Shown one piece after another: positions 1-64,000 of a DNA stretch of 64,000 bases. Origin of the DNA: Pseudomonadota bacterium (GTDB lineage: Bacteria > Chloroflexota > UBA6077 > JAJPGT01). Both the position numbers and the translations under genes were made by a program. Location: contig JAJPGT010000041.1 of assembly GCA_021325655.1 (NCBI GenBank), positions 1-64,000 on the forward strand, read 5' to 3'. The number at the start of each line of letters is the position of its first letter. Within the stretch, counting starts at the first letter, position 1. A model generated the notes under the pieces. That model ran no database searches, was not told where the DNA came from, and saw nothing but the letters and a program-made list of their open reading frames with translations.

Positions 1-191
1 ACCCGCGCTACCATCGGCTGATCCAGGCCTTCGGGCAAGCGACGGGGGTGCCGGTGCTGCTGAACACCAGCTTCAATCTGCGGGGGGAGCCGATCGTCAA
101 CACCCCGAGCGATGCGCTGCGCACCTTCCGCCGCTCGGGGCTGGACCTGCTGGTGGTCGACCACTGCCTGGTCCAGCGCGACGACCGCTGA
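1..191 (+). CDS. Carbamoyltransferase (NodU/CmcH type), C-terminal fragment
   Basis: Only the last ~62 codons are in the window (frame beginning at base 3, stop TGA 189-191). The segment NTSFNLRGEPIVNTPSDAL is the signature of the C-terminal YrdC-adjacent part of NodU/CmcH/TobZ carbamoyltransferases. These enzymes transfer a carbamoyl group from carbamoyl phosphate to a sugar or antibiotic hydroxyl. The gene is cut by the window edge, not visibly broken. Neighbouring sugar aminotransferases and glycosyltransferases suggest it decorates a cell-surface sugar, but they lie on the other strand. The family call is firm; the substrate is unknown. Confidence 0.85.
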   Translation, partial: PRYHRLIQAFGQATGVPVLLNTSFNLRGEPIVNTPSDALRTFRRSGLDLLVVDHCLVQRDDR

Positions 192-277
192 GCCCACAGG
201 GCTGAGCGGCTTCCGGTGGCGATAGCCGCTCACCGCCACGGCGCTGGCGGTCAGCCGTCAGCAGCCAACCGCCAGCG

Positions 278-1423
278 CTATGTGGTCTCCTCGCGCACGG
301 CCGCGATCACAGCATCCTGCTCCTGCTCGGTCATCTGTGGATAGAGCGGCAGGATGAGGGTTTCGTCGGCCGCGCGCTCTGTCCAGGGAAGCTGCCCCTC
401 TGCCGCCCAGCCAGCATAGGCCGGCTCGCGGTGGATCGCCATGATCCCCGCCCGGGTAGAGATGCCCCGCTCCTTCAGCCGCTGGATGAGCTGGTCGCGC
501 GGCTGGCGGCTCTCCGGCGTGATCCAGACGAGATAGGACTGGGAGTTCGGCTCCAGGTGCGCCGGAAGTCGCGGGACACGAACGCCGGCCAGGTCGGCAA
601 ATGCGGCATCGTAGCGCGCCGCCAGCGCTCGGCGCCGCACCAGCAGCTCGGGCAGCCGCTCCATCTGGGCCACCCCCAGCGCGCCCTGGAGATTGGTGAG
701 CCGGTAGTTGTAGCCGACGTCGACGTAGTTGTAGCCCACCGAGGCGCCGGCCACGTGCCGCTCGAGCGCGGAGCCGGCCTCGCCGTGGTTGACCAGCCGC
801 CGGGCGCGCTCGGCCAGGGCGTCGTCGGCAGTGAGCAGCATACCCCCTTCGCCGGTGGTGATCACCTTGCGCGGGTGGAAGCTCAGGCAGGCGAGCCGGC
901 TCCAGGAGCCGATCTCGCGGCCTCGGTAGCGCGAGCCCAGCGCGCAGGCGGCGTCCTCGATCACCGCCAGGCCATGGCGGGCGGCGATCGCCTCGATCGC
1001 GTCCATCTCGGCCGGCACGCCGATCTGGTGCACCGGCAGGATCGCCCGCGTTCGCGGGCTGAGGCTCGCCTCGATCAGCCGCTCGTCCAGGTTGAGCGTA
1101 TCTGGGCGGACGTCCACGAACACCGGCCGGGCGCCAACGTGGCGGACCACGTTGGCGCTGGCGATGAAGGACAGCGACGGGACGATCACCTCGTCGCCCG
1201 GCCCGATGCCGGCCAGCAGCAGCGCCAGGTGCAGCGCGGTGGTTCCGCTGCTGGTGGCGATGGCGTGGCGGGCGCCGGTCCAGGCCGCGACCGCCGCCTC
1301 GAAGGCGCGGGTCTGCTCGCCCTCGATCAGCCAGCCGCTGCGCAGCGTCTGGAGCAGGAGCTCCGCCTCGCGGTCGCCGATGGCGAGGCGGGTAACGGGG
1401 ATCTGGGAGTGAACCAGGCTCAC
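278..1423 (-). CDS. DegT/DnrJ/EryC1/StrS family sugar aminotransferase
   Basis: 381-residue PLP enzyme of the family that aminates nucleotide-linked keto-sugars. The N-terminal half shows the SSGTTALHLAL phosphate-binding stretch. IEDAAC (D157) would hold the PLP pyridine nitrogen, and FHPRKVITTGEGG carries the Schiff-base lysine K186. Length is normal for the family. The start is GTG at 1421-1423 with a GGAGGG-like ribosome site. It overlaps the stop of the upstream aminotransferase by 4 nt, so the two are translationally coupled. It probably provides an amino sugar for the polysaccharide made by this locus. The exact sugar (perosamine-, bacillosamine- or other type) cannot be read from sequence. 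Confidence 0.9.
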   Translation of the reverse strand: MSLVHSQIPVTRLAIGDREAELLLQTLRSGWLIEGEQTRAFEAAVAAWTGARHAIATSSGTTALHLALLLAGIGPGDEVIVPSLSFIASANVVRHVGARPVFVDVRPDTLNLDERLIEASLSPRTRAILPVHQIGVPAEMDAIEAIAARHGLAVIEDAACALGSRYRGREIGSWSRLACLSFHPRKVITTGEGGMLLTADDALAERARRLVNHGEAGSALERHVAGASVGYNYVDVGYNYRLTNLQGALGVAQMERLPELLVRRRALAARYDAAFADLAGVRVPRLPAHLEPNSQSYLVWITPESRQPRDQLIQRLKERGISTRAGIMAIHREPAYAGWAAEGQLPWTERAADETLILPLYPQMTEQEQDAVIAAVREETT

Positions 1424-2601
1424 GCACCTCCCTCCCTGGCCACCACGGCGACCGGGCGTGCCTGGCGCCCGAAGAAACCAGCCACTGCCGCGGCCACAAC
1501 CGCGAGCTGCTCGTCGCTGAGCTCGGGGTACAGCGGCAGCGAGAGGACGCGTTTCGCCGCCGCCTCGGCGTGGGGAAAGTCGCCTTCGCGATACCCCAAC
1601 CAGCGCAGCGCTGGCTGCAGGTGCAGCGGGACGGGATAGTGGATCCCGGCGCCGATCCCCTGCTCCGCAAGCGCCGCCAGCAGCGCATCGCGTGCGTCGG
1701 TCTCGATCACCAGCAGGTGATACACCGGCTCGCTCTCGGGCCGGGTGCTGACGAAGCGAATCTCCGGGACGTCGGCCAGCGCCTGGCGGTACGTGGCGGC
1801 CAGCGCCTGGCGGCGCCGGGTCCAGGCAGGCAGGTGCCGCAGCTTGACGGAGAGTATCGCCGCCTGCAGCCCATCCAGCCGATTGCCGTAACCGATCAGT
1901 TCGTGCAGGTACTTATCCTGCCGGCCGTGGTCGCCCAGCATCCGCACCCGCTGGCCAAGCTCGACGTCTTGCGTGACGACCGCGCCGGCGTCGCCGTACG
2001 CGCCCAGGTTCTTGCCCGGGTAGAAGCTGAAACAGGCGGCATCGCCCCAGTGGCCCGGCCCCAGCCCCTGGAAGCGGGCGCCGATCGCCTGCGCCGCGTC
2101 CTCGATCAGCCGCAGCCCGTGCCGCCGGGCGAAGGCGACGATGGGCGGCATGTCCGCCATCTGGCCGAACAGGTGCACCGGCAGCACCGCGCGCGTCCGC
2201 GGTGTCAGCGCCGCCTCCAAGCCGGCCGGATCGAGCGTGTGCGTCGCCGGATCGACGTCAACGAACACCGGCCGGGCGCCGACGTGGACGATCGCCTCGG
2301 CAGTGGCGATGAATGTGTTGGGGACGGTGATCACCTCGTCGCCCGGGCCGATGCCGCAGGCCCGCAGCGCCAGGGCGAGCGCGTCGGTGCCGTTGCTCGT
2401 CCCCACCGCGTCCGCGGTGCCGCAGAAGGCGGCGAGCTCGCGCTCGAATGCGGCGACGTAGCGGCCTTTGATAAAGGCGCTGTCGTGAATCACGCCGGCG
2501 ATGGCTGCCTGGATCTCCGCGGCGATCGCCTGGTATTGCGCGAACAGGTCGACGAGCGGGATCACCGGGCGCGTCGGGCGCGCCTGCTGCACAGCGGTCA
2601 T
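1420..2601 (-). CDS. DegT/DnrJ/EryC1/StrS family sugar aminotransferase
   Basis: 393 residues from the ATG at 2599-2601; a longer upstream reading has no family similarity. It shows GTSNGTDALALAL, VPNTFIATAEAI, IEDAAQAIGA and FSFYPGKNLGAYGDAG with the PLP lysine K197, all classic for sugar 3- or 4-aminotransferases (ErbS/FdtB-like). It is the first gene of a two-gene aminotransferase pair (4-nt overlap with the next). The glycosyltransferase starting at 3682 lies about 100 nt upstream on the same strand. The two paralogs are clearly diverged and probably act on different keto-sugars or positions. Confidence 0.9.
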   Translation of the reverse strand: MTAVQQARPTRPVIPLVDLFAQYQAIAAEIQAAIAGVIHDSAFIKGRYVAAFERELAAFCGTADAVGTSNGTDALALALRACGIGPGDEVITVPNTFIATAEAIVHVGARPVFVDVDPATHTLDPAGLEAALTPRTRAVLPVHLFGQMADMPPIVAFARRHGLRLIEDAAQAIGARFQGLGPGHWGDAACFSFYPGKNLGAYGDAGAVVTQDVELGQRVRMLGDHGRQDKYLHELIGYGNRLDGLQAAILSVKLRHLPAWTRRRQALAATYRQALADVPEIRFVSTRPESEPVYHLLVIETDARDALLAALAEQGIGAGIHYPVPLHLQPALRWLGYREGDFPHAEAAAKRVLSLPLYPELSDEQLAVVAAAVAGFFGRQARPVAVVAREGGA

Positions 2602-2704
2602 GGCACCTCTGGGGAAGGGCTGCGTCCGCGAGCCCTGGCGCTCGCTGGCCCGCGGCCAGCCCGGCCAGTGTACTGGAGCGCTGCCGAGTCCTCCAAACGC
2701 AGGG

Positions 2705-3682
2705 CTAGACCGCGGTCCGCTCTGCCGCAGGCGCGGGATCGGGGTCGCTGGCGAAGCCATAGGCGCGGCGGACGAGGTAGATCGGGCGTGCCTTGGCCTC
2801 TTCGTAGATCTGGGCGATGTACACGCCCACTACCCCGAGCGAGATGAGCTGCACCCCGCCGAGGAAGGTCATGACCGCCAGCATCGAGGCCCAGCCGGCG
2901 ATCGGGACGTGCGCGAACAGCTTGGCCGCGACGGCGTAGGCGCCGTACACGAAGCTGGCCAGCGCCAGCAGGCAGCCGAAAGCGGCCACCAGGTACAGCG
3001 GGGTGCTGGAGAAGGCGATGGTCGCGAGCAGGGCCAGCCGCAGCATGCGCCGCAGCGAGTACTTGGACGTGCCGGCCTCCCGCGCCGCGGCGTGGTAGAC
3101 CACGCTGGTCTGCTCGAATCCGATCCACTGCACCATCCCGCGCAGAAAGCGCGACCGCTCGGGCATCTGCTGCAGCGCCCGTACCGCGGCGCGATCCAGC
3201 AGGCGGAAATCGGCCGAGCCCTCCTTCAGCTCCAGCTTGCTCAGCCGGTTGAGCACCGCGTAGAACCAGCGGGACGACGTGCGCTTGAACCAGCCCGCGT
3301 CGGCGGTGCTCACCCGCTGGGTGGTGACCACGGCGTAGCCCTGGCGCCAGCGGGCGATCAGCTCGGGTAGCAGCTCTGGCGGATGCTGCAGGTCGCCGTC
3401 CATGGTGATCACCGCGTCGCCGCTGGCGAAGTCCATCCCCGCGCTCACCGCCTGCTGGTGGCCGAAGTTGCGCGACAGCCAGAGCAGCTTCACCCGTGGG
3501 TCCAGCGCCCGCTCGCGCAGGACGGCCTCTTGTGTACCGTCGGTGCTCCCGTCATCGACGAAGATGAGCTCGAAGCCGTCGCAGATCGGTTCGAGCACCC
3601 GCCGCAGCCGCCGGCACACCTCCGGCACGTTCGCGGCCTCGTTCAGCACCGGTAGGACGACGGAGACTTCCACCCCAGACAT
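2705..3682 (-). CDS. GT2 glycosyltransferase with two C-terminal membrane helices (GtrB/DPM1-like)
   Basis: 325 residues using the internal ATG at 3680-3682, where the family N-terminus SVVLPVLNEAANVPE begins. The GT-A fold shows VDDGSTDGT and MDGDLQHPPE (the DXD-type metal/nucleotide site). GHQQAVSAG and the conserved SADFRLLDR follow. Two hydrophobic helices sit near residues 225-255 and 262-290, then a short cytoplasmic tail. This is the architecture of enzymes that load a sugar onto undecaprenyl or dolichyl phosphate for GT-C enzymes, and several GT-C-like proteins follow in this window. The start is divergent from the gene at 3846. Confidence 0.9.
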   Translation of the reverse strand: MSGVEVSVVLPVLNEAANVPEVCRRLRRVLEPICDGFELIFVDDGSTDGTQEAVLRERALDPRVKLLWLSRNFGHQQAVSAGMDFASGDAVITMDGDLQHPPELLPELIARWRQGYAVVTTQRVSTADAGWFKRTSSRWFYAVLNRLSKLELKEGSADFRLLDRAAVRALQQMPERSRFLRGMVQWIGFEQTSVVYHAAAREAGTSKYSLRRMLRLALLATIAFSSTPLYLVAAFGCLLALASFVYGAYAVAAKLFAHVPIAGWASMLAVMTFLGGVQLISLGVVGVYIAQIYEEAKARPIYLVRRAYGFASDPDPAPAAERTAV

Positions 3683-3845
3683 GGACGCCACCCTGTTCCA
3701 GAAGCCCTGCAAGCCGCTGCCCAGCTCGTGACACAGGAGTGTAGCGGCTGGCCCCGGGCCAGGCAACAACGGCCTGCCGCGCCTTGACTGCGGCGGCCGC
3801 CGCGGCGTAGGCTCCACTGCTGGCGAGCCAGGTTGGTCTATCTTG

Positions 3846-6575
3846 GTGACACGGTCCTACGCTCCGCGCCGCTCGCGGAGCGTACTCTTGCAAGCCTCTC
3901 TCCGCGCCGTACCCTGGACGGGGCTGGCGCTGGTCGCGGTCTGCCTGGCGGCGAGCGTGCCGTACGCTTCCACGCTCAACCAGTATTTCCTCGGCGACGA
4001 CTACGGGCACGTCCAGCTCTACCTGCATCCGTCGCTGCTCACCTTCCTCTCCCTGTTCTTCACCCCGGTCACGCAGGGGATCTACGGCGTCACGTCGGAC
4101 GGGCTGCGGCCGATGTTCGCGCTGACCTATCAGCTCGACGCCCTGATCGACGCGTCCTCGCCGCTGGTGTATCACGCCACCAATGTGGCACTGCACGCGC
4201 TGACTGCGCTGCTCGTGTTCGCCACGGCGCGCCGCGTGGCGCAGCTCAGCCTGCCGGCGGCGACCTTCGCCGGGATCCTGTTCCCGCTGCTGCCGAGCCA
4301 CGTCGAGGCTGTCGCCTGGATCACCGGCCGGGCGGCAATAGTCTTTGGTCTGATGTTCCTGGCGGCCTTCCTGGCCTATGCCGCCTGGCGTCGCGGCGGC
4401 GCGCCAGGCTGGTATGCCGCCTTCCTGGCGCTGTTCTTCCTGGCGCTGTTCAGCAAGCAGTCCGGCATCACCATGGTCCCGCTGCTGGTGGCCTACGACG
4501 CGCTGGTCGCCCGGCGGCGCCTCTCTCTCTCCTGGGGCACCATCCGCCCCTACCTGCCACCGGCGGCGCTCACGCTCGGCTACCTCAGCCTCAACGTCGC
4601 GCTGCTGGGCAACGCCGCCCGCGAGAATCAGAACCCGCCCCTGGAGGCGTTGCGCTCGCTCGCTCCGCTGATGATCACCACGCTGGAGATGCTCGGGTCG
4701 GGGCGGTCGTTCTTCATCATCCTGGTGCCGCCGCTGCTCCGCTGGCTCGGCTGGGCGCTGGTGCTCGGGAGCGTCGGCGTCACGCTGCTGGCCGCCTACG
4801 TGCTCCAGCGTGCGCCGGCAGCCTCGGCCGGCTGGGCCAGACTGGGACGTCTCGTCTTCTTCGGTCCCGCCTGGTGGGTGGTGAACATCACCCCGCTCAC
4901 GGTCGGAGCTGAGACGCCGCGCCAGATCTACCTGGCCGCGGTCGGCGCGGTGCTGGCGGCTGCCATCCTGCTCGATCCGCTCTGGCGGTCGCCCGCGCGG
5001 CTAGGACGGCCCGCGGGCGCGGCCGCTGGTCTAGCGCTCGTCGTCCTGGCAGCCCAGGCGCTGCCCCAGCCAATCGCGAACTGGAACAACGCCAGCCGCG
5101 TGTCCGAGCGGGTGACGCGCGATCTGGAGCGCGCCGTGCTGGAGGCCCCGCCCGGGTCGCTGCTCGTGGTCGACGCACCCTCGGTGAGCCACTCCTGGTC
5201 GTTCCCGTTCGTCCTGCGCCCCCCCTTCATGTCCACCGATCTCAGCCAGCGGGTGTTCGTGGTCCCCAGTCCGCAGGCGTACTGCTGCCCTCCGGGGGCA
5301 GGGCCGGGCGAGCGCTGGGCCGGGGAGGTGCGGGCGGCGGTACAGGGCTGGAGCGAGCGGCCAGATAGCCCGCCGGTGGTCACCCTGAAATGGGATCGGG
5401 CCGACCCAGCCGCTCCGGTGGCGCAGGTGGAGCGAGCGGCCGGGGTGTTCCACAGCCAGGCGCGGGCGCTCGGACAGGCGCGCTCACCAGCGGATATGTT
5501 CCTGGTCTTCCAGGCCATGTTCGATCCGGCCGTGGCTCGCCAGACGGGGTATCCCCTGCTCTGGGGCAGCGGGATTCCCGGGCGGCCGGGCCAGCAGGAG
5601 AGCCCTCCGACACCGGTCGGGCGGCCATGCGAGCCAGCGATCGCGGTGGCGGCGGGCCGCGCCCACGGCTTGCTCTTGCGGCCAGACACCACGGTGTGGG
5701 CCTGGGGCGCCAACGACCACGGGCAGCTTGGCGCCGGCAGCACTGGGAGCAGCGACACGCCGGTCGAAGTGCCACTCATCGGAGTGCGGGCGATCGCCGC
5801 GGGCGAGGCCCATAGCCTGGCGCTCAAGCACGACGGAACGGTGTGGGCCTGGGGCGCCAACGGCGACGGCCAGCTCGGCATAGGCCGGGCCGGCGACAGC
5901 GACAGACCGCTGCCGGTGCGCTCGCTCCCGATGGCCAGGGCGATCGCCGCGGGCGGGGGACACAGCCTGGCGCTGCTGGCCGACGGGACCGTCTGGGCCT
6001 GGGGGCGCAACGACCATGGCCAGCTCGGCGACAACTCCACCCGACGGCGGCGCGCGCCGGTGCGCGTGCAGGACCTCGCGGACGTGGTGGCGATCGCCGC
6101 CGGCACGGATTTCAGCCTCGCGCTGACCCGGGATGGCACGGTGTGGGCCTGGGGCGCCAACGACCATGGCCAGCTCGGCGACGGCACCACCGAGGACCGC
6201 GATCGGCCGGTGCAGGTGCAGCTCGGCGCGGTCAGGGCGATCGCCGCGGGCGCGCGCCACAGCCTGGCGCTGGCGAGCGATGGCACGGTGTGGGCCTGGG
6301 GCGCCAACGACGACGGCCAGCTCGGCGACGGCAGCAGCGATCCGCATGCCACGCCGGAGCAGGTAAGCCTGCTGAGTGGAGTGACCGCGATCGCCGCGGG
6401 CGCGCGCCACAGCCTGGCGCTGACCTCCGATGGCGCGGTCTGGACGTGGGGGACCGAGCTCGCCTCGCCCGATGGGGAGGGCAGCCTCATTCCCATCCAG
6501 GCAGGCCAGGGGCTCCAGGCGCTGGCGATCAGCGCCCGCGGCGACTACACCCTGGCGCTCGTCCCCCACTGCTGA
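3846..6575 (+). CDS. GT-C-like polytopic membrane protein fused to a C-terminal RCC1 repeat domain
   Basis: About 909 residues. Residues 1-415 carry roughly ten hydrophobic helices. An early extracytoplasmic acidic pair (GDDYGHVQLY, around residue 52) is the position of the catalytic Asp in PMT/O-antigen-type GT-C enzymes. Residues ~420-590 are a soluble linker. Residues ~600-905 hold six RCC1/ATS1-type blades with the motif VWAWGANDHGQLG. RCC1 propellers are common as secreted repeat proteins, but fusion to a membrane glycosyltransferase-like module is unusual. The start could be TTG 3843 or GTG 3846; neither has a strong ribosome site. The glycosyltransferase activity is inferred from topology and locus. 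Confidence 0.75.
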   Translation: MTRSYAPRRSRSVLLQASLRAVPWTGLALVAVCLAASVPYASTLNQYFLGDDYGHVQLYLHPSLLTFLSLFFTPVTQGIYGVTSDGLRPMFALTYQLDALIDASSPLVYHATNVALHALTALLVFATARRVAQLSLPAATFAGILFPLLPSHVEAVAWITGRAAIVFGLMFLAAFLAYAAWRRGGAPGWYAAFLALFFLALFSKQSGITMVPLLVAYDALVARRRLSLSWGTIRPYLPPAALTLGYLSLNVALLGNAARENQNPPLEALRSLAPLMITTLEMLGSGRSFFIILVPPLLRWLGWALVLGSVGVTLLAAYVLQRAPAASAGWARLGRLVFFGPAWWVVNITPLTVGAETPRQIYLAAVGAVLAAAILLDPLWRSPARLGRPAGAAAGLALVVLAAQALPQPIANWNNASRVSERVTRDLERAVLEAPPGSLLVVDAPSVSHSWSFPFVLRPPFMSTDLSQRVFVVPSPQAYCCPPGAGPGERWAGEVRAAVQGWSERPDSPPVVTLKWDRADPAAPVAQVERAAGVFHSQARALGQARSPADMFLVFQAMFDPAVARQTGYPLLWGSGIPGRPGQQESPPTPVGRPCEPAIAVAAGRAHGLLLRPDTTVWAWGANDHGQLGAGSTGSSDTPVEVPLIGVRAIAAGEAHSLALKHDGTVWAWGANGDGQLGIGRAGDSDRPLPVRSLPMARAIAAGGGHSLALLADGTVWAWGRNDHGQLGDNSTRRRRAPVRVQDLADVVAIAAGTDFSLALTRDGTVWAWGANDHGQLGDGTTEDRDRPVQVQLGAVRAIAAGARHSLALASDGTVWAWGANDDGQLGDGSSDPHATPEQVSLLSGVTAIAAGARHSLALTSDGAVWTWGTELASPDGEGSLIPIQAGQGLQALAISARGDYTLALVPHC
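5646..6569 (+). repeat. Six in-gene RCC1 repeats, period 147-150 bp
   Basis: The GTGTGGGCCTGGGGCGCCAA-type block recurs at 5694, 5841, 5991, 6141, 6288 and 6438 (the last is diverged). Spacings are 147, 150, 150, 147 and 150 bp, so each unit is 49-50 codons. Similarity is high at the DNA level, including the stretch encoding IAAGARHSLAL. This points to recent duplication or gene conversion and makes copy-number change by slippage or recombination likely. Confidence 0.9.
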
Positions 6576-6703
6576 CCACGTGGGCGGCTACCACTTCTGG
6601 GCGCGCCCATCGCGCGCCTACCCTGTCCTAACGCTCGTGCCCGCCTGATCGCCTTCCTGCCCTGTTATCGTTCCTCGGATATCTGTATTTGTGTAACACG
6701 CCC

Positions 6704-6732
6704 TTGACAGGCCACCGCGATCGCGCTACTCT
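6704..6732 (+). promoter_or_regulatory. Sigma-70-like promoter before the AT-rich gene pair
   Basis: TTGACA at 6704-6709 and TACTCT at 6727-6732 are separated by 17 bp. The ATG of the next gene is about 55 bp downstream, preceded by a GAAGGAG ribosome site at 6774-6780. The -35 is perfect and the -10 is weak. It is prediction from sequence only. Confidence 0.5.
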
Positions 6733-6786
6733 TACTCTGATCTGTCTTTCAGATCATCGGCCTGCCATCGGATGAAGGAGACACAC

Positions 6787-7257
6787 ATGGCCAAGTTTGC
6801 CGCCTCCTTCAATGTTAACACCACTGCCCAGCAATACGATACTGGCGTGAATGTCGGCGGCCTCCTCGGCCCGTTCGCTGCCGGATCGAGCACTGGTCTA
6901 AACCCGGGCTACGGCACGTTCATCGGCGCTACTTTCATGGATCCCACAGCGCAAGATGTCGTGCTCGAACTCTGGCTATTTAACAACCCTCCTATTGTCA
7001 CTGTATCTGACCACACGTATTTCGCGCTATCGGCCAACGATGTTACTTACGTTATTGGAGTCCTTACTTTTTCAAACTACTCAGATTCAGCAGCCGCTTC
7101 AGGTCAGGGTGTACGTAGTGTTTCTGTGATTCGCGCAGCCCAATTGCCTTACTATGTCCCGAATTCGAACAATATGTGGCTGGCCCTCGTCACTCGTGGA
7201 AAACCAACGTATGGAATCACTACTCTTACCCTTCGAGTGTTGGTCGATCGAGACTAA
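6787..7257 (+). CDS. Phage virion-like structural protein (cellular copy in an AT-rich patch)
   Basis: 156 residues from ATG 6787, chosen because GAAGGAG lies 7 nt upstream; the ATG at 6772 has no such site. The pattern resembles, from memory, a phage tail/virion protein family. It shows GGLLGPF near the N-terminus, ELWLFNNPP, then D..YFALSANDVTYVIGVLTF, a central LPYYVPNSNNMWLALVTRGKPTYG and a C-terminal LTLRVLVDRD. No signal peptide or membrane helix is visible. Base composition is far lower in GC than the flanks (the 60 bases from 7021 hold 25 G/C), which suggests foreign origin. No terminase, portal or capsid gene accompanies it, so this is not a prophage. The function is unknown. Confidence 0.6.
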   Translation: MAKFAASFNVNTTAQQYDTGVNVGGLLGPFAAGSSTGLNPGYGTFIGATFMDPTAQDVVLELWLFNNPPIVTVSDHTYFALSANDVTYVIGVLTFSNYSDSAAASGQGVRSVSVIRAAQLPYYVPNSNNMWLALVTRGKPTYGITTLTLRVLVDRD

Positions 7258-7331
7258 CTGTGTTTTACATAGTTCAGCGTTGCACAATTCTTCACCCTCC
7301 ACGGTAATGGAAGGCATTGGGGGACGTTTCT

Positions 7332-8402
7332 ATGCCCTGGCCATTCGCGGCCGGTGACGGCAGCCAGCTTGGAGCGTACAGTAGTACTACCAATATCCAG
7401 TTTGGTGGAACGAATTATCCGTCCATACAACTGCTGAGGCAGACTGGAGCTAAATGGGTTCGAATAGAGGCTAGCTGGTCCAGCCTGGCCAATAACATCA
7501 CGGCACTCAACGGTCAGGTCGCCGCTATTGTCGGGCTTGGCCTGACTCCAATTATGACTATCAATAACACCCCCGACGCGCTCAGCATTAACAACAATGT
7601 GTGTTGCAATCCCGATACTCGCAGCATTTGTCGGTGTAATTTTGACCCGAATTGTGTGTCCATAGCGCCGAATTCAGAGCCGGCAAACTTCAATGCCTTC
7701 GCAACCTTCTGCACGAACTTAGCCACGAACTATGTACCACAAGGTGTATTCTATTATCAAGTTTGGAACGAGCCAAATCTGGTCGGCAACTGGATCGTGA
7801 CTACGAGCAATCAGTGCGGCACTGACGACTACACCAAGAGTGTAACTGACTACCGACTTCTGCTCCATACCGCTTACACCAGCCTGCGTGCAGTCGATAC
7901 TCGCGTGAAGGTGCTCATGGCCGGCATGGCATGGGATGAGTGTCTCGTCAACCCGAATTCACCGACGTGCACTAAACCACAATACCGACACAATTTCTTC
8001 CGGGATTGCATGGATAACTCGGGGACTTACGGCCCGTACCCAGCCTACGACAATTGCGACATCGTCGATTTCCATTTTTACGGGACGGCTGACAACCGGG
8101 TTGAACAACTGAAAGCCTGGATAGAAGTACATCGCGATGCGCTCTATCCGCACGCCCACAAGCCAATCTTTTGCACGGAAACCGGGGTGCAATCGAATTC
8201 AAGCCCGTCACTGCCGAATCAGACGGACTGGATTAAAGAGATCTTTCCGGTCTTGCTGGAGAACGGGGTTGATGTCGGGCTCTATTTCCAGCTCTTCGAC
8301 TTGGGGAGCGGAACGTTGTGGGGGCTGATCGATCCTCTGAAGCAGCCGAAGCGCGGGTACTACGCCTTCCGGGACTTCATCCAGAGCGGCGGCTACCTGT
8401 AG
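7332..8402 (+). CDS. Clan GH-A-like TIM-barrel glycoside hydrolase, cysteine-rich
   Basis: 356 residues from ATG 7332 (GGGGGA 7 nt upstream; a TTG at 7317 is the alternative). Features of a retaining (beta/alpha)8 hydrolase are visible. KWVRIEASW lies near residue 41, YQVWNEPNLVGNW supplies an acid/base candidate E147, and IFCTETGVQ supplies a nucleophile candidate E283. The protein has about a dozen cysteines (for example CC91-92, C100, C102, C108), suggesting disulfides, yet no signal peptide is visible. The gene is AT-richer than its surroundings and follows the virion-like protein in the same transcription direction. It could cut a surface polysaccharide or be a virion-derived glycanase. 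The GH family number is not assigned. Confidence 0.75.
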   Translation: MPWPFAAGDGSQLGAYSSTTNIQFGGTNYPSIQLLRQTGAKWVRIEASWSSLANNITALNGQVAAIVGLGLTPIMTINNTPDALSINNNVCCNPDTRSICRCNFDPNCVSIAPNSEPANFNAFATFCTNLATNYVPQGVFYYQVWNEPNLVGNWIVTTSNQCGTDDYTKSVTDYRLLLHTAYTSLRAVDTRVKVLMAGMAWDECLVNPNSPTCTKPQYRHNFFRDCMDNSGTYGPYPAYDNCDIVDFHFYGTADNRVEQLKAWIEVHRDALYPHAHKPIFCTETGVQSNSSPSLPNQTDWIKEIFPVLLENGVDVGLYFQLFDLGSGTLWGLIDPLKQPKRGYYAFRDFIQSGGYL

Positions 8403-8436
8403 AGAAATCCTTCTGGATCGCCGCTTCGAGGAGCCA

Positions 8437-10371
8437 TCAGGTCGCGGGAGCGTTCTTCGCCACGATCTGCTCGATCGTCGGCGTGCCCCGCGTCTTCAGC
8501 ATCTCGGCCAGGGGGAAGCGCAGCGTGGAGCGCGAGCCGTCTGGGTTGTCCAGGACGATCTGCTCGGCGATTACCACGCGGCCCGCGTGGTAGCGCGCCA
8601 GCAGCGTCCGCTCGATTGGCAGGTCCGTTCGATCCTGGATGTCCAGCCGGGGCGCGCCTTCTGGCCCGCGCTCCTCGTAGTGGAAGCGCAGCGGCTCCCA
8701 GCGGCTCGCGGTGGTGGGCCAGACGTCGTCGCGATGGTAGACGTCCGACATGCCGCCGTAGGCCGACCAGAGCGTCTCGAAGACGCCGGCCAGGATCATT
8801 CCGAGCTTGCTCTGCCGACCGCCGAACAGGTCCTCGTCCGCGTCGACGATCGCGATGAACGTGTCCGGCGGGAGGAGCTGGCCGGGGGCCGCCTGTGCCA
8901 GCGCCTGGAGCTGCTGGCGGTCCAGCTCCGCGCGCGCCTGGTAGGCCCGGGCATAGCCGAGCATGCAGAGGCTGGACAGCAGCAGCGCGCACCCGGCCAG
9001 CCCGAGCAGCGCGGAGGCGCCGCCCAGCCGGCGGGCGAGCAGCCAGGCGAGCGAGCCGACGGCCAGCCCGACTCCTGCCAGCGGGAAGTAGAGCTGTCGG
9101 TACTCGGCCACCGCGTCTCGGACCAGGATGCCGGGGAAGAACAGCGTCCCCAGGCTCCAGGCGAGCCCGACGGCAGCGGCCACGAGCGTGGTACGCATCG
9201 CCGGCTCCACCTCACGCTCGGAGCGCCAGGCGAGCACGGTCGCGGCCAGCGCCACGGCGGCGCCGAGCAGCAGCAGCCGGGCTGGCCAGGAGGAGAGGGC
9301 CACCCCCAGCCCGAGGCCGAACGCCTCGCGATTGATCGCCAGCCCCCAGTCTGGCCAGAGCGTCTTGTAGCCAGCCCCGCTGACGAAGCGAACTGCCCGC
9401 TCCAGCAGCCCGGCGGGGCTGAGGTCGACGCCGCCGCGAGAGGCGACGTAGAAGGAGTTGTGGTAGATGCCCAGGTAGACCGCGGCGCTGCCGGCGAGCG
9501 GGCCGAGCAGCAGCAGGAGCGCGCGGCGCAGTAGCGGCCCGGTCTCCCGCGGCCGCTGCGCCGCGAGGAGGAGCGCAAAGAGCGGCACCAGCCCGGTGGC
9601 GCTCGCATAGGATTCCATCCAGAGCAGCGCCACGGTGAACACCAGCCCGCCCGCCAGCGCCCACAGCGCCGTCCAGCGCGGCTGCCGCAGCCCGCTCAGC
9701 ACGCAGTGCAGGCACAGCAGCGCGAACGTCGCGCCGTAGACGAAGCCGGAGGCGGCGACCCAGAGCACCGCCTCGTGGGCGAAGAACGGGGCGACCAGCA
9801 CCCAGCCGCCGATCACCGCCGCCAGCCGCGAGCCGAGCAGCCGGTAGATCAGCCAGCCGAGCAGGAGCGCGTTGATGCCGACGGCGAGAGCGAGGACCGC
9901 GCGCACCAGCAGCTCGTCGGTCCACAGCAGCGCGCCAAACGTCGTGATCATCGTCCAGTGCAGCGGCCGCGCCGGCCAGTACGGGATGCGCCCGGCGGCG
10001 TCCCACGGCCGCCACTGGCCGGTCGTCACATCCACCGCGGCCATCCTATCCACGTAGTCGTCGAGATACGGGCCCCGCTGCCAGATGACGAAGTAGCTCA
10101 GCGCCAGGCAGAACAGCGCGGTGGCGAGCCAGCCCAGCCGCTCGGCGAGCAGCGCGGCCCGCCACGCCAATCGGTCACGTGCGCCGAAGGAGCGGCCGGC
10201 GAGGGGTGGGACAGCGAGCGCCGACGCCAGGCGTAGCCCGGCCGACGCCGCTCGCGGACTATCGACATCTCGGCCGCGATCCGCGGCTCCTCCCTCCGCC
10301 CGGGGCTGCCGGGCGGGTGCGTCGCTCTGTTGCACTCCTGTCTCCCCACCTCGTCGCGCGTGCGGCAGCAT
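8437..10371 (-). CDS. Polytopic membrane protein, probable GT-C-type glycosyltransferase
   Basis: 644 residues. After an Arg/Ala-rich cytoplasmic N-terminus there are about ten to twelve hydrophobic helices between residues ~80 and 490, then a soluble C-terminal ~150 residues. The first large loop contains GPYLDDYVDRM, the acidic motif expected in GT-C enzymes that use lipid-linked sugars. No further family signature is clear. It is convergent with the glycosidase ending at 8402 and divergent from the gene at 10619. The ATG at 10371 has no obvious ribosome site, so a downstream in-frame GTG start remains possible. Confidence 0.65.
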   Translation of the reverse strand: MLPHARRGGETGVQQSDAPARQPRAEGGAADRGRDVDSPRAASAGLRLASALAVPPLAGRSFGARDRLAWRAALLAERLGWLATALFCLALSYFVIWQRGPYLDDYVDRMAAVDVTTGQWRPWDAAGRIPYWPARPLHWTMITTFGALLWTDELLVRAVLALAVGINALLLGWLIYRLLGSRLAAVIGGWVLVAPFFAHEAVLWVAASGFVYGATFALLCLHCVLSGLRQPRWTALWALAGGLVFTVALLWMESYASATGLVPLFALLLAAQRPRETGPLLRRALLLLLGPLAGSAAVYLGIYHNSFYVASRGGVDLSPAGLLERAVRFVSGAGYKTLWPDWGLAINREAFGLGLGVALSSWPARLLLLGAAVALAATVLAWRSEREVEPAMRTTLVAAAVGLAWSLGTLFFPGILVRDAVAEYRQLYFPLAGVGLAVGSLAWLLARRLGGASALLGLAGCALLLSSLCMLGYARAYQARAELDRQQLQALAQAAPGQLLPPDTFIAIVDADEDLFGGRQSKLGMILAGVFETLWSAYGGMSDVYHRDDVWPTTASRWEPLRFHYEERGPEGAPRLDIQDRTDLPIERTLLARYHAGRVVIAEQIVLDNPDGSRSTLRFPLAEMLKTRGTPTIEQIVAKNAPAT

Positions 10372-10618
10372 AGTACGTGCCGGTCGCCCCGCGGCGCCTC
10401 TTTCTGCTAGTGTGTCGCGTCACTCAGGGGGAGCGGGGCGGTCAATTCTATGCTGTGCTCAGGCGCTGGCGACACCTCGGCGGGCACCTGCTGCCTGCAC
10501 GTCTGCTGCTGCCCGAGCCGAGCCGACGGCTGGTACGCTCGGCTGCCCGCTGTGCCGTGCCCGCTGTGCCGTGGTGGACCCCGCCTCGGACGCCGTGGTA
10601 TACCCGGCCGCCGTCACT

Positions 10619-12910
10619 ATGATTGCTGAGCGCGAAGCCCCTGCCCTGCGTCTGGCCCCGCGTCGTCGCGCCATCGCGCTGGCCACGTTTGCCCCGGAGC
10701 TGGCCGGCCTCGGGGCGCTGCTGGCGGTCGAGGCCTGGCTGCTCAAGGTCTGGCTCTGGATCGACACCCGGCCCTCGAGCTGGGATCCGGCGCTGCTGCT
10801 GCTGATGACCGACGACTGGCGGCTGTTCTTCCGCTTCCCGAACCGCTACACGCTGCTGGAGGCGGTCACCTTCGCCGCCTGGAAGGCGCCGCCGCTCTGG
10901 CCGGCGCTGATGGGCTTTGTCCAGGCGCTGGTCGGGCCGCTGGATGAGGATACGATCGTGCTCGTCTCCAGCACCCTGGCCCTGGCGCTGCTGATGGCCG
11001 CCACCTATGGGATTGGCCGGCTGTTCTTCGGGCGCCTGGCCGGCGCCTGCGCCGCGGCGCTGGCAACCCTGCTGACCGGCATCGTCCTGTTCACCCACAC
11101 CTACCTGCTGGACGTCCCGTTTACCGCGCTGGTCACCCTGGCCATGTTCGGGCTCGCCCGCCTGCTCCGGCCACGCCTGGGGCGCTGGGACGCCCCGCTG
11201 GCGGCGCTACTGCTGGGGCTGGCCTGCCTGACCAAGTACCAGGCGCCGTTCTTCCTCTGGCTGCCCGCGCTGTTCGTGCTCGGCTGGCGCTGGCGGGCCG
11301 AGCGGCAGCAGGGGGCCAGCGCGGCCGAGGCACGGCGACGGACCCTTCGCCTGGGGCTCACCCTGGCGGCCGGGCCGGCAGTGCTGCTCGGAGGCTTCCT
11401 GGTCGGGCAGCTTCCGAACTGGCGTGCCTTTGCTGGCAGCATGCTGGGGATCCTGGTCAGCACCCACGCTGCGGCCAACACCAGCGCGACCGCCTGGGAC
11501 GGCCCGGCGCTCACCTGGTTCTCGCTCGGCTGGTACGTCCGCTCCTGGTTCGAGCAAGAGCTGCTGGACCAGGCGGGGATCCTGGCGCTGGCCGGCCTGG
11601 GCGCGGTCGTCGCTCTGGTCTGGCGCCGCGCCGCGGCCGGGCTGCTGCTATCCTGGCTGCTGGGCGGATATATCGCCCTCTGGTTCGTGGTGAACAAGGA
11701 GGGGCGCTTCGATCTGCCGTATCTGCCGGTCTTCGCGCTGCTGGCCGCGGCCCCGCTGGCGTGGCTTGGCCACCCGCGGGTCCCGCCGCCGGCGCGCTGG
11801 CTGGGCGGCGCGGCGGCGGTGACGCTGTTGGGCGGTTACGCCATCTCCTCGCTCGCCTGGCACGGCCTGGCGCTCAGCTCGCCGCTGGAGCTCGCCCGTC
11901 TGCCCGACTCATCGCTGCAGGCGCGCGCGGCGATCCTGGCCAATGCCGACACCGTGCCGATCAACCCGTACCAGATGGTGAAGTGGCCGGCGACGGACAA
12001 CTGGCAGCAGCCGGAGCTGCTGCGGTTGCTCAGCGCCGCGCGCGCTCGGCTCGGGCTGAAGCAGGCGACGGTCGCGTTCGTGCCGTCGACGGAATACCTG
12101 CTGGCGGACAGCTACCGCTACGCCGTCCGCCGCACGGGCGAGCCGCTGGTCTTCCTGAGCGACATCTGGAACCTGGATGACCCGAACAGCCTGGCGCAGT
12201 TCTTCAGCGCCGACTTCGTGCTGGCCAAGACCAACCAGTCAGCGGTGCGGTGGGACGCCTTCGCCGGCCTGCAGGCGTTCGCCGCCGCGCTTCAGGACCC
12301 CACCAGTCCGCTGGCCCAGCAGGTCGACCGGCGCTTCGTCGTCTTCGCCCGCCGGCCGCTGCCGGATGACTCGGAAGTGGTGCTGTACGTGCGGCGCTCC
12401 GACGTGGCCTCCTTCAACGCCGTGCGCGACCTAGCCGCCGCGCAGGTGTCGGCGCAGGACCCGGGATTCGTCACTTCGACCCTGGTGAGCATCAACGGCG
12501 ACACGCGCAAGGCGCTCTTCGAGCACCCTCCGGCCGGCAATGGCGCCACCAGCGTGACCTATGCGCTTCCGCGCGTCCCGGACGGGGCGCAGCTCCAGCT
12601 CGGGGTCGCGCTCCAGCCGGAGAGCTGGACCGCCAAGGGCGACGGGGTCGTGTTTCAGGTCGACGTGCTGGATGGCAACCAGACGGCCACGGTCTTCCAG
12701 CGCTACGTCGACCCGAAGCACGTCGAAGCGGACCGCCGCTGGATCGACGCCCAGGTCGACCTGAGCACCTATGCCGGCCGGTCGATCCGACTCCGCTTCT
12801 CTACCAGCAGCGGCCCCGCCGGCGACAACCAGAGCGACTGGGCGGTGTGGGGCGAGCCGGTGCTGCTCCCGATCCCGCCGGACGCGCTGGAGCGGCTGGC
12901 GCTGCCATGA
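10619..12910 (+). CDS. GT39/PMT-like mannosyltransferase-type membrane protein
   Basis: 763 residues from ATG 10619; in-frame upstream extension to 10121 lacks family character. MTDDWRLFFRFPNRY (D65-D66) and HTYLLDVPFTALVTLAMFGLARLL match the two acidic-loop signatures of Pmt_2/GT39 proteins. Eleven or so helices occupy residues 20-440. The remaining C-terminal ~300 residues are extracytoplasmic. They include a beta-rich segment (about 590-760) with VFQVDVLDGNQTATVFQRYVD, resembling a carbohydrate-binding or jelly-roll domain. The gene lies in the glycan locus, 52 nt before another polytopic protein, and likely transfers sugar from polyprenyl phosphate. Confidence 0.75.
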   Translation: MIAEREAPALRLAPRRRAIALATFAPELAGLGALLAVEAWLLKVWLWIDTRPSSWDPALLLLMTDDWRLFFRFPNRYTLLEAVTFAAWKAPPLWPALMGFVQALVGPLDEDTIVLVSSTLALALLMAATYGIGRLFFGRLAGACAAALATLLTGIVLFTHTYLLDVPFTALVTLAMFGLARLLRPRLGRWDAPLAALLLGLACLTKYQAPFFLWLPALFVLGWRWRAERQQGASAAEARRRTLRLGLTLAAGPAVLLGGFLVGQLPNWRAFAGSMLGILVSTHAAANTSATAWDGPALTWFSLGWYVRSWFEQELLDQAGILALAGLGAVVALVWRRAAAGLLLSWLLGGYIALWFVVNKEGRFDLPYLPVFALLAAAPLAWLGHPRVPPPARWLGGAAAVTLLGGYAISSLAWHGLALSSPLELARLPDSSLQARAAILANADTVPINPYQMVKWPATDNWQQPELLRLLSAARARLGLKQATVAFVPSTEYLLADSYRYAVRRTGEPLVFLSDIWNLDDPNSLAQFFSADFVLAKTNQSAVRWDAFAGLQAFAAALQDPTSPLAQQVDRRFVVFARRPLPDDSEVVLYVRRSDVASFNAVRDLAAAQVSAQDPGFVTSTLVSINGDTRKALFEHPPAGNGATSVTYALPRVPDGAQLQLGVALQPESWTAKGDGVVFQVDVLDGNQTATVFQRYVDPKHVEADRRWIDAQVDLSTYAGRSIRLRFSTSSGPAGDNQSDWAVWGEPVLLPIPPDALERLALP

Positions 12911-12962
12911 CGGCACTCGCGAGAGGGGACCGAGCGATCCAGCCAGAGGGACCGGGGCGACC

Positions 12963-14918
12963 ATGCCGCTGGCGTCAGTAGCCCCGCCGAACCACGCGGG
13001 CGGCGACGCGGGCGCGGGAGAGGCCCGCCCGGGGCTGCTTGGCCTGCGCGCGGCGGCCACCTGGACCGAGGCGGCGCTCGCCGGCCTGGCCGGAACGCTC
13101 GCCTCGCTTCTCTATTACGGGTTCAGCGGTGCGCGCTGGGTGGACGCGCCGATTCTGCGCTCCTTCATGGATCCGCGGCTGTTCGCCAACGATCCCTTCG
13201 TCGCCCCGTTCCACGCCCTGACCCCGGCTGCGATCCCCTACCGCCTGCTCGCCTTCGTCGCCGCCCGCGTCTCGTCGGACAGCCTCGACCCCGGCCTGCT
13301 CGTGCTGTACCTGCCGTGTACCCTCGCCGCGCTGGCGCTGGTCTACGCGCTCGCCTGGCGCCTGTTCGAGCAGCGGGCCAGCGCGCTGGCGGCGCTTGCG
13401 CTCTCTCTCTCCGGGATGCGGCTGCTCAGCATCGGCAGCCCCACCCTGCACTCCGCCGAGATGACGCCCCAGGTGCTGGCCCTGCCCTTCGAGCTCGGCG
13501 GCCTGTTGGCGCTGCTGGTGGATCGGCCGACGCTGGCCGGGCTGCTGCTCGGGCTCGCCTTCAACCTGCATGCGCCGATCGCCGGCCAGCTCGGGCTGCT
13601 GTTCGGCGGCTGGTTGCTGCTGCGCTGGCGGGTGCTGGGCCCGGCCGCGGCCGCTCGCGCCGGGCTGGCCGCCGCGCTGGCCGCTTCACCCACGCTGGTC
13701 GGCGCAGCCCTCAGCCACCTGCGGCCGCTGGAGCCGTGGGAGATCATGCTGGCGCTGGAGACGACCGGCTCGGACCTCTCCGTCGCCCGCTCCTTCGATA
13801 GCCGCGCCCTGGCGCTGATGAACCTCGTCGGGATCGCCTTCCTCGGGCTGCTGGCCGCCCGGGTGCGGCCCCGGCGGGGCTGGGCGCTCCTGGGCTGGCT
13901 GCTGGCCGGCTCCGCGCTGCTGCTCCTGGCCGGGCTGCTGGCGGTGGACGTGCTCGACGCGCCGGCGCTAGCGACCGTTGCGCTCCGGCTCAACGTCGCC
14001 CGCGCCGCCTGGCTGCCCAACCTGATCGGGGCGCTGCTGCTCGGCGAGTACGCGCGCCAGGGCTGGGAGCGTGGCTGGCCGCCCCGCCTCCTGCTGCTGG
14101 CGCTGCTCGGCGCGGCGCTGACCGTCCCGGCCGCCACGCTCCCGCTGGAGCCGCTGCTGCCGGCGACGATGCTGCTCGTGCTGGCCGCGGAGCTGGTCGC
14201 GCCCGCCGCGGCAGCGCTCCCCGCGCGCACTGGTGCGCTGTCCCCCTGGCTCAGGCGGCTGTGCGATGCCGCGACAGCGCTGCTCCTGCTGGCCTGCCTC
14301 GGGCTCGGCCTGCGCGGCACCGGCCTGGGCAACGCGCTCGACCTCCGCCTGGCGCTCCCGGCGGTGGCCGTCACCGCCCTGCTCGGCGCGGGGCTCGGCC
14401 TCGGGCGCCTGGTCGGCAGCCGTGTCGGCGGCGTGCAACGGGTCCAGATCGCGCTGCTGGCGCTTGCCTTCGTCGGCCTGGCAGTGGACCGCAACCTGGA
14501 GGACTGGCGCGTTCCGGTGAAGGCCGGGGAGCGTCCGGCCCGGGCGGTGATCGCCTGGGCTCGGACGACGCCGCCCGAGAGCGAGTTCCTGATCGCTCCG
14601 AGTGACCCGTTCGCGCTCGAGTTCCTGCGCCGCGCCGATCGTGCCGTGTTCGTCGTCCGCGAGGGCGCCAACCACGGCCTCTACTTTCCCCAGAACAACG
14701 TCGAGTTCGCCCGTCGGGTGCGGGCGCTGGGGGTGCAGGACCCGCTCCGCTTCCCGGACGAGCTGGACGCCGCTTACAAGAATCTGACCGCGGACGACGT
14801 GCGGGCGATCGCCCGCGATTTCGGCGTCCGCTACTTCATCCCGGCGCCGGGTGAGCGCTATCCCTTCCCGAGCGCTTTCCGGGCCGACAAGTACGTTGTC
14901 TATCGCATCGAGCCGTAG
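12963..14918 (+). CDS. Large polytopic membrane protein, GT-C-like, glycan locus
   Basis: 651 residues starting at ATG 12963, with AGAGGGACCGGGGCGACC just upstream. About twelve hydrophobic segments run from residue 35 to ~500. A soluble C-terminal ~140 residues follow (ESEFLIAPSDPFALEFLRRADRAVF), ending in RYPFPSAFRADKYVVYRIEP. The first loop has SFMDPRLFANDPFV, and a later stretch reads NLHAPIAGQLGLLFGG. This resembles DUF6798-like or GT-C-like membrane proteins, but no diagnostic catalytic motif is certain. It is the second gene of a pair with 10619-12910. Confidence 0.6.
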   Translation: MPLASVAPPNHAGGDAGAGEARPGLLGLRAAATWTEAALAGLAGTLASLLYYGFSGARWVDAPILRSFMDPRLFANDPFVAPFHALTPAAIPYRLLAFVAARVSSDSLDPGLLVLYLPCTLAALALVYALAWRLFEQRASALAALALSLSGMRLLSIGSPTLHSAEMTPQVLALPFELGGLLALLVDRPTLAGLLLGLAFNLHAPIAGQLGLLFGGWLLLRWRVLGPAAAARAGLAAALAASPTLVGAALSHLRPLEPWEIMLALETTGSDLSVARSFDSRALALMNLVGIAFLGLLAARVRPRRGWALLGWLLAGSALLLLAGLLAVDVLDAPALATVALRLNVARAAWLPNLIGALLLGEYARQGWERGWPPRLLLLALLGAALTVPAATLPLEPLLPATMLLVLAAELVAPAAAALPARTGALSPWLRRLCDAATALLLLACLGLGLRGTGLGNALDLRLALPAVAVTALLGAGLGLGRLVGSRVGGVQRVQIALLALAFVGLAVDRNLEDWRVPVKAGERPARAVIAWARTTPPESEFLIAPSDPFALEFLRRADRAVFVVREGANHGLYFPQNNVEFARRVRALGVQDPLRFPDELDAAYKNLTADDVRAIARDFGVRYFIPAPGERYPFPSAFRADKYVVYRIEP

Positions 14919-15034
14919 CGATCCGGGGCTCGTTCACCGCGGCCATTTTTCTTCGGGCGCCACCCCAGGTACGCTATACCATGAGCGAAGGGTGGCCGGC
15001 GCTGGCGAGAGGCGCGGACACGATGGGAGCTCAG

Positions 15035-15415
15035 ATGGCGGACGACAGCGACCGGCTGTCCCGAGAGGTGGCGGATGCGCTGCGGCAGGCGCACGCCGAG
15101 GAGCTGGAACGGCTTCCTCGGCGCCGGCGCGGCTGGACCCTGACGGATCCCCGCCCCTCGTCGCCCAGCCAGGTGATGATCGCCGGCGGGGTGCTGCTGG
15201 TCGCCAGGCTCTTCGGGGTGTACACGCTGCTCGGCCTGGGCGCCCTGGCGCCCACGCTTGCTCAGATCGGGCTCATCATCCTCATCATCGGCTTTGTCAC
15301 CTGGCTGATCCGCCCGCCGCGGCGGGAGATGTACTGGCGCGGCCGGCGCATCGAGCTGGAGCCGAGCCCCTCGCTGTCGCACCGGCTGTACCGCCTGCTG
15401 TACCGCGACGCGTGA
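15035..15415 (+). CDS. Small two-helix membrane protein, function unknown
   Basis: 126 residues from ATG 15035, preferred because GGGAG sits 5 nt upstream; ATG 14981 and 15023 are in-frame alternatives. An N-terminal amphipathic, Arg/Glu-rich ~45 residues is followed by two hydrophobic helices (VMIAGGVLLVARLFGVYTLL and IGLIILIIGFVTWLI). The tail is basic and contains REMYWRGRRIEL. A TATACC box lies just before 14981. I do not recognise a named family. The arrangement suggests a small inner-membrane protein with cytoplasmic ends. Confidence 0.65.
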   Translation: MADDSDRLSREVADALRQAHAEELERLPRRRRGWTLTDPRPSSPSQVMIAGGVLLVARLFGVYTLLGLGALAPTLAQIGLIILIIGFVTWLIRPPRREMYWRGRRIELEPSPSLSHRLYRLLYRDA

Positions 15416-15436
15416 GCGGGCTGGCGGAGCCGCGCG

Positions 15437-17740
15437 TCACCCCGTGAGCGGAGCTGCAGCCCCGGTATCGGGGGCCAGAGCGGAGTCCCTATCCCGCTTC
15501 GCCGCCCCTGTGGCGATGATGTCGCGGTACACCTCGGCGGCGGGAGTGGCGACGCGCCGGAGGGCGGGGTCCGAGTCCAGCGCGACGTGGTAGAGGCCGA
15601 AGTCGTTGCTCGGGCCGAAGGGCAGCCCCCACTCGCGGTTAGAGGTGATACTCCAGCACAGGTAGCCGCTGACGGGCGCTCCGGCGCGGACCGCGCGCTG
15701 GACCTCGCGAACGTGCCGCCGCAGGTACTCGGCCCGCTCGACGCCGTCGGCCTGATCGACGGAGCCATTCTCGACGATCAGGATCGGCAGGCGCGGGAAC
15801 AGCTTGGCATAGTACCGCAGCATCCCGTACAGGGCGCCGGGCCAGACCGGGGCGCGGTCGAAGCGGCCGATGCTCGCCTCCAGCAGCGCCTGCAGCCGGT
15901 CGAGCCGCAGGGTGCTGATGCCCCAGTAGTAATCGAGGCCGACGAAGTCCTGCTGGCCGGCGCATCCGGGAGGGCAGAGCAGTTCGGGGAGCTTGCCGGC
16001 CATGCCGAGGTGCCACCAGTTGCTGGTAAGGCCGGTGGAGAGCACGCTGTACGCCTTCAGAAGCGGATCCAGGAAGCGGAGCAGCGAGCGAAGTAGGGGA
16101 ATGCGCTGCTGGGTAGTCGCCGGGACGAAGCGGACGCGCGCAGGATCGCCGAACAGCCGGCCGGCGATAGCGCGGGCCAGATCGATCTCCAGCCCGCGGA
16201 GCTCGCCCGTGCGTGGGTCTCGATAGCCGAAGCCCGGCACATCCTGCTTGACCGCTACCACCAGGCAACCGCGGTCCTGGATCCGGCGCAGCGCGGTGCC
16301 CTCCCTGGCGTGCGGCAACGGGCCAGCGGGTGCGCCAGGCGTTGTCCGCGCCGCGGCGGAGGACGCTTCCGGGCCCGCGTCCACGAGCGCCCGGCCGGTG
16401 GTCGGTGGTGGAGCGGGGACAGGAGGGCCGAGGTGCTCGGCGTAGCTCGCCGCCCAGGCCCCGGATGCTTTGAACTGCCGCACCGCTGCGTTCACCACGT
16501 CCAGCAGCTCGCCACTGCCCAGGGCAACCGCCGCGGCGTACGGCTCGTCCGTCAGCCGCTCGCCGAGCAGCCGGTAGCGGCCAGGGTGGGCGGCGACGAG
16601 GCCGCGCAGGATTACGTCGTCGGCCAGCAGCGCGTCGGCCCGCCCCGCCTCCAGCGCGACGAGCGCGGCGGGGTAGTCGTCCACCCGCAGCAGGCGGGCA
16701 GTCGGGAACAGGCGCGGCGCCTCGCGCTCGGCAGTGGACGTCTTCACCGCCGCCAGCGTCCCGCCGTCCAGGCGGGCCGCGCTGGCCAGCCCGCTGCCAG
16801 CAGGCACGAGCAGCATCTGGCCGGCGACATAGTAGGTGTCTGAGAAGGCGACCTGTCGGGCCCGCTCGGGCGTTCGGGTCAGCGTGGCGACGACCACGTC
16901 CACCGCGCCCCGCTCCAGCAGTGGGCGTTCGGCGAACCGCTGCCCTTGCTTCACCAGGTCGTCGCGCCGTCGAAGCCGGGTGACGTTCCAGTCGACCAGG
17001 CGCTGGAGCCAGACCGGCAGCCCGAGCAGCAGCGGGTTGGCCCCCACCTGTGCCTGCGGGCGGGCGCGCTTGATCTCCTGGCGCGCCAGTCGGTGCGCCT
17101 CGAACAGGTTGCGCATCAGCGCTCCGACCCGGTCGAGCTGCTGCTCCAGCGTCGCGCCGTCGGGTAGCCCCGGCGGGACGGCGTAGTTGCGCAGCCACCA
17201 GGGCTTCACGTAGCCGTAGACGAGCTGTGTCGGCTCGTTGAAGGTGATCCAGGTGCACACCTCGGACCCGAGCCGTCGAGCCGCTTCGCGCGCATAGTCG
17301 CGGAACCACTCGGGGAACGCCGGATCGGTCATCCCGCCGCGCTGCTCGATGTGTAGCGGCCAGGTGAAGTGGTGCAGGGTGGCGATCGGCTCCATCCCGG
17401 CGGCGCGGATCGCGGCCGCGACCTGGCGGTAGTGCTCGAACGCCGCCTCGTCGTACACCCCGGGGCTCGGCTCGACGCGGGACCAGGCGATGGAGAAGCG
17501 AAACGCGCGGCAGCCGAGCCGCTGCGCCAGGGCGATATCTTCGCCGTAGCGGCTCCAGAAATCGGTCGCGCGCCCGCGCGGCGTCAGCCCGCGCACCCGC
17601 TCCCAGACGTCCCACACGTCCTCCCGGGCCGGGTCATACGCTTCGCACTGGTGGTCGGCGGTGGCGACTCCGAAGAGGAACCTCGGCGGCAGCGGCGGCG
17701 GGGGCTTGCGGACGAGCGAAAGCAGCGTGCGCAGGCGCAT
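15437..17740 (-). CDS. GH1 beta-glucosidase-like enzyme with inserted, circularly permuted SBP_bac_3 domain
   Basis: 767 residues. Residues 20-~265 are the first half of a GH1 barrel: FLFGVATADHQCEAY, TLHHFTWP, and TFNEPT with acid/base E169. Residues 551-~735 are the second half: FLDPLLKAY, QDFVGLDYY, ILIVENG with nucleophile E657, and CWSITSNREWGLPFG. All key GH1 landmarks are present. Between them lie ~280 residues of an amino-acid-type periplasmic binding protein in swapped order: the C-terminal two-thirds first (270-440), a Pro/Ala linker (441-485), then the N-terminal third (487-550). No signal peptide is visible, so it is probably cytoplasmic. Stop of the upstream DUF362 gene is 15 nt away, indicating an operon. 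The substrate and the ligand are unknown. Confidence 0.85.
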   Translation of the reverse strand: MRLRTLLSLVRKPPPPLPPRFLFGVATADHQCEAYDPAREDVWDVWERVRGLTPRGRATDFWSRYGEDIALAQRLGCRAFRFSIAWSRVEPSPGVYDEAAFEHYRQVAAAIRAAGMEPIATLHHFTWPLHIEQRGGMTDPAFPEWFRDYAREAARRLGSEVCTWITFNEPTQLVYGYVKPWWLRNYAVPPGLPDGATLEQQLDRVGALMRNLFEAHRLARQEIKRARPQAQVGANPLLLGLPVWLQRLVDWNVTRLRRRDDLVKQGQRFAERPLLERGAVDVVVATLTRTPERARQVAFSDTYYVAGQMLLVPAGSGLASAARLDGGTLAAVKTSTAEREAPRLFPTARLLRVDDYPAALVALEAGRADALLADDVILRGLVAAHPGRYRLLGERLTDEPYAAAVALGSGELLDVVNAAVRQFKASGAWAASYAEHLGPPVPAPPPTTGRALVDAGPEASSAAARTTPGAPAGPLPHAREGTALRRIQDRGCLVVAVKQDVPGFGYRDPRTGELRGLEIDLARAIAGRLFGDPARVRFVPATTQQRIPLLRSLLRFLDPLLKAYSVLSTGLTSNWWHLGMAGKLPELLCPPGCAGQQDFVGLDYYWGISTLRLDRLQALLEASIGRFDRAPVWPGALYGMLRYYAKLFPRLPILIVENGSVDQADGVERAEYLRRHVREVQRAVRAGAPVSGYLCWSITSNREWGLPFGPSNDFGLYHVALDSDPALRRVATPAAEVYRDIIATGAAKRDRDSALAPDTGAAAPLTG
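16091..16933 (-). other. Inserted permuted SBP_bac_3 (amino-acid-binding) domain within the GH1 gene
   Basis: Protein residues 270-550. In ordinary family-3 binding proteins the order is V.V..D.PPFG..D..G...GFEVDLA, then the helix ending R.PLL.SG, then DVVVATLTRTPERA..V.FSD.YY. Here GAVDVVVATLTRTPERARQV and DTYYVAGQ come first, followed by the second-lobe motif DDYPAALVALEAGRADALLADD and the closing helix VNAAVRQFKASGAWAASYAEHLG. Only after a proline-rich linker does the true N-terminal lobe appear (GCLVVAVKQDVPGFGYRD, GLEIDLARAIAGRLFG, QQRIPLL). The junction falls in the helix between RIPLL and GAVDVVV. Confidence 0.8.
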
Positions 17741-17755
17741 CGGGCAGCTCCCCGC

Positions 17756-18832
17756 TCAGGTGCGGTCCTCGAACAGCGGCTCGACCAGGTGGGTGAGCCG
17801 GTGGAGGACACGGAACAGCGGCGCGTCCGCCGCGACCGGTGGGAAGCGGGCATCCTGCTGGTTGGCGAAGGCGCGCGAGCAGAAGCGCTGCAGCCAGTAG
17901 ACCTCTTCCAGGGCGTCCAGCGCGGCGACGACGAAGGGGCGGATGTTGGTCCAGGGCTGCCAGGGGGTCATGTCGCCGTGGCGCGCGATGCGGAAGGTGC
18001 CCCAGCGTCCGAGCGCCTCGCGGATCACCGAGTTCTCGGTCGGGTTAAGGCCCATCTTCTCGCCCTGGACCCAGTCCAGCGCGACGACGTTCGCGCTGGC
18101 GAAGATCGTGCGGGTCAGGTTGGGGGTGGCGTCGCGGACGTGGCCCGAGAAGCCGTCCCCGCTCACCCAGGCATCCAGAAAGCCGAAGTGGACCGGGGCG
18201 GCCGCCAGGATCAGGATGCAGCACTGGTAGAACTCGCGCCCCTTGCCATGGTAGATCTTCATCTTGTCCCACGCCGGCAGGCAGCCGTAGACGTTCTTCA
18301 GGCAGCCGGTGTAGTAGCACTGCCAGTGCGTCTTGTTCTTCGCGAAGGAGATCCGGTAGTCGGCTTCCAGCCAGGTGCGTCCGATGGCGTGCCGCCCCAG
18401 CACCCCGCCATAGTCGAACGGCACCTGCTGCTCGGACAGGTCCTCGATCCGATACCCGTCGCCGGAGTAGCCGACCATCGCCGCTACCGCTCGCACGCTG
18501 CGCCCCTGGTAGGAGTAGTCGTAGACGTTGCGGGCCTCCACTATAGCCAGGTTGCGGAACCCCCGCGCCCGCAGCCCCGCGAGCAGGAATTCGACCAGCG
18601 CCGGGTGGGTATAGACCGGCGAAGGCTCCTGGCGCACCGCGGCGGTCATGAGGTTCGGCTTGACGGCGATCAGGAACTCCTCGCGCGGCTTGCCACTGCT
18701 GGCCAGCACCGCCTCGACGTTGGTGTAGAAGCCCGAGGCGTCGATCGCCCGCTGCAGCGCCTGGAGCTGATCGGTCCCCGTCTCCAGGTAGACCGCCGCA
18801 TCCTGCGAGTAGATCGGGTGCGTCTCGGGCAT
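17756..18832 (-). CDS. DUF362 family protein
   Basis: 358 residues. It carries the DUF362 landmarks IAVKPNLM (about residue 55), THPALVEFLLAGLRARG, a central ISFAKNKTHWQCYYTGCLKNVYGCLP and ALDWVQGEKMGLNP. DUF362 proteins are of poorly defined function, often redox- or iron-sulfur-associated. This copy has no ferredoxin-type CxxCxxC cluster motif. The ATG at 18830-18832 gives the normal family length. It lies 15 nt upstream of the GH1 chimera on the same strand, so the two are probably co-transcribed, and it is divergent from the epimerase at 19104. Confidence 0.8.
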   Translation of the reverse strand: MPETHPIYSQDAAVYLETGTDQLQALQRAIDASGFYTNVEAVLASSGKPREEFLIAVKPNLMTAAVRQEPSPVYTHPALVEFLLAGLRARGFRNLAIVEARNVYDYSYQGRSVRAVAAMVGYSGDGYRIEDLSEQQVPFDYGGVLGRHAIGRTWLEADYRISFAKNKTHWQCYYTGCLKNVYGCLPAWDKMKIYHGKGREFYQCCILILAAAPVHFGFLDAWVSGDGFSGHVRDATPNLTRTIFASANVVALDWVQGEKMGLNPTENSVIREALGRWGTFRIARHGDMTPWQPWTNIRPFVVAALDALEEVYWLQRFCSRAFANQQDARFPPVAADAPLFRVLHRLTHLVEPLFEDRT

Positions 18833-19103
18833 CGGAGGCTCACCTCAAGGCGCCGCGAGCGTCTCTGCAAGGCGTTAACGGGGCGGCCAGAGCCTCTTGC
18901 GGGAGCTCCTGCCCTGTCGGCTGCTGGCAGCCGCCCACGGCGCCGGGTCGCGGCCGAGTGTAGCAGGGAATCCTTAACCACGAAAGCCGCGTGCCTGCCG
19001 TTAATGTCATCGCGGCGACGGCGACAACGGGGCGGAAATGGAGTATCGTGGCGTGGACCGTGGCGTGGACCGTGGCGCGACACGCTTGGGAGGGGAGAGC
19101 AGC

Positions 19104-20522
19104 ATGGCGAAGGTCCTGGTTACCGGCGCAAACGGGTTCATCGGCTCGCACCTGGTCCGAGCGCTGCTCCAGCGGGGGCATGAGGTCCATTGCCTGGTGC
19201 GCCCTACCAGCGACCTCACCTCGCTGCGCGGGCTCCCCGTCACCCTCCACCTGGGCGACGTCCGCGAGCCGGAGACGCTGGCCGCCCCGCTGCGCGACGT
19301 GGAGTACGTCTACCACCTCGCCGCGCGGCTGATGGCGACGAGCCAGCAGGAGTTCGAGGCGAACAACGCTCAGGGGACGATCAACCTGCTCCGCTGCACC
19401 GAGCAGGCTGCCGCGCCGCGGCTGAAGCGATTCCTGTACGTCTCCAGCCAGGCCGCGGCGGGACCGGGTCGCAACGCCACCCCCAAGGACGAGACGGCGC
19501 CGCTGGAGCCGATCTCCTGGTACGGTGCCTCCAAGCAGCGGGCGGAGGAGGCGGTCCGCAGCTACGCTGGGCGGCTCCCCTTCACCATCGTCCGTCCGCC
19601 GTCCGTATATGGCGAGCGTGAGCGGGACATCAGCCAGACCTTCCCACTGGTCGAGCGTGGGCTGCAGCCAGTGCTGGGCGGCCCGCAGACCGCGCTCAAC
19701 ATGGTCTATGTCGAAGATCTGGTGCAGGGGATGATCGACGCGGCCGAGAGCGAGGAGACCGAGGGCCAGACCTACTTCCTGGTCCACCCGCAGCTCCTGC
19801 ATCCGCGGGACGTCGTCCAGACGGTCGCCCGGGCGCTGGGCAAGCCCAGAGGGGTCATGTTCCCGGTCCCGCTGTTTGCGTTGCGGCTGTTTGCCCCTGT
19901 GGCCGAGCTGCTGGCGGAGCTGACCCGCGAGCGGGCCCGTATCACCCGCGACAAGGTGCGCGAGATGAGCCAGAACTACTGGGTGGCCACCCCCGCGAAG
20001 GCGAAGCGAGACTTCGGCTGGGAGGCGCGCGCCGACCTGGAGCGCGGGATGAGCAAGACGATCGCCTTCTATCAGGAGCAGCAGCGCCAGCTCCGTGAGA
20101 TGCCGCTGGAGGACCCGCCACGGCTCTGGCTGAAGTATGTCGCCGTCGCCAGCGGCCTGGGGGCGCTGATCGAGGTCATCTCGAGGCTCGGGCGGTTCTA
20201 CACCTTCACCCCGCGCTGGGCGGTGTTCGGGGTGATCTTTGGCGGCTTCGGGCTGTCGCTCGGATCGGTCGCCTACCTGCTCCGCACCCAGGGCGATTTC
20301 CAGCAGTTCACCGCCGGCACCATCGGGGCCGGGGCGGCGGAGACGCTCAACGACCTGGGGCTGCTGCCCGGGGTGAGCTGGGAGTTCGCCCCCGGCTGGC
20401 CACTGGGGATCCGCAACGGGATGCTGCGCTCCTTCCTGCTCGGCACCGCCGGCGGAGGCTTCGTGCTGGTCGTCAACGCCGCCATGCGCGCGCTCTACGA
20501 GCGCCGCTTGCGCTTCGGCTGA
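19104..20522 (+). CDS. NAD-dependent epimerase/dehydratase (extended SDR) with membrane C-terminus
   Basis: 472 residues from ATG 19104, with AGGGGAG 7 nt upstream. The N-terminal ~320 residues are an extended SDR: VTGANGFIGSHLV (NAD-binding GxxGxxG), LGDVREPETL, YHLAAR, and YGASKQRAEE supplying the YxxxK pair. SVYGERERD lies in the substrate region. After residue ~340 the chain continues with two or three hydrophobic helices (around 355-400 and 445-465), so the enzyme is membrane-attached. It probably acts on a nucleotide-sugar, sterol or hopanoid-like substrate. A 12-bp repeat (GTGGCGTGGACC, two copies and a partial) lies upstream near 19047-19078. Confidence 0.8.
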   Translation: MAKVLVTGANGFIGSHLVRALLQRGHEVHCLVRPTSDLTSLRGLPVTLHLGDVREPETLAAPLRDVEYVYHLAARLMATSQQEFEANNAQGTINLLRCTEQAAAPRLKRFLYVSSQAAAGPGRNATPKDETAPLEPISWYGASKQRAEEAVRSYAGRLPFTIVRPPSVYGERERDISQTFPLVERGLQPVLGGPQTALNMVYVEDLVQGMIDAAESEETEGQTYFLVHPQLLHPRDVVQTVARALGKPRGVMFPVPLFALRLFAPVAELLAELTRERARITRDKVREMSQNYWVATPAKAKRDFGWEARADLERGMSKTIAFYQEQQRQLREMPLEDPPRLWLKYVAVASGLGALIEVISRLGRFYTFTPRWAVFGVIFGGFGLSLGSVAYLLRTQGDFQQFTAGTIGAGAAETLNDLGLLPGVSWEFAPGWPLGIRNGMLRSFLLGTAGGGFVLVVNAAMRALYERRLRFG

Positions 20523-20537
20523 TCGAGAGGTCTAACC

Positions 20538-21428
20538 GTGCTCTACGGGACCGCGCCGCAGCGGAGCCGCTTCGCTCGTTTCGTCACCGACATCAGCGAG
20601 CGTGAGCTGCTCCACCCTACCTGGACCACTGTCCCCAAGCTGATGCTGCACACCATCCTGCCGTTCTTCACCAAGCGGCCGGGGCAGATCCTCGGCTCGA
20701 CGTTCCTGCTCATCATGGTCTGGGGCACGCACGGCAGTTTGGAGCTGCTGGGGCAGGTATGGCCCTCCTGGCGCGGCCCGGGGGTAGACGTCGGCCATCG
20801 CCCGTCGCTGCTCCCCGGCATCCCCTGGGATAACGAGCTGCTCTCCTTCGCCCTCGGCTTCGCGCTGCTCGTCCTGGTTCCAATCGCCCTGATCCGCTGG
20901 GTCTACAAGCAGCCACTGGCGGACTACGGCCTGGCTCTGCCGCCGAAGGGGCGGCGGCTGCTGGCGCTGCAGACCTTCCTGCTGCTGACCCTGCCGAGCC
21001 TGATCGGCTTCTGGCGCGCCGCCAGCATCCCCTCCATGCACCAGCTCTACCCCTTCTTCCGCCCGTTCAGCAGTACCGGGCAGTTCATTGCCTACGAGCT
21101 GGCCTACCTGCTGTTCTTCATCGCCATCGAGTTCATCTTCCGCGGCTACCTGTTGTTCGGGCTGGCGGGGGTGCTGGACCGCGAGGTGCGTCACACCGGC
21201 GGCGGGCTGCGGGGCGCGTTCTACTTCGGCCGCTACGCGCTGCTGATCCAGATGCTGTCGTACACCGCCTGGCACCTGGGGAAGCCGCTGCCTGAGCTGT
21301 GGGGCACGGTCATCTGGGGCCTGGGCGCCGGCGCTGCCGCGTACGCTATTCGCTCCATCTGGCCGGTCGTGCTCTCCCACTGGCTGCTCAACGTCTTCCT
21401 CGACGCGGTCAGCCTGCAATACCCCTGA
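20538..21428 (+). CDS. CPBP (CAAX/Abi) family intramembrane protease-like protein
   Basis: 296 residues from GTG 20538 (GAGAGGT at 20524-20530). About seven hydrophobic helices. Family motifs: IEFIFRGYLLFG in place of the usual EExxxR, then MLSYTAWHLGKPLPE and VLSHWLLNVFLD, which provide the His/Asn ligands. The first motif has I-E rather than E-E, so the acidic pair is incomplete; proteolytic activity is therefore uncertain. It starts 15 nt after the epimerase stop, so the two form an operon. Substrate unknown. Confidence 0.75.
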   Translation: MLYGTAPQRSRFARFVTDISERELLHPTWTTVPKLMLHTILPFFTKRPGQILGSTFLLIMVWGTHGSLELLGQVWPSWRGPGVDVGHRPSLLPGIPWDNELLSFALGFALLVLVPIALIRWVYKQPLADYGLALPPKGRRLLALQTFLLLTLPSLIGFWRAASIPSMHQLYPFFRPFSSTGQFIAYELAYLLFFIAIEFIFRGYLLFGLAGVLDREVRHTGGGLRGAFYFGRYALLIQMLSYTAWHLGKPLPELWGTVIWGLGAGAAAYAIRSIWPVVLSHWLLNVFLDAVSLQYP

Positions 21429-21640
21429 GCCACGCCACCCACGGCGCGGCCATTAGGGACAGGCGCCCGCGGCGCGGCTCTCCGACCTGCTGCCATGGAA
21501 CGCCGCGTCCAGGGCACACCGCGCCACCCGGGGCAGACTCTAGGGCTCTTTTTAGCCAATGTTTACCCTTTTCTCATGGATTGCCCGCCGTGGCGCAGTA
21601 CGCTGGCGCCACAGAGATCACTCGCTTGCGGAGAGGCTCC

Positions 21641-21943
21641 ATGGTCACATTCCAGCTTCGGCGCGCACTTACCTGCTACCACTGCGCGCGCGCCGCGGGC
21701 TATCTGATCTATGACGCCACGGGGGCGCGGGTCGAGCGCTACGAGCCGGCACCAGGCGAGGCGCGCCCGATGGTCGCGCCCAATGGTCGGCTCGTCTGCC
21801 GCTTCTGCCAGGGACCGTTCTACCAGAGTGAGGCCGAGCGGGTTTATCCGCTGGAGAAGCTCGAGCCCGAACCGCCGCGCAAGCGTGGCCGGCCGCGCAA
21901 GCACCCGCTGCCCACGCCATTGATCGAGAAGAAGGCGAGCTGA
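21641..21943 (+). CDS. Small zinc-ribbon protein with AT-hook-like tail
   Basis: 100 residues from ATG 21641, with GAGAGG 4 nt upstream. Two CxxC knuckles (C12/C15 and C53/C56) fit a single zinc ribbon. The C-terminal KRGRPRKHP (81-89) is an exact AT-hook core (GRP flanked by basic residues), which binds the minor groove of AT-rich DNA. The combination suggests a small nucleoid or regulatory DNA-binding protein. I know no named family for it. It stands alone between the CPBP gene and the mer region. Confidence 0.7.
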   Translation: MVTFQLRRALTCYHCARAAGYLIYDATGARVERYEPAPGEARPMVAPNGRLVCRFCQGPFYQSEAERVYPLEKLEPEPPRKRGRPRKHPLPTPLIEKKAS

Positions 21944-22101
21944 CCAGGCCGGGCGTACCCCCGAGTGGATTGAGGGCAGGGCCAATACTGGCCTGTTGCG
22001 CCCTCCACCAGGCATCCTTCTTGCGTAGACATCATGAGCGGCGTGTCTCGCTCCGCAACGCCCCTAAGGTAGTACCGCTGAGACGCGCCGCCGAGGCGAG
22101 T

Positions 22102-22248
22102 ATGACTATTCCCACTGCCCTGCGCCGAATCCTCGGCGCAGTCAAAGATGGCGTTGAGCGCCTCCTCGACCCAGGCCCCCCGGGATCGCCGCAGCCGGTC
22201 TTCATCCCGATTCCGGTGCGCGACTCGGCGCCCCGCCACCCGCGGTAG
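22102..22248 (+). CDS. Very small hypothetical protein
   Basis: 48 codons from ATG 22102: an amphipathic N-terminus (IPTALRRILGAVKDGVERLLD) followed by a Pro-rich, basic tail. GAGGCGAG lies just upstream. The reading frame could start further upstream, at 21970, but only this part has protein-like character. It may be a real small protein or a chance frame in GC-rich DNA. No function proposed. Confidence 0.35.
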   Translation: MTIPTALRRILGAVKDGVERLLDPGPPGSPQPVFIPIPVRDSAPRHPR

Positions 22249-22702
22249 CACCCGGCGGGGCCTGCACGTCACGGGGGCGCCTCCGACTCCCAGGCTCTGG
22301 CAGCGTCCCCACGTATCCACCGGGTGCGATCCTGGCAAAGAGTCGGTTCGCCGCTAGAGCATAGGTAGTCCCTGGAGCTCAAGAGGACTGGCGCCCGGGG
22401 CAGCGCTTGTCTTGACGGAGTGGGCCACTCGCTGCTGCTTTGCCCACACCATTCAGCAGCTCTGGCTCGGCCTTGAGGGAGGGCTCGGAGCCATGGTGCC
22501 TAGAGCACGGCCAGCTTGTCGTGACCACAACACAGCGCGGCATCCCCTTCGACGATCGCCGGCTCAGCCCGCTCGTACAACAGTGCCTGGCCGCCCTCTC
22601 CCGAAGACCGGACACCGTCCGTCGCCCGTGCCCCACTGGTACCGCCCAGCCTGGCGAACCTCCTGATCCCTGGCCAGGCCCGCCGGCGATGTGACAGCAG
22701 AA
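22249..22702. other. Non-coding stretch upstream of the mer operon
   Basis: About 450 bp with no convincing gene. A weak plus-strand frame (22440-22694) contains EHGQLVVTTTQRGIPFDDRRLSPL, which could be a decayed fragment, but it has no ribosome site and a Pro-rich end. No tRNA or insertion-sequence ends are seen. Confidence 0.5.
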
Positions 22703-22734
22703 ATATATCCGAATATCAGGATATATGGTATAGT
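22703..22734 (+). promoter_or_regulatory. mer operon operator and -10 element
   Basis: A perfect 8-bp inverted repeat, ATATATCC at 22703-22710 and GGATATAT at 22719-22726, is separated by GAATATCA. It ends 2 bp before a TATAGT -10 box at 22729-22734; the ATG of the ArsR-type sensor is about 20 bp further on. This AT-rich dyad between -35 and -10 in an otherwise GC-rich region is the expected place for an ArsR/CmtR repressor to block transcription. Binding is inferred. Confidence 0.7.
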
Positions 22735-22755
22735 AGCCAGCGTCTGGAGGTCTCG

Positions 22756-23187
22756 ATGCTGGGTTCCCCCCAAACAGTTCTGCCCGCGCCCCGGCAGCGT
22801 GCCGAGCTGCTGGCGCGGTTCTTCCGCGGGCTGGACGATCCGACCCGCGTACTGCTGCTGGAGCTGCTGCTGGAGGGCGAGCAGACCGTCTCCGAGCTGG
22901 TCGCCCGGGTCGGCAGTCCCCAGGGGCGCGTCTCCACCCACCTGGGCTGTTTGCGCCACTGCGGCTACGTCAAGACCCGCCGTGACGGGCGCAGTGTCTA
23001 TTACCGCCTGGCCGATGAGCGGGTGCGGGCACTGCTGCGGATCGCCCAGGAGCTGATGGCCGACCATGCCCAGGAGCTGCTCTCCTGCGCAGTGGTGAGC
23101 CCAGACCTGCCCGGCGCCGCCATTCACGACGCCGAGACCGAGGGCGATCAGCGACTGACGCCGCCAGCTCGGAGGGCCAAGGAGTGA
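22756..23187 (+). CDS. ArsR/SmtB-family metal sensor, CmtR-like
   Basis: 143-residue winged-helix repressor from ATG 22756 (CTGGAGG upstream). The recognition helix region reads SPQGRVSTHLGCLRHCGYV and the wing RRDGRSVYYRLAD. Cysteines C65 and C69 lie in the recognition helix, with a third at C111 in the C-terminal helix. This matches the C57/C61/C102 arrangement of the mycobacterial Cd/Pb sensor CmtR (spacings 4 and 42 here, 4 and 41 there). It is the first gene of the mercury operon and probably autoregulates through the dyad at 22703. It replaces the usual MerR activator, so induction would be by derepression when Hg(II) binds. Confidence 0.85.
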   Translation: MLGSPQTVLPAPRQRAELLARFFRGLDDPTRVLLLELLLEGEQTVSELVARVGSPQGRVSTHLGCLRHCGYVKTRRDGRSVYYRLADERVRALLRIAQELMADHAQELLSCAVVSPDLPGAAIHDAETEGDQRLTPPARRAKE

Positions 23188-23215
23188 TGATTTCGATAGT
23201 GCCCGGTTGCACGGC

Positions 23216-23887
23216 ATGGCGCGCAGCGCTGCACAAGGACAGGCAGAGCGAGAGCCGCGTGTGACAGCACCCAACCTGGATCAGCTTGCAGAGCGATTAT
23301 CCATCGCGTTCACGCGCAGGACAGCAGCAGACGCCTTCACCCCCCTGCTCAAACCGGCCCTGCGGCTCCTGGCTCGCGGGAGCCCGGTCGCCCCGGACGA
23401 GATCGCCGTGGCGGCCGGGCGCACTTCGGCCGCCGTGCTCGCCGCGCTGCGCCAGCAGCCGAGCGTCGAGTGGGATGAGGCAGGGCGAGTCGTCGGCCTG
23501 GGCCTGACGCTGCGCCCAACCCCACATCGCTTCCAAGTGGACGGCCGCACGCTGTTCACCTGGTGCGCGCTGGATACGCTCATGTTCCCGGCCCTTCTGG
23601 GCACGCGGGCTCGCGTCACCTCGCCCTGTCCGATCACCGGGGTTCAGGTACGAGTTGAGGTGACGGCCGAGCGCGTCGAGGAGGTGGAGCCGGCCGACGC
23701 CGCGGTATCGCTGGTCGTACCGGAAGCCATCGACGATGTCCGGCGCGCCTTCTGCCACCAGGTACATTTCCTGAGCTCGCCCGAGGCGGCGGCGCGCTGG
23801 CGTGCCGTGCACCCCGATGGGCTGACCCTCCCCGTGGCCGATGCCTTCCAGCTCGGCCAGATGCTCATCCGCCTGCGGGCCCTGTAG
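23216..23887 (+). CDS. merB: Alkylmercury (organomercurial) lyase MerB
   Basis: About 223 residues. Cleaves carbon-mercury bonds, releasing Hg(II) for MerA. The catalytic set is intact: [13 protein letters not shown] gives the Cys and the Asp three residues later (C117, D120 from ATG 23216). [13 protein letters not shown] gives the second Cys, C180. The 63-residue Cys-Cys distance equals that of the plasmid R831b enzyme (C96/C159). The start is uncertain: TTG 23207, ATG 23216 or GTG 23261 are all in frame, and the last gives an N-terminus closest to known MerB. It lies between the sensor and merA in one operon. Confidence 0.93.
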
Positions 23888-23927
23888 CGCTGGAGAGACC
23901 GAGAGCAGTCGGAAGCGAGGGAGAGTT

Positions 23928-25358
23928 ATGGCCGAACGTTTCGATCTGGTGATTCTGGGCTCCGGCTCGACCGCTTTCGCGGCGGCGCTCCGAGCAGCCG
24001 AGCTGGGCAAGACAGCGGTGATGACCGAATCGCGCACCCTCGGTGGAACCTGCGTCAACCGCGGCTGCCTGCCCAGCAAGAACCTGATCGAAGCGGCCCG
24101 CATCGTCTGGGAGGCGCAGCATCCCCGCTACCCAGGGCTGCGGCCGGCCAAGATCGAATTTGACTTCCGGGAGCTCGTCCGACAGAAGGACGCAGTCATC
24201 CACGACTACCGTGACCGCAAGTACAGCTCGATCGTCGCGGACACCGATCGGATCACGGTCTACGATGGCCACGCGGCCTTCGTCTCGGACCGCGCCGTCT
24301 CCGTCGGCGGCCGAGTACTGGAGGGCGAACACTTCCTCATCGCCACCGGGACCCGCCCCTTCATCCCTGCTATCGAGGGCCTGGACCACGTCCCGTACCT
24401 CACCTCGGACCTGCTGACCTCCGATGAGCCGCAGGAGCTGTTTGACCTGCCCCGCTCCCTGGTGATCGTCGGCGGCGGCTACATCGCCTTGGAACTCTGC
24501 CAGATGTTCCATCGCTTCGGCAGCGAGGTGACGATTCTGGAGCGTAGCCGCACGATCCTCAAGGACTACGAACCCGAGGTGGCGCTGGCGATGACCGAGA
24601 TCCTCTGCGAGGAGGGGGTAAACCTGGTCACCGGCGTACAGGTCCGGAGGGTCGCCAAGGAGGGCAGTGACACCGTGGTCGTTGCCGAGAAGGGCGGTGC
24701 CGAGTGGCGCTTTCGCGCTGAGCGGCTGCTGGTGGCCACCGGGCGCGCCCCGAACACCGACGCCATTGGCCTTGAAAAGGTTGGGGTGGAGCGAGACGAG
24801 CGGGGCTTCATCCGCGTCGACGCGTTCCTCCGCACCAGTGTCCCGTACGTCTGGGCCGCCGGGGACGTGATCGGCCGGCACACCGGCAGCCAGCTCGCCA
24901 CGCCGGTCGGCGCCCACGATGGGGGCATCGCGGCCGCCAACGCCCTGGGCGGCGAACGGCACACGGTCAATCACGCGGTCATCCCGCGCACGATCTTCAC
25001 CGACCCCCAGGTGGCGGTCGTCGGTCTGACGGACGCGGAAGCGAACGCCTTGGGCCACCGCTGCTGGTGCAACACCATCCCCATCGAGCTGGTGCCACGG
25101 GCCGGGGCGATCCGCGATCCGCGCGGGATCGCCAAGATGGTGATCGACGCCGACACGGACAAGGTCCTCGGGGTTTCCTTGGTGATGCGCGACGCCGGCG
25201 AGGTGATTCATGAGGCAGCGATGGGACTGCGCCTGGGGGCGAGAATCCAGGATTTCATCGAGCTGATCCACGTCTACCCGACCATGGCCGAGGCACTCAA
25301 GATCGTGGCGCTCTCGCGCTACAAAGACCCGCGCAAGCTCTCCTGCTGCGCCGAGTAA
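23928..25358 (+). CDS. merA: Mercuric reductase MerA
   Basis: 476 residues from ATG 23928 (GGGAGAG upstream). NADPH- and FAD-dependent reduction of Hg(II) to volatile Hg(0) in the cytoplasm. Seen: FAD site [15 protein letters not shown], active disulfide [14 protein letters not shown] (C42/C47), NADPH site [14 protein letters not shown] site VWAAGDVIG, and the C-terminal Hg-shuttling vicinal cysteines SCCAE (C473/C474). That C-terminal pair separates MerA from dihydrolipoamide dehydrogenase. It lacks the N-terminal NmerA heavy-metal domain, as in many non-proteobacterial enzymes. It follows merB by 40 nt. Confidence 0.96.
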
Positions 25359-25397
25359 GGAGCCGAGGCGAGCCATTGTGGAGGAGAAGCAGGACCG

Positions 25398-25505
25398 ATG
25401 CATAGCTCGGATGGCTTGCTCGTGGTGGCGCTGGTGCTGTGCTGCCTGCTCCCACTCTTGGTGGCCGTCCTGATCGGTGGTAGCGGCCCACGAAGAAGAA
25501 GATGA
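25398..25505 (+). CDS. Very small membrane protein in the mer operon
   Basis: 35 codons from ATG 25398, with GGAGAAGCAGGACC upstream. One hydrophobic helix containing a vicinal cysteine pair (LLVVALVLCCLLPLLVAVLI), then a basic end GPRRRR. Thiol pairs inside a membrane helix are the hallmark of Mer transport proteins, so it may help Hg(II) entry or support the MerF-like protein that starts 16 nt after it. Too short for a family call. Confidence 0.55.
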   Translation: MHSSDGLLVVALVLCCLLPLLVAVLIGGSGPRRRR

Positions 25506-25521
25506 GGCCGAGGAGGATAAA

Positions 25522-25806
25522 GTGAAAAGAAGCGAGCTTGCTCTCGGGGTAGGGCTGGGAGCGTTGCTAGCCGTCTGCTGTGGCAGCCCGCTCCTGCTGG
25601 CGTTGGCCCTGCCAGTCCTGGCGCTGCTGACCGGGCAGGCGCTGCTGGTCACGGTCGGAGCTGCCGTGCTGGCGCTCCTGGCCGTTGGGATCGTGGCCTG
25701 GCAACGACGCCTCCGGCTGCACCGCTCGCTCCCGCGCCGCTCGCCAGAGCACCCCTGCGCGTGCAGCCCTCAAGGGGCGGCTGACCCGGCCGCCCAGAGG
25801 AGTTGA
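25522..25806 (+). CDS. MerF/MerT-like mercuric ion transport protein
   Basis: 94 residues from GTG 25522 with a perfect AGGAGG at 25511-25516. Two hydrophobic helices. The first carries the Cys pair LLAVCCGSPLLLA (C19-C20). A second thiol pair, HPCACS (C79 and C81), lies near the C-terminus, after the second helix. This is the MerF/MerH layout, in which Hg(II) passes from the helix-1 cysteines to the second pair and then to MerA. No MerP gene is present. It sits between the 35-residue protein and a TlpA-like gene with only 3 nt spacing to the latter. Confidence 0.75.
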   Translation: MKRSELALGVGLGALLAVCCGSPLLLALALPVLALLTGQALLVTVGAAVLALLAVGIVAWQRRLRLHRSLPRRSPEHPCACSPQGAADPAAQRS

Positions 25807-25809
25807 CCC

Positions 25810-26379
25810 GTGGTATCAAGTGTAGCCCGCCTCCACCGTATCCTCCTGGTGTCCCTGCTCGGCCTCGTGCTCATCCTGCCCTGGCCAGTTCTGGCGGCTG
25901 GGCCAGCGGTCGGCCAGGTGGCGCCACCGTTCACGGTCCAGACCCTGGATGGCACCTCCTTCGACCTTACCGAACACCAGGGGCGGGTCGTCGTCCTGAC
26001 GTTCGCCGCCCCGGGGTGCGGCGAGTGCGTTCCGGAGCTGCGGGCGCTCGCCCAGATTCAGGCGGAGGGCGCGGCCCGCGGGGTAGCCATCCTGGCCCTG
26101 AATATCGATCCGTCAATCAGCACGCAGGATCTGCTGGACTTCAGGGCCTCCATCGGCGGTGCCGACTACGCCTGGGCTCAGGATGTGGGCGGCCAGGTCG
26201 CGCTCGCCTACGGGGTGTCGGCGCTAGGGACGACCGTGATTATCGACCGGGCCGGCCGGGTGGCCTATCGGAATGAAGGCGACGCCACCCTGGACCAGTA
26301 TCGCGCCGTGTTGGCGCCACTGCTGGCCGAGCCGTCCGCGGCCGGGTCCGGAGCGGCTGGTGGCGACCTCGCCGGCTGA
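25810..26379 (+). CDS. TlpA/ResA-like thioredoxin, exported
   Basis: 189 residues from GTG 25810. A signal sequence ends near residue 30 (VLILPWPVLAAG). The thioredoxin fold of the AhpC/TSA-ResA type follows, with the active site APGCGECVPE (C70/C73) and the cis-Pro region replaced by ALGTTVIIDRAG. The tail is Gly/Ala-rich. It is an extracytoplasmic thiol-disulfide protein. Its place in the mer operon, with a second such protein and CcdA, suggests it keeps the cysteines of Hg-handling proteins reduced, or itself binds mercury outside the membrane. Confidence 0.8.
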   Translation: MVSSVARLHRILLVSLLGLVLILPWPVLAAGPAVGQVAPPFTVQTLDGTSFDLTEHQGRVVVLTFAAPGCGECVPELRALAQIQAEGAARGVAILALNIDPSISTQDLLDFRASIGGADYAWAQDVGGQVALAYGVSALGTTVIIDRAGRVAYRNEGDATLDQYRAVLAPLLAEPSAAGSGAAGGDLAG

Positions 26380-26421
26380 TGCTCCAGCCCGGCCCGCTCG
26401 TGGGAACTCCGGAGGTTCTGT

Positions 26422-27135
26422 ATGCGGCGCGCCTCGCTGCTCCTGATCACCCTGCTGCTCCTTGGTGGGGCTGGCTGCTCGTTCGGAGCAGCCAGTTCGT
26501 CGGCCCGGATCACCCGGCCGGCCGAAGTGGCCACGCCGGGAGCAGGGCCGAGCGGGACGAGCGCCCCGCCTTCAGCGGCCCTCGCTGCTGCTTCCACATC
26601 GGAACCACCGCCTTCGGACTTCTCGATCGACACCGTGAGCGGGGAGCGCTTCACGCTGGCCGCTCAGCGGGGCAAGGTTGTCGGGGTCTACTTCATGGCA
26701 AGCTGGTGCAGCACGTGTGTGCCCGAGACCCGGGCGTGGGGCAAGCTGCAGCAAGAGTACGCCGGGCAAGGCCTCGAGGTGCTGATCGTCTCGGCGGATC
26801 CGACAGACACGCCGGCGGACCTCGAACGCTTCCGCCAAGCCGCGCCAGGGGCACCGCAGCGATACTGGGCGATCGACACGACCGGCAGGGCGCTGGTGGC
26901 TCCCTTCCAGGTGCGCTCGCTCGACACCACGCTTCTGTTCGACCGCCAGGGGCGTCTGGCCTTCCGAGATGACCGGCCGACTCCCTATGAAACCCTGAAG
27001 CGGGAGCTCGAGCGGCTGTTGTCGCCTGAGGCGGCCTCGGGCGAGGCGACGAGCGGCCCTGGCACCGCTGCTGGCGGCCTGACGCGGGACAGGCCCGACC
27101 GGGTGTCGGGCCAACCGGCCGATGTGCCCACCTGA
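26422..27135 (+). CDS. TlpA-like thioredoxin lipoprotein
   Basis: 237 residues. An N-terminal lipoprotein signal with lipobox LGGAGC (C19), then a ~45-residue Ala/Pro/Ser linker. The thioredoxin-like domain has active site MASWCSTCVPE (C96/C99) and SLDTTLLFDRQG at the cis-Pro position. A low-complexity C-terminal extension of ~35 residues follows. It probably stands on the outer face of the membrane and receives electrons from the CcdA protein encoded next. It is a diverged paralog of the preceding gene rather than a recent copy. Confidence 0.8.
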   Translation: MRRASLLLITLLLLGGAGCSFGAASSSARITRPAEVATPGAGPSGTSAPPSAALAAASTSEPPPSDFSIDTVSGERFTLAAQRGKVVGVYFMASWCSTCVPETRAWGKLQQEYAGQGLEVLIVSADPTDTPADLERFRQAAPGAPQRYWAIDTTGRALVAPFQVRSLDTTLLFDRQGRLAFRDDRPTPYETLKRELERLLSPEAASGEATSGPGTAAGGLTRDRPDRVSGQPADVPT

Positions 27136-27200
27136 TGCCCGCACTGACGCACCGGGCTCGTGCGTCCGTACTCCTCCGACCGAGCCAAGAGTAGGAGACC

Positions 27201-27959
27201 ATGGAAGGCGCTGTGGCAGAGATCCAGGGACTCGTCACGAATTGGGTCGCCGCACTGGCGGCGCTCCTCCCCTTTGGCTACGCCTTCAGTGCGGGCATGG
27301 TGGCGGCGGTGAACCCGTGCGGCTTCGTGATGCTCCCTGCGTACCTGTCGCTGTACCTGGGCGCGCACGAGGCCACCTTCGCCGAGCGCTCACTCCTCAG
27401 CCGCGTGCTGCGGGCGCTCCTGGTTGGGATCTCCGTCTCGGGCGGCTTCGTTCTGCTGTTCGGGGCGGTGGGCCTGGCAGTCTCAGCCGGGGGGCGCTAC
27501 TTGATGGCCGCAACGCCCTGGGTGGGGGTACTGATCGGGCTGGCCCTCGTCGTGCTGGGGGTCCTGCAGCTCGCCGGAAAGAGCATCTACGCTGGGGCGT
27601 TCGAGCGGCTCGCCGAGCGGGGCACCGACCCCAAGGCCTCGACACTGCGCGGCTTCCTCCTATTCGGGCTGGCCTATGGGGCGGCGTCGCTGGGCTGCAC
27701 GCTCCCCGTCTTCCTGGTCGTCGTCGGGAGCGCCGTCGCCTCGGCCGGCTGGTTCGCCGGCACGCTCCAGTTCGTCAGCTACGGGCTGGGGATGGCGGCC
27801 ATCGTCGTGACCCTGACCATCGCCCTGGCGCTGTTCAAGCAGGGGGTGGCAACCGCGCTGCGTCGGGCCGTGCCGCACGTCCAGCAGGCCGCCGCCGTAC
27901 TGCTGCTGCTAGCTGGCGTCTATCTGGTCATCTACTGGGCGCCGTCAGTCGGGCTCTGA
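27201..27959 (+). CDS. ccdA: CcdA/DsbD-type transmembrane thiol electron carrier
   Basis: 252 residues, six hydrophobic helices. The two redox cysteines of the CcdA family are present: AAVNPCGFVMLP (C40, helix 1) and ASLGCTLPVF (C166, helix 4). CcdA passes electrons from cytoplasmic thioredoxin to extracytoplasmic TlpA/ResA-like partners, and two such partners are encoded immediately upstream. ATG 27201 has AGGAGACC just before it. Here it most likely serves mercury resistance rather than cytochrome c maturation, since no haem-ligation genes are near. Confidence 0.88.
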   Translation: MEGAVAEIQGLVTNWVAALAALLPFGYAFSAGMVAAVNPCGFVMLPAYLSLYLGAHEATFAERSLLSRVLRALLVGISVSGGFVLLFGAVGLAVSAGGRYLMAATPWVGVLIGLALVVLGVLQLAGKSIYAGAFERLAERGTDPKASTLRGFLLFGLAYGAASLGCTLPVFLVVVGSAVASAGWFAGTLQFVSYGLGMAAIVVTLTIALALFKQGVATALRRAVPHVQQAAAVLLLLAGVYLVIYWAPSVGL

Positions 27960-28317
27960 GCGCTGGGGGGATAAGCAGAGCCGAGCGCGGGCGGGCCACC
28001 TCGCGCCGCAAGGCCCACGTTCGGCGCCATCATCAGCCCGCCGGGTCTGCCCCTCAACGACCACCCACACCGTTTCCCCAGCGGCAGGGCGGATGTCAAC
28101 CTGGTACGCGCTGGATACAGGGTGCCTACCGAATACAGCGACAGTGGCTTTGCCTGCAGCCGTGGGCGTGGAACAGCCCCGCGGAGCGCGGAGCGCCGAG
28201 GGGGTGATCGTTTCAGGGGGCACGCGGAACGCGCGAGCAAGTGGCCCCACTGCGGCGGCCAGGACCGGCCGCCGCATCGCTGTCGAGCACCACGAACGCA
28301 GTAGGAGACGCTGAGCA
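27960..28317. other. 358-bp gap between ccdA and the LivHM permease gene
   Basis: No confident gene. A minus-strand frame (28349-27945) has a short protein-like patch (ATVAVFGRHPVSSAYQVDIR, WVVVEGQTRRA) but overlaps the permease start and lacks a ribosome site. It could be a decayed gene. A TAGGAG ribosome site for the permease lies near 28302. Confidence 0.4.
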
Positions 28318-30351
28318 ATGCTGTGCTCGGATGCGTGCGGGGCGCTCACCCTGCAGCTCCTGGTCTATGGCCTGACGAACGGCGCCGCGATCGTCCTCAG
28401 CGCGGTCGGGTTCACGCTCGCCTATGCCGTCGCCCGCCAGATCAACCTAGCGCATGGCAACGTTTTCGCACTGACCACAGTGGCTGTGGCCAGCCTGGCG
28501 GGAACCCTCGGCGTACCAGCGACGGCCTCGCTGGTCACGCGATGCCTTGCGTTGCTCCTGCTAGCCCTCGTCGGTGCCGGGTGCGGCGCACTCCTGAACG
28601 TGCTCGTCGAGCGCCTCGCCTTCCGCCCGTTCCGCAGGCGGCGCGACCCACTGGGGCCGTTGATCGCCACGGTCGGGCTATCGTTTGTCTTCCTGCAGCT
28701 CGCGGTGTGGTGGCGGGCCCTGGTTCCACCCGCGCGGGGGAATGCTCCAAATCCTCACCATGGGAGTATCGATGTCCCGCTGCTGTCCATGCCCGAGTTG
28801 GTACCCGCGGTCGAGCTGGGCTGGGGAGGTGTCTCGTTTACGCTCAAGGATGCCTGTGTGCTCCTCTTCGGCATAGTAGTAGCGGCCGGTGCCACCGCGC
28901 TGCTGGCCCAGACCAAAATCGGCCGGCTCCTGCGCGCCGTTGCTCAGGACCCAGAGCTGGCAGCACTGTGCGGGGCTGATCCTGGCCGCGCCACGATGCT
29001 CGCATTCGCTCTGGCGGGAGCTCTCACCGGGCTTGGCGCCGCGATCTTCGCGGCGTACTACGGGGGCGTCTACGCCCAGCATGGCTTGCGCAGCGGCCTG
29101 GCCGCAATGACCGCAGCGGTGCTCGGCGGGGTGGGCAGTCCACCCGGGGCTGTCGCCGGCGGACTCGTGCTGGGGGTGATCACCGCGTTCAGCGACTACC
29201 TGCTTGATGCCTACTGGACCCCGGCCCTGATACTGCTCCTGCTGGTTGGTCTGCTCGCCTTCAGACCGACGGGGCTACTGGCATCCGAGCCTGCCCCAAG
29301 CTCGGAGAACGTACCGCCCTCCGGGGCGCTGCCCGCCCCGAGCCATGTCCTGCACCCCCCTCGCTGGCTGCTGGCAGGCGTGTTCGGCCTGGCGGTGGTC
29401 TACCCATGGGTCGATCAGCTCTCCGGCTGGTACCGCGTCCACTCGGTCACCCTGGCACTCTTGATGGTTACCCTGGCGGTAGGGCTCAACATCGTCGTCA
29501 GCTTCGCCGGGCTGCTCGATCTGGGGTACGCGGCCTTCTTCGCGCTCGGCGCGTATACCGCTGCGATCCTGACCAGCTCGAGCAGCCAGCTTGGGGCTAT
29601 GCTCCCCTCGCCCGCCCGAGATCCGTGGCTCGCGCTGGTGGCCGCCGGCCCACTTGCGGCTGGATTCGGCCTGGCGTTCGGGCTGCCCAGCGTCCGTACC
29701 CGGGGCGAGTACCTGGCGATCGTGACCCTGGCGTTCGGTGAGATCGTCCCCAACGTTATCTGGCATCTGCCGTCCTGGACCGGTGGGCCGCGCGGAATGA
29801 GCGGCATCGCCTCGCCGCGACTGCTGCCATGGGTGTCGTCGTCCCCACCGCAGGTGTACCTTGTGGCGTTAGCGGCGGCCACGCTGGCGTGCCTGGCCGC
29901 CAGCCGGCTCGCCGCGTCGCGGACCGGGCGTGCCTGGGCAGCGGTGCGCGACGATGAGGTGGCCGCCGGGGCAGTTGGGGTGAATCCGGTGCACGCCAAG
30001 CTCCTCGCCTTTGCGATCGGCGCTGGCTACGCCGGCGTCGCCGGGGCGATCTACGCCGGCCTGCTCGGCTCTATTCTGCCGGAGCAGTTCGACTTCACTG
30101 TCTCCCTGATGGTGCTGGCCGCGGTAGTGGTGGGCGGTCGGTGGGGCATTGGCGGAGCAGTCCTCGGGGCCCTGCTCATCACGGCATACGACCGGGAGCT
30201 CGTGTATGGGGCCAACGGGGCGCTACACCTCCTCGGGACAGCGACGGGCGTCTCCGCGCTCCTCACAGCCGACCTGCGTGGGGATAACTGGGCAGTCTTC
30301 GGGCTGGCCCTGTACCTCGCAACGGTCGCCAGGACCAGCGAGGCTGGCTAA
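28318..30351 (+). CDS. LivH-LivM fused branched-chain amino acid-type ABC permease
   Basis: 677 residues. Residues 1-~320 are a LivH-type permease (INLAHGNVFALTT, AVAQDPELAALCGAD as the ATPase-contact loop, GGVGSPPGAVAGG). Residues ~345-677 are a LivM-type permease (FAGLLDLGYAAFFALGAYTAA, SVRTRGEYLAIVTLAFGEI, AVRDDEVAAGAVGVN, VVVGGRWGIGGAVLGA). Both halves retain the loop that docks on LivG/LivF. No ATPase or binding-protein gene is next to it, so partners must be encoded elsewhere. It may be an unrelated neighbour of the mer operon. The substrate could be amino acids, amides or urea. Confidence 0.88.
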   Translation: MLCSDACGALTLQLLVYGLTNGAAIVLSAVGFTLAYAVARQINLAHGNVFALTTVAVASLAGTLGVPATASLVTRCLALLLLALVGAGCGALLNVLVERLAFRPFRRRRDPLGPLIATVGLSFVFLQLAVWWRALVPPARGNAPNPHHGSIDVPLLSMPELVPAVELGWGGVSFTLKDACVLLFGIVVAAGATALLAQTKIGRLLRAVAQDPELAALCGADPGRATMLAFALAGALTGLGAAIFAAYYGGVYAQHGLRSGLAAMTAAVLGGVGSPPGAVAGGLVLGVITAFSDYLLDAYWTPALILLLLVGLLAFRPTGLLASEPAPSSENVPPSGALPAPSHVLHPPRWLLAGVFGLAVVYPWVDQLSGWYRVHSVTLALLMVTLAVGLNIVVSFAGLLDLGYAAFFALGAYTAAILTSSSSQLGAMLPSPARDPWLALVAAGPLAAGFGLAFGLPSVRTRGEYLAIVTLAFGEIVPNVIWHLPSWTGGPRGMSGIASPRLLPWVSSSPPQVYLVALAAATLACLAASRLAASRTGRAWAAVRDDEVAAGAVGVNPVHAKLLAFAIGAGYAGVAGAIYAGLLGSILPEQFDFTVSLMVLAAVVVGGRWGIGGAVLGALLITAYDRELVYGANGALHLLGTATGVSALLTADLRGDNWAVFGLALYLATVARTSEAG

Positions 30352-30433
30352 GCCTGCCCGGCCAGCCCGTTCTCCTCTTCCCACCCGGCGCCTATACTCA
30401 ACTCAGCACAGAGCTTCACGATGGCGGGCAGAG

Positions 30434-32161
30434 ATGCGGCTGGCGCTGGCCCAGATCAACGGGACTGTGGGCGACCTGCGCGGGAACACGCGCAAGATCA
30501 TCGAGTATCTGGAGCGCGCCCGGGGCGAGGGCGCCAACCTGGTCGCCTTCCCCGAGCTGGCGATTACCGGCTACCCACCCGAGGACCTGCTGCTCAAGCC
30601 GGACTTCATCCGCGAGAACCTGGCCTGCTTGGAGGAGATTGCGCGCGCCAGCCGCGACCTGATCGCCATCGTTGGCTTTGTCGACCGGGCGGAGGACCTC
30701 TACAACGCCGCCGCGGTGCTCTACGATGGCCGGCTGGCCGGCGTGTACCACAAGCAGTTCTTGCCGAACTACGGCGTGTTCGACGAAGACCGCTATTACC
30801 GGGCCGGGACCGAGACGCCACTGTTCGTCATCGGGGGAATCGCCTGCGGGGTGAGCATCTGCGAGGACATCTGGTACCCCACCGGCCCGACGGCGCTCCA
30901 GGCGCAGGCGGGGGCGCGGCTGCTGGTGAACATCAACGCCTCGCCCTACCATCGGGCCAAGCGCCTGGGCCGGGAGCGGATGCTGGGCACGCGCGCCGCC
31001 GACAACGACGTTATCGTCGCTTACGTCAATTTGGTGGGCGGGCAGGACGAGCTGGTGTTCGATGGCGCCAGCGCCATCTTCGACCAGAGCGGGAATCTGG
31101 TCGCCCGGGCGAAGTCGTTCGCGGAGGATCTGCTCGTTGCGGATGTCGACCTGGGGGCTGTCTTCCGCGCCCGGCTGCACGATCCGCTCCTGCGCAAGAT
31201 CCCCCGCCCGGCGCTGCCGGTGCTCACCCTGGGGCCGCTGCCAGGGCCAGAGCCGCCGGCCAGCCGCACGGCCCGCGTCGAGCCGGCGCCGGGACCGCTG
31301 GAGGAGGTATATCGGGCGCTGGTGCTGGGGACGCGCGACTACGTCGGCAAGAACCGCTTCGAAGCCGTCGTCATCGGCCTCTCGGGCGGGATCGACTCCA
31401 GCCTGGTAGCGGCCATCGCGGTCGACGCACTCGGTCCCCAGCGGGTGGTTGGGGTCTGGATGCCATCGCGCTACTCCAGCCAGGGGAGCCAGGACGACGC
31501 CCGCCGTCTGGCGGAGAACCTGGGCATCCGGCTGCTCACCCTGCCTATCGAGGGGCCGTTTCGCGCCGTGCTCGAGGCGCTGGAGCCACACTTCGCCGGC
31601 CTCCAGCCGAACGAGACGGAGGAGAACATCCAGGCCCGGCTGCGCGGGCTGTACCTGATGGCGCTCTCGAACAAGTTCGGCTGGCTGGTGCTGACGACCG
31701 GAAACAAGAGCGAGATGGCGACCGGCTATGCCACCCTCTACGGCGACATGGCCGGCGGCTTCGCCGTCATCAAAGACGTCTTCAAAACGCTCGTCTTCGC
31801 ACTCTGCCGCGACCTGAATGCCCGCGCCGGGCGCGAGATCATCCCGGAGAGCGTGCTTGCCAAGCCGCCCTCAGCCGAGCTTCGCCCGAACCAGAAGGAC
31901 GTGGATAGCCTGCCGCCCTACGACGTGCTTGACCCGATCCTGCAGGCGTATGTGGAAGAGGACGTCCTGCCGGAGGAGCTGGTCGCCCGCGGTGCGCCGC
32001 CCGACGCGGTGGAGCGCGCGGTGCGCCTGGTGGAGCGGAGCGAGTACAAGCGCCGCCAGGCTCCCCCGGGGGTGAAGATCACTCCTCGCGCCTTCGGCCG
32101 CGACCGCCGCTTGCCGATCACCAACGCCTACCGGCCGGCGAGCGTTGAGAAGGGAGGATAA
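30434..32161 (+). CDS. nadE: Glutamine-dependent NAD synthetase
   Basis: 575 residues from ATG 30434. The N-terminal glutaminase (nitrilase fold) has the E41/K107/C143 triad (AFPELAITGY, YHKQFLPNYG, SICEDIW). The C-terminal ATP-pyrophosphatase domain has GLSGGIDSS (317-323) and TTGNKSEMATGY. It converts deamido-NAD to NAD using glutamine-derived ammonia, the last step of NAD synthesis. Length is right for the glutamine-dependent form. Two nucleotides separate its stop from the following SDR gene, so they are co-transcribed. Confidence 0.96.
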   Translation: MRLALAQINGTVGDLRGNTRKIIEYLERARGEGANLVAFPELAITGYPPEDLLLKPDFIRENLACLEEIARASRDLIAIVGFVDRAEDLYNAAAVLYDGRLAGVYHKQFLPNYGVFDEDRYYRAGTETPLFVIGGIACGVSICEDIWYPTGPTALQAQAGARLLVNINASPYHRAKRLGRERMLGTRAADNDVIVAYVNLVGGQDELVFDGASAIFDQSGNLVARAKSFAEDLLVADVDLGAVFRARLHDPLLRKIPRPALPVLTLGPLPGPEPPASRTARVEPAPGPLEEVYRALVLGTRDYVGKNRFEAVVIGLSGGIDSSLVAAIAVDALGPQRVVGVWMPSRYSSQGSQDDARRLAENLGIRLLTLPIEGPFRAVLEALEPHFAGLQPNETEENIQARLRGLYLMALSNKFGWLVLTTGNKSEMATGYATLYGDMAGGFAVIKDVFKTLVFALCRDLNARAGREIIPESVLAKPPSAELRPNQKDVDSLPPYDVLDPILQAYVEEDVLPEELVARGAPPDAVERAVRLVERSEYKRRQAPPGVKITPRAFGRDRRLPITNAYRPASVEKGG

Positions 32162-32163
32162 GG

Positions 32164-32931
32164 ATGCCGAACACGCTCCGGCTCGACAATCAGGTTGCGC
32201 TCATCACCGGCGGCGCCAGCGGGCTGGGCGCCGCCACTGCCCGTCGCTTTGCCGCCGCGGGCGCCCGGGTCGCCCTAGCGGACCTCCCCAGACAGGAGGA
32301 GCTGGCGGCGCAGGTGCAGGCGGACTGCCGCGAGCAGGGCGCTGAGACGCTCTTCATCCCCACCGACGTGACCGACCTGGCCAGCCTCGAGCAGATGGTG
32401 CGGGGTGTGGTCCAGCGCTTCGGCCGACTGGACGTCCTGGTCAACAGCGCCGGCACCGCCATCCGCAAGCCCGCGCTCGAGTTCACCGAGTGCGACTGGG
32501 ACGTGGTTCTGGACATCAACCTCAAAGGCACCTTCTTCGCCGCCCAGGCGGCGGCGCGGCAGATGGCGCAGCAAGGCGGGGGAGCGATCATCAACCTCGC
32601 CTCCATCTTTGGCCTGGTGGGCGGCCCCAACCGCGCCTCCTACTGTGCTAGCAAAGGCGGGGTGGTCCTGCTGACCAAGGCGCTGGCGGTGGAGTGGGCG
32701 CCGCTAAAGATCCGGGTGAACGCCATCGCCCCCACCTTCGTCCCCACCCCGCTCAACGCGGAGTACCTGGCAGATCCGGCGGTTCGGGCCGACCTGCTGA
32801 GCCGGACCCCGATGGGCACCTACGCCGAGCCCGAGGATGTGGCCTGGGCGGCGCTGTACCTGGCCAGCCCCGCCGCCCGCTACGTCACCGGGATCACCCT
32901 CCCCGTCGACGCCGGCTGGCTCGCGCAGTAG
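32164..32931 (+). CDS. SDR-family oxidoreductase
   Basis: 255 residues. Classical short-chain dehydrogenase: cofactor motif ITGGASGLGAA (from residue 14), NSAG, the catalytic Ser in INLASIFG, and YCASKGG giving YxxxK. The closing ITLPVDAGWLAQ is typical of FabG- or gluconate-dehydrogenase-like members. An Asp after beta-2 (ALADLPRQ) suggests NAD rather than NADP. It follows nadE by 2 nt, with the ribosome site GGGAGG inside the nadE end. Substrate unknown. Confidence 0.88.
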   Translation: MPNTLRLDNQVALITGGASGLGAATARRFAAAGARVALADLPRQEELAAQVQADCREQGAETLFIPTDVTDLASLEQMVRGVVQRFGRLDVLVNSAGTAIRKPALEFTECDWDVVLDINLKGTFFAAQAAARQMAQQGGGAIINLASIFGLVGGPNRASYCASKGGVVLLTKALAVEWAPLKIRVNAIAPTFVPTPLNAEYLADPAVRADLLSRTPMGTYAEPEDVAWAALYLASPAARYVTGITLPVDAGWLAQ

Positions 32932-32952
32932 CACCCCGGTGTGCTGAAGAGG

Positions 32953-32968
32953 CCACGCCGCGGCGTGG
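32953..32968. repeat. 16-bp perfect palindrome after the SDR gene
   Basis: CCACGCCGCGGCGTGG reads identically on both strands and lies 21 nt after the SDR stop. It has no loop and no T-tract, so it is a poor terminator. It may be a protein-binding dyad or chance in GC-rich DNA. Confidence 0.3.
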
Positions 32969-33132
32969 GCGCGCCACCGGGGCGGCCAGCGCGCGCTGAG
33001 GGTTCAGCGGGTCGCGGCGGCTGAATGGGGCTGAAATAGGCGGTTAGCTGCTCGAAACTTGGCTCGAACGGAGACACCAGGGCCGTTTGGCGCTAGAATG
33101 GAGTGGGAAAAGGCCGTTCGGGGTGCAACGAA

Positions 33133-33462
33133 ATGGTTGCTGTACCAACACCAATGATACGTGTAGGGATGCGGGTTGTGGATGCTCATGGAGTGCCGAT
33201 CGGGGTCGTGAAGCGGGTGCTCACCCGCGGCGAGGTGCTGCGCTGGCCGCACGTCCACCGCGACAGCCTTCCGCCGGAGCAGGACTTCCCCTTCATCATT
33301 GTCGAGGCGCGCAGCCACCACTCTCTCGGCCACCCCTACTACGGCTACTACATCCCCTGCCACGCGGTGGTCGAGGTCGATGACCAGGCTGTCCGCCTGA
33401 GTGGAGTTCAGGCTGACCTTGACAACCTCGGCTGGGACAGCAAGCCGGGCTTCTTGCCGTAA
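33133..33462 (+). CDS. PRC-barrel/DUF2171-like small protein
   Basis: 109 residues from ATG 33133 (ATG 33154 is an alternative). The core RVVDAHGVPIGVVKRVL, followed by YIPCHAVVEVDDQAVRL, has the pattern of a PRC-barrel or DUF2171 fold: a strand, G.xIG.V turn, and a C-terminal 'IP...V' strand. Such domains are small beta-barrels found in RNA-processing and photosynthetic proteins and as stress-related singles. It is convergent with the encapsulin operon. Confidence 0.7.
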   Translation: MVAVPTPMIRVGMRVVDAHGVPIGVVKRVLTRGEVLRWPHVHRDSLPPEQDFPFIIVEARSHHSLGHPYYGYYIPCHAVVEVDDQAVRLSGVQADLDNLGWDSKPGFLP

Positions 33463-33508
33463 GCCTGTGGCAAGCCGCGGGGTGAGCCACCGCGGCCTCT
33501 TGGCAGGC
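33463..33508. terminator. Hairpin between convergent genes
   Basis: It begins immediately after the TAA of the DUF2171-like gene. The inner stem is GCCGCGG (33474-33480) with CCGCGGC (33490-33496). The outer stem is GCCTG (33463-33467) with CAGGC (33504-33508). It lies 14 nt beyond the encapsulin stop on the other strand, so it could terminate both. There is no T-tract. Confidence 0.5.
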
Positions 33509-33521
33509 GGAACGGCAGTGT

Positions 33522-34409
33522 TTAGGCAGAGCCCCCGGCGCGGCCGCGCGGCCCTGACTGGCTGCCCTGTGGGGTGTAGGTCAGGATGGCGCCGGGGCGC
33601 CGAATGCGCAGCACCAGGCTCTCCAGCACCCGGAAGTGGTGGTTCAGGTTGCTGCTCTCTACGTAGGCCGTGGTCAGGTCCAGCCCGATGGCGATGTCCA
33701 TGTTCTGCGCCCCGCTGTCCACCAGGATGGCAGACGGCTCGGGGAGCACCGCGCTGGGGTAGACGCCCCGGCGCGCCAGCTTCTCCACCTGCTCCAGCTC
33801 CAGCACACCGGTCGCATCGAACACGCGATTGAGCTGGGCGTACAGCCGCGGGCTGACCACCAGCGCGTAGGGGCCGGTGAAGCCCTGGGCGATGAGCGCC
33901 TGCACCCCGGCTACCACGTCGGCGAAAGCACTGCCCATCTGGCTCCAGTCGCTCATCGGCAGGGTCTGGCGCCCATCCACAGTGGTCAGGCCCGGCAGGC
34001 CCAGCGCCTCGTCCCCCTGGAAGATCAGCGTATCTTCCGCCAGCGCCGTGGCTGAGGCGGCCGCGGCCGCCTTGCCCGTGTCGAGCGGCACCCCGAACTG
34101 CTGATCCGCCTCCAGATCGCGCCAGTGCATCCAGAAGTCTTTGTAGATTAATGGGAGGGGGAGGAACTGGCGGCGCTCGGTGGCGATCGCCTCGCCTTCC
34201 TTGTTGCCCAGCAGGTCGATCTGGCCGGCGCTTCGGCCCAGGATCGTGTCGTTCTGGATCACCTCCACCCCCGGGCCGAACGGCCCGACGATGGAGATGA
34301 TGCGCCGGCCAACCAGCACCGCCTGAGCGGTCTGGACCACCGCCTGGTCGAGCGCCTGCCATTGCTGCTGGGTAAGTGGTGCCTGACCGCGCTGCAAGTA
34401 CTCCGCCAT
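33522..34409 (-). CDS. Encapsulin shell protein (family 1, HK97 fold)
   Basis: 295 residues from ATG 34407-34409 (GGGAGAGGG upstream on the minus strand). It shows the family-1 encapsulin course: an N-terminal helix QAPLTQQQWQALDQAVVQTA, then VGRRIISIVGPFGPGVEV. FLPLPLIYKDFWMHWRDLE lies in the E-loop region. AAAASATALAEDTLIFQGDEALGLPGL is the spine helix, and GPYALVVSPRLYAQLNRV leads into the A-domain. SAILVDSGAQNMDIAIGLDLTTAYVE closes the fold. Such shells self-assemble into 20-40 nm compartments around a cargo enzyme. The presumed cargo gene lies 65 nt upstream. The last ~15 residues are a Gly/Ser/Arg-rich tail. Confidence 0.93.
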   Translation of the reverse strand: MAEYLQRGQAPLTQQQWQALDQAVVQTAQAVLVGRRIISIVGPFGPGVEVIQNDTILGRSAGQIDLLGNKEGEAIATERRQFLPLPLIYKDFWMHWRDLEADQQFGVPLDTGKAAAAASATALAEDTLIFQGDEALGLPGLTTVDGRQTLPMSDWSQMGSAFADVVAGVQALIAQGFTGPYALVVSPRLYAQLNRVFDATGVLELEQVEKLARRGVYPSAVLPEPSAILVDSGAQNMDIAIGLDLTTAYVESSNLNHHFRVLESLVLRIRRPGAILTYTPQGSQSGPRGRAGGSA

Positions 34410-34474
34410 GAAGCCCTCTCCCGCTGTCTCCCGTTCCCGCTGAGCACGCCGCCGACCGGCGGCTACACCACCGG

Positions 34475-35068
34475 TCAATTCTCGAAGACCGCGCTGTGCA
34501 GGATGCGGTAGCCGCTGGACAGGCAGTCGCTCTCTGAGCGCAAGGTGTTCGGCTGGTAATCGCGGGGGACAACGACGTAGTTGAATTGCCAGATGGGACT
34601 GTACTTCTCCATCCCCGGGATAGAGTCATAGATGTTGAGCTGCCCGGGGACCAGCTCTGGCGGACGTTTCAGCTTGCCCGCGTCGTCCAGCTCGACGTTG
34701 TAGACGATCTGGTATTCCTGGGCGACCTTCACCCGGGATGGGTCGACGTCGATCTCGCCGAGGTCCACCGCGTAGACGATCTTCCCGTCGAACCAGACGC
34801 GCTCCATTACCTGGTTGAAGGGGTTGTTGTAGTCAAGCTGCTCGACGCCGTTGGCCCCGATGCCGGCCGGCGGCTCCCCGAGCCGCACCTCACCGCCGCG
34901 CACCGTCCAGCCAGCGCTCTCGATCTCCGCCGCTGGCAGGGGGCTCAGCCTCATGCCGGCCGAGGGGGGCGGCGCGCCTCCTGGGGCAGGCCCGGGGGCC
35001 GAGCCAAGCGGCACGCCCAGCAGGCTGCCGACGGTCAGCCTCGGCGCGGCGCGTTCCTGCTCCGCCAT
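34475..35068 (-). CDS. Probable encapsulin cargo of unknown type, N-terminal loading motif
   Basis: 197 residues from ATG 35066-35068 (GGAGG and GAAGGG upstream). Residues 10-18, RLTVGSLLG, match the encapsulin cargo-loading consensus (LTVGSL), here at the N-terminus instead of the usual C-terminus. A Pro/Gly/Ala-rich flexible linker follows (19-45). The globular part (about 50-197) contains YNNPFNQVMERVWFDGKIVYAVDLGEIDVD, then PGMEKYSPIWQFNYVVVPRDY and DCLSSGYRI. I see no ferritin, peroxidase, hemerythrin or desulfurase motif, and only one cysteine. It is transcribed immediately before the shell gene. Cargo status is inferred from motif plus operon; the biochemical role is unknown. Confidence 0.75.
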   Translation of the reverse strand: MAEQERAAPRLTVGSLLGVPLGSAPGPAPGGAPPPSAGMRLSPLPAAEIESAGWTVRGGEVRLGEPPAGIGANGVEQLDYNNPFNQVMERVWFDGKIVYAVDLGEIDVDPSRVKVAQEYQIVYNVELDDAGKLKRPPELVPGQLNIYDSIPGMEKYSPIWQFNYVVVPRDYQPNTLRSESDCLSSGYRILHSAVFEN

Positions 35069-35255
35069 GACACCCTTCCACCTCCGGGAACGTGCGCGTC
35101 GCGCCACCGCCACCTGGGACGGGCGCGACCCGGCCCGCATTGTTGCAAGTTTCGCGCCCGCTTCTCCTGGTCCGCAACCCGCCGATCCACTCGCCGCGGC
35201 CGCGCTGGCTTGGCCCGCGCCAGGCACAATACCGGCCAGCACAGGCATGGGGAGC

Positions 35256-36023
35256 ATGGACGTGGGACGGTTTGACGGACGGGTAGCGTTCCTCACCGGG
35301 GCCGGACGGGGCATCGGCGCCGCCACCGCGAAGCTGCTCGGGGCTCAGGGTGCCGCGGTGGCGGTGGCAGACCTGGAGCTGGAGCCAGCGGCGGAGACGG
35401 CGGCGGCCATCGCTGAGGCGGGTGGACGGAGCCTGGCGCTGGCGCTCGACGTGACCGACACCGCGCAGGTCGACCAGGCCATCGAGCGTACCGTAGCGGA
35501 GTTGGGCCGACTGGACATCCTGGTCGCCTGCGCCGGCATCCTGCGCGACAACCTGCTGTTTCGCATGTCGGACGCCGATTGGGACGCGGTGATCGACACG
35601 CACCTCAAGGGCAGCTTCCTGGCGGCCCGCGCCGCTCAGCGCCACATGGTGGCCCAGCGCTATGGGAAGATCGTCTTCCTCTCCTCTACCTCGGCGCTCG
35701 GCAACCGCGGCCAGGCGAACTACAGCGCCGCCAAAGCCGGCCTGCAAGGGCTGGCCCGAACACTGGCGATCGAGCTGGGCCCGTTCAACGTCAACGTCAA
35801 CGCCGTCGCCCCCGGCTTCATCGAAACCCGGATGACGCGCGCGACGGCCGAGCGGCTCGGGGTGGAGTACGAGCAGTTCAAGGCGGACGTCGCGGCCACC
35901 ACCCCGTTGCGCCGCGTCGGCCAGCCGGAGGACGTCGCCCACGTGATCGCGTTTCTGGTCAGCGACGAGGCGAGCTACGTCAGCGGACAGACGATCTACG
36001 TCGCGGGCGGGCCACGGGGTTAG
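35256..36023 (+). CDS. SDR-family oxidoreductase, FabG-like
   Basis: 255 residues from ATG 35256 (ATG 35247 and GTG 35262 are in-frame alternatives; GGGGAG at 35249-35254 best suits the GTG). Cofactor site LTGAGRGIGAATA, catalytic Ser in VFLSSTSALG, YSAAKAG for YxxxK, and NAVAPGFIETRMT, all as in 3-oxoacyl-ACP reductases. GQTIYVAGGPRG ends the fold. It is divergent from the encapsulin operon with a ~190-bp gap. No acyl-carrier or fatty-acid genes are near, so the substrate may be something else. Confidence 0.88.
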   Translation: MDVGRFDGRVAFLTGAGRGIGAATAKLLGAQGAAVAVADLELEPAAETAAAIAEAGGRSLALALDVTDTAQVDQAIERTVAELGRLDILVACAGILRDNLLFRMSDADWDAVIDTHLKGSFLAARAAQRHMVAQRYGKIVFLSSTSALGNRGQANYSAAKAGLQGLARTLAIELGPFNVNVNAVAPGFIETRMTRATAERLGVEYEQFKADVAATTPLRRVGQPEDVAHVIAFLVSDEASYVSGQTIYVAGGPRG

Positions 36024-36041
36024 CGCCTCGGCAGCAGCGGC

Positions 36042-36230
36042 TCAGAACATCGGCTGCCAGCAGACCAGGTAGGGCTGGCTCTCCGGCCGGAAGCTCCAGT
36101 GCTCCCGGCAGTAGAGATGGGCGGATTGGGACGGCCGCGCCAGCCCGGAGTCTGCCAGGCGCCAGACCACCAGGACCGCGAGCGCGAAGAACAGCACCCC
36201 GAGCGCGCTCAGAACCAGTAGTGTCCGCAC
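36042..36230 (-). CDS. Small single-helix membrane protein
   Basis: 62 residues. An N-terminal hydrophobic helix (LLVLSALGVLFFALAVLVVW) is followed by an outside or inside tail with CREHWSFRPESQPYLVCWQPMF and two cysteines. Codon pattern is coding-like and ends 18 nt after the SDR stop on the opposite strand. Function unknown. Confidence 0.55.
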   Translation of the reverse strand: MRTLLVLSALGVLFFALAVLVVWRLADSGLARPSQSAHLYCREHWSFRPESQPYLVCWQPMF

Positions 36231-36510
36231 CGCCCGCCTCGCCCATCCCGCGCCTCTACTGTACTGGGCGCGCGTGAACGGAACGCCGTGCCTGCCGAGT
36301 CAGCCGCCGTGCCACACAGCCCCCGCCACCGGCGTATCCAGGTGGATGTGGACGCCTATGCCACCGGAAGCCCCGCAGGCCCGAAGCATCGATCTCCTCC
36401 ACGCCCGCTCCGAGCCCACATAGCGACCCGGCCCTCCACACCCGTGTCCGCCTCGAAAACGCCTGGTCTGCCCATGGGGCGCCGCAACGCGCAGTCTTGC
36501 GAAATGGGGC

Positions 36511-36545
36511 TTGACAGTGGACATGTGCAGTGCGATTGTACACAA
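36511..36545 (+). promoter_or_regulatory. Promoter and possible GntR operator
   Basis: TTGACA at 36511-36516 with a GATTGT -10-like box at 36534-36539 (17-bp spacer). Overlapping the -10 is the dyad TTGT-AC-ACAA at 36536-36545. The GntR-type gene starts at 36553 after AAGGGGG. Position and symmetry suit autoregulation by the FadR-type protein; not proven. Confidence 0.45.
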
Positions 36546-36552
36546 GGGGGAA

Positions 36553-37341
36553 ATGGTCATACTTATTGACCAACGCGCGCATCGCTTCACCGCGGGCGCG
36601 GCCGCGCCCGCATACCGCGGCGTGGTGGGCCAGGTCTGCAACGCGATCCTGAGCGGGGAGCTCAAGGTCGGCGACCGACTGTGTCCCGAACGGCTGCGCG
36701 CGGAGCAGTGCGGGCTCAGCCGATCCACGCTGCGCGAGGCGATTCGGATTTTGACCCAGGCGGGCATCCTCACCGTGCGCCGCGGAGTCACTGGCGGCGC
36801 CTTCGTCGCGTGCTCCGCGGTCTCGCAGAACCCGCTGGCGAGCGCGCTCGAGCTGACCCGGGCCGAGCTGCTGGAGCGGCTCGAAGCGCGCACGCTGCTG
36901 AAGCTCCCCATCGTCGAGTTCGCCGCCAGGGCCACCCCGGCCGAGGTAACATTGCTCGAACAGGTGCTGGGGCAGCTCGCGGTGGTGGATGGGGCGCGCG
37001 GCCGGTTCATGGAAGCGGACACGCAGTTCCACCTCGGCCTGGCGCGCGCAGCACACAACGTGCCGCTGTACCGCGTCTTTCAAGATCTGTTCCGGCGGCT
37101 CCTGCCGGTGTTCGACATGCTCCCCCTGTCGGGGGGCAGCATCCGCCTAGCAGGGAGTCGCACGGGGAGACGCTGCGCGCCGTTCGCCGCGGCGGCCCGG
37201 CCGCCGCGCACGGCGATGGAGCGCCACCTCTCGTACACTGAGCGCAGCGTGGAGCAGCTTTTCAAGAGCGGAGTGGTGCACCTCGGCAGACAGGAGGCGG
37301 GAGCAGCGTACAGTACAGCGATCTCGGCAACCACTATCTAG
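36553..37341 (+). CDS. GntR/FadR-family transcriptional regulator
   Basis: 262 residues from ATG 36553. N-terminal winged helix: VVGQVCNAILSGELKVGDRL, then CGLSRSTLREAIRILTQAGILTVRRGVTGGAFV. The FCD ligand domain follows (LLERLEARTLLKLPIVEFAARATPAE, MEADTQFHLGLARAAHN). Between about 37140 and 37200 the translated sequence stops resembling the family. Another frame reads SRESHGETLRAVRRGGPAAA, which is the expected FCD helix, and family character returns at TAMERHLSYTERSVEQLF. This suggests two compensating frameshifts. The gene stands first before the racemase/ABC/hydantoinase cluster and probably controls it. Confidence 0.8.
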   Translation: MVILIDQRAHRFTAGAAAPAYRGVVGQVCNAILSGELKVGDRLCPERLRAEQCGLSRSTLREAIRILTQAGILTVRRGVTGGAFVACSAVSQNPLASALELTRAELLERLEARTLLKLPIVEFAARATPAEVTLLEQVLGQLAVVDGARGRFMEADTQFHLGLARAAHNVPLYRVFQDLFRRLLPVFDMLPLSGGSIRLAGSRTGRRCAPFAAAARPPRTAMERHLSYTERSVEQLFKSGVVHLGRQEAGAAYSTAISATTI

Positions 37342-37428
37342 TCGCCATCGGAGCAGAGCCCCGGCGGGCCGCTTGGGGGATGGGTGCTCCGCGAGCAGGG
37401 AGCAGAGAGTAAGGGAGGCAGGGAGACC

Positions 37429-38190
37429 ATGCAGAAGCGTATTCGGGTCGTCACCCCCATCATTACTGAGGGCTTCTCCTCCGCGGAGGAGTTCCAGCCG
37501 TTTGCCGGTCCAGAGACGCAGATCAGCCAGGTGGGGATCACCCGCGGCCCGGCCTCGATCGAGAGCGAGTTCGACGAGGCGTTGGCAGTGCCCGACACGG
37601 TCGCTCAGATCATGCAGGCCGAGCGCGACGGCGTCGACGCGGTCGTCATCGACTGCATGGGCGACCCGGGAATGAAGCCGGGCCGCGAGGCCGTCTCGAT
37701 CCCGGTGATCGGTCCGGCGGAGGCCACCTACCATCTGGCCGCGCTGCTCGGGCATCGCTTCAGCGTCGTGACCGTGCTGGAGAGCTGCATCCCGATGATG
37801 GAGAACCAGGCCAAGGTGTACGGGGTGGCGGACAAGCTCGCCTCCGTGCGCGCGGTCAACATCCCGGTGCTCGAGCTGGAGGACGACCGCGAGCGGTTGG
37901 TGAATGCGCTGGTCGAGGAATCGGTGCAGGCGATCGAGCAGGACGGCGCCCACGTCATTATCTTCGGCTGCACCGGGATGATCGGCTGCGCCGGCGAGGT
38001 GCAGCGCGGGCTGGCAGCGCGCGGCTACGGCGGTATCCCGGTGATCGACCCGGTGCCGGCGGCGATCAAGATCGCGGAGGCGCTGGTCGACCTAGGGCTG
38101 AGCCATAGCCGGCGGACGTACATGCCCCCGCGCGCCAAGCGGATCGAGGGCTACGACCTGCCGTCGCGCGAAGCGGCCGTGGCGCGCTAG
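37429..38190 (+). CDS. Asp/Glu/hydantoin racemase family protein
   Basis: 253 residues from ATG 37429 (GGAGGCAGGGA upstream). Two-domain cofactor-independent racemase fold with the paired catalytic cysteines VIDCMGDPG (C76) and IFGCTGMIG (C181), as in hydantoin racemases (HyuE-like). GPAEATYHLAALLG is a further family motif. It opens the putative catabolic cluster; the hydantoinase-A-like and DUF917 genes downstream fit a role in interconverting enantiomers of a cyclic or amide substrate. Aspartate or glutamate racemase activity is an alternative. Confidence 0.88.
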   Translation: MQKRIRVVTPIITEGFSSAEEFQPFAGPETQISQVGITRGPASIESEFDEALAVPDTVAQIMQAERDGVDAVVIDCMGDPGMKPGREAVSIPVIGPAEATYHLAALLGHRFSVVTVLESCIPMMENQAKVYGVADKLASVRAVNIPVLELEDDRERLVNALVEESVQAIEQDGAHVIIFGCTGMIGCAGEVQRGLAARGYGGIPVIDPVPAAIKIAEALVDLGLSHSRRTYMPPRAKRIEGYDLPSREAAVAR

Positions 38191-38223
38191 CGGCGCCGCC
38201 AGGGCGCGCCATAGGGGTGTTCG

Positions 38224-39141
38224 ATGACTGTCGCGGGCAACAGGGCGCTGGCAGGCGCCGTCGCCGTCGGCCGAGCCGCGGAGCGGACCCGCTTCAATCG
38301 GCTCTGGCTGCTGGTGCTGCCAGCGCTCGCCATCTTCCTGGTGTTCTTCGCCGTCCCAGTGCTGATGCTGTTCGCCATCGCCTTCAACCGGTCGGTCCCC
38401 GGCGTCGTGACGTTCAAGCCGGTGTTCACGCTGGCGAACTTCGAGCGCTTCTTCGGGAACCCGCTCTATTACAACGCGGCGATCCTGTCGATTGTCCTCG
38501 CGGTCGCGGTCGCGGCCATCACGCTGATCCTCGGCTACCCGCTGGCCTACTTCGTCGCCAAGACCAAGGATCCCGGCCGCAACACCTTCTACATGATCCT
38601 GATCCTGGTGTCGATGCAGCTCGACCTGGTGATTCGGCTGTACGGGATGATGGTGCTGATGGGTGACAACGGCCTGATCAACGCCGCGCTGCTGCGCGCC
38701 GGCCTGATCTCCAAGCCGCTGCCGCTGATGTACAACACGTTCGGGACGATCGTCGGGCTGGTGCAGCTCTCGCTTCCGTTCATGATCCTGTCATTGATCG
38801 GGATCATTCGGAACATCGACCCGTCCCTGGAAGAGGCGGCGCGGAGCCTGGGCGCCAGCCGCTGGCTGACCTTCTGGCAGATCACCTTCCCGCTGAGCAT
38901 GCCCGGGGTGCTGGCCGGCTCGCTGCTGGTGTTCGCGATCGCGATCAGCTCCTACGTGGTCCCGGCGCTCATGGGCGGCTGGCGGGTGATCGTGCTGCCG
39001 ATCCACATCTACCAGCAGATCGCGGAGCAGGGCTACTGGCAGTTCGGTGCCAGCGTGGCAGTGATCCTGTTCCTGATCAGCGTCTCGGCCGTCTACATCT
39101 ACCACCGCTATACCGAGAAGCACATCGGAGGGCTGGTCTAA
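38224..39141 (+). CDS. ABC transporter permease, spermidine/putrescine-type (PotB-like)
   Basis: 305 residues, six hydrophobic helices. The ATPase-contact EAA loop reads EEAARSLGASRWLTFWQITFPLSMPG near residue 200. TLILGYPLAYFVAKTKDPGR and PFMILSLIGIIRNID are typical of the first permease of Pot-type importers. It overlaps the next permease gene by one base and forms an operon with a binding protein and ATPase. It follows the racemase by 33 nt. The substrate is probably an amine, amide or small organic acid used by the cluster. Confidence 0.9.
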   Translation: MTVAGNRALAGAVAVGRAAERTRFNRLWLLVLPALAIFLVFFAVPVLMLFAIAFNRSVPGVVTFKPVFTLANFERFFGNPLYYNAAILSIVLAVAVAAITLILGYPLAYFVAKTKDPGRNTFYMILILVSMQLDLVIRLYGMMVLMGDNGLINAALLRAGLISKPLPLMYNTFGTIVGLVQLSLPFMILSLIGIIRNIDPSLEEAARSLGASRWLTFWQITFPLSMPGVLAGSLLVFAIAISSYVVPALMGGWRVIVLPIHIYQQIAEQGYWQFGASVAVILFLISVSAVYIYHRYTEKHIGGLV

Positions 39142-40013
39142 TGGCGACGGTACGCGAAGCTGCCCGCTCCGCCCGGCCAGCCGTCCCGGTGTACGAGGGC
39201 CGGCTCGGCGAGGACGATGTCCCACTGATCTTCCGGGTGGGCGCGGTCGTCACGTTCGTCATCCTGCTACTGCCGGCGGTGATCGTCGTCCTGGCCGGGC
39301 TGAATGCCGGCGACTATCTCACCTTCCCGCCCCAGGGCTTTTCGCTCCGCTGGGTCTGGGAGTTCCTGCGCTCGCCGACGTTCCGCAACGCCTACCTGCT
39401 CAGCATGGGGGTCGCCTTCGTCGTGATGCTGATCTCGACCACGATCGGGACGATGGCGGCGATCTTCATGACCCGGGTGCGCTTCCCCGGCCGCAGTATG
39501 CTGCGCGCCTACTTCCTGGCGCCGCTGATGCTGCCGGGCGTTGTCCTCGGGCTGGCGCTGTACGTGTTCTACGTCACCACGAACATCGGCCTGGCGCGAA
39601 CGCTGCTGGGTCTGGTCATCGGCCACGTGCTGGTGACCACACCCTACGTTATCGGAACCGTCTCGGCCGCGCTCTACAACTTCGACCTTTCCCTGGAGGA
39701 GGCGGCGCGCAGCCTGGGCGCCGGGCCATTGACGGCGTTCCGCAAGATCACGCTGCCGCTGATCGGGCCGGGCCTGCTGGCTGGCGCCACCTTCGCATTC
39801 ATCGTCTCGTTCGGCCAGTTCGACATCTCGCTGTTCCTGAGTACACCGAACCTGACCCCGTTGCCGATCGCGATGTATATCTCGCTGCGCTACAAGTTCG
39901 AGCCGACCGCGGCCGCGGCCGGCGTCTTCGCGATCTGCCTGGTCGTCCTGAGCATGCTGCTGACCAGCCGCCTGATGAACCTGTCCAGGTTCGCTGGGCT
40001 GAAGTTCAGCTAA
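39141..40013 (+). CDS. ABC transporter permease, spermidine/putrescine-type (PotC-like)
   Basis: 290 residues, six helices. EAA loop EEAARSLGAGPLTAFRKITLPLIGPG near residue 190; FIVSFGQFDISLFLSTPNLTPLPI is the usual PotC C-terminal part. Its ATG shares a base with the TAA of the preceding permease, so the two are translationally coupled. It lacks a separate ribosome site. Confidence 0.9.
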   Translation: MATVREAARSARPAVPVYEGRLGEDDVPLIFRVGAVVTFVILLLPAVIVVLAGLNAGDYLTFPPQGFSLRWVWEFLRSPTFRNAYLLSMGVAFVVMLISTTIGTMAAIFMTRVRFPGRSMLRAYFLAPLMLPGVVLGLALYVFYVTTNIGLARTLLGLVIGHVLVTTPYVIGTVSAALYNFDLSLEEAARSLGAGPLTAFRKITLPLIGPGLLAGATFAFIVSFGQFDISLFLSTPNLTPLPIAMYISLRYKFEPTAAAAGVFAICLVVLSMLLTSRLMNLSRFAGLKFS

Positions 40014-40205
40014 CGCCAGGAGCCGGATCGTCCGCCAGGTTGGCAGCGGCGTGGTTCGTTCAAAGGAGGTGACCAGACAGCAGGCAGGGAGCAGTGGGAG
40101 AGTCGAAGCAGCACGGGACAAGCAGTCGTAGCTTCTTCCTCGCACCAGCCCGGAGGGCGCCAGCAAGGCCGTCGTCCGGTGACACAGACTTTCGGAGAGA
40201 GCACG

Positions 40206-41387
40206 ATGGAGCGACAGGACCAGGAGCGACCGGCGGCGCGGAGCGGCCTGAGCCGGCGCGAGTTCCTCAAGCGCGCAGGGGGAGTGGCGCTGGGCCTCTC
40301 CGCCGCGGCGATGACGAGCACGGCGTGGCTCCAGCCCGCCTTCGCCTCGCAGTCCGCCACATTCGTCAATCACCCCTTCTCCCAGGACGTTACGTACGAC
40401 GGCAGTATCTTCGACGCCGGCGGGGCTACCTTCAAGCTTGGCTCATGGGGCGGCTTCTGGGAAGAGCTGATGCGCAAGTATGTGCTCGACCAGTTCGAGA
40501 AGGACTTCAACTGCAAGGTCGAGTACGACTCCTCCTGGCCATGGTTCCCCAAGTACAGCGCCGGCGGCCCCCAGAATCCAGCCTTCGATGCCTCCAACTG
40601 GAACCTGCCCGAGCTGTTCAAGACCGCTCGGGCCGGCGACTACTTCGTTCCCCTCGACGAGCTCCAGGCGAACGTCCCGAACTCCAAGGACCTCTGGCCG
40701 TTCGCCACCCTCAACGGCAAGGGCCTGACCTACCTGTTCAGCCAGTACGGCTACGCCTATCGCAACGACCAGGGTATCCCCGCGCCGACCTCCTTCAAGG
40801 ATTTCTGGCAGGACGTGTACAAGGGCAAGCGCGGGACGTACATCACCTCGAACACCCTGCAGATGGTGTTCTTCATGATGGCCTCGCTCGTCTTTGGCAA
40901 GGACGAGAAGGACATGGATGCCGGCTTCCAGGCGATGCAGAACGCCATGCCGATGAAGATCAGCGACTTCACCGGCAACATGCAGACGCTGATGGAGCGC
41001 GGCGAGGTCATCATCGGGGTGCAGCACGACGGCGAGCCCTACGCCCAGATCGACAAGGGCGTGCCGCTCGGCTGGATGTACTGGACCGAGAAGCAGCCGA
41101 TCCTGACCCAGACGATGACCGTCAGCAAGTACAGCCAGCCGGTCCAGAAGAAGCTGGGCTACGCGCTGGTGAACCGGATGACCGATCCGACCTACCTGCA
41201 GAACATGGGCAAGGAGGTCTACCTGCGCCCAACGAACAAGAATGCGGTCATCCCGGATAACCTGGCGAGCAAGGGCGTCCAGAACACCGAGGACGCCGCA
41301 ACCAAGCTGTGGATTCCGCCGTGGGACTGGTACCTGGACAACGAGCAGACGATCGTCGAGCGGGTGAACCAGATCTTCGGGCAGTAG
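40206..41387 (+). CDS. Extracellular solute-binding protein, Tat-exported (PotD-like)
   Basis: 393 residues from ATG 40206 (GGAGAGAG upstream). The N-terminus carries a twin-arginine signal, LSRREFLKRAGG, and cleavage probably falls after QPAFA. The mature protein fits family-1 binding proteins: KLGSWGGFWEELMRKYV, NLPELFKTARAGDYFVPLDEL, YLFSQYGYAYRND, SFKDFWQDVYKGKRGTY, VIIGVQHDGEPYAQIDKG. It is the substrate-recognition part of the importer formed with the two permeases and the ATPase at 41485. Binding specificity cannot be read off; the tryptophan- and aromatic-rich mature sequence suits an amine or aromatic heterocycle. Confidence 0.9.
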   Translation: MERQDQERPAARSGLSRREFLKRAGGVALGLSAAAMTSTAWLQPAFASQSATFVNHPFSQDVTYDGSIFDAGGATFKLGSWGGFWEELMRKYVLDQFEKDFNCKVEYDSSWPWFPKYSAGGPQNPAFDASNWNLPELFKTARAGDYFVPLDELQANVPNSKDLWPFATLNGKGLTYLFSQYGYAYRNDQGIPAPTSFKDFWQDVYKGKRGTYITSNTLQMVFFMMASLVFGKDEKDMDAGFQAMQNAMPMKISDFTGNMQTLMERGEVIIGVQHDGEPYAQIDKGVPLGWMYWTEKQPILTQTMTVSKYSQPVQKKLGYALVNRMTDPTYLQNMGKEVYLRPTNKNAVIPDNLASKGVQNTEDAATKLWIPPWDWYLDNEQTIVERVNQIFGQ

Positions 41388-41404
41388 CGAGCGCAGCCTG
41401 GCCG

Positions 41405-41446
41405 CCCTGCCCCTCCTCTCCTCATCGGAGGAGAGGAGGGGCAGGG
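41405..41446 (+). repeat. Perfect 19-bp hairpin between binding-protein and ATPase genes
   Basis: Arms 41405-41423 and 41428-41446 are exact reverse complements, loop ATCG. The left arm is pyrimidine-rich (CCCCTCCTCTCC) and the right arm purine-rich. It sits 17 nt after the binding-protein stop and ~40 nt before the ATPase start. With no T-tract it is more likely an mRNA stabiliser or attenuator that lets the binding protein be made in excess than a full terminator. Confidence 0.75.
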
Positions 41447-41484
41447 GGCGCGGTGTGGAACGCCAGCCAGGCAGGGGAGCAGCG

Positions 41485-42555
41485 GTGGCACGGGTAGAGC
41501 TTATCGACGTCAGCAAACGCTACGGGCCGGTTGAGGCAGTCAGCCGCGTTAGCTTGCAGATCGAGGAGGGCGAGTTCTTTTCCCTGCTCGGGCCCAGTGG
41601 CTGTGGCAAGACGACCTCGCTCCGCATAATCGCCGGCTTCATCTATCCCAGCACGGGCAGCATCCTGATCGGCGGCCAGGACGTCACCACCCTGCCGCCG
41701 GAGAAGCGGGACGTAGGCATCGTCTTTCAGAACTACGCCATCTTCCCGCACATGAACGTGTACGACAATATCGCCTTCGGGCTGCGGATGCGCAAGCGCA
41801 GCCGCGAGGAGATCGACCGGCGGGTGCGTAGCGCGCTCGAGCAGGTGGGGCTCACCGGCTACGAGCGGCGCTACCAGCGGGAGATGAGCGGTGGCGAGCA
41901 GCAACGGGTGGCGCTGGCCCGCGTGCTCGTCACCGAGCCACGCATCCTCCTGCTGGACGAGCCGCTGAGCGCGCTGGACAAGAAGCTCCGCGAGGAGATG
42001 AAGTACTGGATCAAGGACCTGCAGCGCCAGCTACGGATCACGACGATCTACGTGACGCACGACCAGGGCGAGGCGCTGACGATGTCGGACCGCATCGCGG
42101 TGATGAAGGCTGGGCGGGTCGAGCAGGTTGGCAGCCCCAGGGAGATCTACGAGCGGCCCCAGACCCGCTTCGTGACGGACTTCATCGGCCAGTCGAACAT
42201 CCTGCCCGCGCGGGTACTTGCCGTCGGACAGCGGCAGGCGCGGCTGGCACTGGACGGCTTCGAGGTCCGCGCCCCCGCGCGCGCTGAGATCGGCCCGGGC
42301 CAGCACGTCTCGCTGGTCATCCGCCCCGAGCATGTGCTGATGGGCGCCGAGGCGGAGCGGCAGGATCTGAACCGGGTGCGTGCCCGTGTCAGCAAGGAGA
42401 CCTACCAGGGCTCGCTGATCCGCTACGAGCTCGCGGTGGGCCAGTACGCGCTCATCGCCGAGTCGCAGAACACGCTGCAGCAGGAGGTCTTCCCGCTGGG
42501 GGCCGAGGTCACCGTTGGCTGGCACCCGGACAGCAGCGCCATCCTGGTCGAATGA
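41485..42555 (+). CDS. ABC transporter ATP-binding protein (PotA-like)
   Basis: 356 residues from GTG 41485 (AGGGGAG upstream; GTG 41455 is an alternative). Walker A GPSGCGKTT, Q-loop FQNYAIFPHM, signature MSGGEQQRVALARVL, Walker B ILLLDEPLSALD, switch His in YVTHDQGEALT. A C-terminal TOBE domain (about 275-356) is present, as in CUT1/Pot-type ATPases. It powers the importer made by the three genes upstream, from which it is separated by the 19-bp hairpin. Confidence 0.93.
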   Translation: MARVELIDVSKRYGPVEAVSRVSLQIEEGEFFSLLGPSGCGKTTSLRIIAGFIYPSTGSILIGGQDVTTLPPEKRDVGIVFQNYAIFPHMNVYDNIAFGLRMRKRSREEIDRRVRSALEQVGLTGYERRYQREMSGGEQQRVALARVLVTEPRILLLDEPLSALDKKLREEMKYWIKDLQRQLRITTIYVTHDQGEALTMSDRIAVMKAGRVEQVGSPREIYERPQTRFVTDFIGQSNILPARVLAVGQRQARLALDGFEVRAPARAEIGPGQHVSLVIRPEHVLMGAEAERQDLNRVRARVSKETYQGSLIRYELAVGQYALIAESQNTLQQEVFPLGAEVTVGWHPDSSAILVE

Positions 42556-42729
42556 ATCCAGCCCCCGGCCGCTCGCCATCCGCGCCGCACCGGGCGGAGC
42601 GGACGGGCGAGGTTCGGAGACATGAGGCGGTCGTCGGGGCCCTTCTCCGGCCTTCTGAGAAGAGGGGAGGCGGGATCGAGGGCCGCCCTCCCAGTGTGAC
42701 AGCCGCGCTGAGCGAGCAAAGGAGAGAGC

Positions 42730-44271
42730 ATGCGGATCGGGATCGACGTCGGCGGCACGAACACCGATGCGGTGTTGATGGATGGAATCCGGGTGGTCGG
42801 CTGGTACAAGACGCCCACCACCCCGGACGTGTCGAGCGGGATCATCTCCGCCCTGGAGCACCTGCTGGAGCAGACCCGGGTGCCGTCGCGCGAGGTGCGG
42901 GCGGTGATGATCGGTACGACGCACTTCACCAACGCGGTGGTCGAGCGCAAGCGGCTGATGCCGGTGGCGGCGATCCGCCTCGGGCTTCCCGCCACCGAGT
43001 GCCTCCCACCGATGGTCGACTGGCCGGCCGACCTGCGGGACACCATTGGCAACCATGCCTACCTGGTGCACGGCGGGCATGAGTTCGACGGCCGCGAGAT
43101 CGCGCCGCTGGACGAAGCGGAGCTGCGCCAGGTGGCCGCCGACGTCCGAGCGAAGGGGCTGCGCTCCGCGGCGATCGCCTCGGTCTTCTCCCCGGTCAAC
43201 CCGAGCATGGAGGAGCGCGCGGCGGAGATCCTGCGCGAGGAGATCCCGGGCATCTTCGTCAGCCTGTCGCACGAGATCGGCCGCATCGGGCTGCTGGAGC
43301 GCGAGAACGCCGCGATCATGAACGCCTGCCTGCGCGACCTGGCGGAACGGATCGTCAACTCCTTCCGTGACGCGCTGGCCCGGCTGGACATCAGTGCCCC
43401 GTTCTACATCAGCCAGAACGACGGCACGCTGATGAACGCCGAGTACGCCGAGAAGTACCCGGTGCTCACCTTCGCCTCCGGCCCGACCAACTCGATGCGT
43501 GGGGCTGCCTTCCTGTCCGGCGTCAAGGAGGCGATGGTCGTGGACGTCGGCGGAACCACCTCCGACGTCGGGATGCTGATCCACGGCTTCCCCCGGGAAT
43601 CCTCGGTCGCGGTGGAGATCGGCGGAGTGCGGACCAACTTCCGCATGCCCGACGTGCTCTCCTTCGGCCTGGGCGGGGGCAGCATCGTCCGCGACGAGGG
43701 CGCCCGTATCGGCCCGGACTCCGTCGGCTACGAGCTGACCACCCGGGGGCGGGCGTTCGGCGGCGACACGCTCACCACCACGGACATAGCCGTCGCCGCG
43801 GGCCTGGTGGACCTGGGCGACCGCGCCCGGGTGGCCGACCTCCCGCCCCAAGTGATCGCCCGCGCCCTGGACGAGATCCAGCGCCTGGTCGACGTAGCGG
43901 TGGACCGGATGAAGACGAGTGCCGCTGCCATCCCGGTCATCCTAGTAGGTGGCGGCAGCATCCTCATCTCCCGCCCGATCCAGGGCGCCTCCGAGATCGT
44001 CAAGCCGGACCACTTCCCGGTCGCCAACGCTATCGGGGCGGCGATCGCCCAGGTCGGTGGGGAGACGGACCGCGTGTTTGCGCTGGACCGCATGACCCGT
44101 GACGAGGAGCTGGCGGAGGCGAAGCGGGAGGCGAGCAGCAAGGCGATCGACGCGGGCGCCGACCCGGCCACGATCCAGGTGGTGGACGTGGAGGAGGTGC
44201 CGCTCACCTATCTGCCCAGCAACGCCGTCCGCATCCGCGTCAAGGCGGTCGGCGACCTGCTGATGGCGTAA
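42730..44271 (+). CDS. Hydantoinase A/oxoprolinase-like protein (small form)
   Basis: 513 residues from ATG 42730. ASKHA-type phosphate motif IGIDVGGTNTDAVLMDG at the N-terminus, GTTHFTNAVVER, ISQNDGTLMNAEYAEKYP, the second phosphate motif VVDVGGTTSDVGML and VILVGGGSILI. It corresponds to the N-terminal HyuA half of ATP-dependent hydantoinases/5-oxoprolinases, without a HyuB partner. The family opens five-membered cyclic amides with ATP. Followed by DUF917 genes, a pairing often seen. It is likely a key catabolic enzyme for the imported compound. Confidence 0.88.
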   Translation: MRIGIDVGGTNTDAVLMDGIRVVGWYKTPTTPDVSSGIISALEHLLEQTRVPSREVRAVMIGTTHFTNAVVERKRLMPVAAIRLGLPATECLPPMVDWPADLRDTIGNHAYLVHGGHEFDGREIAPLDEAELRQVAADVRAKGLRSAAIASVFSPVNPSMEERAAEILREEIPGIFVSLSHEIGRIGLLERENAAIMNACLRDLAERIVNSFRDALARLDISAPFYISQNDGTLMNAEYAEKYPVLTFASGPTNSMRGAAFLSGVKEAMVVDVGGTTSDVGMLIHGFPRESSVAVEIGGVRTNFRMPDVLSFGLGGGSIVRDEGARIGPDSVGYELTTRGRAFGGDTLTTTDIAVAAGLVDLGDRARVADLPPQVIARALDEIQRLVDVAVDRMKTSAAAIPVILVGGGSILISRPIQGASEIVKPDHFPVANAIGAAIAQVGGETDRVFALDRMTRDEELAEAKREASSKAIDAGADPATIQVVDVEEVPLTYLPSNAVRIRVKAVGDLLMA

Positions 44272-44402
44272 GGACCGCCGGGCCAGTGCGGGCGTTGCCG
44301 CGTACCGCCGTGTCTCCTTCGCTTCTGAGAGGGCGAGGGCGCTGCACCGACCCGCCCTGGCGCCACCTGTGAACCGCGCGCATCCGATCGAGGAGCGACG
44401 AC

Positions 44403-45524
44403 ATGCGCTTGATCTATCCCGAGAACCTGGAGGACATCGCGCTGGGCGCGGCGGTGCTGGGCACCGGCGGCGGGGGCGACCCGTACATCGGCAAGCTCAT
44501 GGGCATTCAGGCAATCCGCCAGCACGGGCCGGTGCGGCTGGTCAGCCCGGACGAGATCCCGGACGAGTGCCTGGTCTGCCACTCGGCGATGATGGGTGCC
44601 CCGACCGTGATGGTCGAAAAGCTGCCGAAGGGGACCGAGATCGTCGAGGCGTTCCTGGCGCTCCAGACCTACCTGGGCCGGACCATCGACTACACCACCT
44701 CGGCAGAGGCCGGCGGGCTCAACTCCACCACCCCCTTCACCGTGGCCGCTCGCCTGGGCATCCCGATGGTGGACGCGGACGGGATGGGGCGCGCCTTCCC
44801 CGAGATCCAGATGGTCACCCCGACCATGTACGGGATCGCCGCCACCCCGATGGCGATCGCCGACGAGAAGGGCAACAGCGCCATCATCACCACGTTTGAC
44901 AACCGCTGGACGGAGCGGCTGGCACGTACCATCTGCATCGACATGGGCACCACCGCGATGATCGCGCTGTACCCCATGACCGGCCGGCAGCTCAAGCAGG
45001 CGATGGTCCCCGGCACCCTCACCCGGGCCGAGCGGATCGGCCGCACCATCCGCGAGGCGCGCCAGCAGCACCGCGACCCGATCGCCGCGGTGCGCCAGGT
45101 GACCGGCGCCTTCGAGGTCTTTCGCGGCAAGGTGGCGGACGTGCAGCGGCGGACCGAGACCGGTTTTGCCCGCGGGGAGGCGAGCTTCCAGGGCGCTGAC
45201 GGCTACGAGGGGAAGCGACTCCGGCTGCGGTTCCAGAACGAGCACCTGGTGGCGATCCTGGATGGCCAGGTGGTGGTCTCGGTGCCGGACCTGATTACGG
45301 TGCTGGACGCCGAGACCGGCGAGCCGATCACCACCGAGGGGCTGCGCTACGGCTTCCGGGTGGTGGTGCTCGGCATCCCTTGCGACCCCAAGTGGCGCAC
45401 CCCGGCCGGCCTGGAGCTGGTCGGGCCGCGCTACTTCGGCTACGACTTCGACTACGTGCCCGTCGAGCAGCGCTTCGCCAGCAGCGGCCAGGGGGTGGCG
45501 TCACCACCGAGGGAGGGCCTGTGA
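44403..45524 (+). CDS. DUF917 (S-Me-THD-like) protein, copy 1
   Basis: 373 residues from ATG 44403 (GAGGAGCGACG upstream). N-terminal LGTGGGGDPYIGK is the DUF917 signature. MMGAPTVMVEKLPKG, PMVDADGMGRAFPEIQMVT and RFQNEHLVAILDG follow, with VSVPDLITVLDAETGEPITTE near the C-terminus. Pfam has renamed this family, to my recollection, after an S-methyl-thiohydantoin desulfurase, which agrees with a hydantoin-type pathway. Its stop overlaps the GTG of copy 2 by 4 nt. The C-terminus ends in a short Ser/Gly-rich tail. Confidence 0.88.
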   Translation: MRLIYPENLEDIALGAAVLGTGGGGDPYIGKLMGIQAIRQHGPVRLVSPDEIPDECLVCHSAMMGAPTVMVEKLPKGTEIVEAFLALQTYLGRTIDYTTSAEAGGLNSTTPFTVAARLGIPMVDADGMGRAFPEIQMVTPTMYGIAATPMAIADEKGNSAIITTFDNRWTERLARTICIDMGTTAMIALYPMTGRQLKQAMVPGTLTRAERIGRTIREARQQHRDPIAAVRQVTGAFEVFRGKVADVQRRTETGFARGEASFQGADGYEGKRLRLRFQNEHLVAILDGQVVVSVPDLITVLDAETGEPITTEGLRYGFRVVVLGIPCDPKWRTPAGLELVGPRYFGYDFDYVPVEQRFASSGQGVASPPREGL

Positions 45525-46666
45525 GAGTACTCGGAGAACAGGAGCTGCGCGACATCGCCGCCGGCTCGGCGGTGCTGGGGACCGGGGGCGGCGGCGACCC
45601 CTACCTGGGGACGCTGGTAGCGGTGCGTGCCTTCCAGCAATACGGCCCGCTGAAGCTGGTCACCGCCGACGAGCTGGACGACGAGGCGATGGTGGTCTAT
45701 CCCTTCGTCATCGGCTCGCCGGTCCCGCTGATCGAGAAGTTCCCGCTCGGCAAGGAGATGGTCCAGGCGTACGAAACGCTCAACCGCTTCCTGCACGGCC
45801 GGGTGCAGGCGGTGATGCCGATCGAGATCGGCGGGATCAACTCGATGGTCCCCTTCTTCATCGCTGCCCGCCTCGGTATCCCGGTGGTTGACGGCGACTG
45901 CATGGGGCGGGCGTATCCCGAGGTGCAGCTCGTCACCCTGACGATGTACGGCATCGGCGCCAGCCCCTTCGCGATCGCCGACGAGCGGGGCAACAGCGTC
46001 GTGCTGCACACCGTCGACAACTTCTGGGCGGAGCGGTTCGCCCGCTCGGTGGCGGTGGACATGGGGGCGATCTGTGCCGGCGCCGCCTATCCGGTCACCG
46101 GCAAGCAGGTGAAGGAGGCGGCGGTGCTGGGCAGCATCTCCTACACCGAGCGGATCGGCCGGGCCATCCGTGAGGCGAACGCCGCCAAGCAGGACGCCAT
46201 TGCCGCGATCGTTGAGGTGACGAACGGGGTGGTGATCTTCCGTGGCAAGATCGTCGACGTCCAGCGCCGCACCTCCAGGGGCTGGGCGCTGGGAGAGGCG
46301 GTACTGGAGGGGATGGAGGCCGACGCCGGCTCGCAGATGGTGGTGCGCTTCCAGAACGAGAATCTAGTGGCGATCCGCGATGGCGAGATCGTTGCCAGCG
46401 TCCCGGACCTGATCACGATCATGGACGCCGAGTCGGGCCAGGCGATCACCACCGAGCACCTGCGCTACGGCTTCCGGGTGGTGGTGCTCGGCATCCCCTG
46501 TGACCCCAAGTGGCGCACCCCGGCCGGGATCGCGCTCGGCGGGCCGCGCCATTTCCGCTACGACATCGACTACGTGCCACTGGAGCGGCGGTTCGGGAGG
46601 AGCGGCCAGCGCGCAGGCGTCCGCGGAGAGGCGGGAGCTTCGCCCTCGCCGCGGGCGGGGCGCTGA
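45521..46666 (+). CDS. DUF917 (S-Me-THD-like) protein, copy 2
   Basis: 381 residues from GTG 45521 (GGGAGGG upstream), overlapping copy 1 by 4 nt. LGTGGGGDPYLGT, VVDGDCMGRAYPEVQLVT, RFQNENLVAIRDGEI and VPDLITIMDAESGQAITTE are the family markers. VGSP/IGSPVPLIEKFPLGK replaces the usual MMGAPT segment, so substrate contacts may differ from copy 1. The C-termini of copies 1 and 2 are nearly identical (LRYGFRVVVLGIPCDPKWRT), suggesting tandem duplication. Confidence 0.88.
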   Translation: MRVLGEQELRDIAAGSAVLGTGGGGDPYLGTLVAVRAFQQYGPLKLVTADELDDEAMVVYPFVIGSPVPLIEKFPLGKEMVQAYETLNRFLHGRVQAVMPIEIGGINSMVPFFIAARLGIPVVDGDCMGRAYPEVQLVTLTMYGIGASPFAIADERGNSVVLHTVDNFWAERFARSVAVDMGAICAGAAYPVTGKQVKEAAVLGSISYTERIGRAIREANAAKQDAIAAIVEVTNGVVIFRGKIVDVQRRTSRGWALGEAVLEGMEADAGSQMVVRFQNENLVAIRDGEIVASVPDLITIMDAESGQAITTEHLRYGFRVVVLGIPCDPKWRTPAGIALGGPRHFRYDIDYVPLERRFGRSGQRAGVRGEAGASPSPRAGR

Positions 46667-46678
46667 GCGCGGAGAGCG

Positions 46679-47773
46679 ATGGCGATGAAGCTGACACTGG
46701 GTGATCTGGAGGACCTGGCGCGCGGCGCCGCCTTCCTCGGCACCGGCGGCGGGGGCAGCCCCTACGCCGGCCGGCTGATGGTGCAGCGGGCGATGGAGGA
46801 AGGCCACACGGTTGAGATCATCGACCTGGAGGAGGTTCCCGACGAGGCGCTGATCATCCCTACCGCGATGATGGGCGCCCCCACCGTACTGATCGAGAAG
46901 CTGCCTCGCGGGGACGAGGCGATCAAGTCGCTGCGGACGCTGGAGCGGCACCTGGGCCGCACCGCCTACGCGACGATGCCGATCGAGTGCGGCGGGATCA
47001 ACTCCACCATGCCGCTCGTCGTCGGGGCCCGGCTCGGCCTGCCCGTGGTCGATGCCGACGGGATGGGGCGGGCGTTCCCCGAGCTGCAGATGGAGACGTT
47101 CCACGTCTACGGCGTCCCGGGCACGCCGATGGTGATCACCAATGAGTACGGCGACAGCACCATCGTCCAGACCCACGACAACGCGATGATGGAGTGGCTC
47201 GCGCGCGGGATCACCATCCGCATGGGCGGAGCGGCCTACATCGCCGAGTACAGCATGGACGGCCGCACTGCCAGGCGCGTCTCCGTCCCCCGCACTCTCA
47301 GCCTGGCGCTCCAGATCGGCCGCGGCATCCGTGCCGCGCGCGAGGCCCACAAAGACCCCTTCGCCGAGCTGATCGCGCTGCTACGCGACACGCCCTACCA
47401 GTACGGGCGGATCATCTTCCAGGGCAAGATCGTGGACCTCTGGCGCGAGACCACCCAGGGCTTCGCCAAGGGGCGGGCGAGGATCCAGACGTTGGAGGGC
47501 GGCGCCGCGGTGATGGAGATCCTGTTCCAGAACGAGTTTCTGGTGGCGCGGGTGAACGGGGAGCTCCGGGCGATCGTGCCCGACTTGATCTGCATCCTGG
47601 ATAGCGAGACGGCCGAGCCGATCACCACCGAGATGCTGCGCTACGGCCAGCGGGTCAAGGTGATGGGCGTGAGCGTCCCGCCGATCATGCGCACGCCCGA
47701 GGCGCTGGCGGTGTTCGGCCCCCGCGCCTTCGGCCTGGAGGCGGAGTTCCAGCCAATCGAGACGCTGGCGTGA
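46679..47773 (+). CDS. DUF917 (S-Me-THD-like) protein, copy 3
   Basis: 364 residues (ATG 46679; ATG 46685 is an alternative). LGTGGGGSPYAGR has Ser where copies 1 and 2 have Asp. It keeps MMGAPTVLIEKLPRGDEAIK, VVDADGMGRAFPELQMET and VPDLICILDSETAEPITTE. It is more diverged than copies 1 and 2 are from each other. It starts 12 nt after copy 2. Three consecutive paralogs suggest a hetero-oligomer or a set of enzymes for different stereoisomers or steps. Confidence 0.88.
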   Translation: MAMKLTLGDLEDLARGAAFLGTGGGGSPYAGRLMVQRAMEEGHTVEIIDLEEVPDEALIIPTAMMGAPTVLIEKLPRGDEAIKSLRTLERHLGRTAYATMPIECGGINSTMPLVVGARLGLPVVDADGMGRAFPELQMETFHVYGVPGTPMVITNEYGDSTIVQTHDNAMMEWLARGITIRMGGAAYIAEYSMDGRTARRVSVPRTLSLALQIGRGIRAAREAHKDPFAELIALLRDTPYQYGRIIFQGKIVDLWRETTQGFAKGRARIQTLEGGAAVMEILFQNEFLVARVNGELRAIVPDLICILDSETAEPITTEMLRYGQRVKVMGVSVPPIMRTPEALAVFGPRAFGLEAEFQPIETLA

Positions 47774-47801
47774 AAGCGCCGCCAGCCCAAGGGGAGGAGC
47801 G

Positions 47802-48137
47802 ATGGCCGAGAAGATGGTGGTGTCCGAGGACGAGGCGTACGAGCTGCTGGCACACCTGGTGGCGAGTGCGGAGATCTGCACCTTCGAGCCGCACTACTAC
47901 GGCACGTTCCGGCTGATCGACGCCGCCAGCCGCTTGATGGACTGCATGCTCCGCCACGGCAGCAACGGCAGCCGCGCCTGGCTGGAGGCGTTCAAGCAGG
48001 AGGTCGACCAGAAGAAGGTCTGGATGATGTGGGACCGCGAGGGCTACTTCCAGTTCCTGCGCGAGGCGACCGGCAAGGTGGCCGAGGCGCTGAAGCAGCG
48101 CGAGGGGCTGGCTGAGCCGGCGTCCACAGCGCGATAG
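47802..48137 (+). CDS. DUF6092-like small protein
   Basis: 111 residues from ATG 47802 (GGGGAGGAGC upstream). Mostly helical, with AYELLAHLVASAEICTFEPHYYGTFRLIDAASRLM and a Trp-containing second half (VWMMWDREGYFQFLREATG). The pattern agrees with what I recall of DUF6092. Function is not known. It sits within the same-strand cluster, 10 nt before the nitroreductase, so it may be a partner of that enzyme. Confidence 0.65.
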   Translation: MAEKMVVSEDEAYELLAHLVASAEICTFEPHYYGTFRLIDAASRLMDCMLRHGSNGSRAWLEAFKQEVDQKKVWMMWDREGYFQFLREATGKVAEALKQREGLAEPASTAR

Positions 48138-48146
48138 GAGGCAGCG

Positions 48147-48740
48147 ATGGCGACCGCGACTCCTGAACAGACGACCAGCCAGCGTGCCGAGGTCGTCCTG
48201 GACGTCATCCGCACCCGCCGGGTGGTGCGCAGCTTCACCGACGAGCCGATCTCGGACGCCGACCTGCGCACGATCCTGGAAGCCGGCCGCTGGGCGCTTA
48301 GCGCCGGCAACCGCCGCATCAACAAGTTCCTGGTGGTGCAGGACCCGAAGCGGATTCGGCTCGTCCGAGCCGTCTCCCCCGGAATGCTCGCCCGGCCGAC
48401 TGCGCTGATCGTGATCCTGACCGACACCGAGAAGGCAGCCCGGGAGCAGGTGCAGCTCGACAAGGACCTGAACACCTGGATCGACGTCGGCACCGCGGCG
48501 CAGAATATGAGCCTGATGGCCCACGCGCTCGGGCTCGGCTCCTGCCCTGCAACCTCGTTCAGCCGCTCCGGCGTCGCGGCGGCGCTGGCGCTGCCGCCGA
48601 CGATGCTTCCGGAGTTCATCCTCCAGCTTGGCCACCCCGCGCCGCAGCAGCGGGTGATGCGCCCCGGCGCCTCCACCAGGCTCCCGATTGACGCGCTCAC
48701 CTTCTGGGAGCGCGTCGGCCAGCCGCTGCCCCGACGCTGA
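48147..48740 (+). CDS. Nitroreductase-family flavoprotein
   Basis: 197 residues from ATG 48147 (GGAGGCAGCG upstream). FMN-binding nitroreductase pattern: IRTRRVVRSFTDEPISDADLRTILEAGRWA, then IDVGTAAQNMSLMAHALGLGSC and LQLGHPAPQQRVM. These enzymes use NAD(P)H to reduce nitro, quinone, flavin or ring double bonds. In this cluster it could reduce or oxidise the heterocycle before or after ring opening. The exact reaction is unknown. Confidence 0.88.
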   Translation: MATATPEQTTSQRAEVVLDVIRTRRVVRSFTDEPISDADLRTILEAGRWALSAGNRRINKFLVVQDPKRIRLVRAVSPGMLARPTALIVILTDTEKAAREQVQLDKDLNTWIDVGTAAQNMSLMAHALGLGSCPATSFSRSGVAAALALPPTMLPEFILQLGHPAPQQRVMRPGASTRLPIDALTFWERVGQPLPRR

Positions 48741-48753
48741 GGGCGAGCCGACG

Positions 48754-49575
48754 ATGAGCCGACCGCTGCGGCTCGGGCTGATCCAGATGGATGCCCGGCT
48801 GGGGGAGGTGGAGGCGAACGTCGAGCGCGCCGTGGCGCTGGCTCGCGACGCCTGCCGCCAGGGCGCGCGGCTGGTCTGCCTGCCGGAGCTGTTCTCCACT
48901 GGCTACCACCCGGGGCTGCTCGGGGAGCGGCTGTACACGCTGAGCGAGCCGCTGGAGGGTCCAACGGTCACCCGCCTGGCCCGGGTCGCCCGGACGCACC
49001 AGGCGTACCTCGTCGCCCCGATCGCGACGCGCGGCGAGCAGCCAGGCGAGATCTACGACTCGGCGGTGGTGATCGGGCCCGACGGCGCCGTGCTCGGGGC
49101 GTACCACAAGACTCACCTGTTCAACCTGGAGCGGCGCTACTTCCAGCCGGGCAGCGATTTCCCGGTGTTCGCGGCGGACTTCGGCCGCTTCGGGATCATC
49201 ATTTGCTACGATGGCGGGTTCCCAGAGCCGGCGCGGCTGCTGGCGCTGCGCGGCGCGGAGCTGATCCTGGCGCCCTCCGCCTTCCCCAGACGCGACAAGT
49301 ACATGTGGGACATCTACTGGCCGGCACGGGCGCTGGAGAACAGTCTGTTCGTCGCGGCGCTGAACCGGGTCGGTTGGGAGGCTGACCTCCACCTGTTCGG
49401 GAACAACGTCGTCGCCGACCCGCGCGGGACGTTGGTCGCGGCGGCGCCCGAGGACCAGGAGCTGGCCCTACTCGTGGACGTCGACCTGGACGAGGTGCAG
49501 CGGACGCGGGAGGCGATCCATTACCTGGACGACCGGCGGCCGGAGCTGTACGCGCCGCTGGCCGGGGGGGCGTGA
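48754..49575 (+). CDS. Carbon-nitrogen hydrolase (nitrilase superfamily)
   Basis: 273 residues from ATG 48754. The Glu-Lys-Cys triad is intact: CLPELFSTG (E45), AYHKTHLF (K119), IICYDGGFPE (C151). NNVVADPRGTLVAAAPE is the closing family motif. Members hydrolyse amides, nitriles or N-carbamoyl groups. Next to hydantoinase-like genes, an N-carbamoyl-amino-acid amidohydrolase or omega-amidase role is the most natural guess. It begins 13 nt after the nitroreductase and ends 6 nt before the DUF1177 gene. Confidence 0.9.
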   Translation: MSRPLRLGLIQMDARLGEVEANVERAVALARDACRQGARLVCLPELFSTGYHPGLLGERLYTLSEPLEGPTVTRLARVARTHQAYLVAPIATRGEQPGEIYDSAVVIGPDGAVLGAYHKTHLFNLERRYFQPGSDFPVFAADFGRFGIIICYDGGFPEPARLLALRGAELILAPSAFPRRDKYMWDIYWPARALENSLFVAALNRVGWEADLHLFGNNVVADPRGTLVAAAPEDQELALLVDVDLDEVQRTREAIHYLDDRRPELYAPLAGGA

Positions 49576-49581
49576 GGCAGA

Positions 49582-50517
49582 GTGCTCAAGCAGGTACTGG
49601 AGATCGCCGAGCTGCTGGACAGTGCCCGGGTGAGCGGGGCGCTGGTGGCCGATCTCTTCGCCTTGCGCGGTTGGCCGGAGCTCCAGGTGGAGCCGGTCAG
49701 CAACGAGCCGGGCAGCACCGACTTCGTCAAGACGCTGCTGCCCGGCCTGCGCGGGCGCTCGCGCGGCGGCGACGCGCCCACCCTCGGCGTGATCGGCTAC
49801 CTGGGTGGGATCGGGGCGCGGCCGGAGCGCGTCGGGCTGGTGTCCGATGCCGATGGTGCCATCGCGGCGCTGGCGGTGGCGCTCAAGCTGGTGGAGATGC
49901 GCAACCAGGGCGATGTGCTGGCGGGCGACGTGATCGTCACCACCCACGTCTGCCCCCGAGCGCTCATCATCCCCCACGACCCGGTGCCGTTCATGGCCTC
50001 GCCCATCGACGTCGCCACGATGAACCGCTACAGCGTGGACCCGCGGATGGAGGCGATCCTGTCGCTCGACACCACGCGGGGGAACCGGATCATCAACCAG
50101 CGGGGCTTCGCGATCTCGCCGACCGTGAAGGAGGGGTACATCCTGCGGGTAAGCGAGGACCTGCTCGGGATCATGCAGGTGGTCACCGGCCGCCCGCCCG
50201 CCGTCTTCGCGATCACCACCCAGGACATCACTCCCTATAGCAACGACCTCTACCATTTGAACACGATCCTGCAACCGGCGACGGCGACTACCGCCCCCGT
50301 GGTTGGGGTAGCGATCACCGCCGAGGTGGCGGTGCCGGGGGCAGCCAGCGGCGCCACCCAGGAGATCGACATCGAGCTGGCGGCGCGCTTCGCGGTCGAG
50401 GTCGCCAAGGCGTTCGGCCAGGGCCGCTGCGCCTTCTACGATGCCGCCGAGTACGAGCGGCTCGTCCGCCGCTACGGCTCGCTGGCGCATTTGCAGACGC
50501 TGGGGAGGAGCGAATGA
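49582..50517 (+). CDS. DUF1177 family protein
   Basis: 311 residues from GTG 49582. VLEIAELLDSARVSGALVADLF at the N-terminus, LGVIGYLGGIGARPERVGLVSDADGAIAALA, TTHVCPRALIIPHDPVPFM and VGVAITAEVAVPGAASGATQ fit DUF1177, a family seen beside AroM, DUF917 and hydantoinase genes. No biochemical function is established that I know of. Stop overlaps the next start by 4 nt, so DUF1177 and the AroM-like protein are probably made together. Confidence 0.8.
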   Translation: MLKQVLEIAELLDSARVSGALVADLFALRGWPELQVEPVSNEPGSTDFVKTLLPGLRGRSRGGDAPTLGVIGYLGGIGARPERVGLVSDADGAIAALAVALKLVEMRNQGDVLAGDVIVTTHVCPRALIIPHDPVPFMASPIDVATMNRYSVDPRMEAILSLDTTRGNRIINQRGFAISPTVKEGYILRVSEDLLGIMQVVTGRPPAVFAITTQDITPYSNDLYHLNTILQPATATTAPVVGVAITAEVAVPGAASGATQEIDIELAARFAVEVAKAFGQGRCAFYDAAEYERLVRRYGSLAHLQTLGRSE

Positions 50518-51188
50518 TCCGTCGCGTTGGCGCCATCACCATTGGCCAATCGCCGCGGCCCGACCTGACCCCGGAGCTGGCTGCGATCCTCGGCCCCGAG
50601 GTGGAGATCGTCGAGCGCGGAGCGCTGGACGACTTGACGCTGGACGAGGTGCGCGCGCAGGCGCTCCAGGCCGACGGCCCGGTGCTCGTCAGCCGCATGC
50701 GCGACGGGACGGAGGTGATACTGCGCGAGGGGTTCGTCCTGCCCCGGGTGCAGTCCTGCCTGGACCGGCTGCAATCCGAGGCGGAGCTGGTGCTGCTGCT
50801 CTGCACCGGCACCTTCCCCGCCCTGCGCTCTCGCCTGCCCGTGCTGTACCCGGAGCACATTCTGTACAGCGTCGTCCGCGGGGTGCTGTCCGCGGGTCGG
50901 CTGGGGGTGCTGACGCCGGCCGAGGAGCAGCGGGAGTTCCAGCTTCGCCGCTGGCGGGAGATCGTCCCCGAGGTCGTCGTCGCCACCGCCTCGCCCTACA
51001 GCGGCTCGGCGCTGGAGGAGCTGCGCGCGGCGAGCGAGACGCTGCGCCGGGCCGACGTGGACCTGGTGGTCATGGACTGCATCGGCTACAGCCTGGCGAT
51101 GAAGCGGCTGGTGGCGGCGACCACCGGGAGATCGACCATCGTTGCGCGCTCGGCGCTGGCCCACGTCGCAGCGCTGCTGCTGGAGTAG
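50514..51188 (+). CDS. AroM-like protein
   Basis: 224 residues from ATG 50514. IGQSPRPDLTPELAAILG, LVSRMRDGTEV, LLLCTGTFP and VMDCIGYSLAMKRL are AroM family motifs. The fold is related to Asp/Glu racemases, with Cys residues (LLCTG, MDCIG) at the equivalent of the racemase catalytic pair. E. coli AroM has no known function. It overlaps DUF1177 by 4 nt and ends 3 nt before DUF917 copy 4. It may be a second isomerase of the pathway. Confidence 0.85.
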   Translation: MIRRVGAITIGQSPRPDLTPELAAILGPEVEIVERGALDDLTLDEVRAQALQADGPVLVSRMRDGTEVILREGFVLPRVQSCLDRLQSEAELVLLLCTGTFPALRSRLPVLYPEHILYSVVRGVLSAGRLGVLTPAEEQREFQLRRWREIVPEVVVATASPYSGSALEELRAASETLRRADVDLVVMDCIGYSLAMKRLVAATTGRSTIVARSALAHVAALLLE

Positions 51189-51191
51189 CCC

Positions 51192-52271
51192 GTGTGGGAG
51201 ATCGACCTGGAGGCGCTGGAGTCGATCGCGATCGGCGCGGGCATTCTCGGCACCGGTGGCGGCGGCAACCCGTACATCGGCAAGCTACGGGCGAAGCGGC
51301 TGCTCGAGCAGGGCCGGCGGGTGACGATCGTCGACCCAGCGGAGCTGCCCGACGACGCCTACGTCGTCTCCGTTGGCGGGATGGGCGCGCCCACGGTCGG
51401 GATCGAGAAGATCGAGAAGGGCGACGAGTCGTACCGGGCGCTGCGGGCGCTGGAGCGGCACGCGGGCGTCCGGGCCGCGGCGGTGATCTCCGGCGAGATC
51501 GGCGGCGCCAACTGCATCGAGCCGATGATCGTCGCCGCGCTAGCCGAGCTGCCGCTGGTCGACGCGGACGGCATCGGCCGCGCCTTCCCCGAGCTGCAGA
51601 TGGTGACGTTCTTCATCTACGGCGTCTCCCCCTCGCCGGCGGCGCTGGCAGACGAGAAGGGCAACGAGGTCGTCTTCGACCGGGTGCTCGACTCGTTCTG
51701 GCTGGAGCGGATCGCCCGCGGGATCACCAGCGAGATGGGCGGCGCGGCCGGCTATGCCTTCGCTCTGATGCGCGCGGAGGAGATGCGTCGCACCGCGATC
51801 CCCCACACGCTCTCGCTCGCCCGGCGGATCGGGGACGCGGTCCGCGAGGCCCGGCGGGCGCGGCGGGACCCGGTGCTGGCGGTGCTCGACACGACGCCGG
51901 GCCGAGTGCTGTTCGAAGGCAAGATCGTGGACGTGCTGCGCTGGACGACCCGCGGCTTTGCGCGCGGCACGGTGACACTGGCCGGAAGCGGCCCCGACCA
52001 GGGCAGCCAGCTCGTGATCGACTTCCAGAACGAGAACCTGGTCGCCCGCCGAGATGGCGAGGTGGTGGCGGTCGTCCCGGACCTGATCTGCATCCTGGAC
52101 ACGGTAGACGCCCAGCCGATCACCACCGAGGTCCTGCGCTACGGCTTCCGGGTGCGGGTGCTGGTCCTGCCCGCGCCGCCGCAGCTCTGCACCCCGGAGG
52201 CGCTGCGCGTCGTCGGCCCGCGCGCCTTCGGCTACGACGTCGAGCCCCCAGGGCACACGTCCGGGCGCTGA
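51192..52271 (+). CDS. DUF917 (S-Me-THD-like) protein, copy 4
   Basis: 359 residues from GTG 51192, 3 nt after aroM-like. LGTGGGGNPYIGK (Asn at the variable position), GGMGAPTVGIEKIEKGDESYRAL, LVDADGIGRAFPELQMVT, DFQNENLVARRDGEV and VPDLICILDTVDAQPITTE. It is separated from copies 1-3 by five other genes. It has drifted further, for example lacking the WRTP segment. Same-strand continuity suggests the whole block 42730-52271 is expressed together. Confidence 0.88.
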   Translation: MWEIDLEALESIAIGAGILGTGGGGNPYIGKLRAKRLLEQGRRVTIVDPAELPDDAYVVSVGGMGAPTVGIEKIEKGDESYRALRALERHAGVRAAAVISGEIGGANCIEPMIVAALAELPLVDADGIGRAFPELQMVTFFIYGVSPSPAALADEKGNEVVFDRVLDSFWLERIARGITSEMGGAAGYAFALMRAEEMRRTAIPHTLSLARRIGDAVREARRARRDPVLAVLDTTPGRVLFEGKIVDVLRWTTRGFARGTVTLAGSGPDQGSQLVIDFQNENLVARRDGEVVAVVPDLICILDTVDAQPITTEVLRYGFRVRVLVLPAPPQLCTPEALRVVGPRAFGYDVEPPGHTSGR

Positions 52272-52382
52272 TCCCGGGTCCGCTGGTCGCCTCGGCCCGC
52301 GCCCTGCTCCGGGGGCCGGCGGCATGCGATACTCCTTCGGCCCGCGCTCTCCAGACCTGGGCGCGGACAACGGGAGCGAGCC

Positions 52383-53195
52383 ATGCCCGCGTACATCTGC
52401 GAAACCTGTGGGGTGCAGTATGCCCCCACCGAGCAGCCGCCGGAGCGCTGCATCATCTGCGAGGACGAGCGGCAGTACATCGGCTGGCAGGGCCAGCGCT
52501 GGACCACGCTGGAGGCGATGCGCGCCGGGGAGTACCGCAACCAGCTCGAAGAGCTGGAGTCCGGGCTGACGGCCATCCTGACCGTGCCCAAGGTTGCCAT
52601 CGGCCAGCGCGCCTTCTTCGTCCAGACTGTCAACGGCAACCTGCTCTGGGACTGCATCACCTACCTGGACGAAGCGACGATCCAGGCGCTACGCGACCGG
52701 GGCGGGGTGCAGGCGATCGCCATCTCGCACCCGCACTACTACGCCACCTGCGTGGAATGGAGCCAGGCGTTCGGCGAGGCGCCGATCTACATCCACGCGG
52801 CGGATCGCCACTGGGTGACCCGCCCGGAGGGCCGGTACATCTTCTGGGACGGGGAGACGGTCGAGCCAGTGCCCGGGCTGGGGCTGGTACACCTGGGCGG
52901 CCACTTCGACGGCGCGGCGGTCTGCTACTGGCCGGCCGGAGCCGGCTGCCAGGGGGTGGTGCTGAGCGGGGACACCATCCAGGTGGTACAGGATCGGCGC
53001 TGGGTCAGCTTCATGTACAGCTACCCGAACCTGATCCCGCTGTCGGCCAGCAAGGTGGAGCAGATCGCGGCGACCATGCGGCGCTACCCGTTCCGGCGGC
53101 TGTACGGCGCCTTCAACGGGCTGAACGTGCTGGACGAGCCGGACGCGGTGGAGCGCTCCGCCCGGCGGTACGTCCAGCACCTGCGGGAGGAGTAG
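52383..53195 (+). CDS. MBL-fold protein with N-terminal rubredoxin-like zinc ribbon
   Basis: 270 residues from ATG 52383. C6xxC9 and C23xxC26 form an N-terminal knuckle (YICETCGVQYAP, CIICEDERQ). Residues ~60-265 are metallo-beta-lactamase-like: LWDCITYLDEATIQAL, AISHPHYYATCVEW, HLGGHFDGAAVCYWP and VLSGDTIQVV. The usual HxHxDH reads HPHYYA, and no final metal-site His is obvious, so the dinuclear site is incomplete. It could be a hydrolase or a redox protein. It lies 111 nt after DUF917 copy 4 and ends the cluster. Confidence 0.8.
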   Translation: MPAYICETCGVQYAPTEQPPERCIICEDERQYIGWQGQRWTTLEAMRAGEYRNQLEELESGLTAILTVPKVAIGQRAFFVQTVNGNLLWDCITYLDEATIQALRDRGGVQAIAISHPHYYATCVEWSQAFGEAPIYIHAADRHWVTRPEGRYIFWDGETVEPVPGLGLVHLGGHFDGAAVCYWPAGAGCQGVVLSGDTIQVVQDRRWVSFMYSYPNLIPLSASKVEQIAATMRRYPFRRLYGAFNGLNVLDEPDAVERSARRYVQHLREE

Positions 53196-53568
53196 CGCCC
53201 GCCGGCTCTCCCGCGGGCGGCCCTTGGCGGATAGCTAGCACGGGTTCTTCCGCCATTGGGAGCGCCTGGTCGAGGCATTGGCGACAGTTGACAAGGGCAA
53301 ACCGCGTTGCCAGGTTCTGGCTGGCGTCCGGGCCCCGCCGCATGTCGTCGGATTCACGCCGCTGGGGAGGGGCTCGACGCCACGGCCGAGGGAGCCACGC
53401 GCCAGGAAGCGGGGAGGCGGGCCGGCGCCTCCAGGGCTACGCCGCCGGCCGGGAAGTCCTATGCTATCCTGTACCCTGCCCGAGGGATGAGCGCATGGAC
53501 AGGCTGCCAGGTGTTGGCCTGCGGCCGGCGGAAGACCGGCCGCAGGCTGACGAGTCGAGCGCGTTCCC
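53196..53568. other. Gap and leader before the ribose-type ABC operon
   Basis: No gene. It begins with a short possible terminator stem (CGCCCGC 53196-53202 with GCGGGCG 53213-53219). Possible -10 boxes TATGCT (53460) and TATCCT (53465) precede the leader hairpin at 53518, but no convincing -35 is visible. Confidence 0.5.
53518..53546 (+). promoter_or_regulatory. Leader stem-loop before the sugar ABC operon
   Basis: CCTGCGGCCGG (53518-53528) pairs perfectly with CCGGCCGCAGG (53536-53546) around the loop CGGAAGA. It ends 22 nt before the ATPase ATG. An 11-bp all-GC stem this close to the start could act on translation or be an attenuator. No known riboswitch fold is recognised. Confidence 0.5.
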
Positions 53569-55122
53569 ATGAGCCAGCCGCTGCTCGAGATGCGAGACAT
53601 TCGCAAGGCGTTTCCCGGCGTCCTAGCCCTGGACGGGGTAAACCTGACCGTCCGGCGCGTTGAAGTGCATTCTGTGGTTGGGGAGAACGGCGCTGGCAAG
53701 TCCACGCTGATGAAGATCCTCTCCGGCGTGGTGCCCAGGGACGCTGGCGAGATTCTCATCGACGGGCAGCCGGTCGAGATCACCAGCCCGCGCGTGGCGC
53801 AGGCGCTGGGGATCAGCACGATCTACCAGGAGTTCAACCTGGTGCCGAGCTTGAGCGTCGCGGAGAACATCTTCCTGGGGCACCAGCCGGGCCGCCTGGG
53901 GCTGGTTGATTGGCGCCGGCTGGAGCAGGACGCGGCGAAGCTGCTGGACTGGCTCGGGGTGAAGCTCGACCCGCACGTGCCGGTCGCCACCCTCAGCGTG
54001 GCGCAGCAGCAGATGGTGGAGGTGGCCAAGGCGCTGTCCAGCCGGGCCCGCATCCTGATCATGGACGAGCCGACCTCGGCCCTGACCGAGCGCGAGGCGG
54101 AGCTGCTGTTTGCCCTGATCCGCAGGCTGAAGGCCGAGGGCATCGCCATCATCTTCATCTCGCACCGCCTGGAAGAGATCTTCGAGATCGCCGATCGGAT
54201 CACGGTGCTGCGCGACGGCAGGCTGGTGGCGACGGTAGACGCGGCACAGACGAATCCGAGCGAGATCGTGCGGATGATGGTCGGGCGCGTGCTGGAGGAT
54301 CTGTTCCACAAGGAGCCGGCGCGGATCGGCGAGGTCGTGCTGGAGGTGCGCGGGCTGAGCCGAACAGTCTCGCAGGACGGCGCGGTGCGGCGGGTGCTGG
54401 ACAATGTGAGCTTCCAGGTGCGGCGCGGCGAGATCGTCGGACTGGCCGGCCTGGTTGGAGCCGGCCGCACCGAAGTGGCGCGCGCCATCGTCGGCGCCGA
54501 TCCGATCGACAGCGGCGAGATCTGGCTCGACGGCCGGCCGGTCCACATCCGCTCACCCCAGGATGCGATTCGGCTGGGGATCGGCTTCGTCCCGGAGGAT
54601 CGGAAGACACAGGCCCTCATCCTGAACATGGCGGTGCGCGAGAACATCAGCCTGGCGCTGCTCGGCACCCGTGGCTACGGCCCCCTGCACATCGGCGAGG
54701 AGCGGTCGCTGGCCCGGCGGCTGGTGGAAGCCCTCCTGATCCGTACTCCCAGCGTGGAGCAGCGGGTGGTGAACTTGAGCGGCGGCAATCAGCAGAAGGT
54801 GGTCATCGCCAAGTGGCTGGCGCTGTCACCCAAGGTGCTGATCCTGGATGAGCCGACGCGAGGCATCGACGTGGCCGCCAAGGCCGAGGTCCACGCACTG
54901 ATGAGCCGTCTGGCCGGGCAGGGGGTTGGCATCCTGATGATCTCCTCCGAGCTGCCAGAAGTGCTGAGCATGAGCGACCGGATCCTGGTCATGTGCGAGG
55001 GGCGCATTACCTGCGACCTGCCGCGGGCGGAGGCCGACCAGGAGAAGGTGATGACGTGCGCGACGCAGCGGCGCCTGGTCAGCACCGCGAGCACCAACGG
55101 GAGCGACGACAGTGGCGGGTAG
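53569..55122 (+). CDS. Sugar ABC transporter ATPase, two-domain (RbsA/MglA-like)
   Basis: 517 residues with two ABC domains in one chain. First: Walker A GENGAGKST, LSVAQQQMVEVAKAL, Walker B ILIMDEPTSALT and FISHRLEE. Second: degenerate Walker A GLVGAGRTEVAR, signature LSGGNQQKVVIAKWL, and Walker B LILDEPTRGIDV. This is the CUT2 architecture used for ribose, galactose, xylose or autoinducer-2 import. It overlaps the permease gene by 11 nt. The start ATG 53569 is preceded by a stem-loop rather than a strong ribosome site. Confidence 0.94.
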   Translation: MSQPLLEMRDIRKAFPGVLALDGVNLTVRRVEVHSVVGENGAGKSTLMKILSGVVPRDAGEILIDGQPVEITSPRVAQALGISTIYQEFNLVPSLSVAENIFLGHQPGRLGLVDWRRLEQDAAKLLDWLGVKLDPHVPVATLSVAQQQMVEVAKALSSRARILIMDEPTSALTEREAELLFALIRRLKAEGIAIIFISHRLEEIFEIADRITVLRDGRLVATVDAAQTNPSEIVRMMVGRVLEDLFHKEPARIGEVVLEVRGLSRTVSQDGAVRRVLDNVSFQVRRGEIVGLAGLVGAGRTEVARAIVGADPIDSGEIWLDGRPVHIRSPQDAIRLGIGFVPEDRKTQALILNMAVRENISLALLGTRGYGPLHIGEERSLARRLVEALLIRTPSVEQRVVNLSGGNQQKVVIAKWLALSPKVLILDEPTRGIDVAAKAEVHALMSRLAGQGVGILMISSELPEVLSMSDRILVMCEGRITCDLPRAEADQEKVMTCATQRRLVSTASTNGSDDSGG

Positions 55123-56119
55123 CGCGAAGGTCACCCCGGCCGAGAGGGCGCGGGCGGCGACGCTTGGCCAGGAGCTGCTCCAGCGTGCCCGACACGTCTG
55201 GCGGCAGCAGGGGACGCTGGTCGCCTTCCTGGTGATCTGCATCGCCTTTGCCCTCACTGCGCCGGGCTTTCTGACCCCGGACAACATCTTTAACGTCCTG
55301 CGCCAGGTGGCGATCGTCGGGATCCTCTCGGTTGGCGAGACGTTCGTGCTGCTGACCGGCGGGGTGGACCTGTCGGTCGCCTCGCTGCTCGCCTTCACCG
55401 GCATCGTCTCCGCCTCGGTCGAGGCGGGCCATCATGGGACGGCGCTGGCGGTGCTGGTGGCTCTGGCGCTGGGGGCAGGGCTGGGGCTGGTGCAGGGGCT
55501 GGTCACGACCCGGATGCGGATTCCACCTTTCATCGTCACACTCGGCGGGCTGTCGGCTTTTCGCGGCGCGACGCTGCTGTGGAACGGCGGCAACCCGGTG
55601 ATCGGGATGGGGCCGACGTATCTCTTCTTCGGCAAGGGAATGCTCGGGCCGGTGCCGGTGCCGGTCATCATCTTCCTGGCCGCGATTGCCATCTGCCAGT
55701 TCGTGCTGACCCGGACCAAGTTCGGCCGTTTCATCTACGCCGTGGGCGGCAACCCCGAGGCGGCGCGGCTGTCCGGGCTCAACGTCGACCTGCTCGTGAC
55801 CGCAGTGTACGTCATCTCCGGCTTCTTCGCTGGCCTGGCCGGCCTGGTGCTGACCTCGCGGCTGAACGCCGCCGACCCGGTGACTGCCACGGGATGGGAA
55901 CTGACGGCGATCGCCGCCGTGGTCATCGGCGGCACCAGCCTGTTCGGTGGCACCGGCTCGATGCTCGGGACGCTCATCGGGGCGCTGATCATCGGCGTCA
56001 TCAACAACGGCCTGACCCTGATGAACGTGCCGTCCTACTACCAGCAGATCGTCATCGGGATCATCATCGTCCTCGCCGTCTGGAGCGACTCGCTGGTGAA
56101 GGGGCGGGGCAAACGGTAG
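55112..56119 (+). CDS. Sugar ABC transporter permease (RbsC-like)
   Basis: 335 residues from GTG 55112. Eight to ten hydrophobic helices, with FVLLTGGVDLSVASLLAF, TRMRIPPFIVTLGGLSAFRGATLLWNGG and GGNPEAARLSGLN as CUT2 permease landmarks. AVVIGGTSLFGGTGSM is a further one. It starts inside the ATPase gene, showing tight coupling, and is followed after 106 nt by the binding-protein gene. Sugar specificity is unknown. Confidence 0.94.
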   Translation: MAGSAKVTPAERARAATLGQELLQRARHVWRQQGTLVAFLVICIAFALTAPGFLTPDNIFNVLRQVAIVGILSVGETFVLLTGGVDLSVASLLAFTGIVSASVEAGHHGTALAVLVALALGAGLGLVQGLVTTRMRIPPFIVTLGGLSAFRGATLLWNGGNPVIGMGPTYLFFGKGMLGPVPVPVIIFLAAIAICQFVLTRTKFGRFIYAVGGNPEAARLSGLNVDLLVTAVYVISGFFAGLAGLVLTSRLNAADPVTATGWELTAIAAVVIGGTSLFGGTGSMLGTLIGALIIGVINNGLTLMNVPSYYQQIVIGIIIVLAVWSDSLVKGRGKR

Positions 56120-56225
56120 CGCTTCAAGGAGGTGAAACGGGGAGGACCACAACGACCGGCGTGGCGAATGTGCCGCGCACGAGGGCAGCTTCTCTTCCAT
56201 CATCTCGGTCAAGCAAGGAGAACGC

Positions 56226-57482
56226 ATGCAGCGACGTGGTACCTCACACTTTGGCATAGGCGCGGCCCTTACCATCTCCGTGCTCCTGGTGAATGCCTGT
56301 GCCCCGGCGGCGGCGCCCCCTGCCACCACCGCGCCCGCCGCCGCTCCCACCAGTGCCCCGGCTGCTGCGCCGACCACTGCGCCCACCACGGCCGCCGCGG
56401 CGCCAACCCGGGCCGCAGCTCCGACAACGGCTGCCGCGCCGACCACCGCGGCAGCCACGCCCGCCGCCGCGCCGACCCGGGCGGTCACTCCCGCCGCGGC
56501 GACCCCAGCGGCGGCCGCGACCCGGGCAGCCACGCCCGCTGCCGCGGCCAGCCCCACCGCCGCGGCCGTCGCCCCGGTCCCGGCCATCCCCACGGTCGCC
56601 CCGGCCCCCGGCAAGCAGTACAAGATCGCCTTCTCCGTCCCAGCGCTGAGCTTCCCCTTCTTCCAGATTATGGAGAAGGACATCAAGAAGGAAGGGCAGC
56701 GGCTGAATGTGACGATCAACACCCTGGATGGCGAGGACCAGACGACCAAGCAGACCGCCGACATTGAAGCGGCGATCGCCCAGAAGGTGGATGGGATTGT
56801 CATTAGCCCGAAGGACGTCGACGCACTGGTCCCCGCGATCGAGGAAGCGAACAGCGCCAAGATCCCCGTCGTCACCGTGGACCGAACCATCAACAAGCAG
56901 GAGCTGCTGCTCGGCCACGTCGGCGCGGACAACGTCGAGGGCGGCCGGCTCCAAGCCCGCTACGTGCTGGACCAGTTCAAGAACAAGCAAGGGCCGGCGA
57001 AGATCATCCTGCTCCGAGGCGAGCCCGGATCCTCGCCGGAGCGCGACCGCTCCGCCGGGATCCTGGACGTGGTCAACGCCAACAAGGACAAGCTGCAGAT
57101 TGTGTTCGACCAGACGGCGCACTTCCGCCGGGCGGAGGCGGCCACGGTGATGGAGAACGCGATCACCGCGGTGCCGCAGTTCGACGCGGTGATCGCGGAG
57201 AACGATGAGATGATCGAAGGCGCCAGCCAGGTCATCAAGGCCAAGGGGCTCGAGGGCAAAGTGCTGATGGTCGGCTTCGACGCGATCGACGAGACGCTCC
57301 AGCACATCAAGGAAGGGACCATCAACGCCACCATCGAGCAGTGGCCAGGCAAGCAGTCGGCGGGCGCGCTCAACCTGCTGTACAACGACCTGGCCTACGG
57401 CAAGCAGCCGGCGCAGAAGATCAACTTCATTACGCCCACGCTCATCACCAAGGACAACATCTCCGAGACAGAGGAGCACTAG
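56226..57482 (+). CDS. Sugar-binding lipoprotein (RbsB-like) with very long Ala/Pro/Thr linker
   Basis: 418 residues. Lipobox LLVNAC with C25, then ~100 residues (26-128) made almost only of Ala, Pro, Thr and a few Arg, in PTRA/PTTAAA/ATPAAA-type units. The type-1 periplasmic binding fold follows from about residue 131: KIAFSVPALSFPFFQIMEKDIKKEG, GIVISPKDVDALVPAIEEA, IPVVTVDRTI, LLRGEPGSSPERDR and AVIAENDEMIEGA. The linker would hold the receptor well away from the membrane, perhaps through a thick cell wall. ATG 56226 has AAGGAG 7 nt upstream. Confidence 0.93.
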   Translation: MQRRGTSHFGIGAALTISVLLVNACAPAAAPPATTAPAAAPTSAPAAAPTTAPTTAAAAPTRAAAPTTAAAPTTAAATPAAAPTRAVTPAAATPAAAATRAATPAAAASPTAAAVAPVPAIPTVAPAPGKQYKIAFSVPALSFPFFQIMEKDIKKEGQRLNVTINTLDGEDQTTKQTADIEAAIAQKVDGIVISPKDVDALVPAIEEANSAKIPVVTVDRTINKQELLLGHVGADNVEGGRLQARYVLDQFKNKQGPAKIILLRGEPGSSPERDRSAGILDVVNANKDKLQIVFDQTAHFRRAEAATVMENAITAVPQFDAVIAENDEMIEGASQVIKAKGLEGKVLMVGFDAIDETLQHIKEGTINATIEQWPGKQSAGALNLLYNDLAYGKQPAQKINFITPTLITKDNISETEEH

Positions 57483-57496
57483 CCGGGCGCCGCGGT

Positions 57497-57542
57497 GCGC
57501 GAAGCCGGGTGGGGGGCACAGCATCTCCCCCCGGCTTCGCGC
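57497..57542 (+). terminator. Strong hairpin after the sugar ABC operon
   Basis: GCGCGAAGCCGGG (57497-57509) and CCCGGCTTCGCGC (57530-57542) form a perfect 13-bp stem. Extra G/C pairing inside the loop is possible (GGGGGG with CCC). It starts 14 nt after the binding-protein stop. No T-tract, as is common for GC-rich organisms, but position and stability favour termination. Confidence 0.7.
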
Positions 57543-57567
57543 GCGGCTCCCTGATCCACGGCGGGCC

Positions 57568-58152
57568 GTGGACGGCCCGACCGGCCCCCTCGTATCCTGC
57601 GCTTCGAGAGATACGCCTGGTGTCCCGGAGATTTCTCTGCCCGCGCCACGCTCGCCCTCCCGTCCCGGCCGGTGGCCTGCCGGCGCCCGTCGCCCTGGTG
57701 AGCTGAGCACCGCCGGCTTTCTGAGCGGTCTGCTCGACCAGACCCGCGCCCGCCTGCCCGACGCGCTGCGCGACTGCCAGATGCGCCAGCAGTGGTCGCT
57801 GGCCAAGCTGTGGTACGACGACCCGGCGCTGCACTTCGAGGTGTGGCTACACCGGGCGCGGGCGCGGGTGGAGGTGGGGCTGCACTTCGAGACACGTGAT
57901 GCGGCGCGCAACCGGCGCATGCTGGACGCCATCGCCGAGGAGCTGCTGTTCATCAAGGCGGCGCTGAGCGACGGCGTGGAGGCGGAGCCCTGGGACAAGG
58001 GCTGGACGCGGGTGTATCACACCCTGCCGTTGGAGCCGCTCTTGCCCGACTTCCAGGCGCGGCTCGCGGAGCACTTCGCCCTGTTTGTCGAAACGCTCGA
58101 GCCGCTACGGCGGGACGCGGTACAGATGCTCGGTGGCGCGTCGGGTGCGTAG
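57568..58152 (+). CDS. Hypothetical protein, soluble alpha/beta
   Basis: Up to 194 residues. Only the part from about residue 46 (STAGFLSGLLDQTRARLPDALRDC) looks like a folded protein. It has SLAKLWYDDPALHFEVWLHRARARVEVGLHFETRDAARN, then KGWTRVYHTLPLEPLLPDFQARLAEHF. The N-terminal ~45 residues are Pro/Arg-rich and may be non-coding read-through of the terminator region, so the real start is uncertain. A non-ATG start near 57700 is possible. No family recognised. Confidence 0.5.
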   Translation: MDGPTGPLVSCASRDTPGVPEISLPAPRSPSRPGRWPAGARRPGELSTAGFLSGLLDQTRARLPDALRDCQMRQQWSLAKLWYDDPALHFEVWLHRARARVEVGLHFETRDAARNRRMLDAIAEELLFIKAALSDGVEAEPWDKGWTRVYHTLPLEPLLPDFQARLAEHFALFVETLEPLRRDAVQMLGGASGA

Positions 58153-58355
58153 CCTCGCTCCCTGGCCGCACGGCGTGCGCGGCGCCGCGTACGCTGGCTC
58201 TACCCCGCGCGGGCGTTCAGACGAGCCCGAACCCGCGCAGCAGCACGAACGCCCCGGCGACCAGCCCACCTGTCAGCAGCGCGAGAGATTAAGCCGCCAG
58301 TTGTCAGGACAGGCCTGAGCTCCGGCGGAGCTTCCGCTGAATGATCTGCCCGTTC

Positions 58356-58952
58356 TCACGGTGCGGATACGGCCCCCGCAGGCTGGCCGTCTCGCTCCTG
58401 CGCAGTCGGACCTCCCCGATGCCGAGCCCCGCGTACCTCGGTCAGGTGAGCCCGCCGAAAGTACGGCACAGCCAGCAGCTCGGCGTCGGACGCCCAGCGC
58501 ACCGCCTCGACATCAACGTAGCCAGCACGCACCAGCGCCCGCGCTCCACTGCGCGAGAGCGTGGGGATCGCGGCTTGCAGCCGCGCGACTGCGTCCCCCA
58601 GCTTGATCGGCGGCCACACGAGACCGCGCCCCGCGGCTCTCCAACTGGTGGCCGGCGCCGCGCGCGAGCCGCCGTCGAACGTGGCACACAGCAGTGGGTG
58701 CTCCGGGGGGAGCAGGGCGCACGCTTCGCGGTACCAGGCGCTCGCTGCAGGATCCTGCCGCAGCCGGCGTAGCGCCTCGGCGTGGATCTGCCGGATGCGA
58801 ACGCCCGAGACCCCCAGCGCCGCACCGATCTCGCGGTAGGAGCGCGGCGGGCAGATGAAGTGGCGCTGCCACAACACCTGCGCTGCCCGCGCGGCAGCCC
58901 GGCACATACCCTGGCTCCGTAGCCACCGCTCGAGCGTGGCCTCCGTGACCAT
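58356..58952 (-). CDS. Regulator combining sigma-region-4-like HTH and alpha-CTD-like HhH domain
   Basis: 198 residues from ATG 58950-58952. Residues ~37-66 (RSYREIGAALGVSGVRIRQIHAEALRRLR) follow the pattern of sigma-70 region 4, which contacts the -35 element. Residues ~117-175 are a helix-hairpin-helix resembling the RNA polymerase alpha C-terminal domain: IPTLSRSGARALVRAGYVDVEAVRWASDAELLAVPYF. No sigma region 2 is present, so it is not a complete sigma factor. The ending RGARHRGG is basic and disordered. It may bring polymerase to promoters or bind DNA as a repressor. Alternative: a repeat-binding HTH protein. Confidence 0.6.
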   Translation of the reverse strand: MVTEATLERWLRSQGMCRAAARAAQVLWQRHFICPPRSYREIGAALGVSGVRIRQIHAEALRRLRQDPAASAWYREACALLPPEHPLLCATFDGGSRAAPATSWRAAGRGLVWPPIKLGDAVARLQAAIPTLSRSGARALVRAGYVDVEAVRWASDAELLAVPYFRRAHLTEVRGARHRGGPTAQERDGQPAGAVSAP

Positions 58953-59043
58953 GCCCGACTTCCCCGTCTCCAGCGCTCCCGTCAGCCCGTCAGCGTCCCC
59001 TCTACACGTTATCCACCTGCCACCACCCTGGCGCCTACAGCCG

Positions 59044-59733
59044 TCACCGTCCGGATGGGCCGAGGGCGACCGCGGCCCGCGCCTCCTCGTCGCCGACACC
59101 ACCCGGCCGGCGGGCAAGCACCCGCGGGTGGCACGTGCGAACGAGCGCGAGCGCTGCGAGCAGGGTTCCCAGCAGCCCTACCACAAGCCCGCCGATCCCG
59201 ATCAGCCGCGCAGTCTGCGCCTCTGCCTGCGCAGAGGCCAGTTGCAGGGACAGGTCACTGTTCAGCGGGACCGCATCCGGGAACTGCAGCGATTTGGGTG
59301 CCTTGACGTCTTCGAACTTCAATCCGGACTCGAACAGCTCATGAACAGGCTGGCCCTCCACGGTACCGTCGAACAGGAAGCGGTAGCCGCCCTGGCGGGT
59401 GGGAATGAAGCTGACCAGGTAGACACCCGGCTGGTCCGGAACCGCCTGCAGTTCCTTCTGCTGGAACGGCTGGGTCTGGAACGCGATGCGGGCCGTCAGG
59501 GTGTTCTGCAGACCGAGCACCGGCTGATGGTCGGCCAGGCGGGTGACGACCAGCTTCGCACCGTTCGACTCCCCGGCGACCGCGGGCTCCCGATAGAAGC
59601 TGACACGGAACTCATAGGTGTTGGCGACCACCCGCGTCTCCGTGGCAAAGGCTCCAGTCGTGAGCGCGACGAGCCCCGCCAGGGCGAACATCACCGACCC
59701 GAGCAGTGAGCGTATTCCGCGCGACATTCTCAT
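59044..59733 (-). CDS. Secreted protein with C-terminal membrane anchor (YtkA/CopC-like beta domain)
   Basis: 229 residues. A signal peptide ends near residue 30 (LAGLVALTTGAFA). A beta-rich domain of ~120 residues follows (YEFRVSFYREPAVAGESNGAKLVVT, PGVYLVSFIPTRQGGYRFLFDG). One hydrophobic helix (IGIGGLVVGLLGTLLAALALV) precedes a cytoplasmic tail. The layout resembles YtkA/YcnI-type extracytoplasmic proteins linked to copper handling. It is the last gene of the minus-strand operon with the copper-site lipoprotein 21 nt upstream. The link to copper is inferred from that neighbour. Confidence 0.65.
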   Translation of the reverse strand: MRMSRGIRSLLGSVMFALAGLVALTTGAFATETRVVANTYEFRVSFYREPAVAGESNGAKLVVTRLADHQPVLGLQNTLTARIAFQTQPFQQKELQAVPDQPGVYLVSFIPTRQGGYRFLFDGTVEGQPVHELFESGLKFEDVKAPKSLQFPDAVPLNSDLSLQLASAQAEAQTARLIGIGGLVVGLLGTLLAALALVRTCHPRVLARRPGGVGDEEARAAVALGPSGR

Positions 59734-59754
59734 CCTCTACTCCGATAGACCAGC

Positions 59755-60714
59755 TCAGTTGAAGCAATAGATCGCGCGTCGATTGGGCAGAGATGGGTAG
59801 TAAAAGGCGAACACATTGGAGTGCTCTTGATATTGATTGTGTGGACCGAAACCGATGATGTTGTCGGTGTTGTTCACGTAGGTCGAGGTCCAGATGATCC
59901 CCTCGCCCTGCTTGAACGGGATCGGGTCGGTGAAGATCTTCTCCGGCGGCTCGTTCCAGTTGGTCGAGCTATAGATCTCCTCGCCGCGGCTACCGTCCGC
60001 TCGCTTGCGGTAGATGTGCATCTCCTTGCCACGACTGTGGAAGTGCCCGGTCATCACCAGGAGCTTCAGGTCCTGCGGGAAATCGCACTGGGCCGTCCAG
60101 CTCGATTCCGCATGTGGCGGCAGCGCCAGCTTGCGGTCCTGGGCGAAGATGCCGCCCGTGTATTCCTTGACGCTGCCGGGCTCCGCCGCCCAGAGATTCA
60201 CGATCGCCTTCGCGTGCCCGGTAAGCGTCTTCTGGATCTCCGTGTTGGCGTAGTGCAGTTGCAGGTCTAGCTGCTGATGGGGCTCGAAATGGACCGCCAC
60301 CCCTTTAGGCAGCTCCCAGGTGAAGTCCTGTACCTGGGAGTCGACGAACAGGTCCCAGGATTCCCAGTGCAGGTTGTCGAAGCTATCCTCCACCGTCCCA
60401 TCCGGGATGTCTTCCTTGTCGCTCTTGAACAGGTTGAAGTGGTGGCTGCCCACATTCATCTTGATCTCGACCCGGGAGACGTCCAGCGGCTGGTCGGAGG
60501 GCAGCTTCAGGTAGAAGTTCTTCTGCCATTCCTCGCCCGGCTTCACGTCCAGCGGCCCGATCACCATCTGCACGCCCTTACCCGGCGGGGGCGGGTCCAG
60601 CGTTACGTCCACCGGGCCGCCACCGGCCATGATCTTTGAGCAGCCCCCGGACAGGATGACCGCCATCCCGAGCAGGGCCGAAACGAGAACTGATCCACGC
60701 TGCGTCGTGCGCAT
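59755..60714 (-). CDS. PHM-like type II copper protein, lipoprotein
   Basis: 319 residues. Lipobox LSGGC (C25). The chain shows the two copper sites of the peptidylglycine/dopamine monooxygenase fold. SHHFNLF (H91-H92) and LQLHYAN (H154) form one; MTGHFHSRG (H224, H226) forms the other. H154 to H224 is 70 residues, the same as H172 to H242 in rat PHM. Where PHM has EMCN with the Met ligand, this protein has EHSN (H298), so the second site may be all-His. It would act outside the membrane, as a monooxygenase or copper carrier. It lies between the CRTAC1-like and YtkA-like genes. Confidence 0.7.
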   Translation of the reverse strand: MRTTQRGSVLVSALLGMAVILSGGCSKIMAGGGPVDVTLDPPPPGKGVQMVIGPLDVKPGEEWQKNFYLKLPSDQPLDVSRVEIKMNVGSHHFNLFKSDKEDIPDGTVEDSFDNLHWESWDLFVDSQVQDFTWELPKGVAVHFEPHQQLDLQLHYANTEIQKTLTGHAKAIVNLWAAEPGSVKEYTGGIFAQDRKLALPPHAESSWTAQCDFPQDLKLLVMTGHFHSRGKEMHIYRKRADGSRGEEIYSSTNWNEPPEKIFTDPIPFKQGEGIIWTSTYVNNTDNIIGFGPHNQYQEHSNVFAFYYPSLPNRRAIYCFN

Positions 60715-60796
60715 CGCTCCTCCTCTCCTAATTGTCCTGACGCTGATGTTGTCCTCGCTGTTGTCCTACCTGCGCTGAACATGCTCGCGCCGGTGG

Positions 60797-63049
60797 CTAA
60801 GTGGCCGGCTCGACGAGCTCCAAGCGCTGGTTGACCGGCACGTTGGTGACGACCTGCGTTCGCCCGCTCGGCCAGTGCACCTCGATCTTGTCGACCTGCT
60901 CGGCGCTTCCCACCCCCCACAGCAGCGCTGGCTCGCCACTGGACAGGTCACTCCAGCCCGCCTGGAGCATCTGCGTCTGCTCGGTCTGAGTGCTGCCGTC
61001 TGTCCTGGCCCAGAGGTGCACAACCGCGCCAATCCCAAACGAGTTGGAGCCGGTATGGTCGAGCACCTGGCGGCCCTTCAGGGCCAGCTTCAGCCAGTGG
61101 TTGCTCCCGCCGGGGTTCACGAAGGCGTAGAGCGGGCCAGGGTGGTCCTGCTCCTTGTAGCGGTCGTCCGCCTTGGTACCCGTGGTTCCAACCAAGATGT
61201 CCGGGTAGCCATCGTTGTTGAGGTCGGCGTACGTCACCCCCTTGGCCGGGTCGCGCATCTGGATGTTGAAGCCCTCGCCGGTCTCGTAGTTGGCGGTGGG
61301 GATCAGCAGCATGTGCGTCTCCACCGTCACGTCGTCGAAGTGCCAATTGCCGCGATTGAGCAGCATCCGGCCGGCACCGGGGAACAGGTCGGCGATCCCG
61401 TCAAAGAAGCCGCCTTTGAGGTCCCCGGCGAAGTACAGGTCCGGCCTGCCATCGTTGTTGATGTCTGGAGCCACCGTGCCGAAGCAGAACTCGTAGGCCT
61501 CCAGCCCGCTCGGCCGGCGGTTGGCCGGGTTGACCTTGGTCGGATCCAGCGCAGTGGGTGGGAACTTGTAGCTGGGCCGCACCTCGACGGCGGCGGCGAT
61601 GTTGGTCAGATCCGCGACGTCGCCATAGCCCTGGATGTGATCCACCCCGTTGTTGCGAAACAGCGCCAGGGTGTGGTTCGAATGCGTGTAGCGCACCCCC
61701 CAGGTAGGCGCGATGACATCCTCATTGTGCTGCTGGTTGACCAGCACGTCCGAGCCCATGTTGCTGGCGAAGAAGTCCAGTCGGCCACTCCCGCTCCAGT
61801 CTGCGAAGCTGAGGCCCATCCAGGAGCCGATTTTGTCCAGGCCCGAAAGGTGGGTGACGTCGGTGAAATGCGGGATCCCCTGTGCATCGGTGCCGTCATT
61901 CCGGAACAGGTAGAGGTAGCCCTGGTCGGAGGCAACCAGAATGTCTGGCTTGCCGTCCTCGTTAAAGTCCCAGAATGCAGCGGTGTGGCTGATGCTGCGG
62001 TCCTCGCCCGCCTGCCGCCCCGCCCGGTCACGCAAGGTTGGATCGAAGGCGCTCTTGGGAACCCCGTCGTTGTCGTAGAACGGCATTGGCGGCGTGCCCA
62101 CGCCGGCCTGGTCGGTCACATCCGTGAAGGTGCCGTCGCGGTTGTTCAGGTACAGCGTGTTGCGGGCACCGTTGAAGTGCGGCTTCCAGAAGCCGAGGAA
62201 GCCCGGCGAGGCGAAGTTCGAAACATACAGGTCGAGGTAGCCGTCGCCATTGACGTCCGCGGCCGCAGCGCTGAAGGAGGTGTGGGTGTCCCCCACGCCC
62301 GCGTGCTCGGTGACGTCAGTGAAGGTCCCGTCATGGTTGTTGTGGTACAGCGTGTTGCGCGCGTTGTCAGTCCCATAGCGGGGGTCCAGCCCATCCTTCA
62401 CCCCTGGCCGATTGGTCACATACAGGTCCAGCCAGCCGTCGTTGTCGTAGTCGAACGCAACGCAGCCGGCACCGGCGTGCTTGGGGTCACCATCCAGCAC
62501 TCCGGCCTGCGCGGCCACGTCGCGGAAGACGTTGTTGCCCTCGTTGTGGTACAGCGCGTTGCCGCCGGGATTGGGCAGGAACAGGTCGACCCGTCCGTCG
62601 TTGTCGTAGTCGAACGCGCAGATCCCCGGCCCCTGGCCACCACGCTGGCCGAACGGCGGGATGAAAGTCGGGGCGATATTGGTGAAGGGCTGGACGTCGG
62701 CGACCGGCGCCAGCGCGGGCATCACCATCTGGATCTCGCGGATATCACCCTGCTGCTGGCGGGCAGTCGCGTTGCGGGCCACCTCATCCTTGAGCTGGCT
62801 CTTGTCCTGGCCCACGCTGAAGAAGGAGATACCGAACAGGCTGTACGTCAACTGGTTCGACGTGTCTTTCAAGACCTGCTTGAAGCCGACCCCACCCTCC
62901 CTTTGGGCGTCCCCGCCCGGCCGGGCAACCACCAGGGCAACGCCCAGCGCGCCGAGGATGATCCCGGCCATTCCGGCCCCACCCACCACGCCGATCAGAC
63001 CCGCGGCACGCCGCGAGAGGCGCGGGTGGGACAGAGGAACGAATGCCAT
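60797..63049 (-). CDS. FG-GAP/VCBS repeat protein with C-terminal ASPIC/UnbV domain (CRTAC1-like)
   Basis: 750 residues from ATG 63047-63049 (GGAGGGAG upstream). One membrane helix near residues 15-38 anchors an outward domain. About seven FG-GAP/VCBS blades carry Ca-binding loops such as DYDNDGRVDLF, DYDNDGWLDLY, DVNGDGYLDLY and DINNDGRPDLY, forming a beta-propeller. The C-terminus is ASPIC/UnbV: SFGIGAVVHLWARTDG, then ALLWGVGSAEQVDKIEVHWPSGRTQ. Such proteins are calcium-dependent extracellular binding proteins. It is the first gene of an operon with the copper lipoprotein, so it may bind the substrate of that enzyme. Confidence 0.9.
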   Translation of the reverse strand: MAFVPLSHPRLSRRAAGLIGVVGGAGMAGIILGALGVALVVARPGGDAQREGGVGFKQVLKDTSNQLTYSLFGISFFSVGQDKSQLKDEVARNATARQQQGDIREIQMVMPALAPVADVQPFTNIAPTFIPPFGQRGGQGPGICAFDYDNDGRVDLFLPNPGGNALYHNEGNNVFRDVAAQAGVLDGDPKHAGAGCVAFDYDNDGWLDLYVTNRPGVKDGLDPRYGTDNARNTLYHNNHDGTFTDVTEHAGVGDTHTSFSAAAADVNGDGYLDLYVSNFASPGFLGFWKPHFNGARNTLYLNNRDGTFTDVTDQAGVGTPPMPFYDNDGVPKSAFDPTLRDRAGRQAGEDRSISHTAAFWDFNEDGKPDILVASDQGYLYLFRNDGTDAQGIPHFTDVTHLSGLDKIGSWMGLSFADWSGSGRLDFFASNMGSDVLVNQQHNEDVIAPTWGVRYTHSNHTLALFRNNGVDHIQGYGDVADLTNIAAAVEVRPSYKFPPTALDPTKVNPANRRPSGLEAYEFCFGTVAPDINNDGRPDLYFAGDLKGGFFDGIADLFPGAGRMLLNRGNWHFDDVTVETHMLLIPTANYETGEGFNIQMRDPAKGVTYADLNNDGYPDILVGTTGTKADDRYKEQDHPGPLYAFVNPGGSNHWLKLALKGRQVLDHTGSNSFGIGAVVHLWARTDGSTQTEQTQMLQAGWSDLSSGEPALLWGVGSAEQVDKIEVHWPSGRTQVVTNVPVNQRLELVEPAT

Positions 63050-63564
63050 CAACTCCCTCCTGTCACCCAAGATCGCCCCTTCCCGAGCTCCCGTCCTCGG
63101 GAAGCGCCCCACGGTAAGACAGCGCGCGGGGCCAACGCGGGAAGCAGGCTGCGCATGAGTCTATGCGGGGAGCGACCACGCGACGATGGGGAGAACGGCC
63201 CAGATTCGTGGATCGAACGACGTATCTTTCGGCGCTTGGCCTGTCCGCAAGCTCACGTCGTGGAGAGGGAGGCGTGGACGCCACAGCCAGGGGGAGTGTC
63301 CCGGGGTGTGTGAGGGGGTCGCACGAGGGGACGGCCACCGCGTGGTTCTCGCGGGTTGTCCAGACATCGAGGCGGACGACACGCTGGCCGACGAACTGCA
63401 GGCCGGTGCCCCGGTCGCTCCCCAGCCAGCCGCCGGCAGCGAGCTGGGCCAGGAGGGCGCGCTTAAGTGTCGACGCGGGAACGACACGGAATGGGGCCCA
63501 TTCCGTGTCGTCCAGCCTCAGGGTACAAGCTCCCAGGGCCCCGACCGCCCGCGGTCTGCCAGGA
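63050..63564. other. 515-bp gap containing a 31-bp palindrome
   Basis: No convincing gene on either strand. It holds the promoter side of the CRTAC1-like operon and the dyad at 63481-63511. Confidence 0.5.
63481..63511. repeat. 31-bp near-perfect palindrome
   Basis: ACGACACGGAATGGG (63481-63495) and CCCATTCCGTGTCGT (63497-63511) are exact reverse complements around a single G. On the minus strand it lies 53 nt after the stop of the gene at 63565, so it could terminate that gene. No T-tract follows. Its length and lack of a loop also fit a protein-binding site. Confidence 0.65.
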
Positions 63565-63792
63565 TCATCGCCCTGGACGAATCAGCTTGTGGTACAGGCC
63601 GAACAGCAGAAACGTCGGTGGCCATTGGCCGACGAAGATCGACCAGGTGTCGCGGCCCATCAGCCGCAAGAGAGCCGAGAGCCCGATCGACGCCAGTGCT
63701 GCCCAGTACCAGGTCTCCTCTGGGATGTTGTCGGTGACGCGGAAGTATTCCCGCTGCGATTGCTCAACCTGCTGCGCCGATGTGTTCTCCAT
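63565..63792 (-). CDS. Small membrane protein, function unknown
   Basis: 75 residues from ATG 63790-63792 (GGAGG 5 nt upstream; ATG 63804 is an alternative). An N-terminal hydrophilic part (QQVEQSQREYFRVTDNIPEE) is followed by two hydrophobic segments (WYWAALASIGLSALLRLM and WSIFVGQWPPTFLLFGLYHKL). Typical coding composition. It is transcribed toward the CRTAC1-like operon, about 500 bp upstream of it. Confidence 0.65.
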   Translation of the reverse strand: MENTSAQQVEQSQREYFRVTDNIPEETWYWAALASIGLSALLRLMGRDTWSIFVGQWPPTFLLFGLYHKLIRPGR

Positions 63793-64000
63793 GCGAACCT
63801 CCATAGGGTAGTGTGCACGCCGAGTCGTGCCGCATGGTGCACGTCCGGTGCCGTGCCCCCGGCCCCTGATGGCTCAGCCGATCCGCGGCTGTCGGTGCCC
63901 GTGCGCCGCGGTCGAGCAGTTCAGCGCGGCGCACCAGAGCCGCTGAGGTGTCGAGCCGACCAGCCGGGTGCTACGGAGTGGCTCGGGGCCTATCTGTCAT
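63793..64000. other. Window end, no gene seen
   Basis: About 200 bp upstream of the small membrane protein with no open frame of note; it probably holds that gene's promoter. Confidence 0.4.

Follow-up and report, generated by a model that had tools for sequence, protein, structure and literature searches.

We questioned whether a GH1 glycosidase gene that is interrupted by a permuted amino-acid-binding protein (SBP), found in the 64,000-nucleotide stretch of DNA analysed here (the window), encodes a natural ligand-controlled enzyme. Protein engineers nest permuted domains inside each other to obtain metabolite switches, and to our knowledge few natural examples of such switches are known. 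The parts of the gene are given in Table 1.

Table 1. Coordinates of the fusion gene, its parts and its upstream neighbour within the window
Feature	Position	Strand	Basis or remark
Whole gene: GH1 with inserted circularly permuted SBP, 767 aa	15437..17740	minus	ATG at 17740, stop 15437-15439; Pfam, AF2
GH1 N-terminal half, residues 1-270, barrel strands 1-5	16931..17740	minus	Pfam; DSSP on AF2 model
Codon of E169, GH1 acid/base (TFNEP)	17234..17236	minus	Invariant in 74/74 full fusions and 7/7 insert-free
SBP C-terminal two-thirds, in first place, residues 272-438	16427..16927	minus	Pfam profile 52-131; re-ordered match
SBP lobe 2, about residues 304-398; part missing in several Eremiobacterota lineages	16547..16831	minus	Alignment
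Codon of R293, expected binder of ligand alpha-carboxylate	16862..16864	minus	Alignment; role from general knowledge
Codon of D374, expected binder of ligand alpha-amino group	16619..16621	minus	Alignment; role from general knowledge
Pro/Ala/Thr-rich linker from old SBP C-terminus to old N-terminus, residues 439-480	16301..16426	minus	Sequence; pLDDT <50 at 457-462
SBP N-terminal third, in second place, residues 481-550, last residues RIPLL	16091..16300	minus	Pfam; re-ordered match
GH1 C-terminal half, residues 551-767, strands 6-8	15440..16090	minus	Pfam; DSSP on AF2 model
Codon of E657, GH1 nucleophile (VENG)	15770..15772	minus	Invariant in 74/74 full, 9/9 reduced and 7/7 insert-free
DUF362-domain gene, possible operon partner	17756..18832	minus	Pfam PF04015, 8.8e-28; 15 nt upstream of fusion gene

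The enzyme part was assessed with Pfam and with an AlphaFold2 (AF2) model. Glyco_hydro_1 (PF00232) matched in two stretches, one on either side of the insert (5.6e-50, 170.5 bits against a gathering score of 22.6; best stretch at residues 17-234), and the model contains a (beta/alpha)8 barrel with its eight strands in order (22-26, 79-83, 117-123, 163-168, 231-235, 600-604, 653-658 and 690-696 by DSSP). E169 directly follows the fourth of these strands and E657 lies inside the seventh; both catalytic glutamates are invariant in the 74 full-length fusions compared, in agreement with a preliminary description of the locus as a complete GH1 enzyme. The barrel fold, the NEP acid/base and ENG nucleophile glutamates and the residues that we take to form the sugar site (Q31, H124, N168, E703 and W704) are shared with GH1 beta-glucosidases such as those of Thermotoga maritima and Streptomyces (PF00232, TIGR03356). 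The fusion differs from these enzymes in the large SBP insert between strands 5 and 6, in a distinctive NWWxLGxxGxLP...LCP segment of its own, and in a score against the beta-glucosidase equivalog model TIGR03356 (188.2 bits) that is far under the curated cut-off of 478.5. The predicted product is probably a GH1 beta-glycosidase or transglycosidase.

The insert matched SBP_bac_3 (PF00497), also in two stretches (2.3e-23, 82.9 bits against a gathering score of 26.4) and in reversed order, with the C-terminal part of the profile (52-131) at residues 273-438, ahead of the N-terminal part. The standard order of parts is absent from the window protein, and a single stretch appears only after re-ordering: with the insert put back in standard order (481-550, then 276-438), residues 5-228 of 233 matched amino-acid-binding proteins of the PDB without interruption, the best being 5eyf (1.9e-43, 152 bits), which is annotated as a glutamate-type binding protein. 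The nearest solved relatives include glutamate-, glutamine- and other amino-acid-type proteins. Across the seam, RIPLL/ERGAVDVV aligns without gaps with the native RIPLLKNGNIDAI, and the longer RIPLL/ERGAVDVVVAT does so with RIPLLKNGNIDAIIAT of 5eyf. Judged by these matches, the insert is a clean circular permutation of a family-3 SBP whose N-terminal third has moved behind its C-terminal two-thirds, as had been proposed. Both lobes, the full-length match after re-ordering and, in the window's group, the Arg/Asp/Thr ligand-site residues are shared with family-3 (type II) amino-acid-binding proteins (5eyf, GlnH, PF00497). In contrast to these, the insert is circularly permuted, sits inside an enzyme and has no signal peptide or lipoprotein anchor apparent on inspection of the window protein's sequence. 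Family-3 amino-acid-binding proteins normally sit outside the cell membrane; the fusion protein is probably cytoplasmic.

The motif RPLL is present at both junctions of the window protein and had been read as the scar of a duplication followed by trimming. This reading did not survive comparison with the 83 insert-bearing proteins, in which P273 occurs in 6 and R272 in 28. Their first junction conserves the pattern [ILV][LV][ED]xGxVD and their second R[LI]xxxRS; ahead of [ED]xGxVD, the first has only a short hydrophobic pair in common, an overlap so short that it gives a duplication history no support. By this comparison the RPLL repeat is probably due to chance rather than ancestral. GC content is similar in the N-terminal half of GH1 (0.72) and in the two SBP parts (0.75 and 0.70), so composition carries no mark of recent insertion. 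SBPs encoded in the window's own genome are only 30-31% identical to the insert and the nearest full-length free-standing SBP found only 39% (genome G1376); thus, no donor was identified among the SBPs compared.

The model of the whole window protein, built from an alignment of 65 relatives, suggests a compact, confidently predicted fold (pLDDT 90.6, pTM 0.90, with confidence in relative domain placement judged from pTM alone), and pLDDT fell below 50 only in part of the linker (457-462) and in the C-terminal tail. DSSP on this model places the insert between strands 5 (231-235) and 6 (600-604), where it had been located from sequence, flanked by helices at 259-270 and 553-567. In a fold search of the PDB, the top 50 matches were all GH1-type enzymes and included no SBP structure, so the SBP fold rests on the sequence matches and predicted secondary structure.

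The fusion recurs in four bacterial phyla. A contig scan with one genome per species yielded 39 relatives, distributed over Nostocales and other cyanobacteria, Chloroflexota, Eremiobacterota and Verrucomicrobiota; most are full fusions, with identities of 41-60%. Strong matches were found in 8 of 400 genomes surveyed in the window's own phylum, Chloroflexota (fusions and insert-free proteins mixed), 2 of 339 cyanobacterial genomes drawn, 8 of 388 in Verrucomicrobiota, 1 of 111 in Deinococcota (insert-free) and 52 of 149 in the phylum holding Eremiobacterota. The final alignment held 90 sequences: 74 with full inserts including the window protein (243-343 aa between the flanking columns), nine reduced (143-190 aa) and seven insert-free (25-77 aa). 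One genome of the Eremiobacterota phylum (G1291) carries two different fusion paralogs (L096 and L124), and in Westiellopsis (L030) and one member of Verrucomicrobiota (L038) the fusion gene extends over two frames, through a frameshift or a sequencing error. No match to a plasmid was found in PLSDB.

The window genome is a 111-contig assembly with an estimated contamination of 7.81%, and an assembly chimera, a gene-calling error or a decaying pseudogene could in principle create such a gene. However, the gene is one open frame with invariant catalytic residues, and the full layout is common to 73 aligned relatives from Chloroflexota, cyanobacteria (mainly Nostocales), Verrucomicrobiota and Eremiobacterota, including the named strains Fischerella PCC 9431, Chlorogloeopsis PCC 6912 and Haloferula BvORR071. 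Because this layout recurs in four phyla, in many assemblies made independently, misassembly, which the preliminary description had named as a way for its reading to fail, is ruled out, and any artefact is extremely improbable. The same design in four phyla implies that the architecture, a GH1 enzyme with a permuted SBP insert, is real and old, and of this we are nearly certain.

We assessed whether the insert retains the means to bind a ligand. In type-II amino-acid SBPs, an Arg in the TxxER region binds the carboxylate and an Asp of lobe 2 the amino group, with Thr/Ser assisting. The window protein has the canonical residues R293, D374, T288 and T336. R293 is conserved in 18/18 cyanobacterial, 5/5 Chloroflexota and 39/39 Eremiobacterota-group full-insert rows, and is replaced by D, S or N in 10/10 rows of the main Verrucomicrobiota group. 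D374 occurs in 18/18 cyanobacterial, 4/5 Chloroflexota and 35/39 Eremiobacterota-group rows; T336 in 18/18 cyanobacterial and 5/5 Chloroflexota rows, having been lost in Eremiobacterota; and T or S at position 288 in all 23 rows of cyanobacteria and Chloroflexota. Proteins of the window type are thus predicted, with a good measure of confidence, to bind an amino acid, and our best guess is a glutamate-like ligand, since the closest solved protein carries a glutamate-type annotation. An allosteric switch for a different ligand, such as a product or an aglycone with a carboxylate, would have the same anatomy, and the ligand class is predicted from few residues in a domain whose nearest solved relatives span several amino-acid types; this alternative is nevertheless improbable, as almost all of the best sequence matches are amino-acid SBPs. 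The window's group of cyanobacteria and Chloroflexota looks like one with a working sensor, and the other groups look like stages of decay or re-use of the insert. In Eremiobacterota and Verrucomicrobiota, which have lost part of the ligand site or else lobe 2, the insert is probably mainly structural.

The separate deletion of lobe 2, with lobe 1 kept, in several Eremiobacterota lineages is new in this analysis. In nine rows (L107-L113, L117 and L118) the stretch between ..SEPY and YAVAMALGS.., which corresponds to lobe 2, is gone and lobe 1 is kept, and the residual junctions differ among rows. Forcing seven of these rows into one clade cost 70 log-likelihood units (AU p 0.001; the group was chosen post hoc). 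This is strong, albeit post hoc, support for separate deletions in several lineages, with lobe 1 retained in each. In one lobe-2-less fusion (L109), the acid/base Glu is read as Ala, and the sequence also holds undetermined residues. Mean identity between cyanobacteria and Eremiobacterota was 54% in GH1, 41% in lobe 1 and 21% in lobe 2, the least conserved part. It thus seems that lobe 1 is what has become integrated into the enzyme, and lobe 2, which is needed for clamshell ligand binding, appears dispensable in these Eremiobacterota.

Such losses also favour a rival reading, in which the insert would be a structural or docking module (for stability, oligomerisation, or partner or membrane binding) that gates nothing and of which lobe 1 is the useful part. 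Lobe 1 stayed although lobe 2 was deleted more than once and diverged fastest; L108, although without lobe 2, gives a good predicted fold, lobe 1 included (pLDDT 86.2, pTM 0.88); and R293 is kept in 8 of 9 lobe-2-less proteins, so its conservation may be partly structural. A pure scaffold, however, needs none of the ligand-site residues, and in cyanobacteria and Chloroflexota R293, T/S288 and T336 are present in 23/23 rows and D374 in 22/23. We consider a purely structural role rather unlikely, albeit the most serious rival to gating.

Some relatives have the enzyme without the SBP. Seven were found (L036, L041, L043 and L138-L141), with identities in the GH1 N-terminal half of 64%, 61% and 55% for the first three, and in these rows the helix after strand 5 runs on to the segment before strand 6 with no SBP between. 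One genome (G233) holds both a fusion and an insert-free paralog. In a tree of the GH1 part, insert-free rows were intermixed with Chloroflexota fusions, and constraining them to one clade was not rejected (AU p 0.29). As the outgroup branch is very long, the root is unsure, and with a single insert-free clade not rejected, both an early gain followed by losses and a late gain are compatible with the tree.

The explanation that we find best is an amino-acid-gated, probably cytoplasmic GH1 beta-glycosidase in the window's group, with a structural remnant elsewhere, to which we assign a probability of roughly 0.5; for ligand control of the glycosidase as such, we infer similarly even odds. The helix-5 region of GH1 carries a type-II amino-acid-binding protein that is complete but re-cut, its new N- and C-termini adjoining each other on lobe 1. 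An alpha-amino acid ligand would close the SBP, whereupon lobe 1 would push on the helix at 553-567, which re-enters the barrel and leads to the near-invariant NWW segment and strand 6, and glycosidase activity would change, up or down. In favour of gating are the canonical site residues in the window protein and its cyanobacterial and Chloroflexota relatives, and the compact, confident predicted fold. Against a universal gate are the loss of the site Arg in one Verrucomicrobiota group, of T336 in Eremiobacterota and of lobe 2 in several lineages, and the relatives without any insert. The GH1 catalytic residues are also retained in lineages whose insert is halved or absent, which would make any gating dispensable. 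The broader proposal, a natural, ancient, cytoplasmic amino-acid-gated glycosidase across four phyla with a series from intact sensor through eroded site and half-deleted sensor to sensor-free enzyme, is more tentative and falls somewhat short of even odds.

Neighbouring genes give hints of a substrate. The DUF362 gene and the fusion gene are possibly co-transcribed, and beyond the former lies an epimerase-family gene on the plus strand (19038-20522), whose product is nearest to HpnA, a sugar epimerase associated with hopanoids (164.5 bits, below the cut-off of 367.65), and has an extra C-terminal part. No ABC permease was matched among the six neighbour genes scanned. Beside the Nostocales fusion of Desmonostoc (L006, 1-5779) are genes for a GMC oxidoreductase, an acetoacetate-decarboxylase-like protein and a patatin, and GMC oxidoreductase and patatin recur beside the insert-free GH1 gene of a Chloroflexota contig (L041, 3-4562), which hints at an association with GH1 rather than with the sensor. 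No neighbour was common to all relatives compared (generic SDR matches and reverse-strand shadow ORFs were left out of this comparison). The neighbours of L006 and L041 offer lipid-linked glycosides as the substrate, and possibly a lipid-glycoside pathway, as a lead only. SFR2, a plant galactolipid enzyme, also belongs to GH1.

Among known systems, ionotropic glutamate receptors are natural proteins that pair an effector with an amino-acid-sensing, split type-II binding domain (cf. PMC3483616). They differ from the fusion in that the effector is a membrane ion channel, the channel lies inside the binding domain, and there is no such permutation. Engineered xylanase-xylose-binding-protein chimeras unite a glycoside hydrolase and a binding protein by domain insertion, and ligand stimulates the enzyme, which shows that such coupling can work (PMC4896006, PMC4536891). 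These are man-made, with the enzyme inside the binding protein (the opposite nesting) and with other hydrolase and SBP families. We found no description of a natural GH1-SBP architecture in the literature searched, most subscription journals lying outside that scope. The fusion is probably a natural enzyme under ligand control, of a kind that until now has been familiar mainly from engineered proteins. If gated, the family would be a natural counterpart of engineered switches with built-in controls (no insert, lobe 1 only, eroded sites), and would open to experiment the general question of how binding domains acquire and later lose allosteric control. Such gating could also tie the turnover of glycosides or glycolipids to the level of an amino acid in Nostocales, Chloroflexota and Eremiobacterota.
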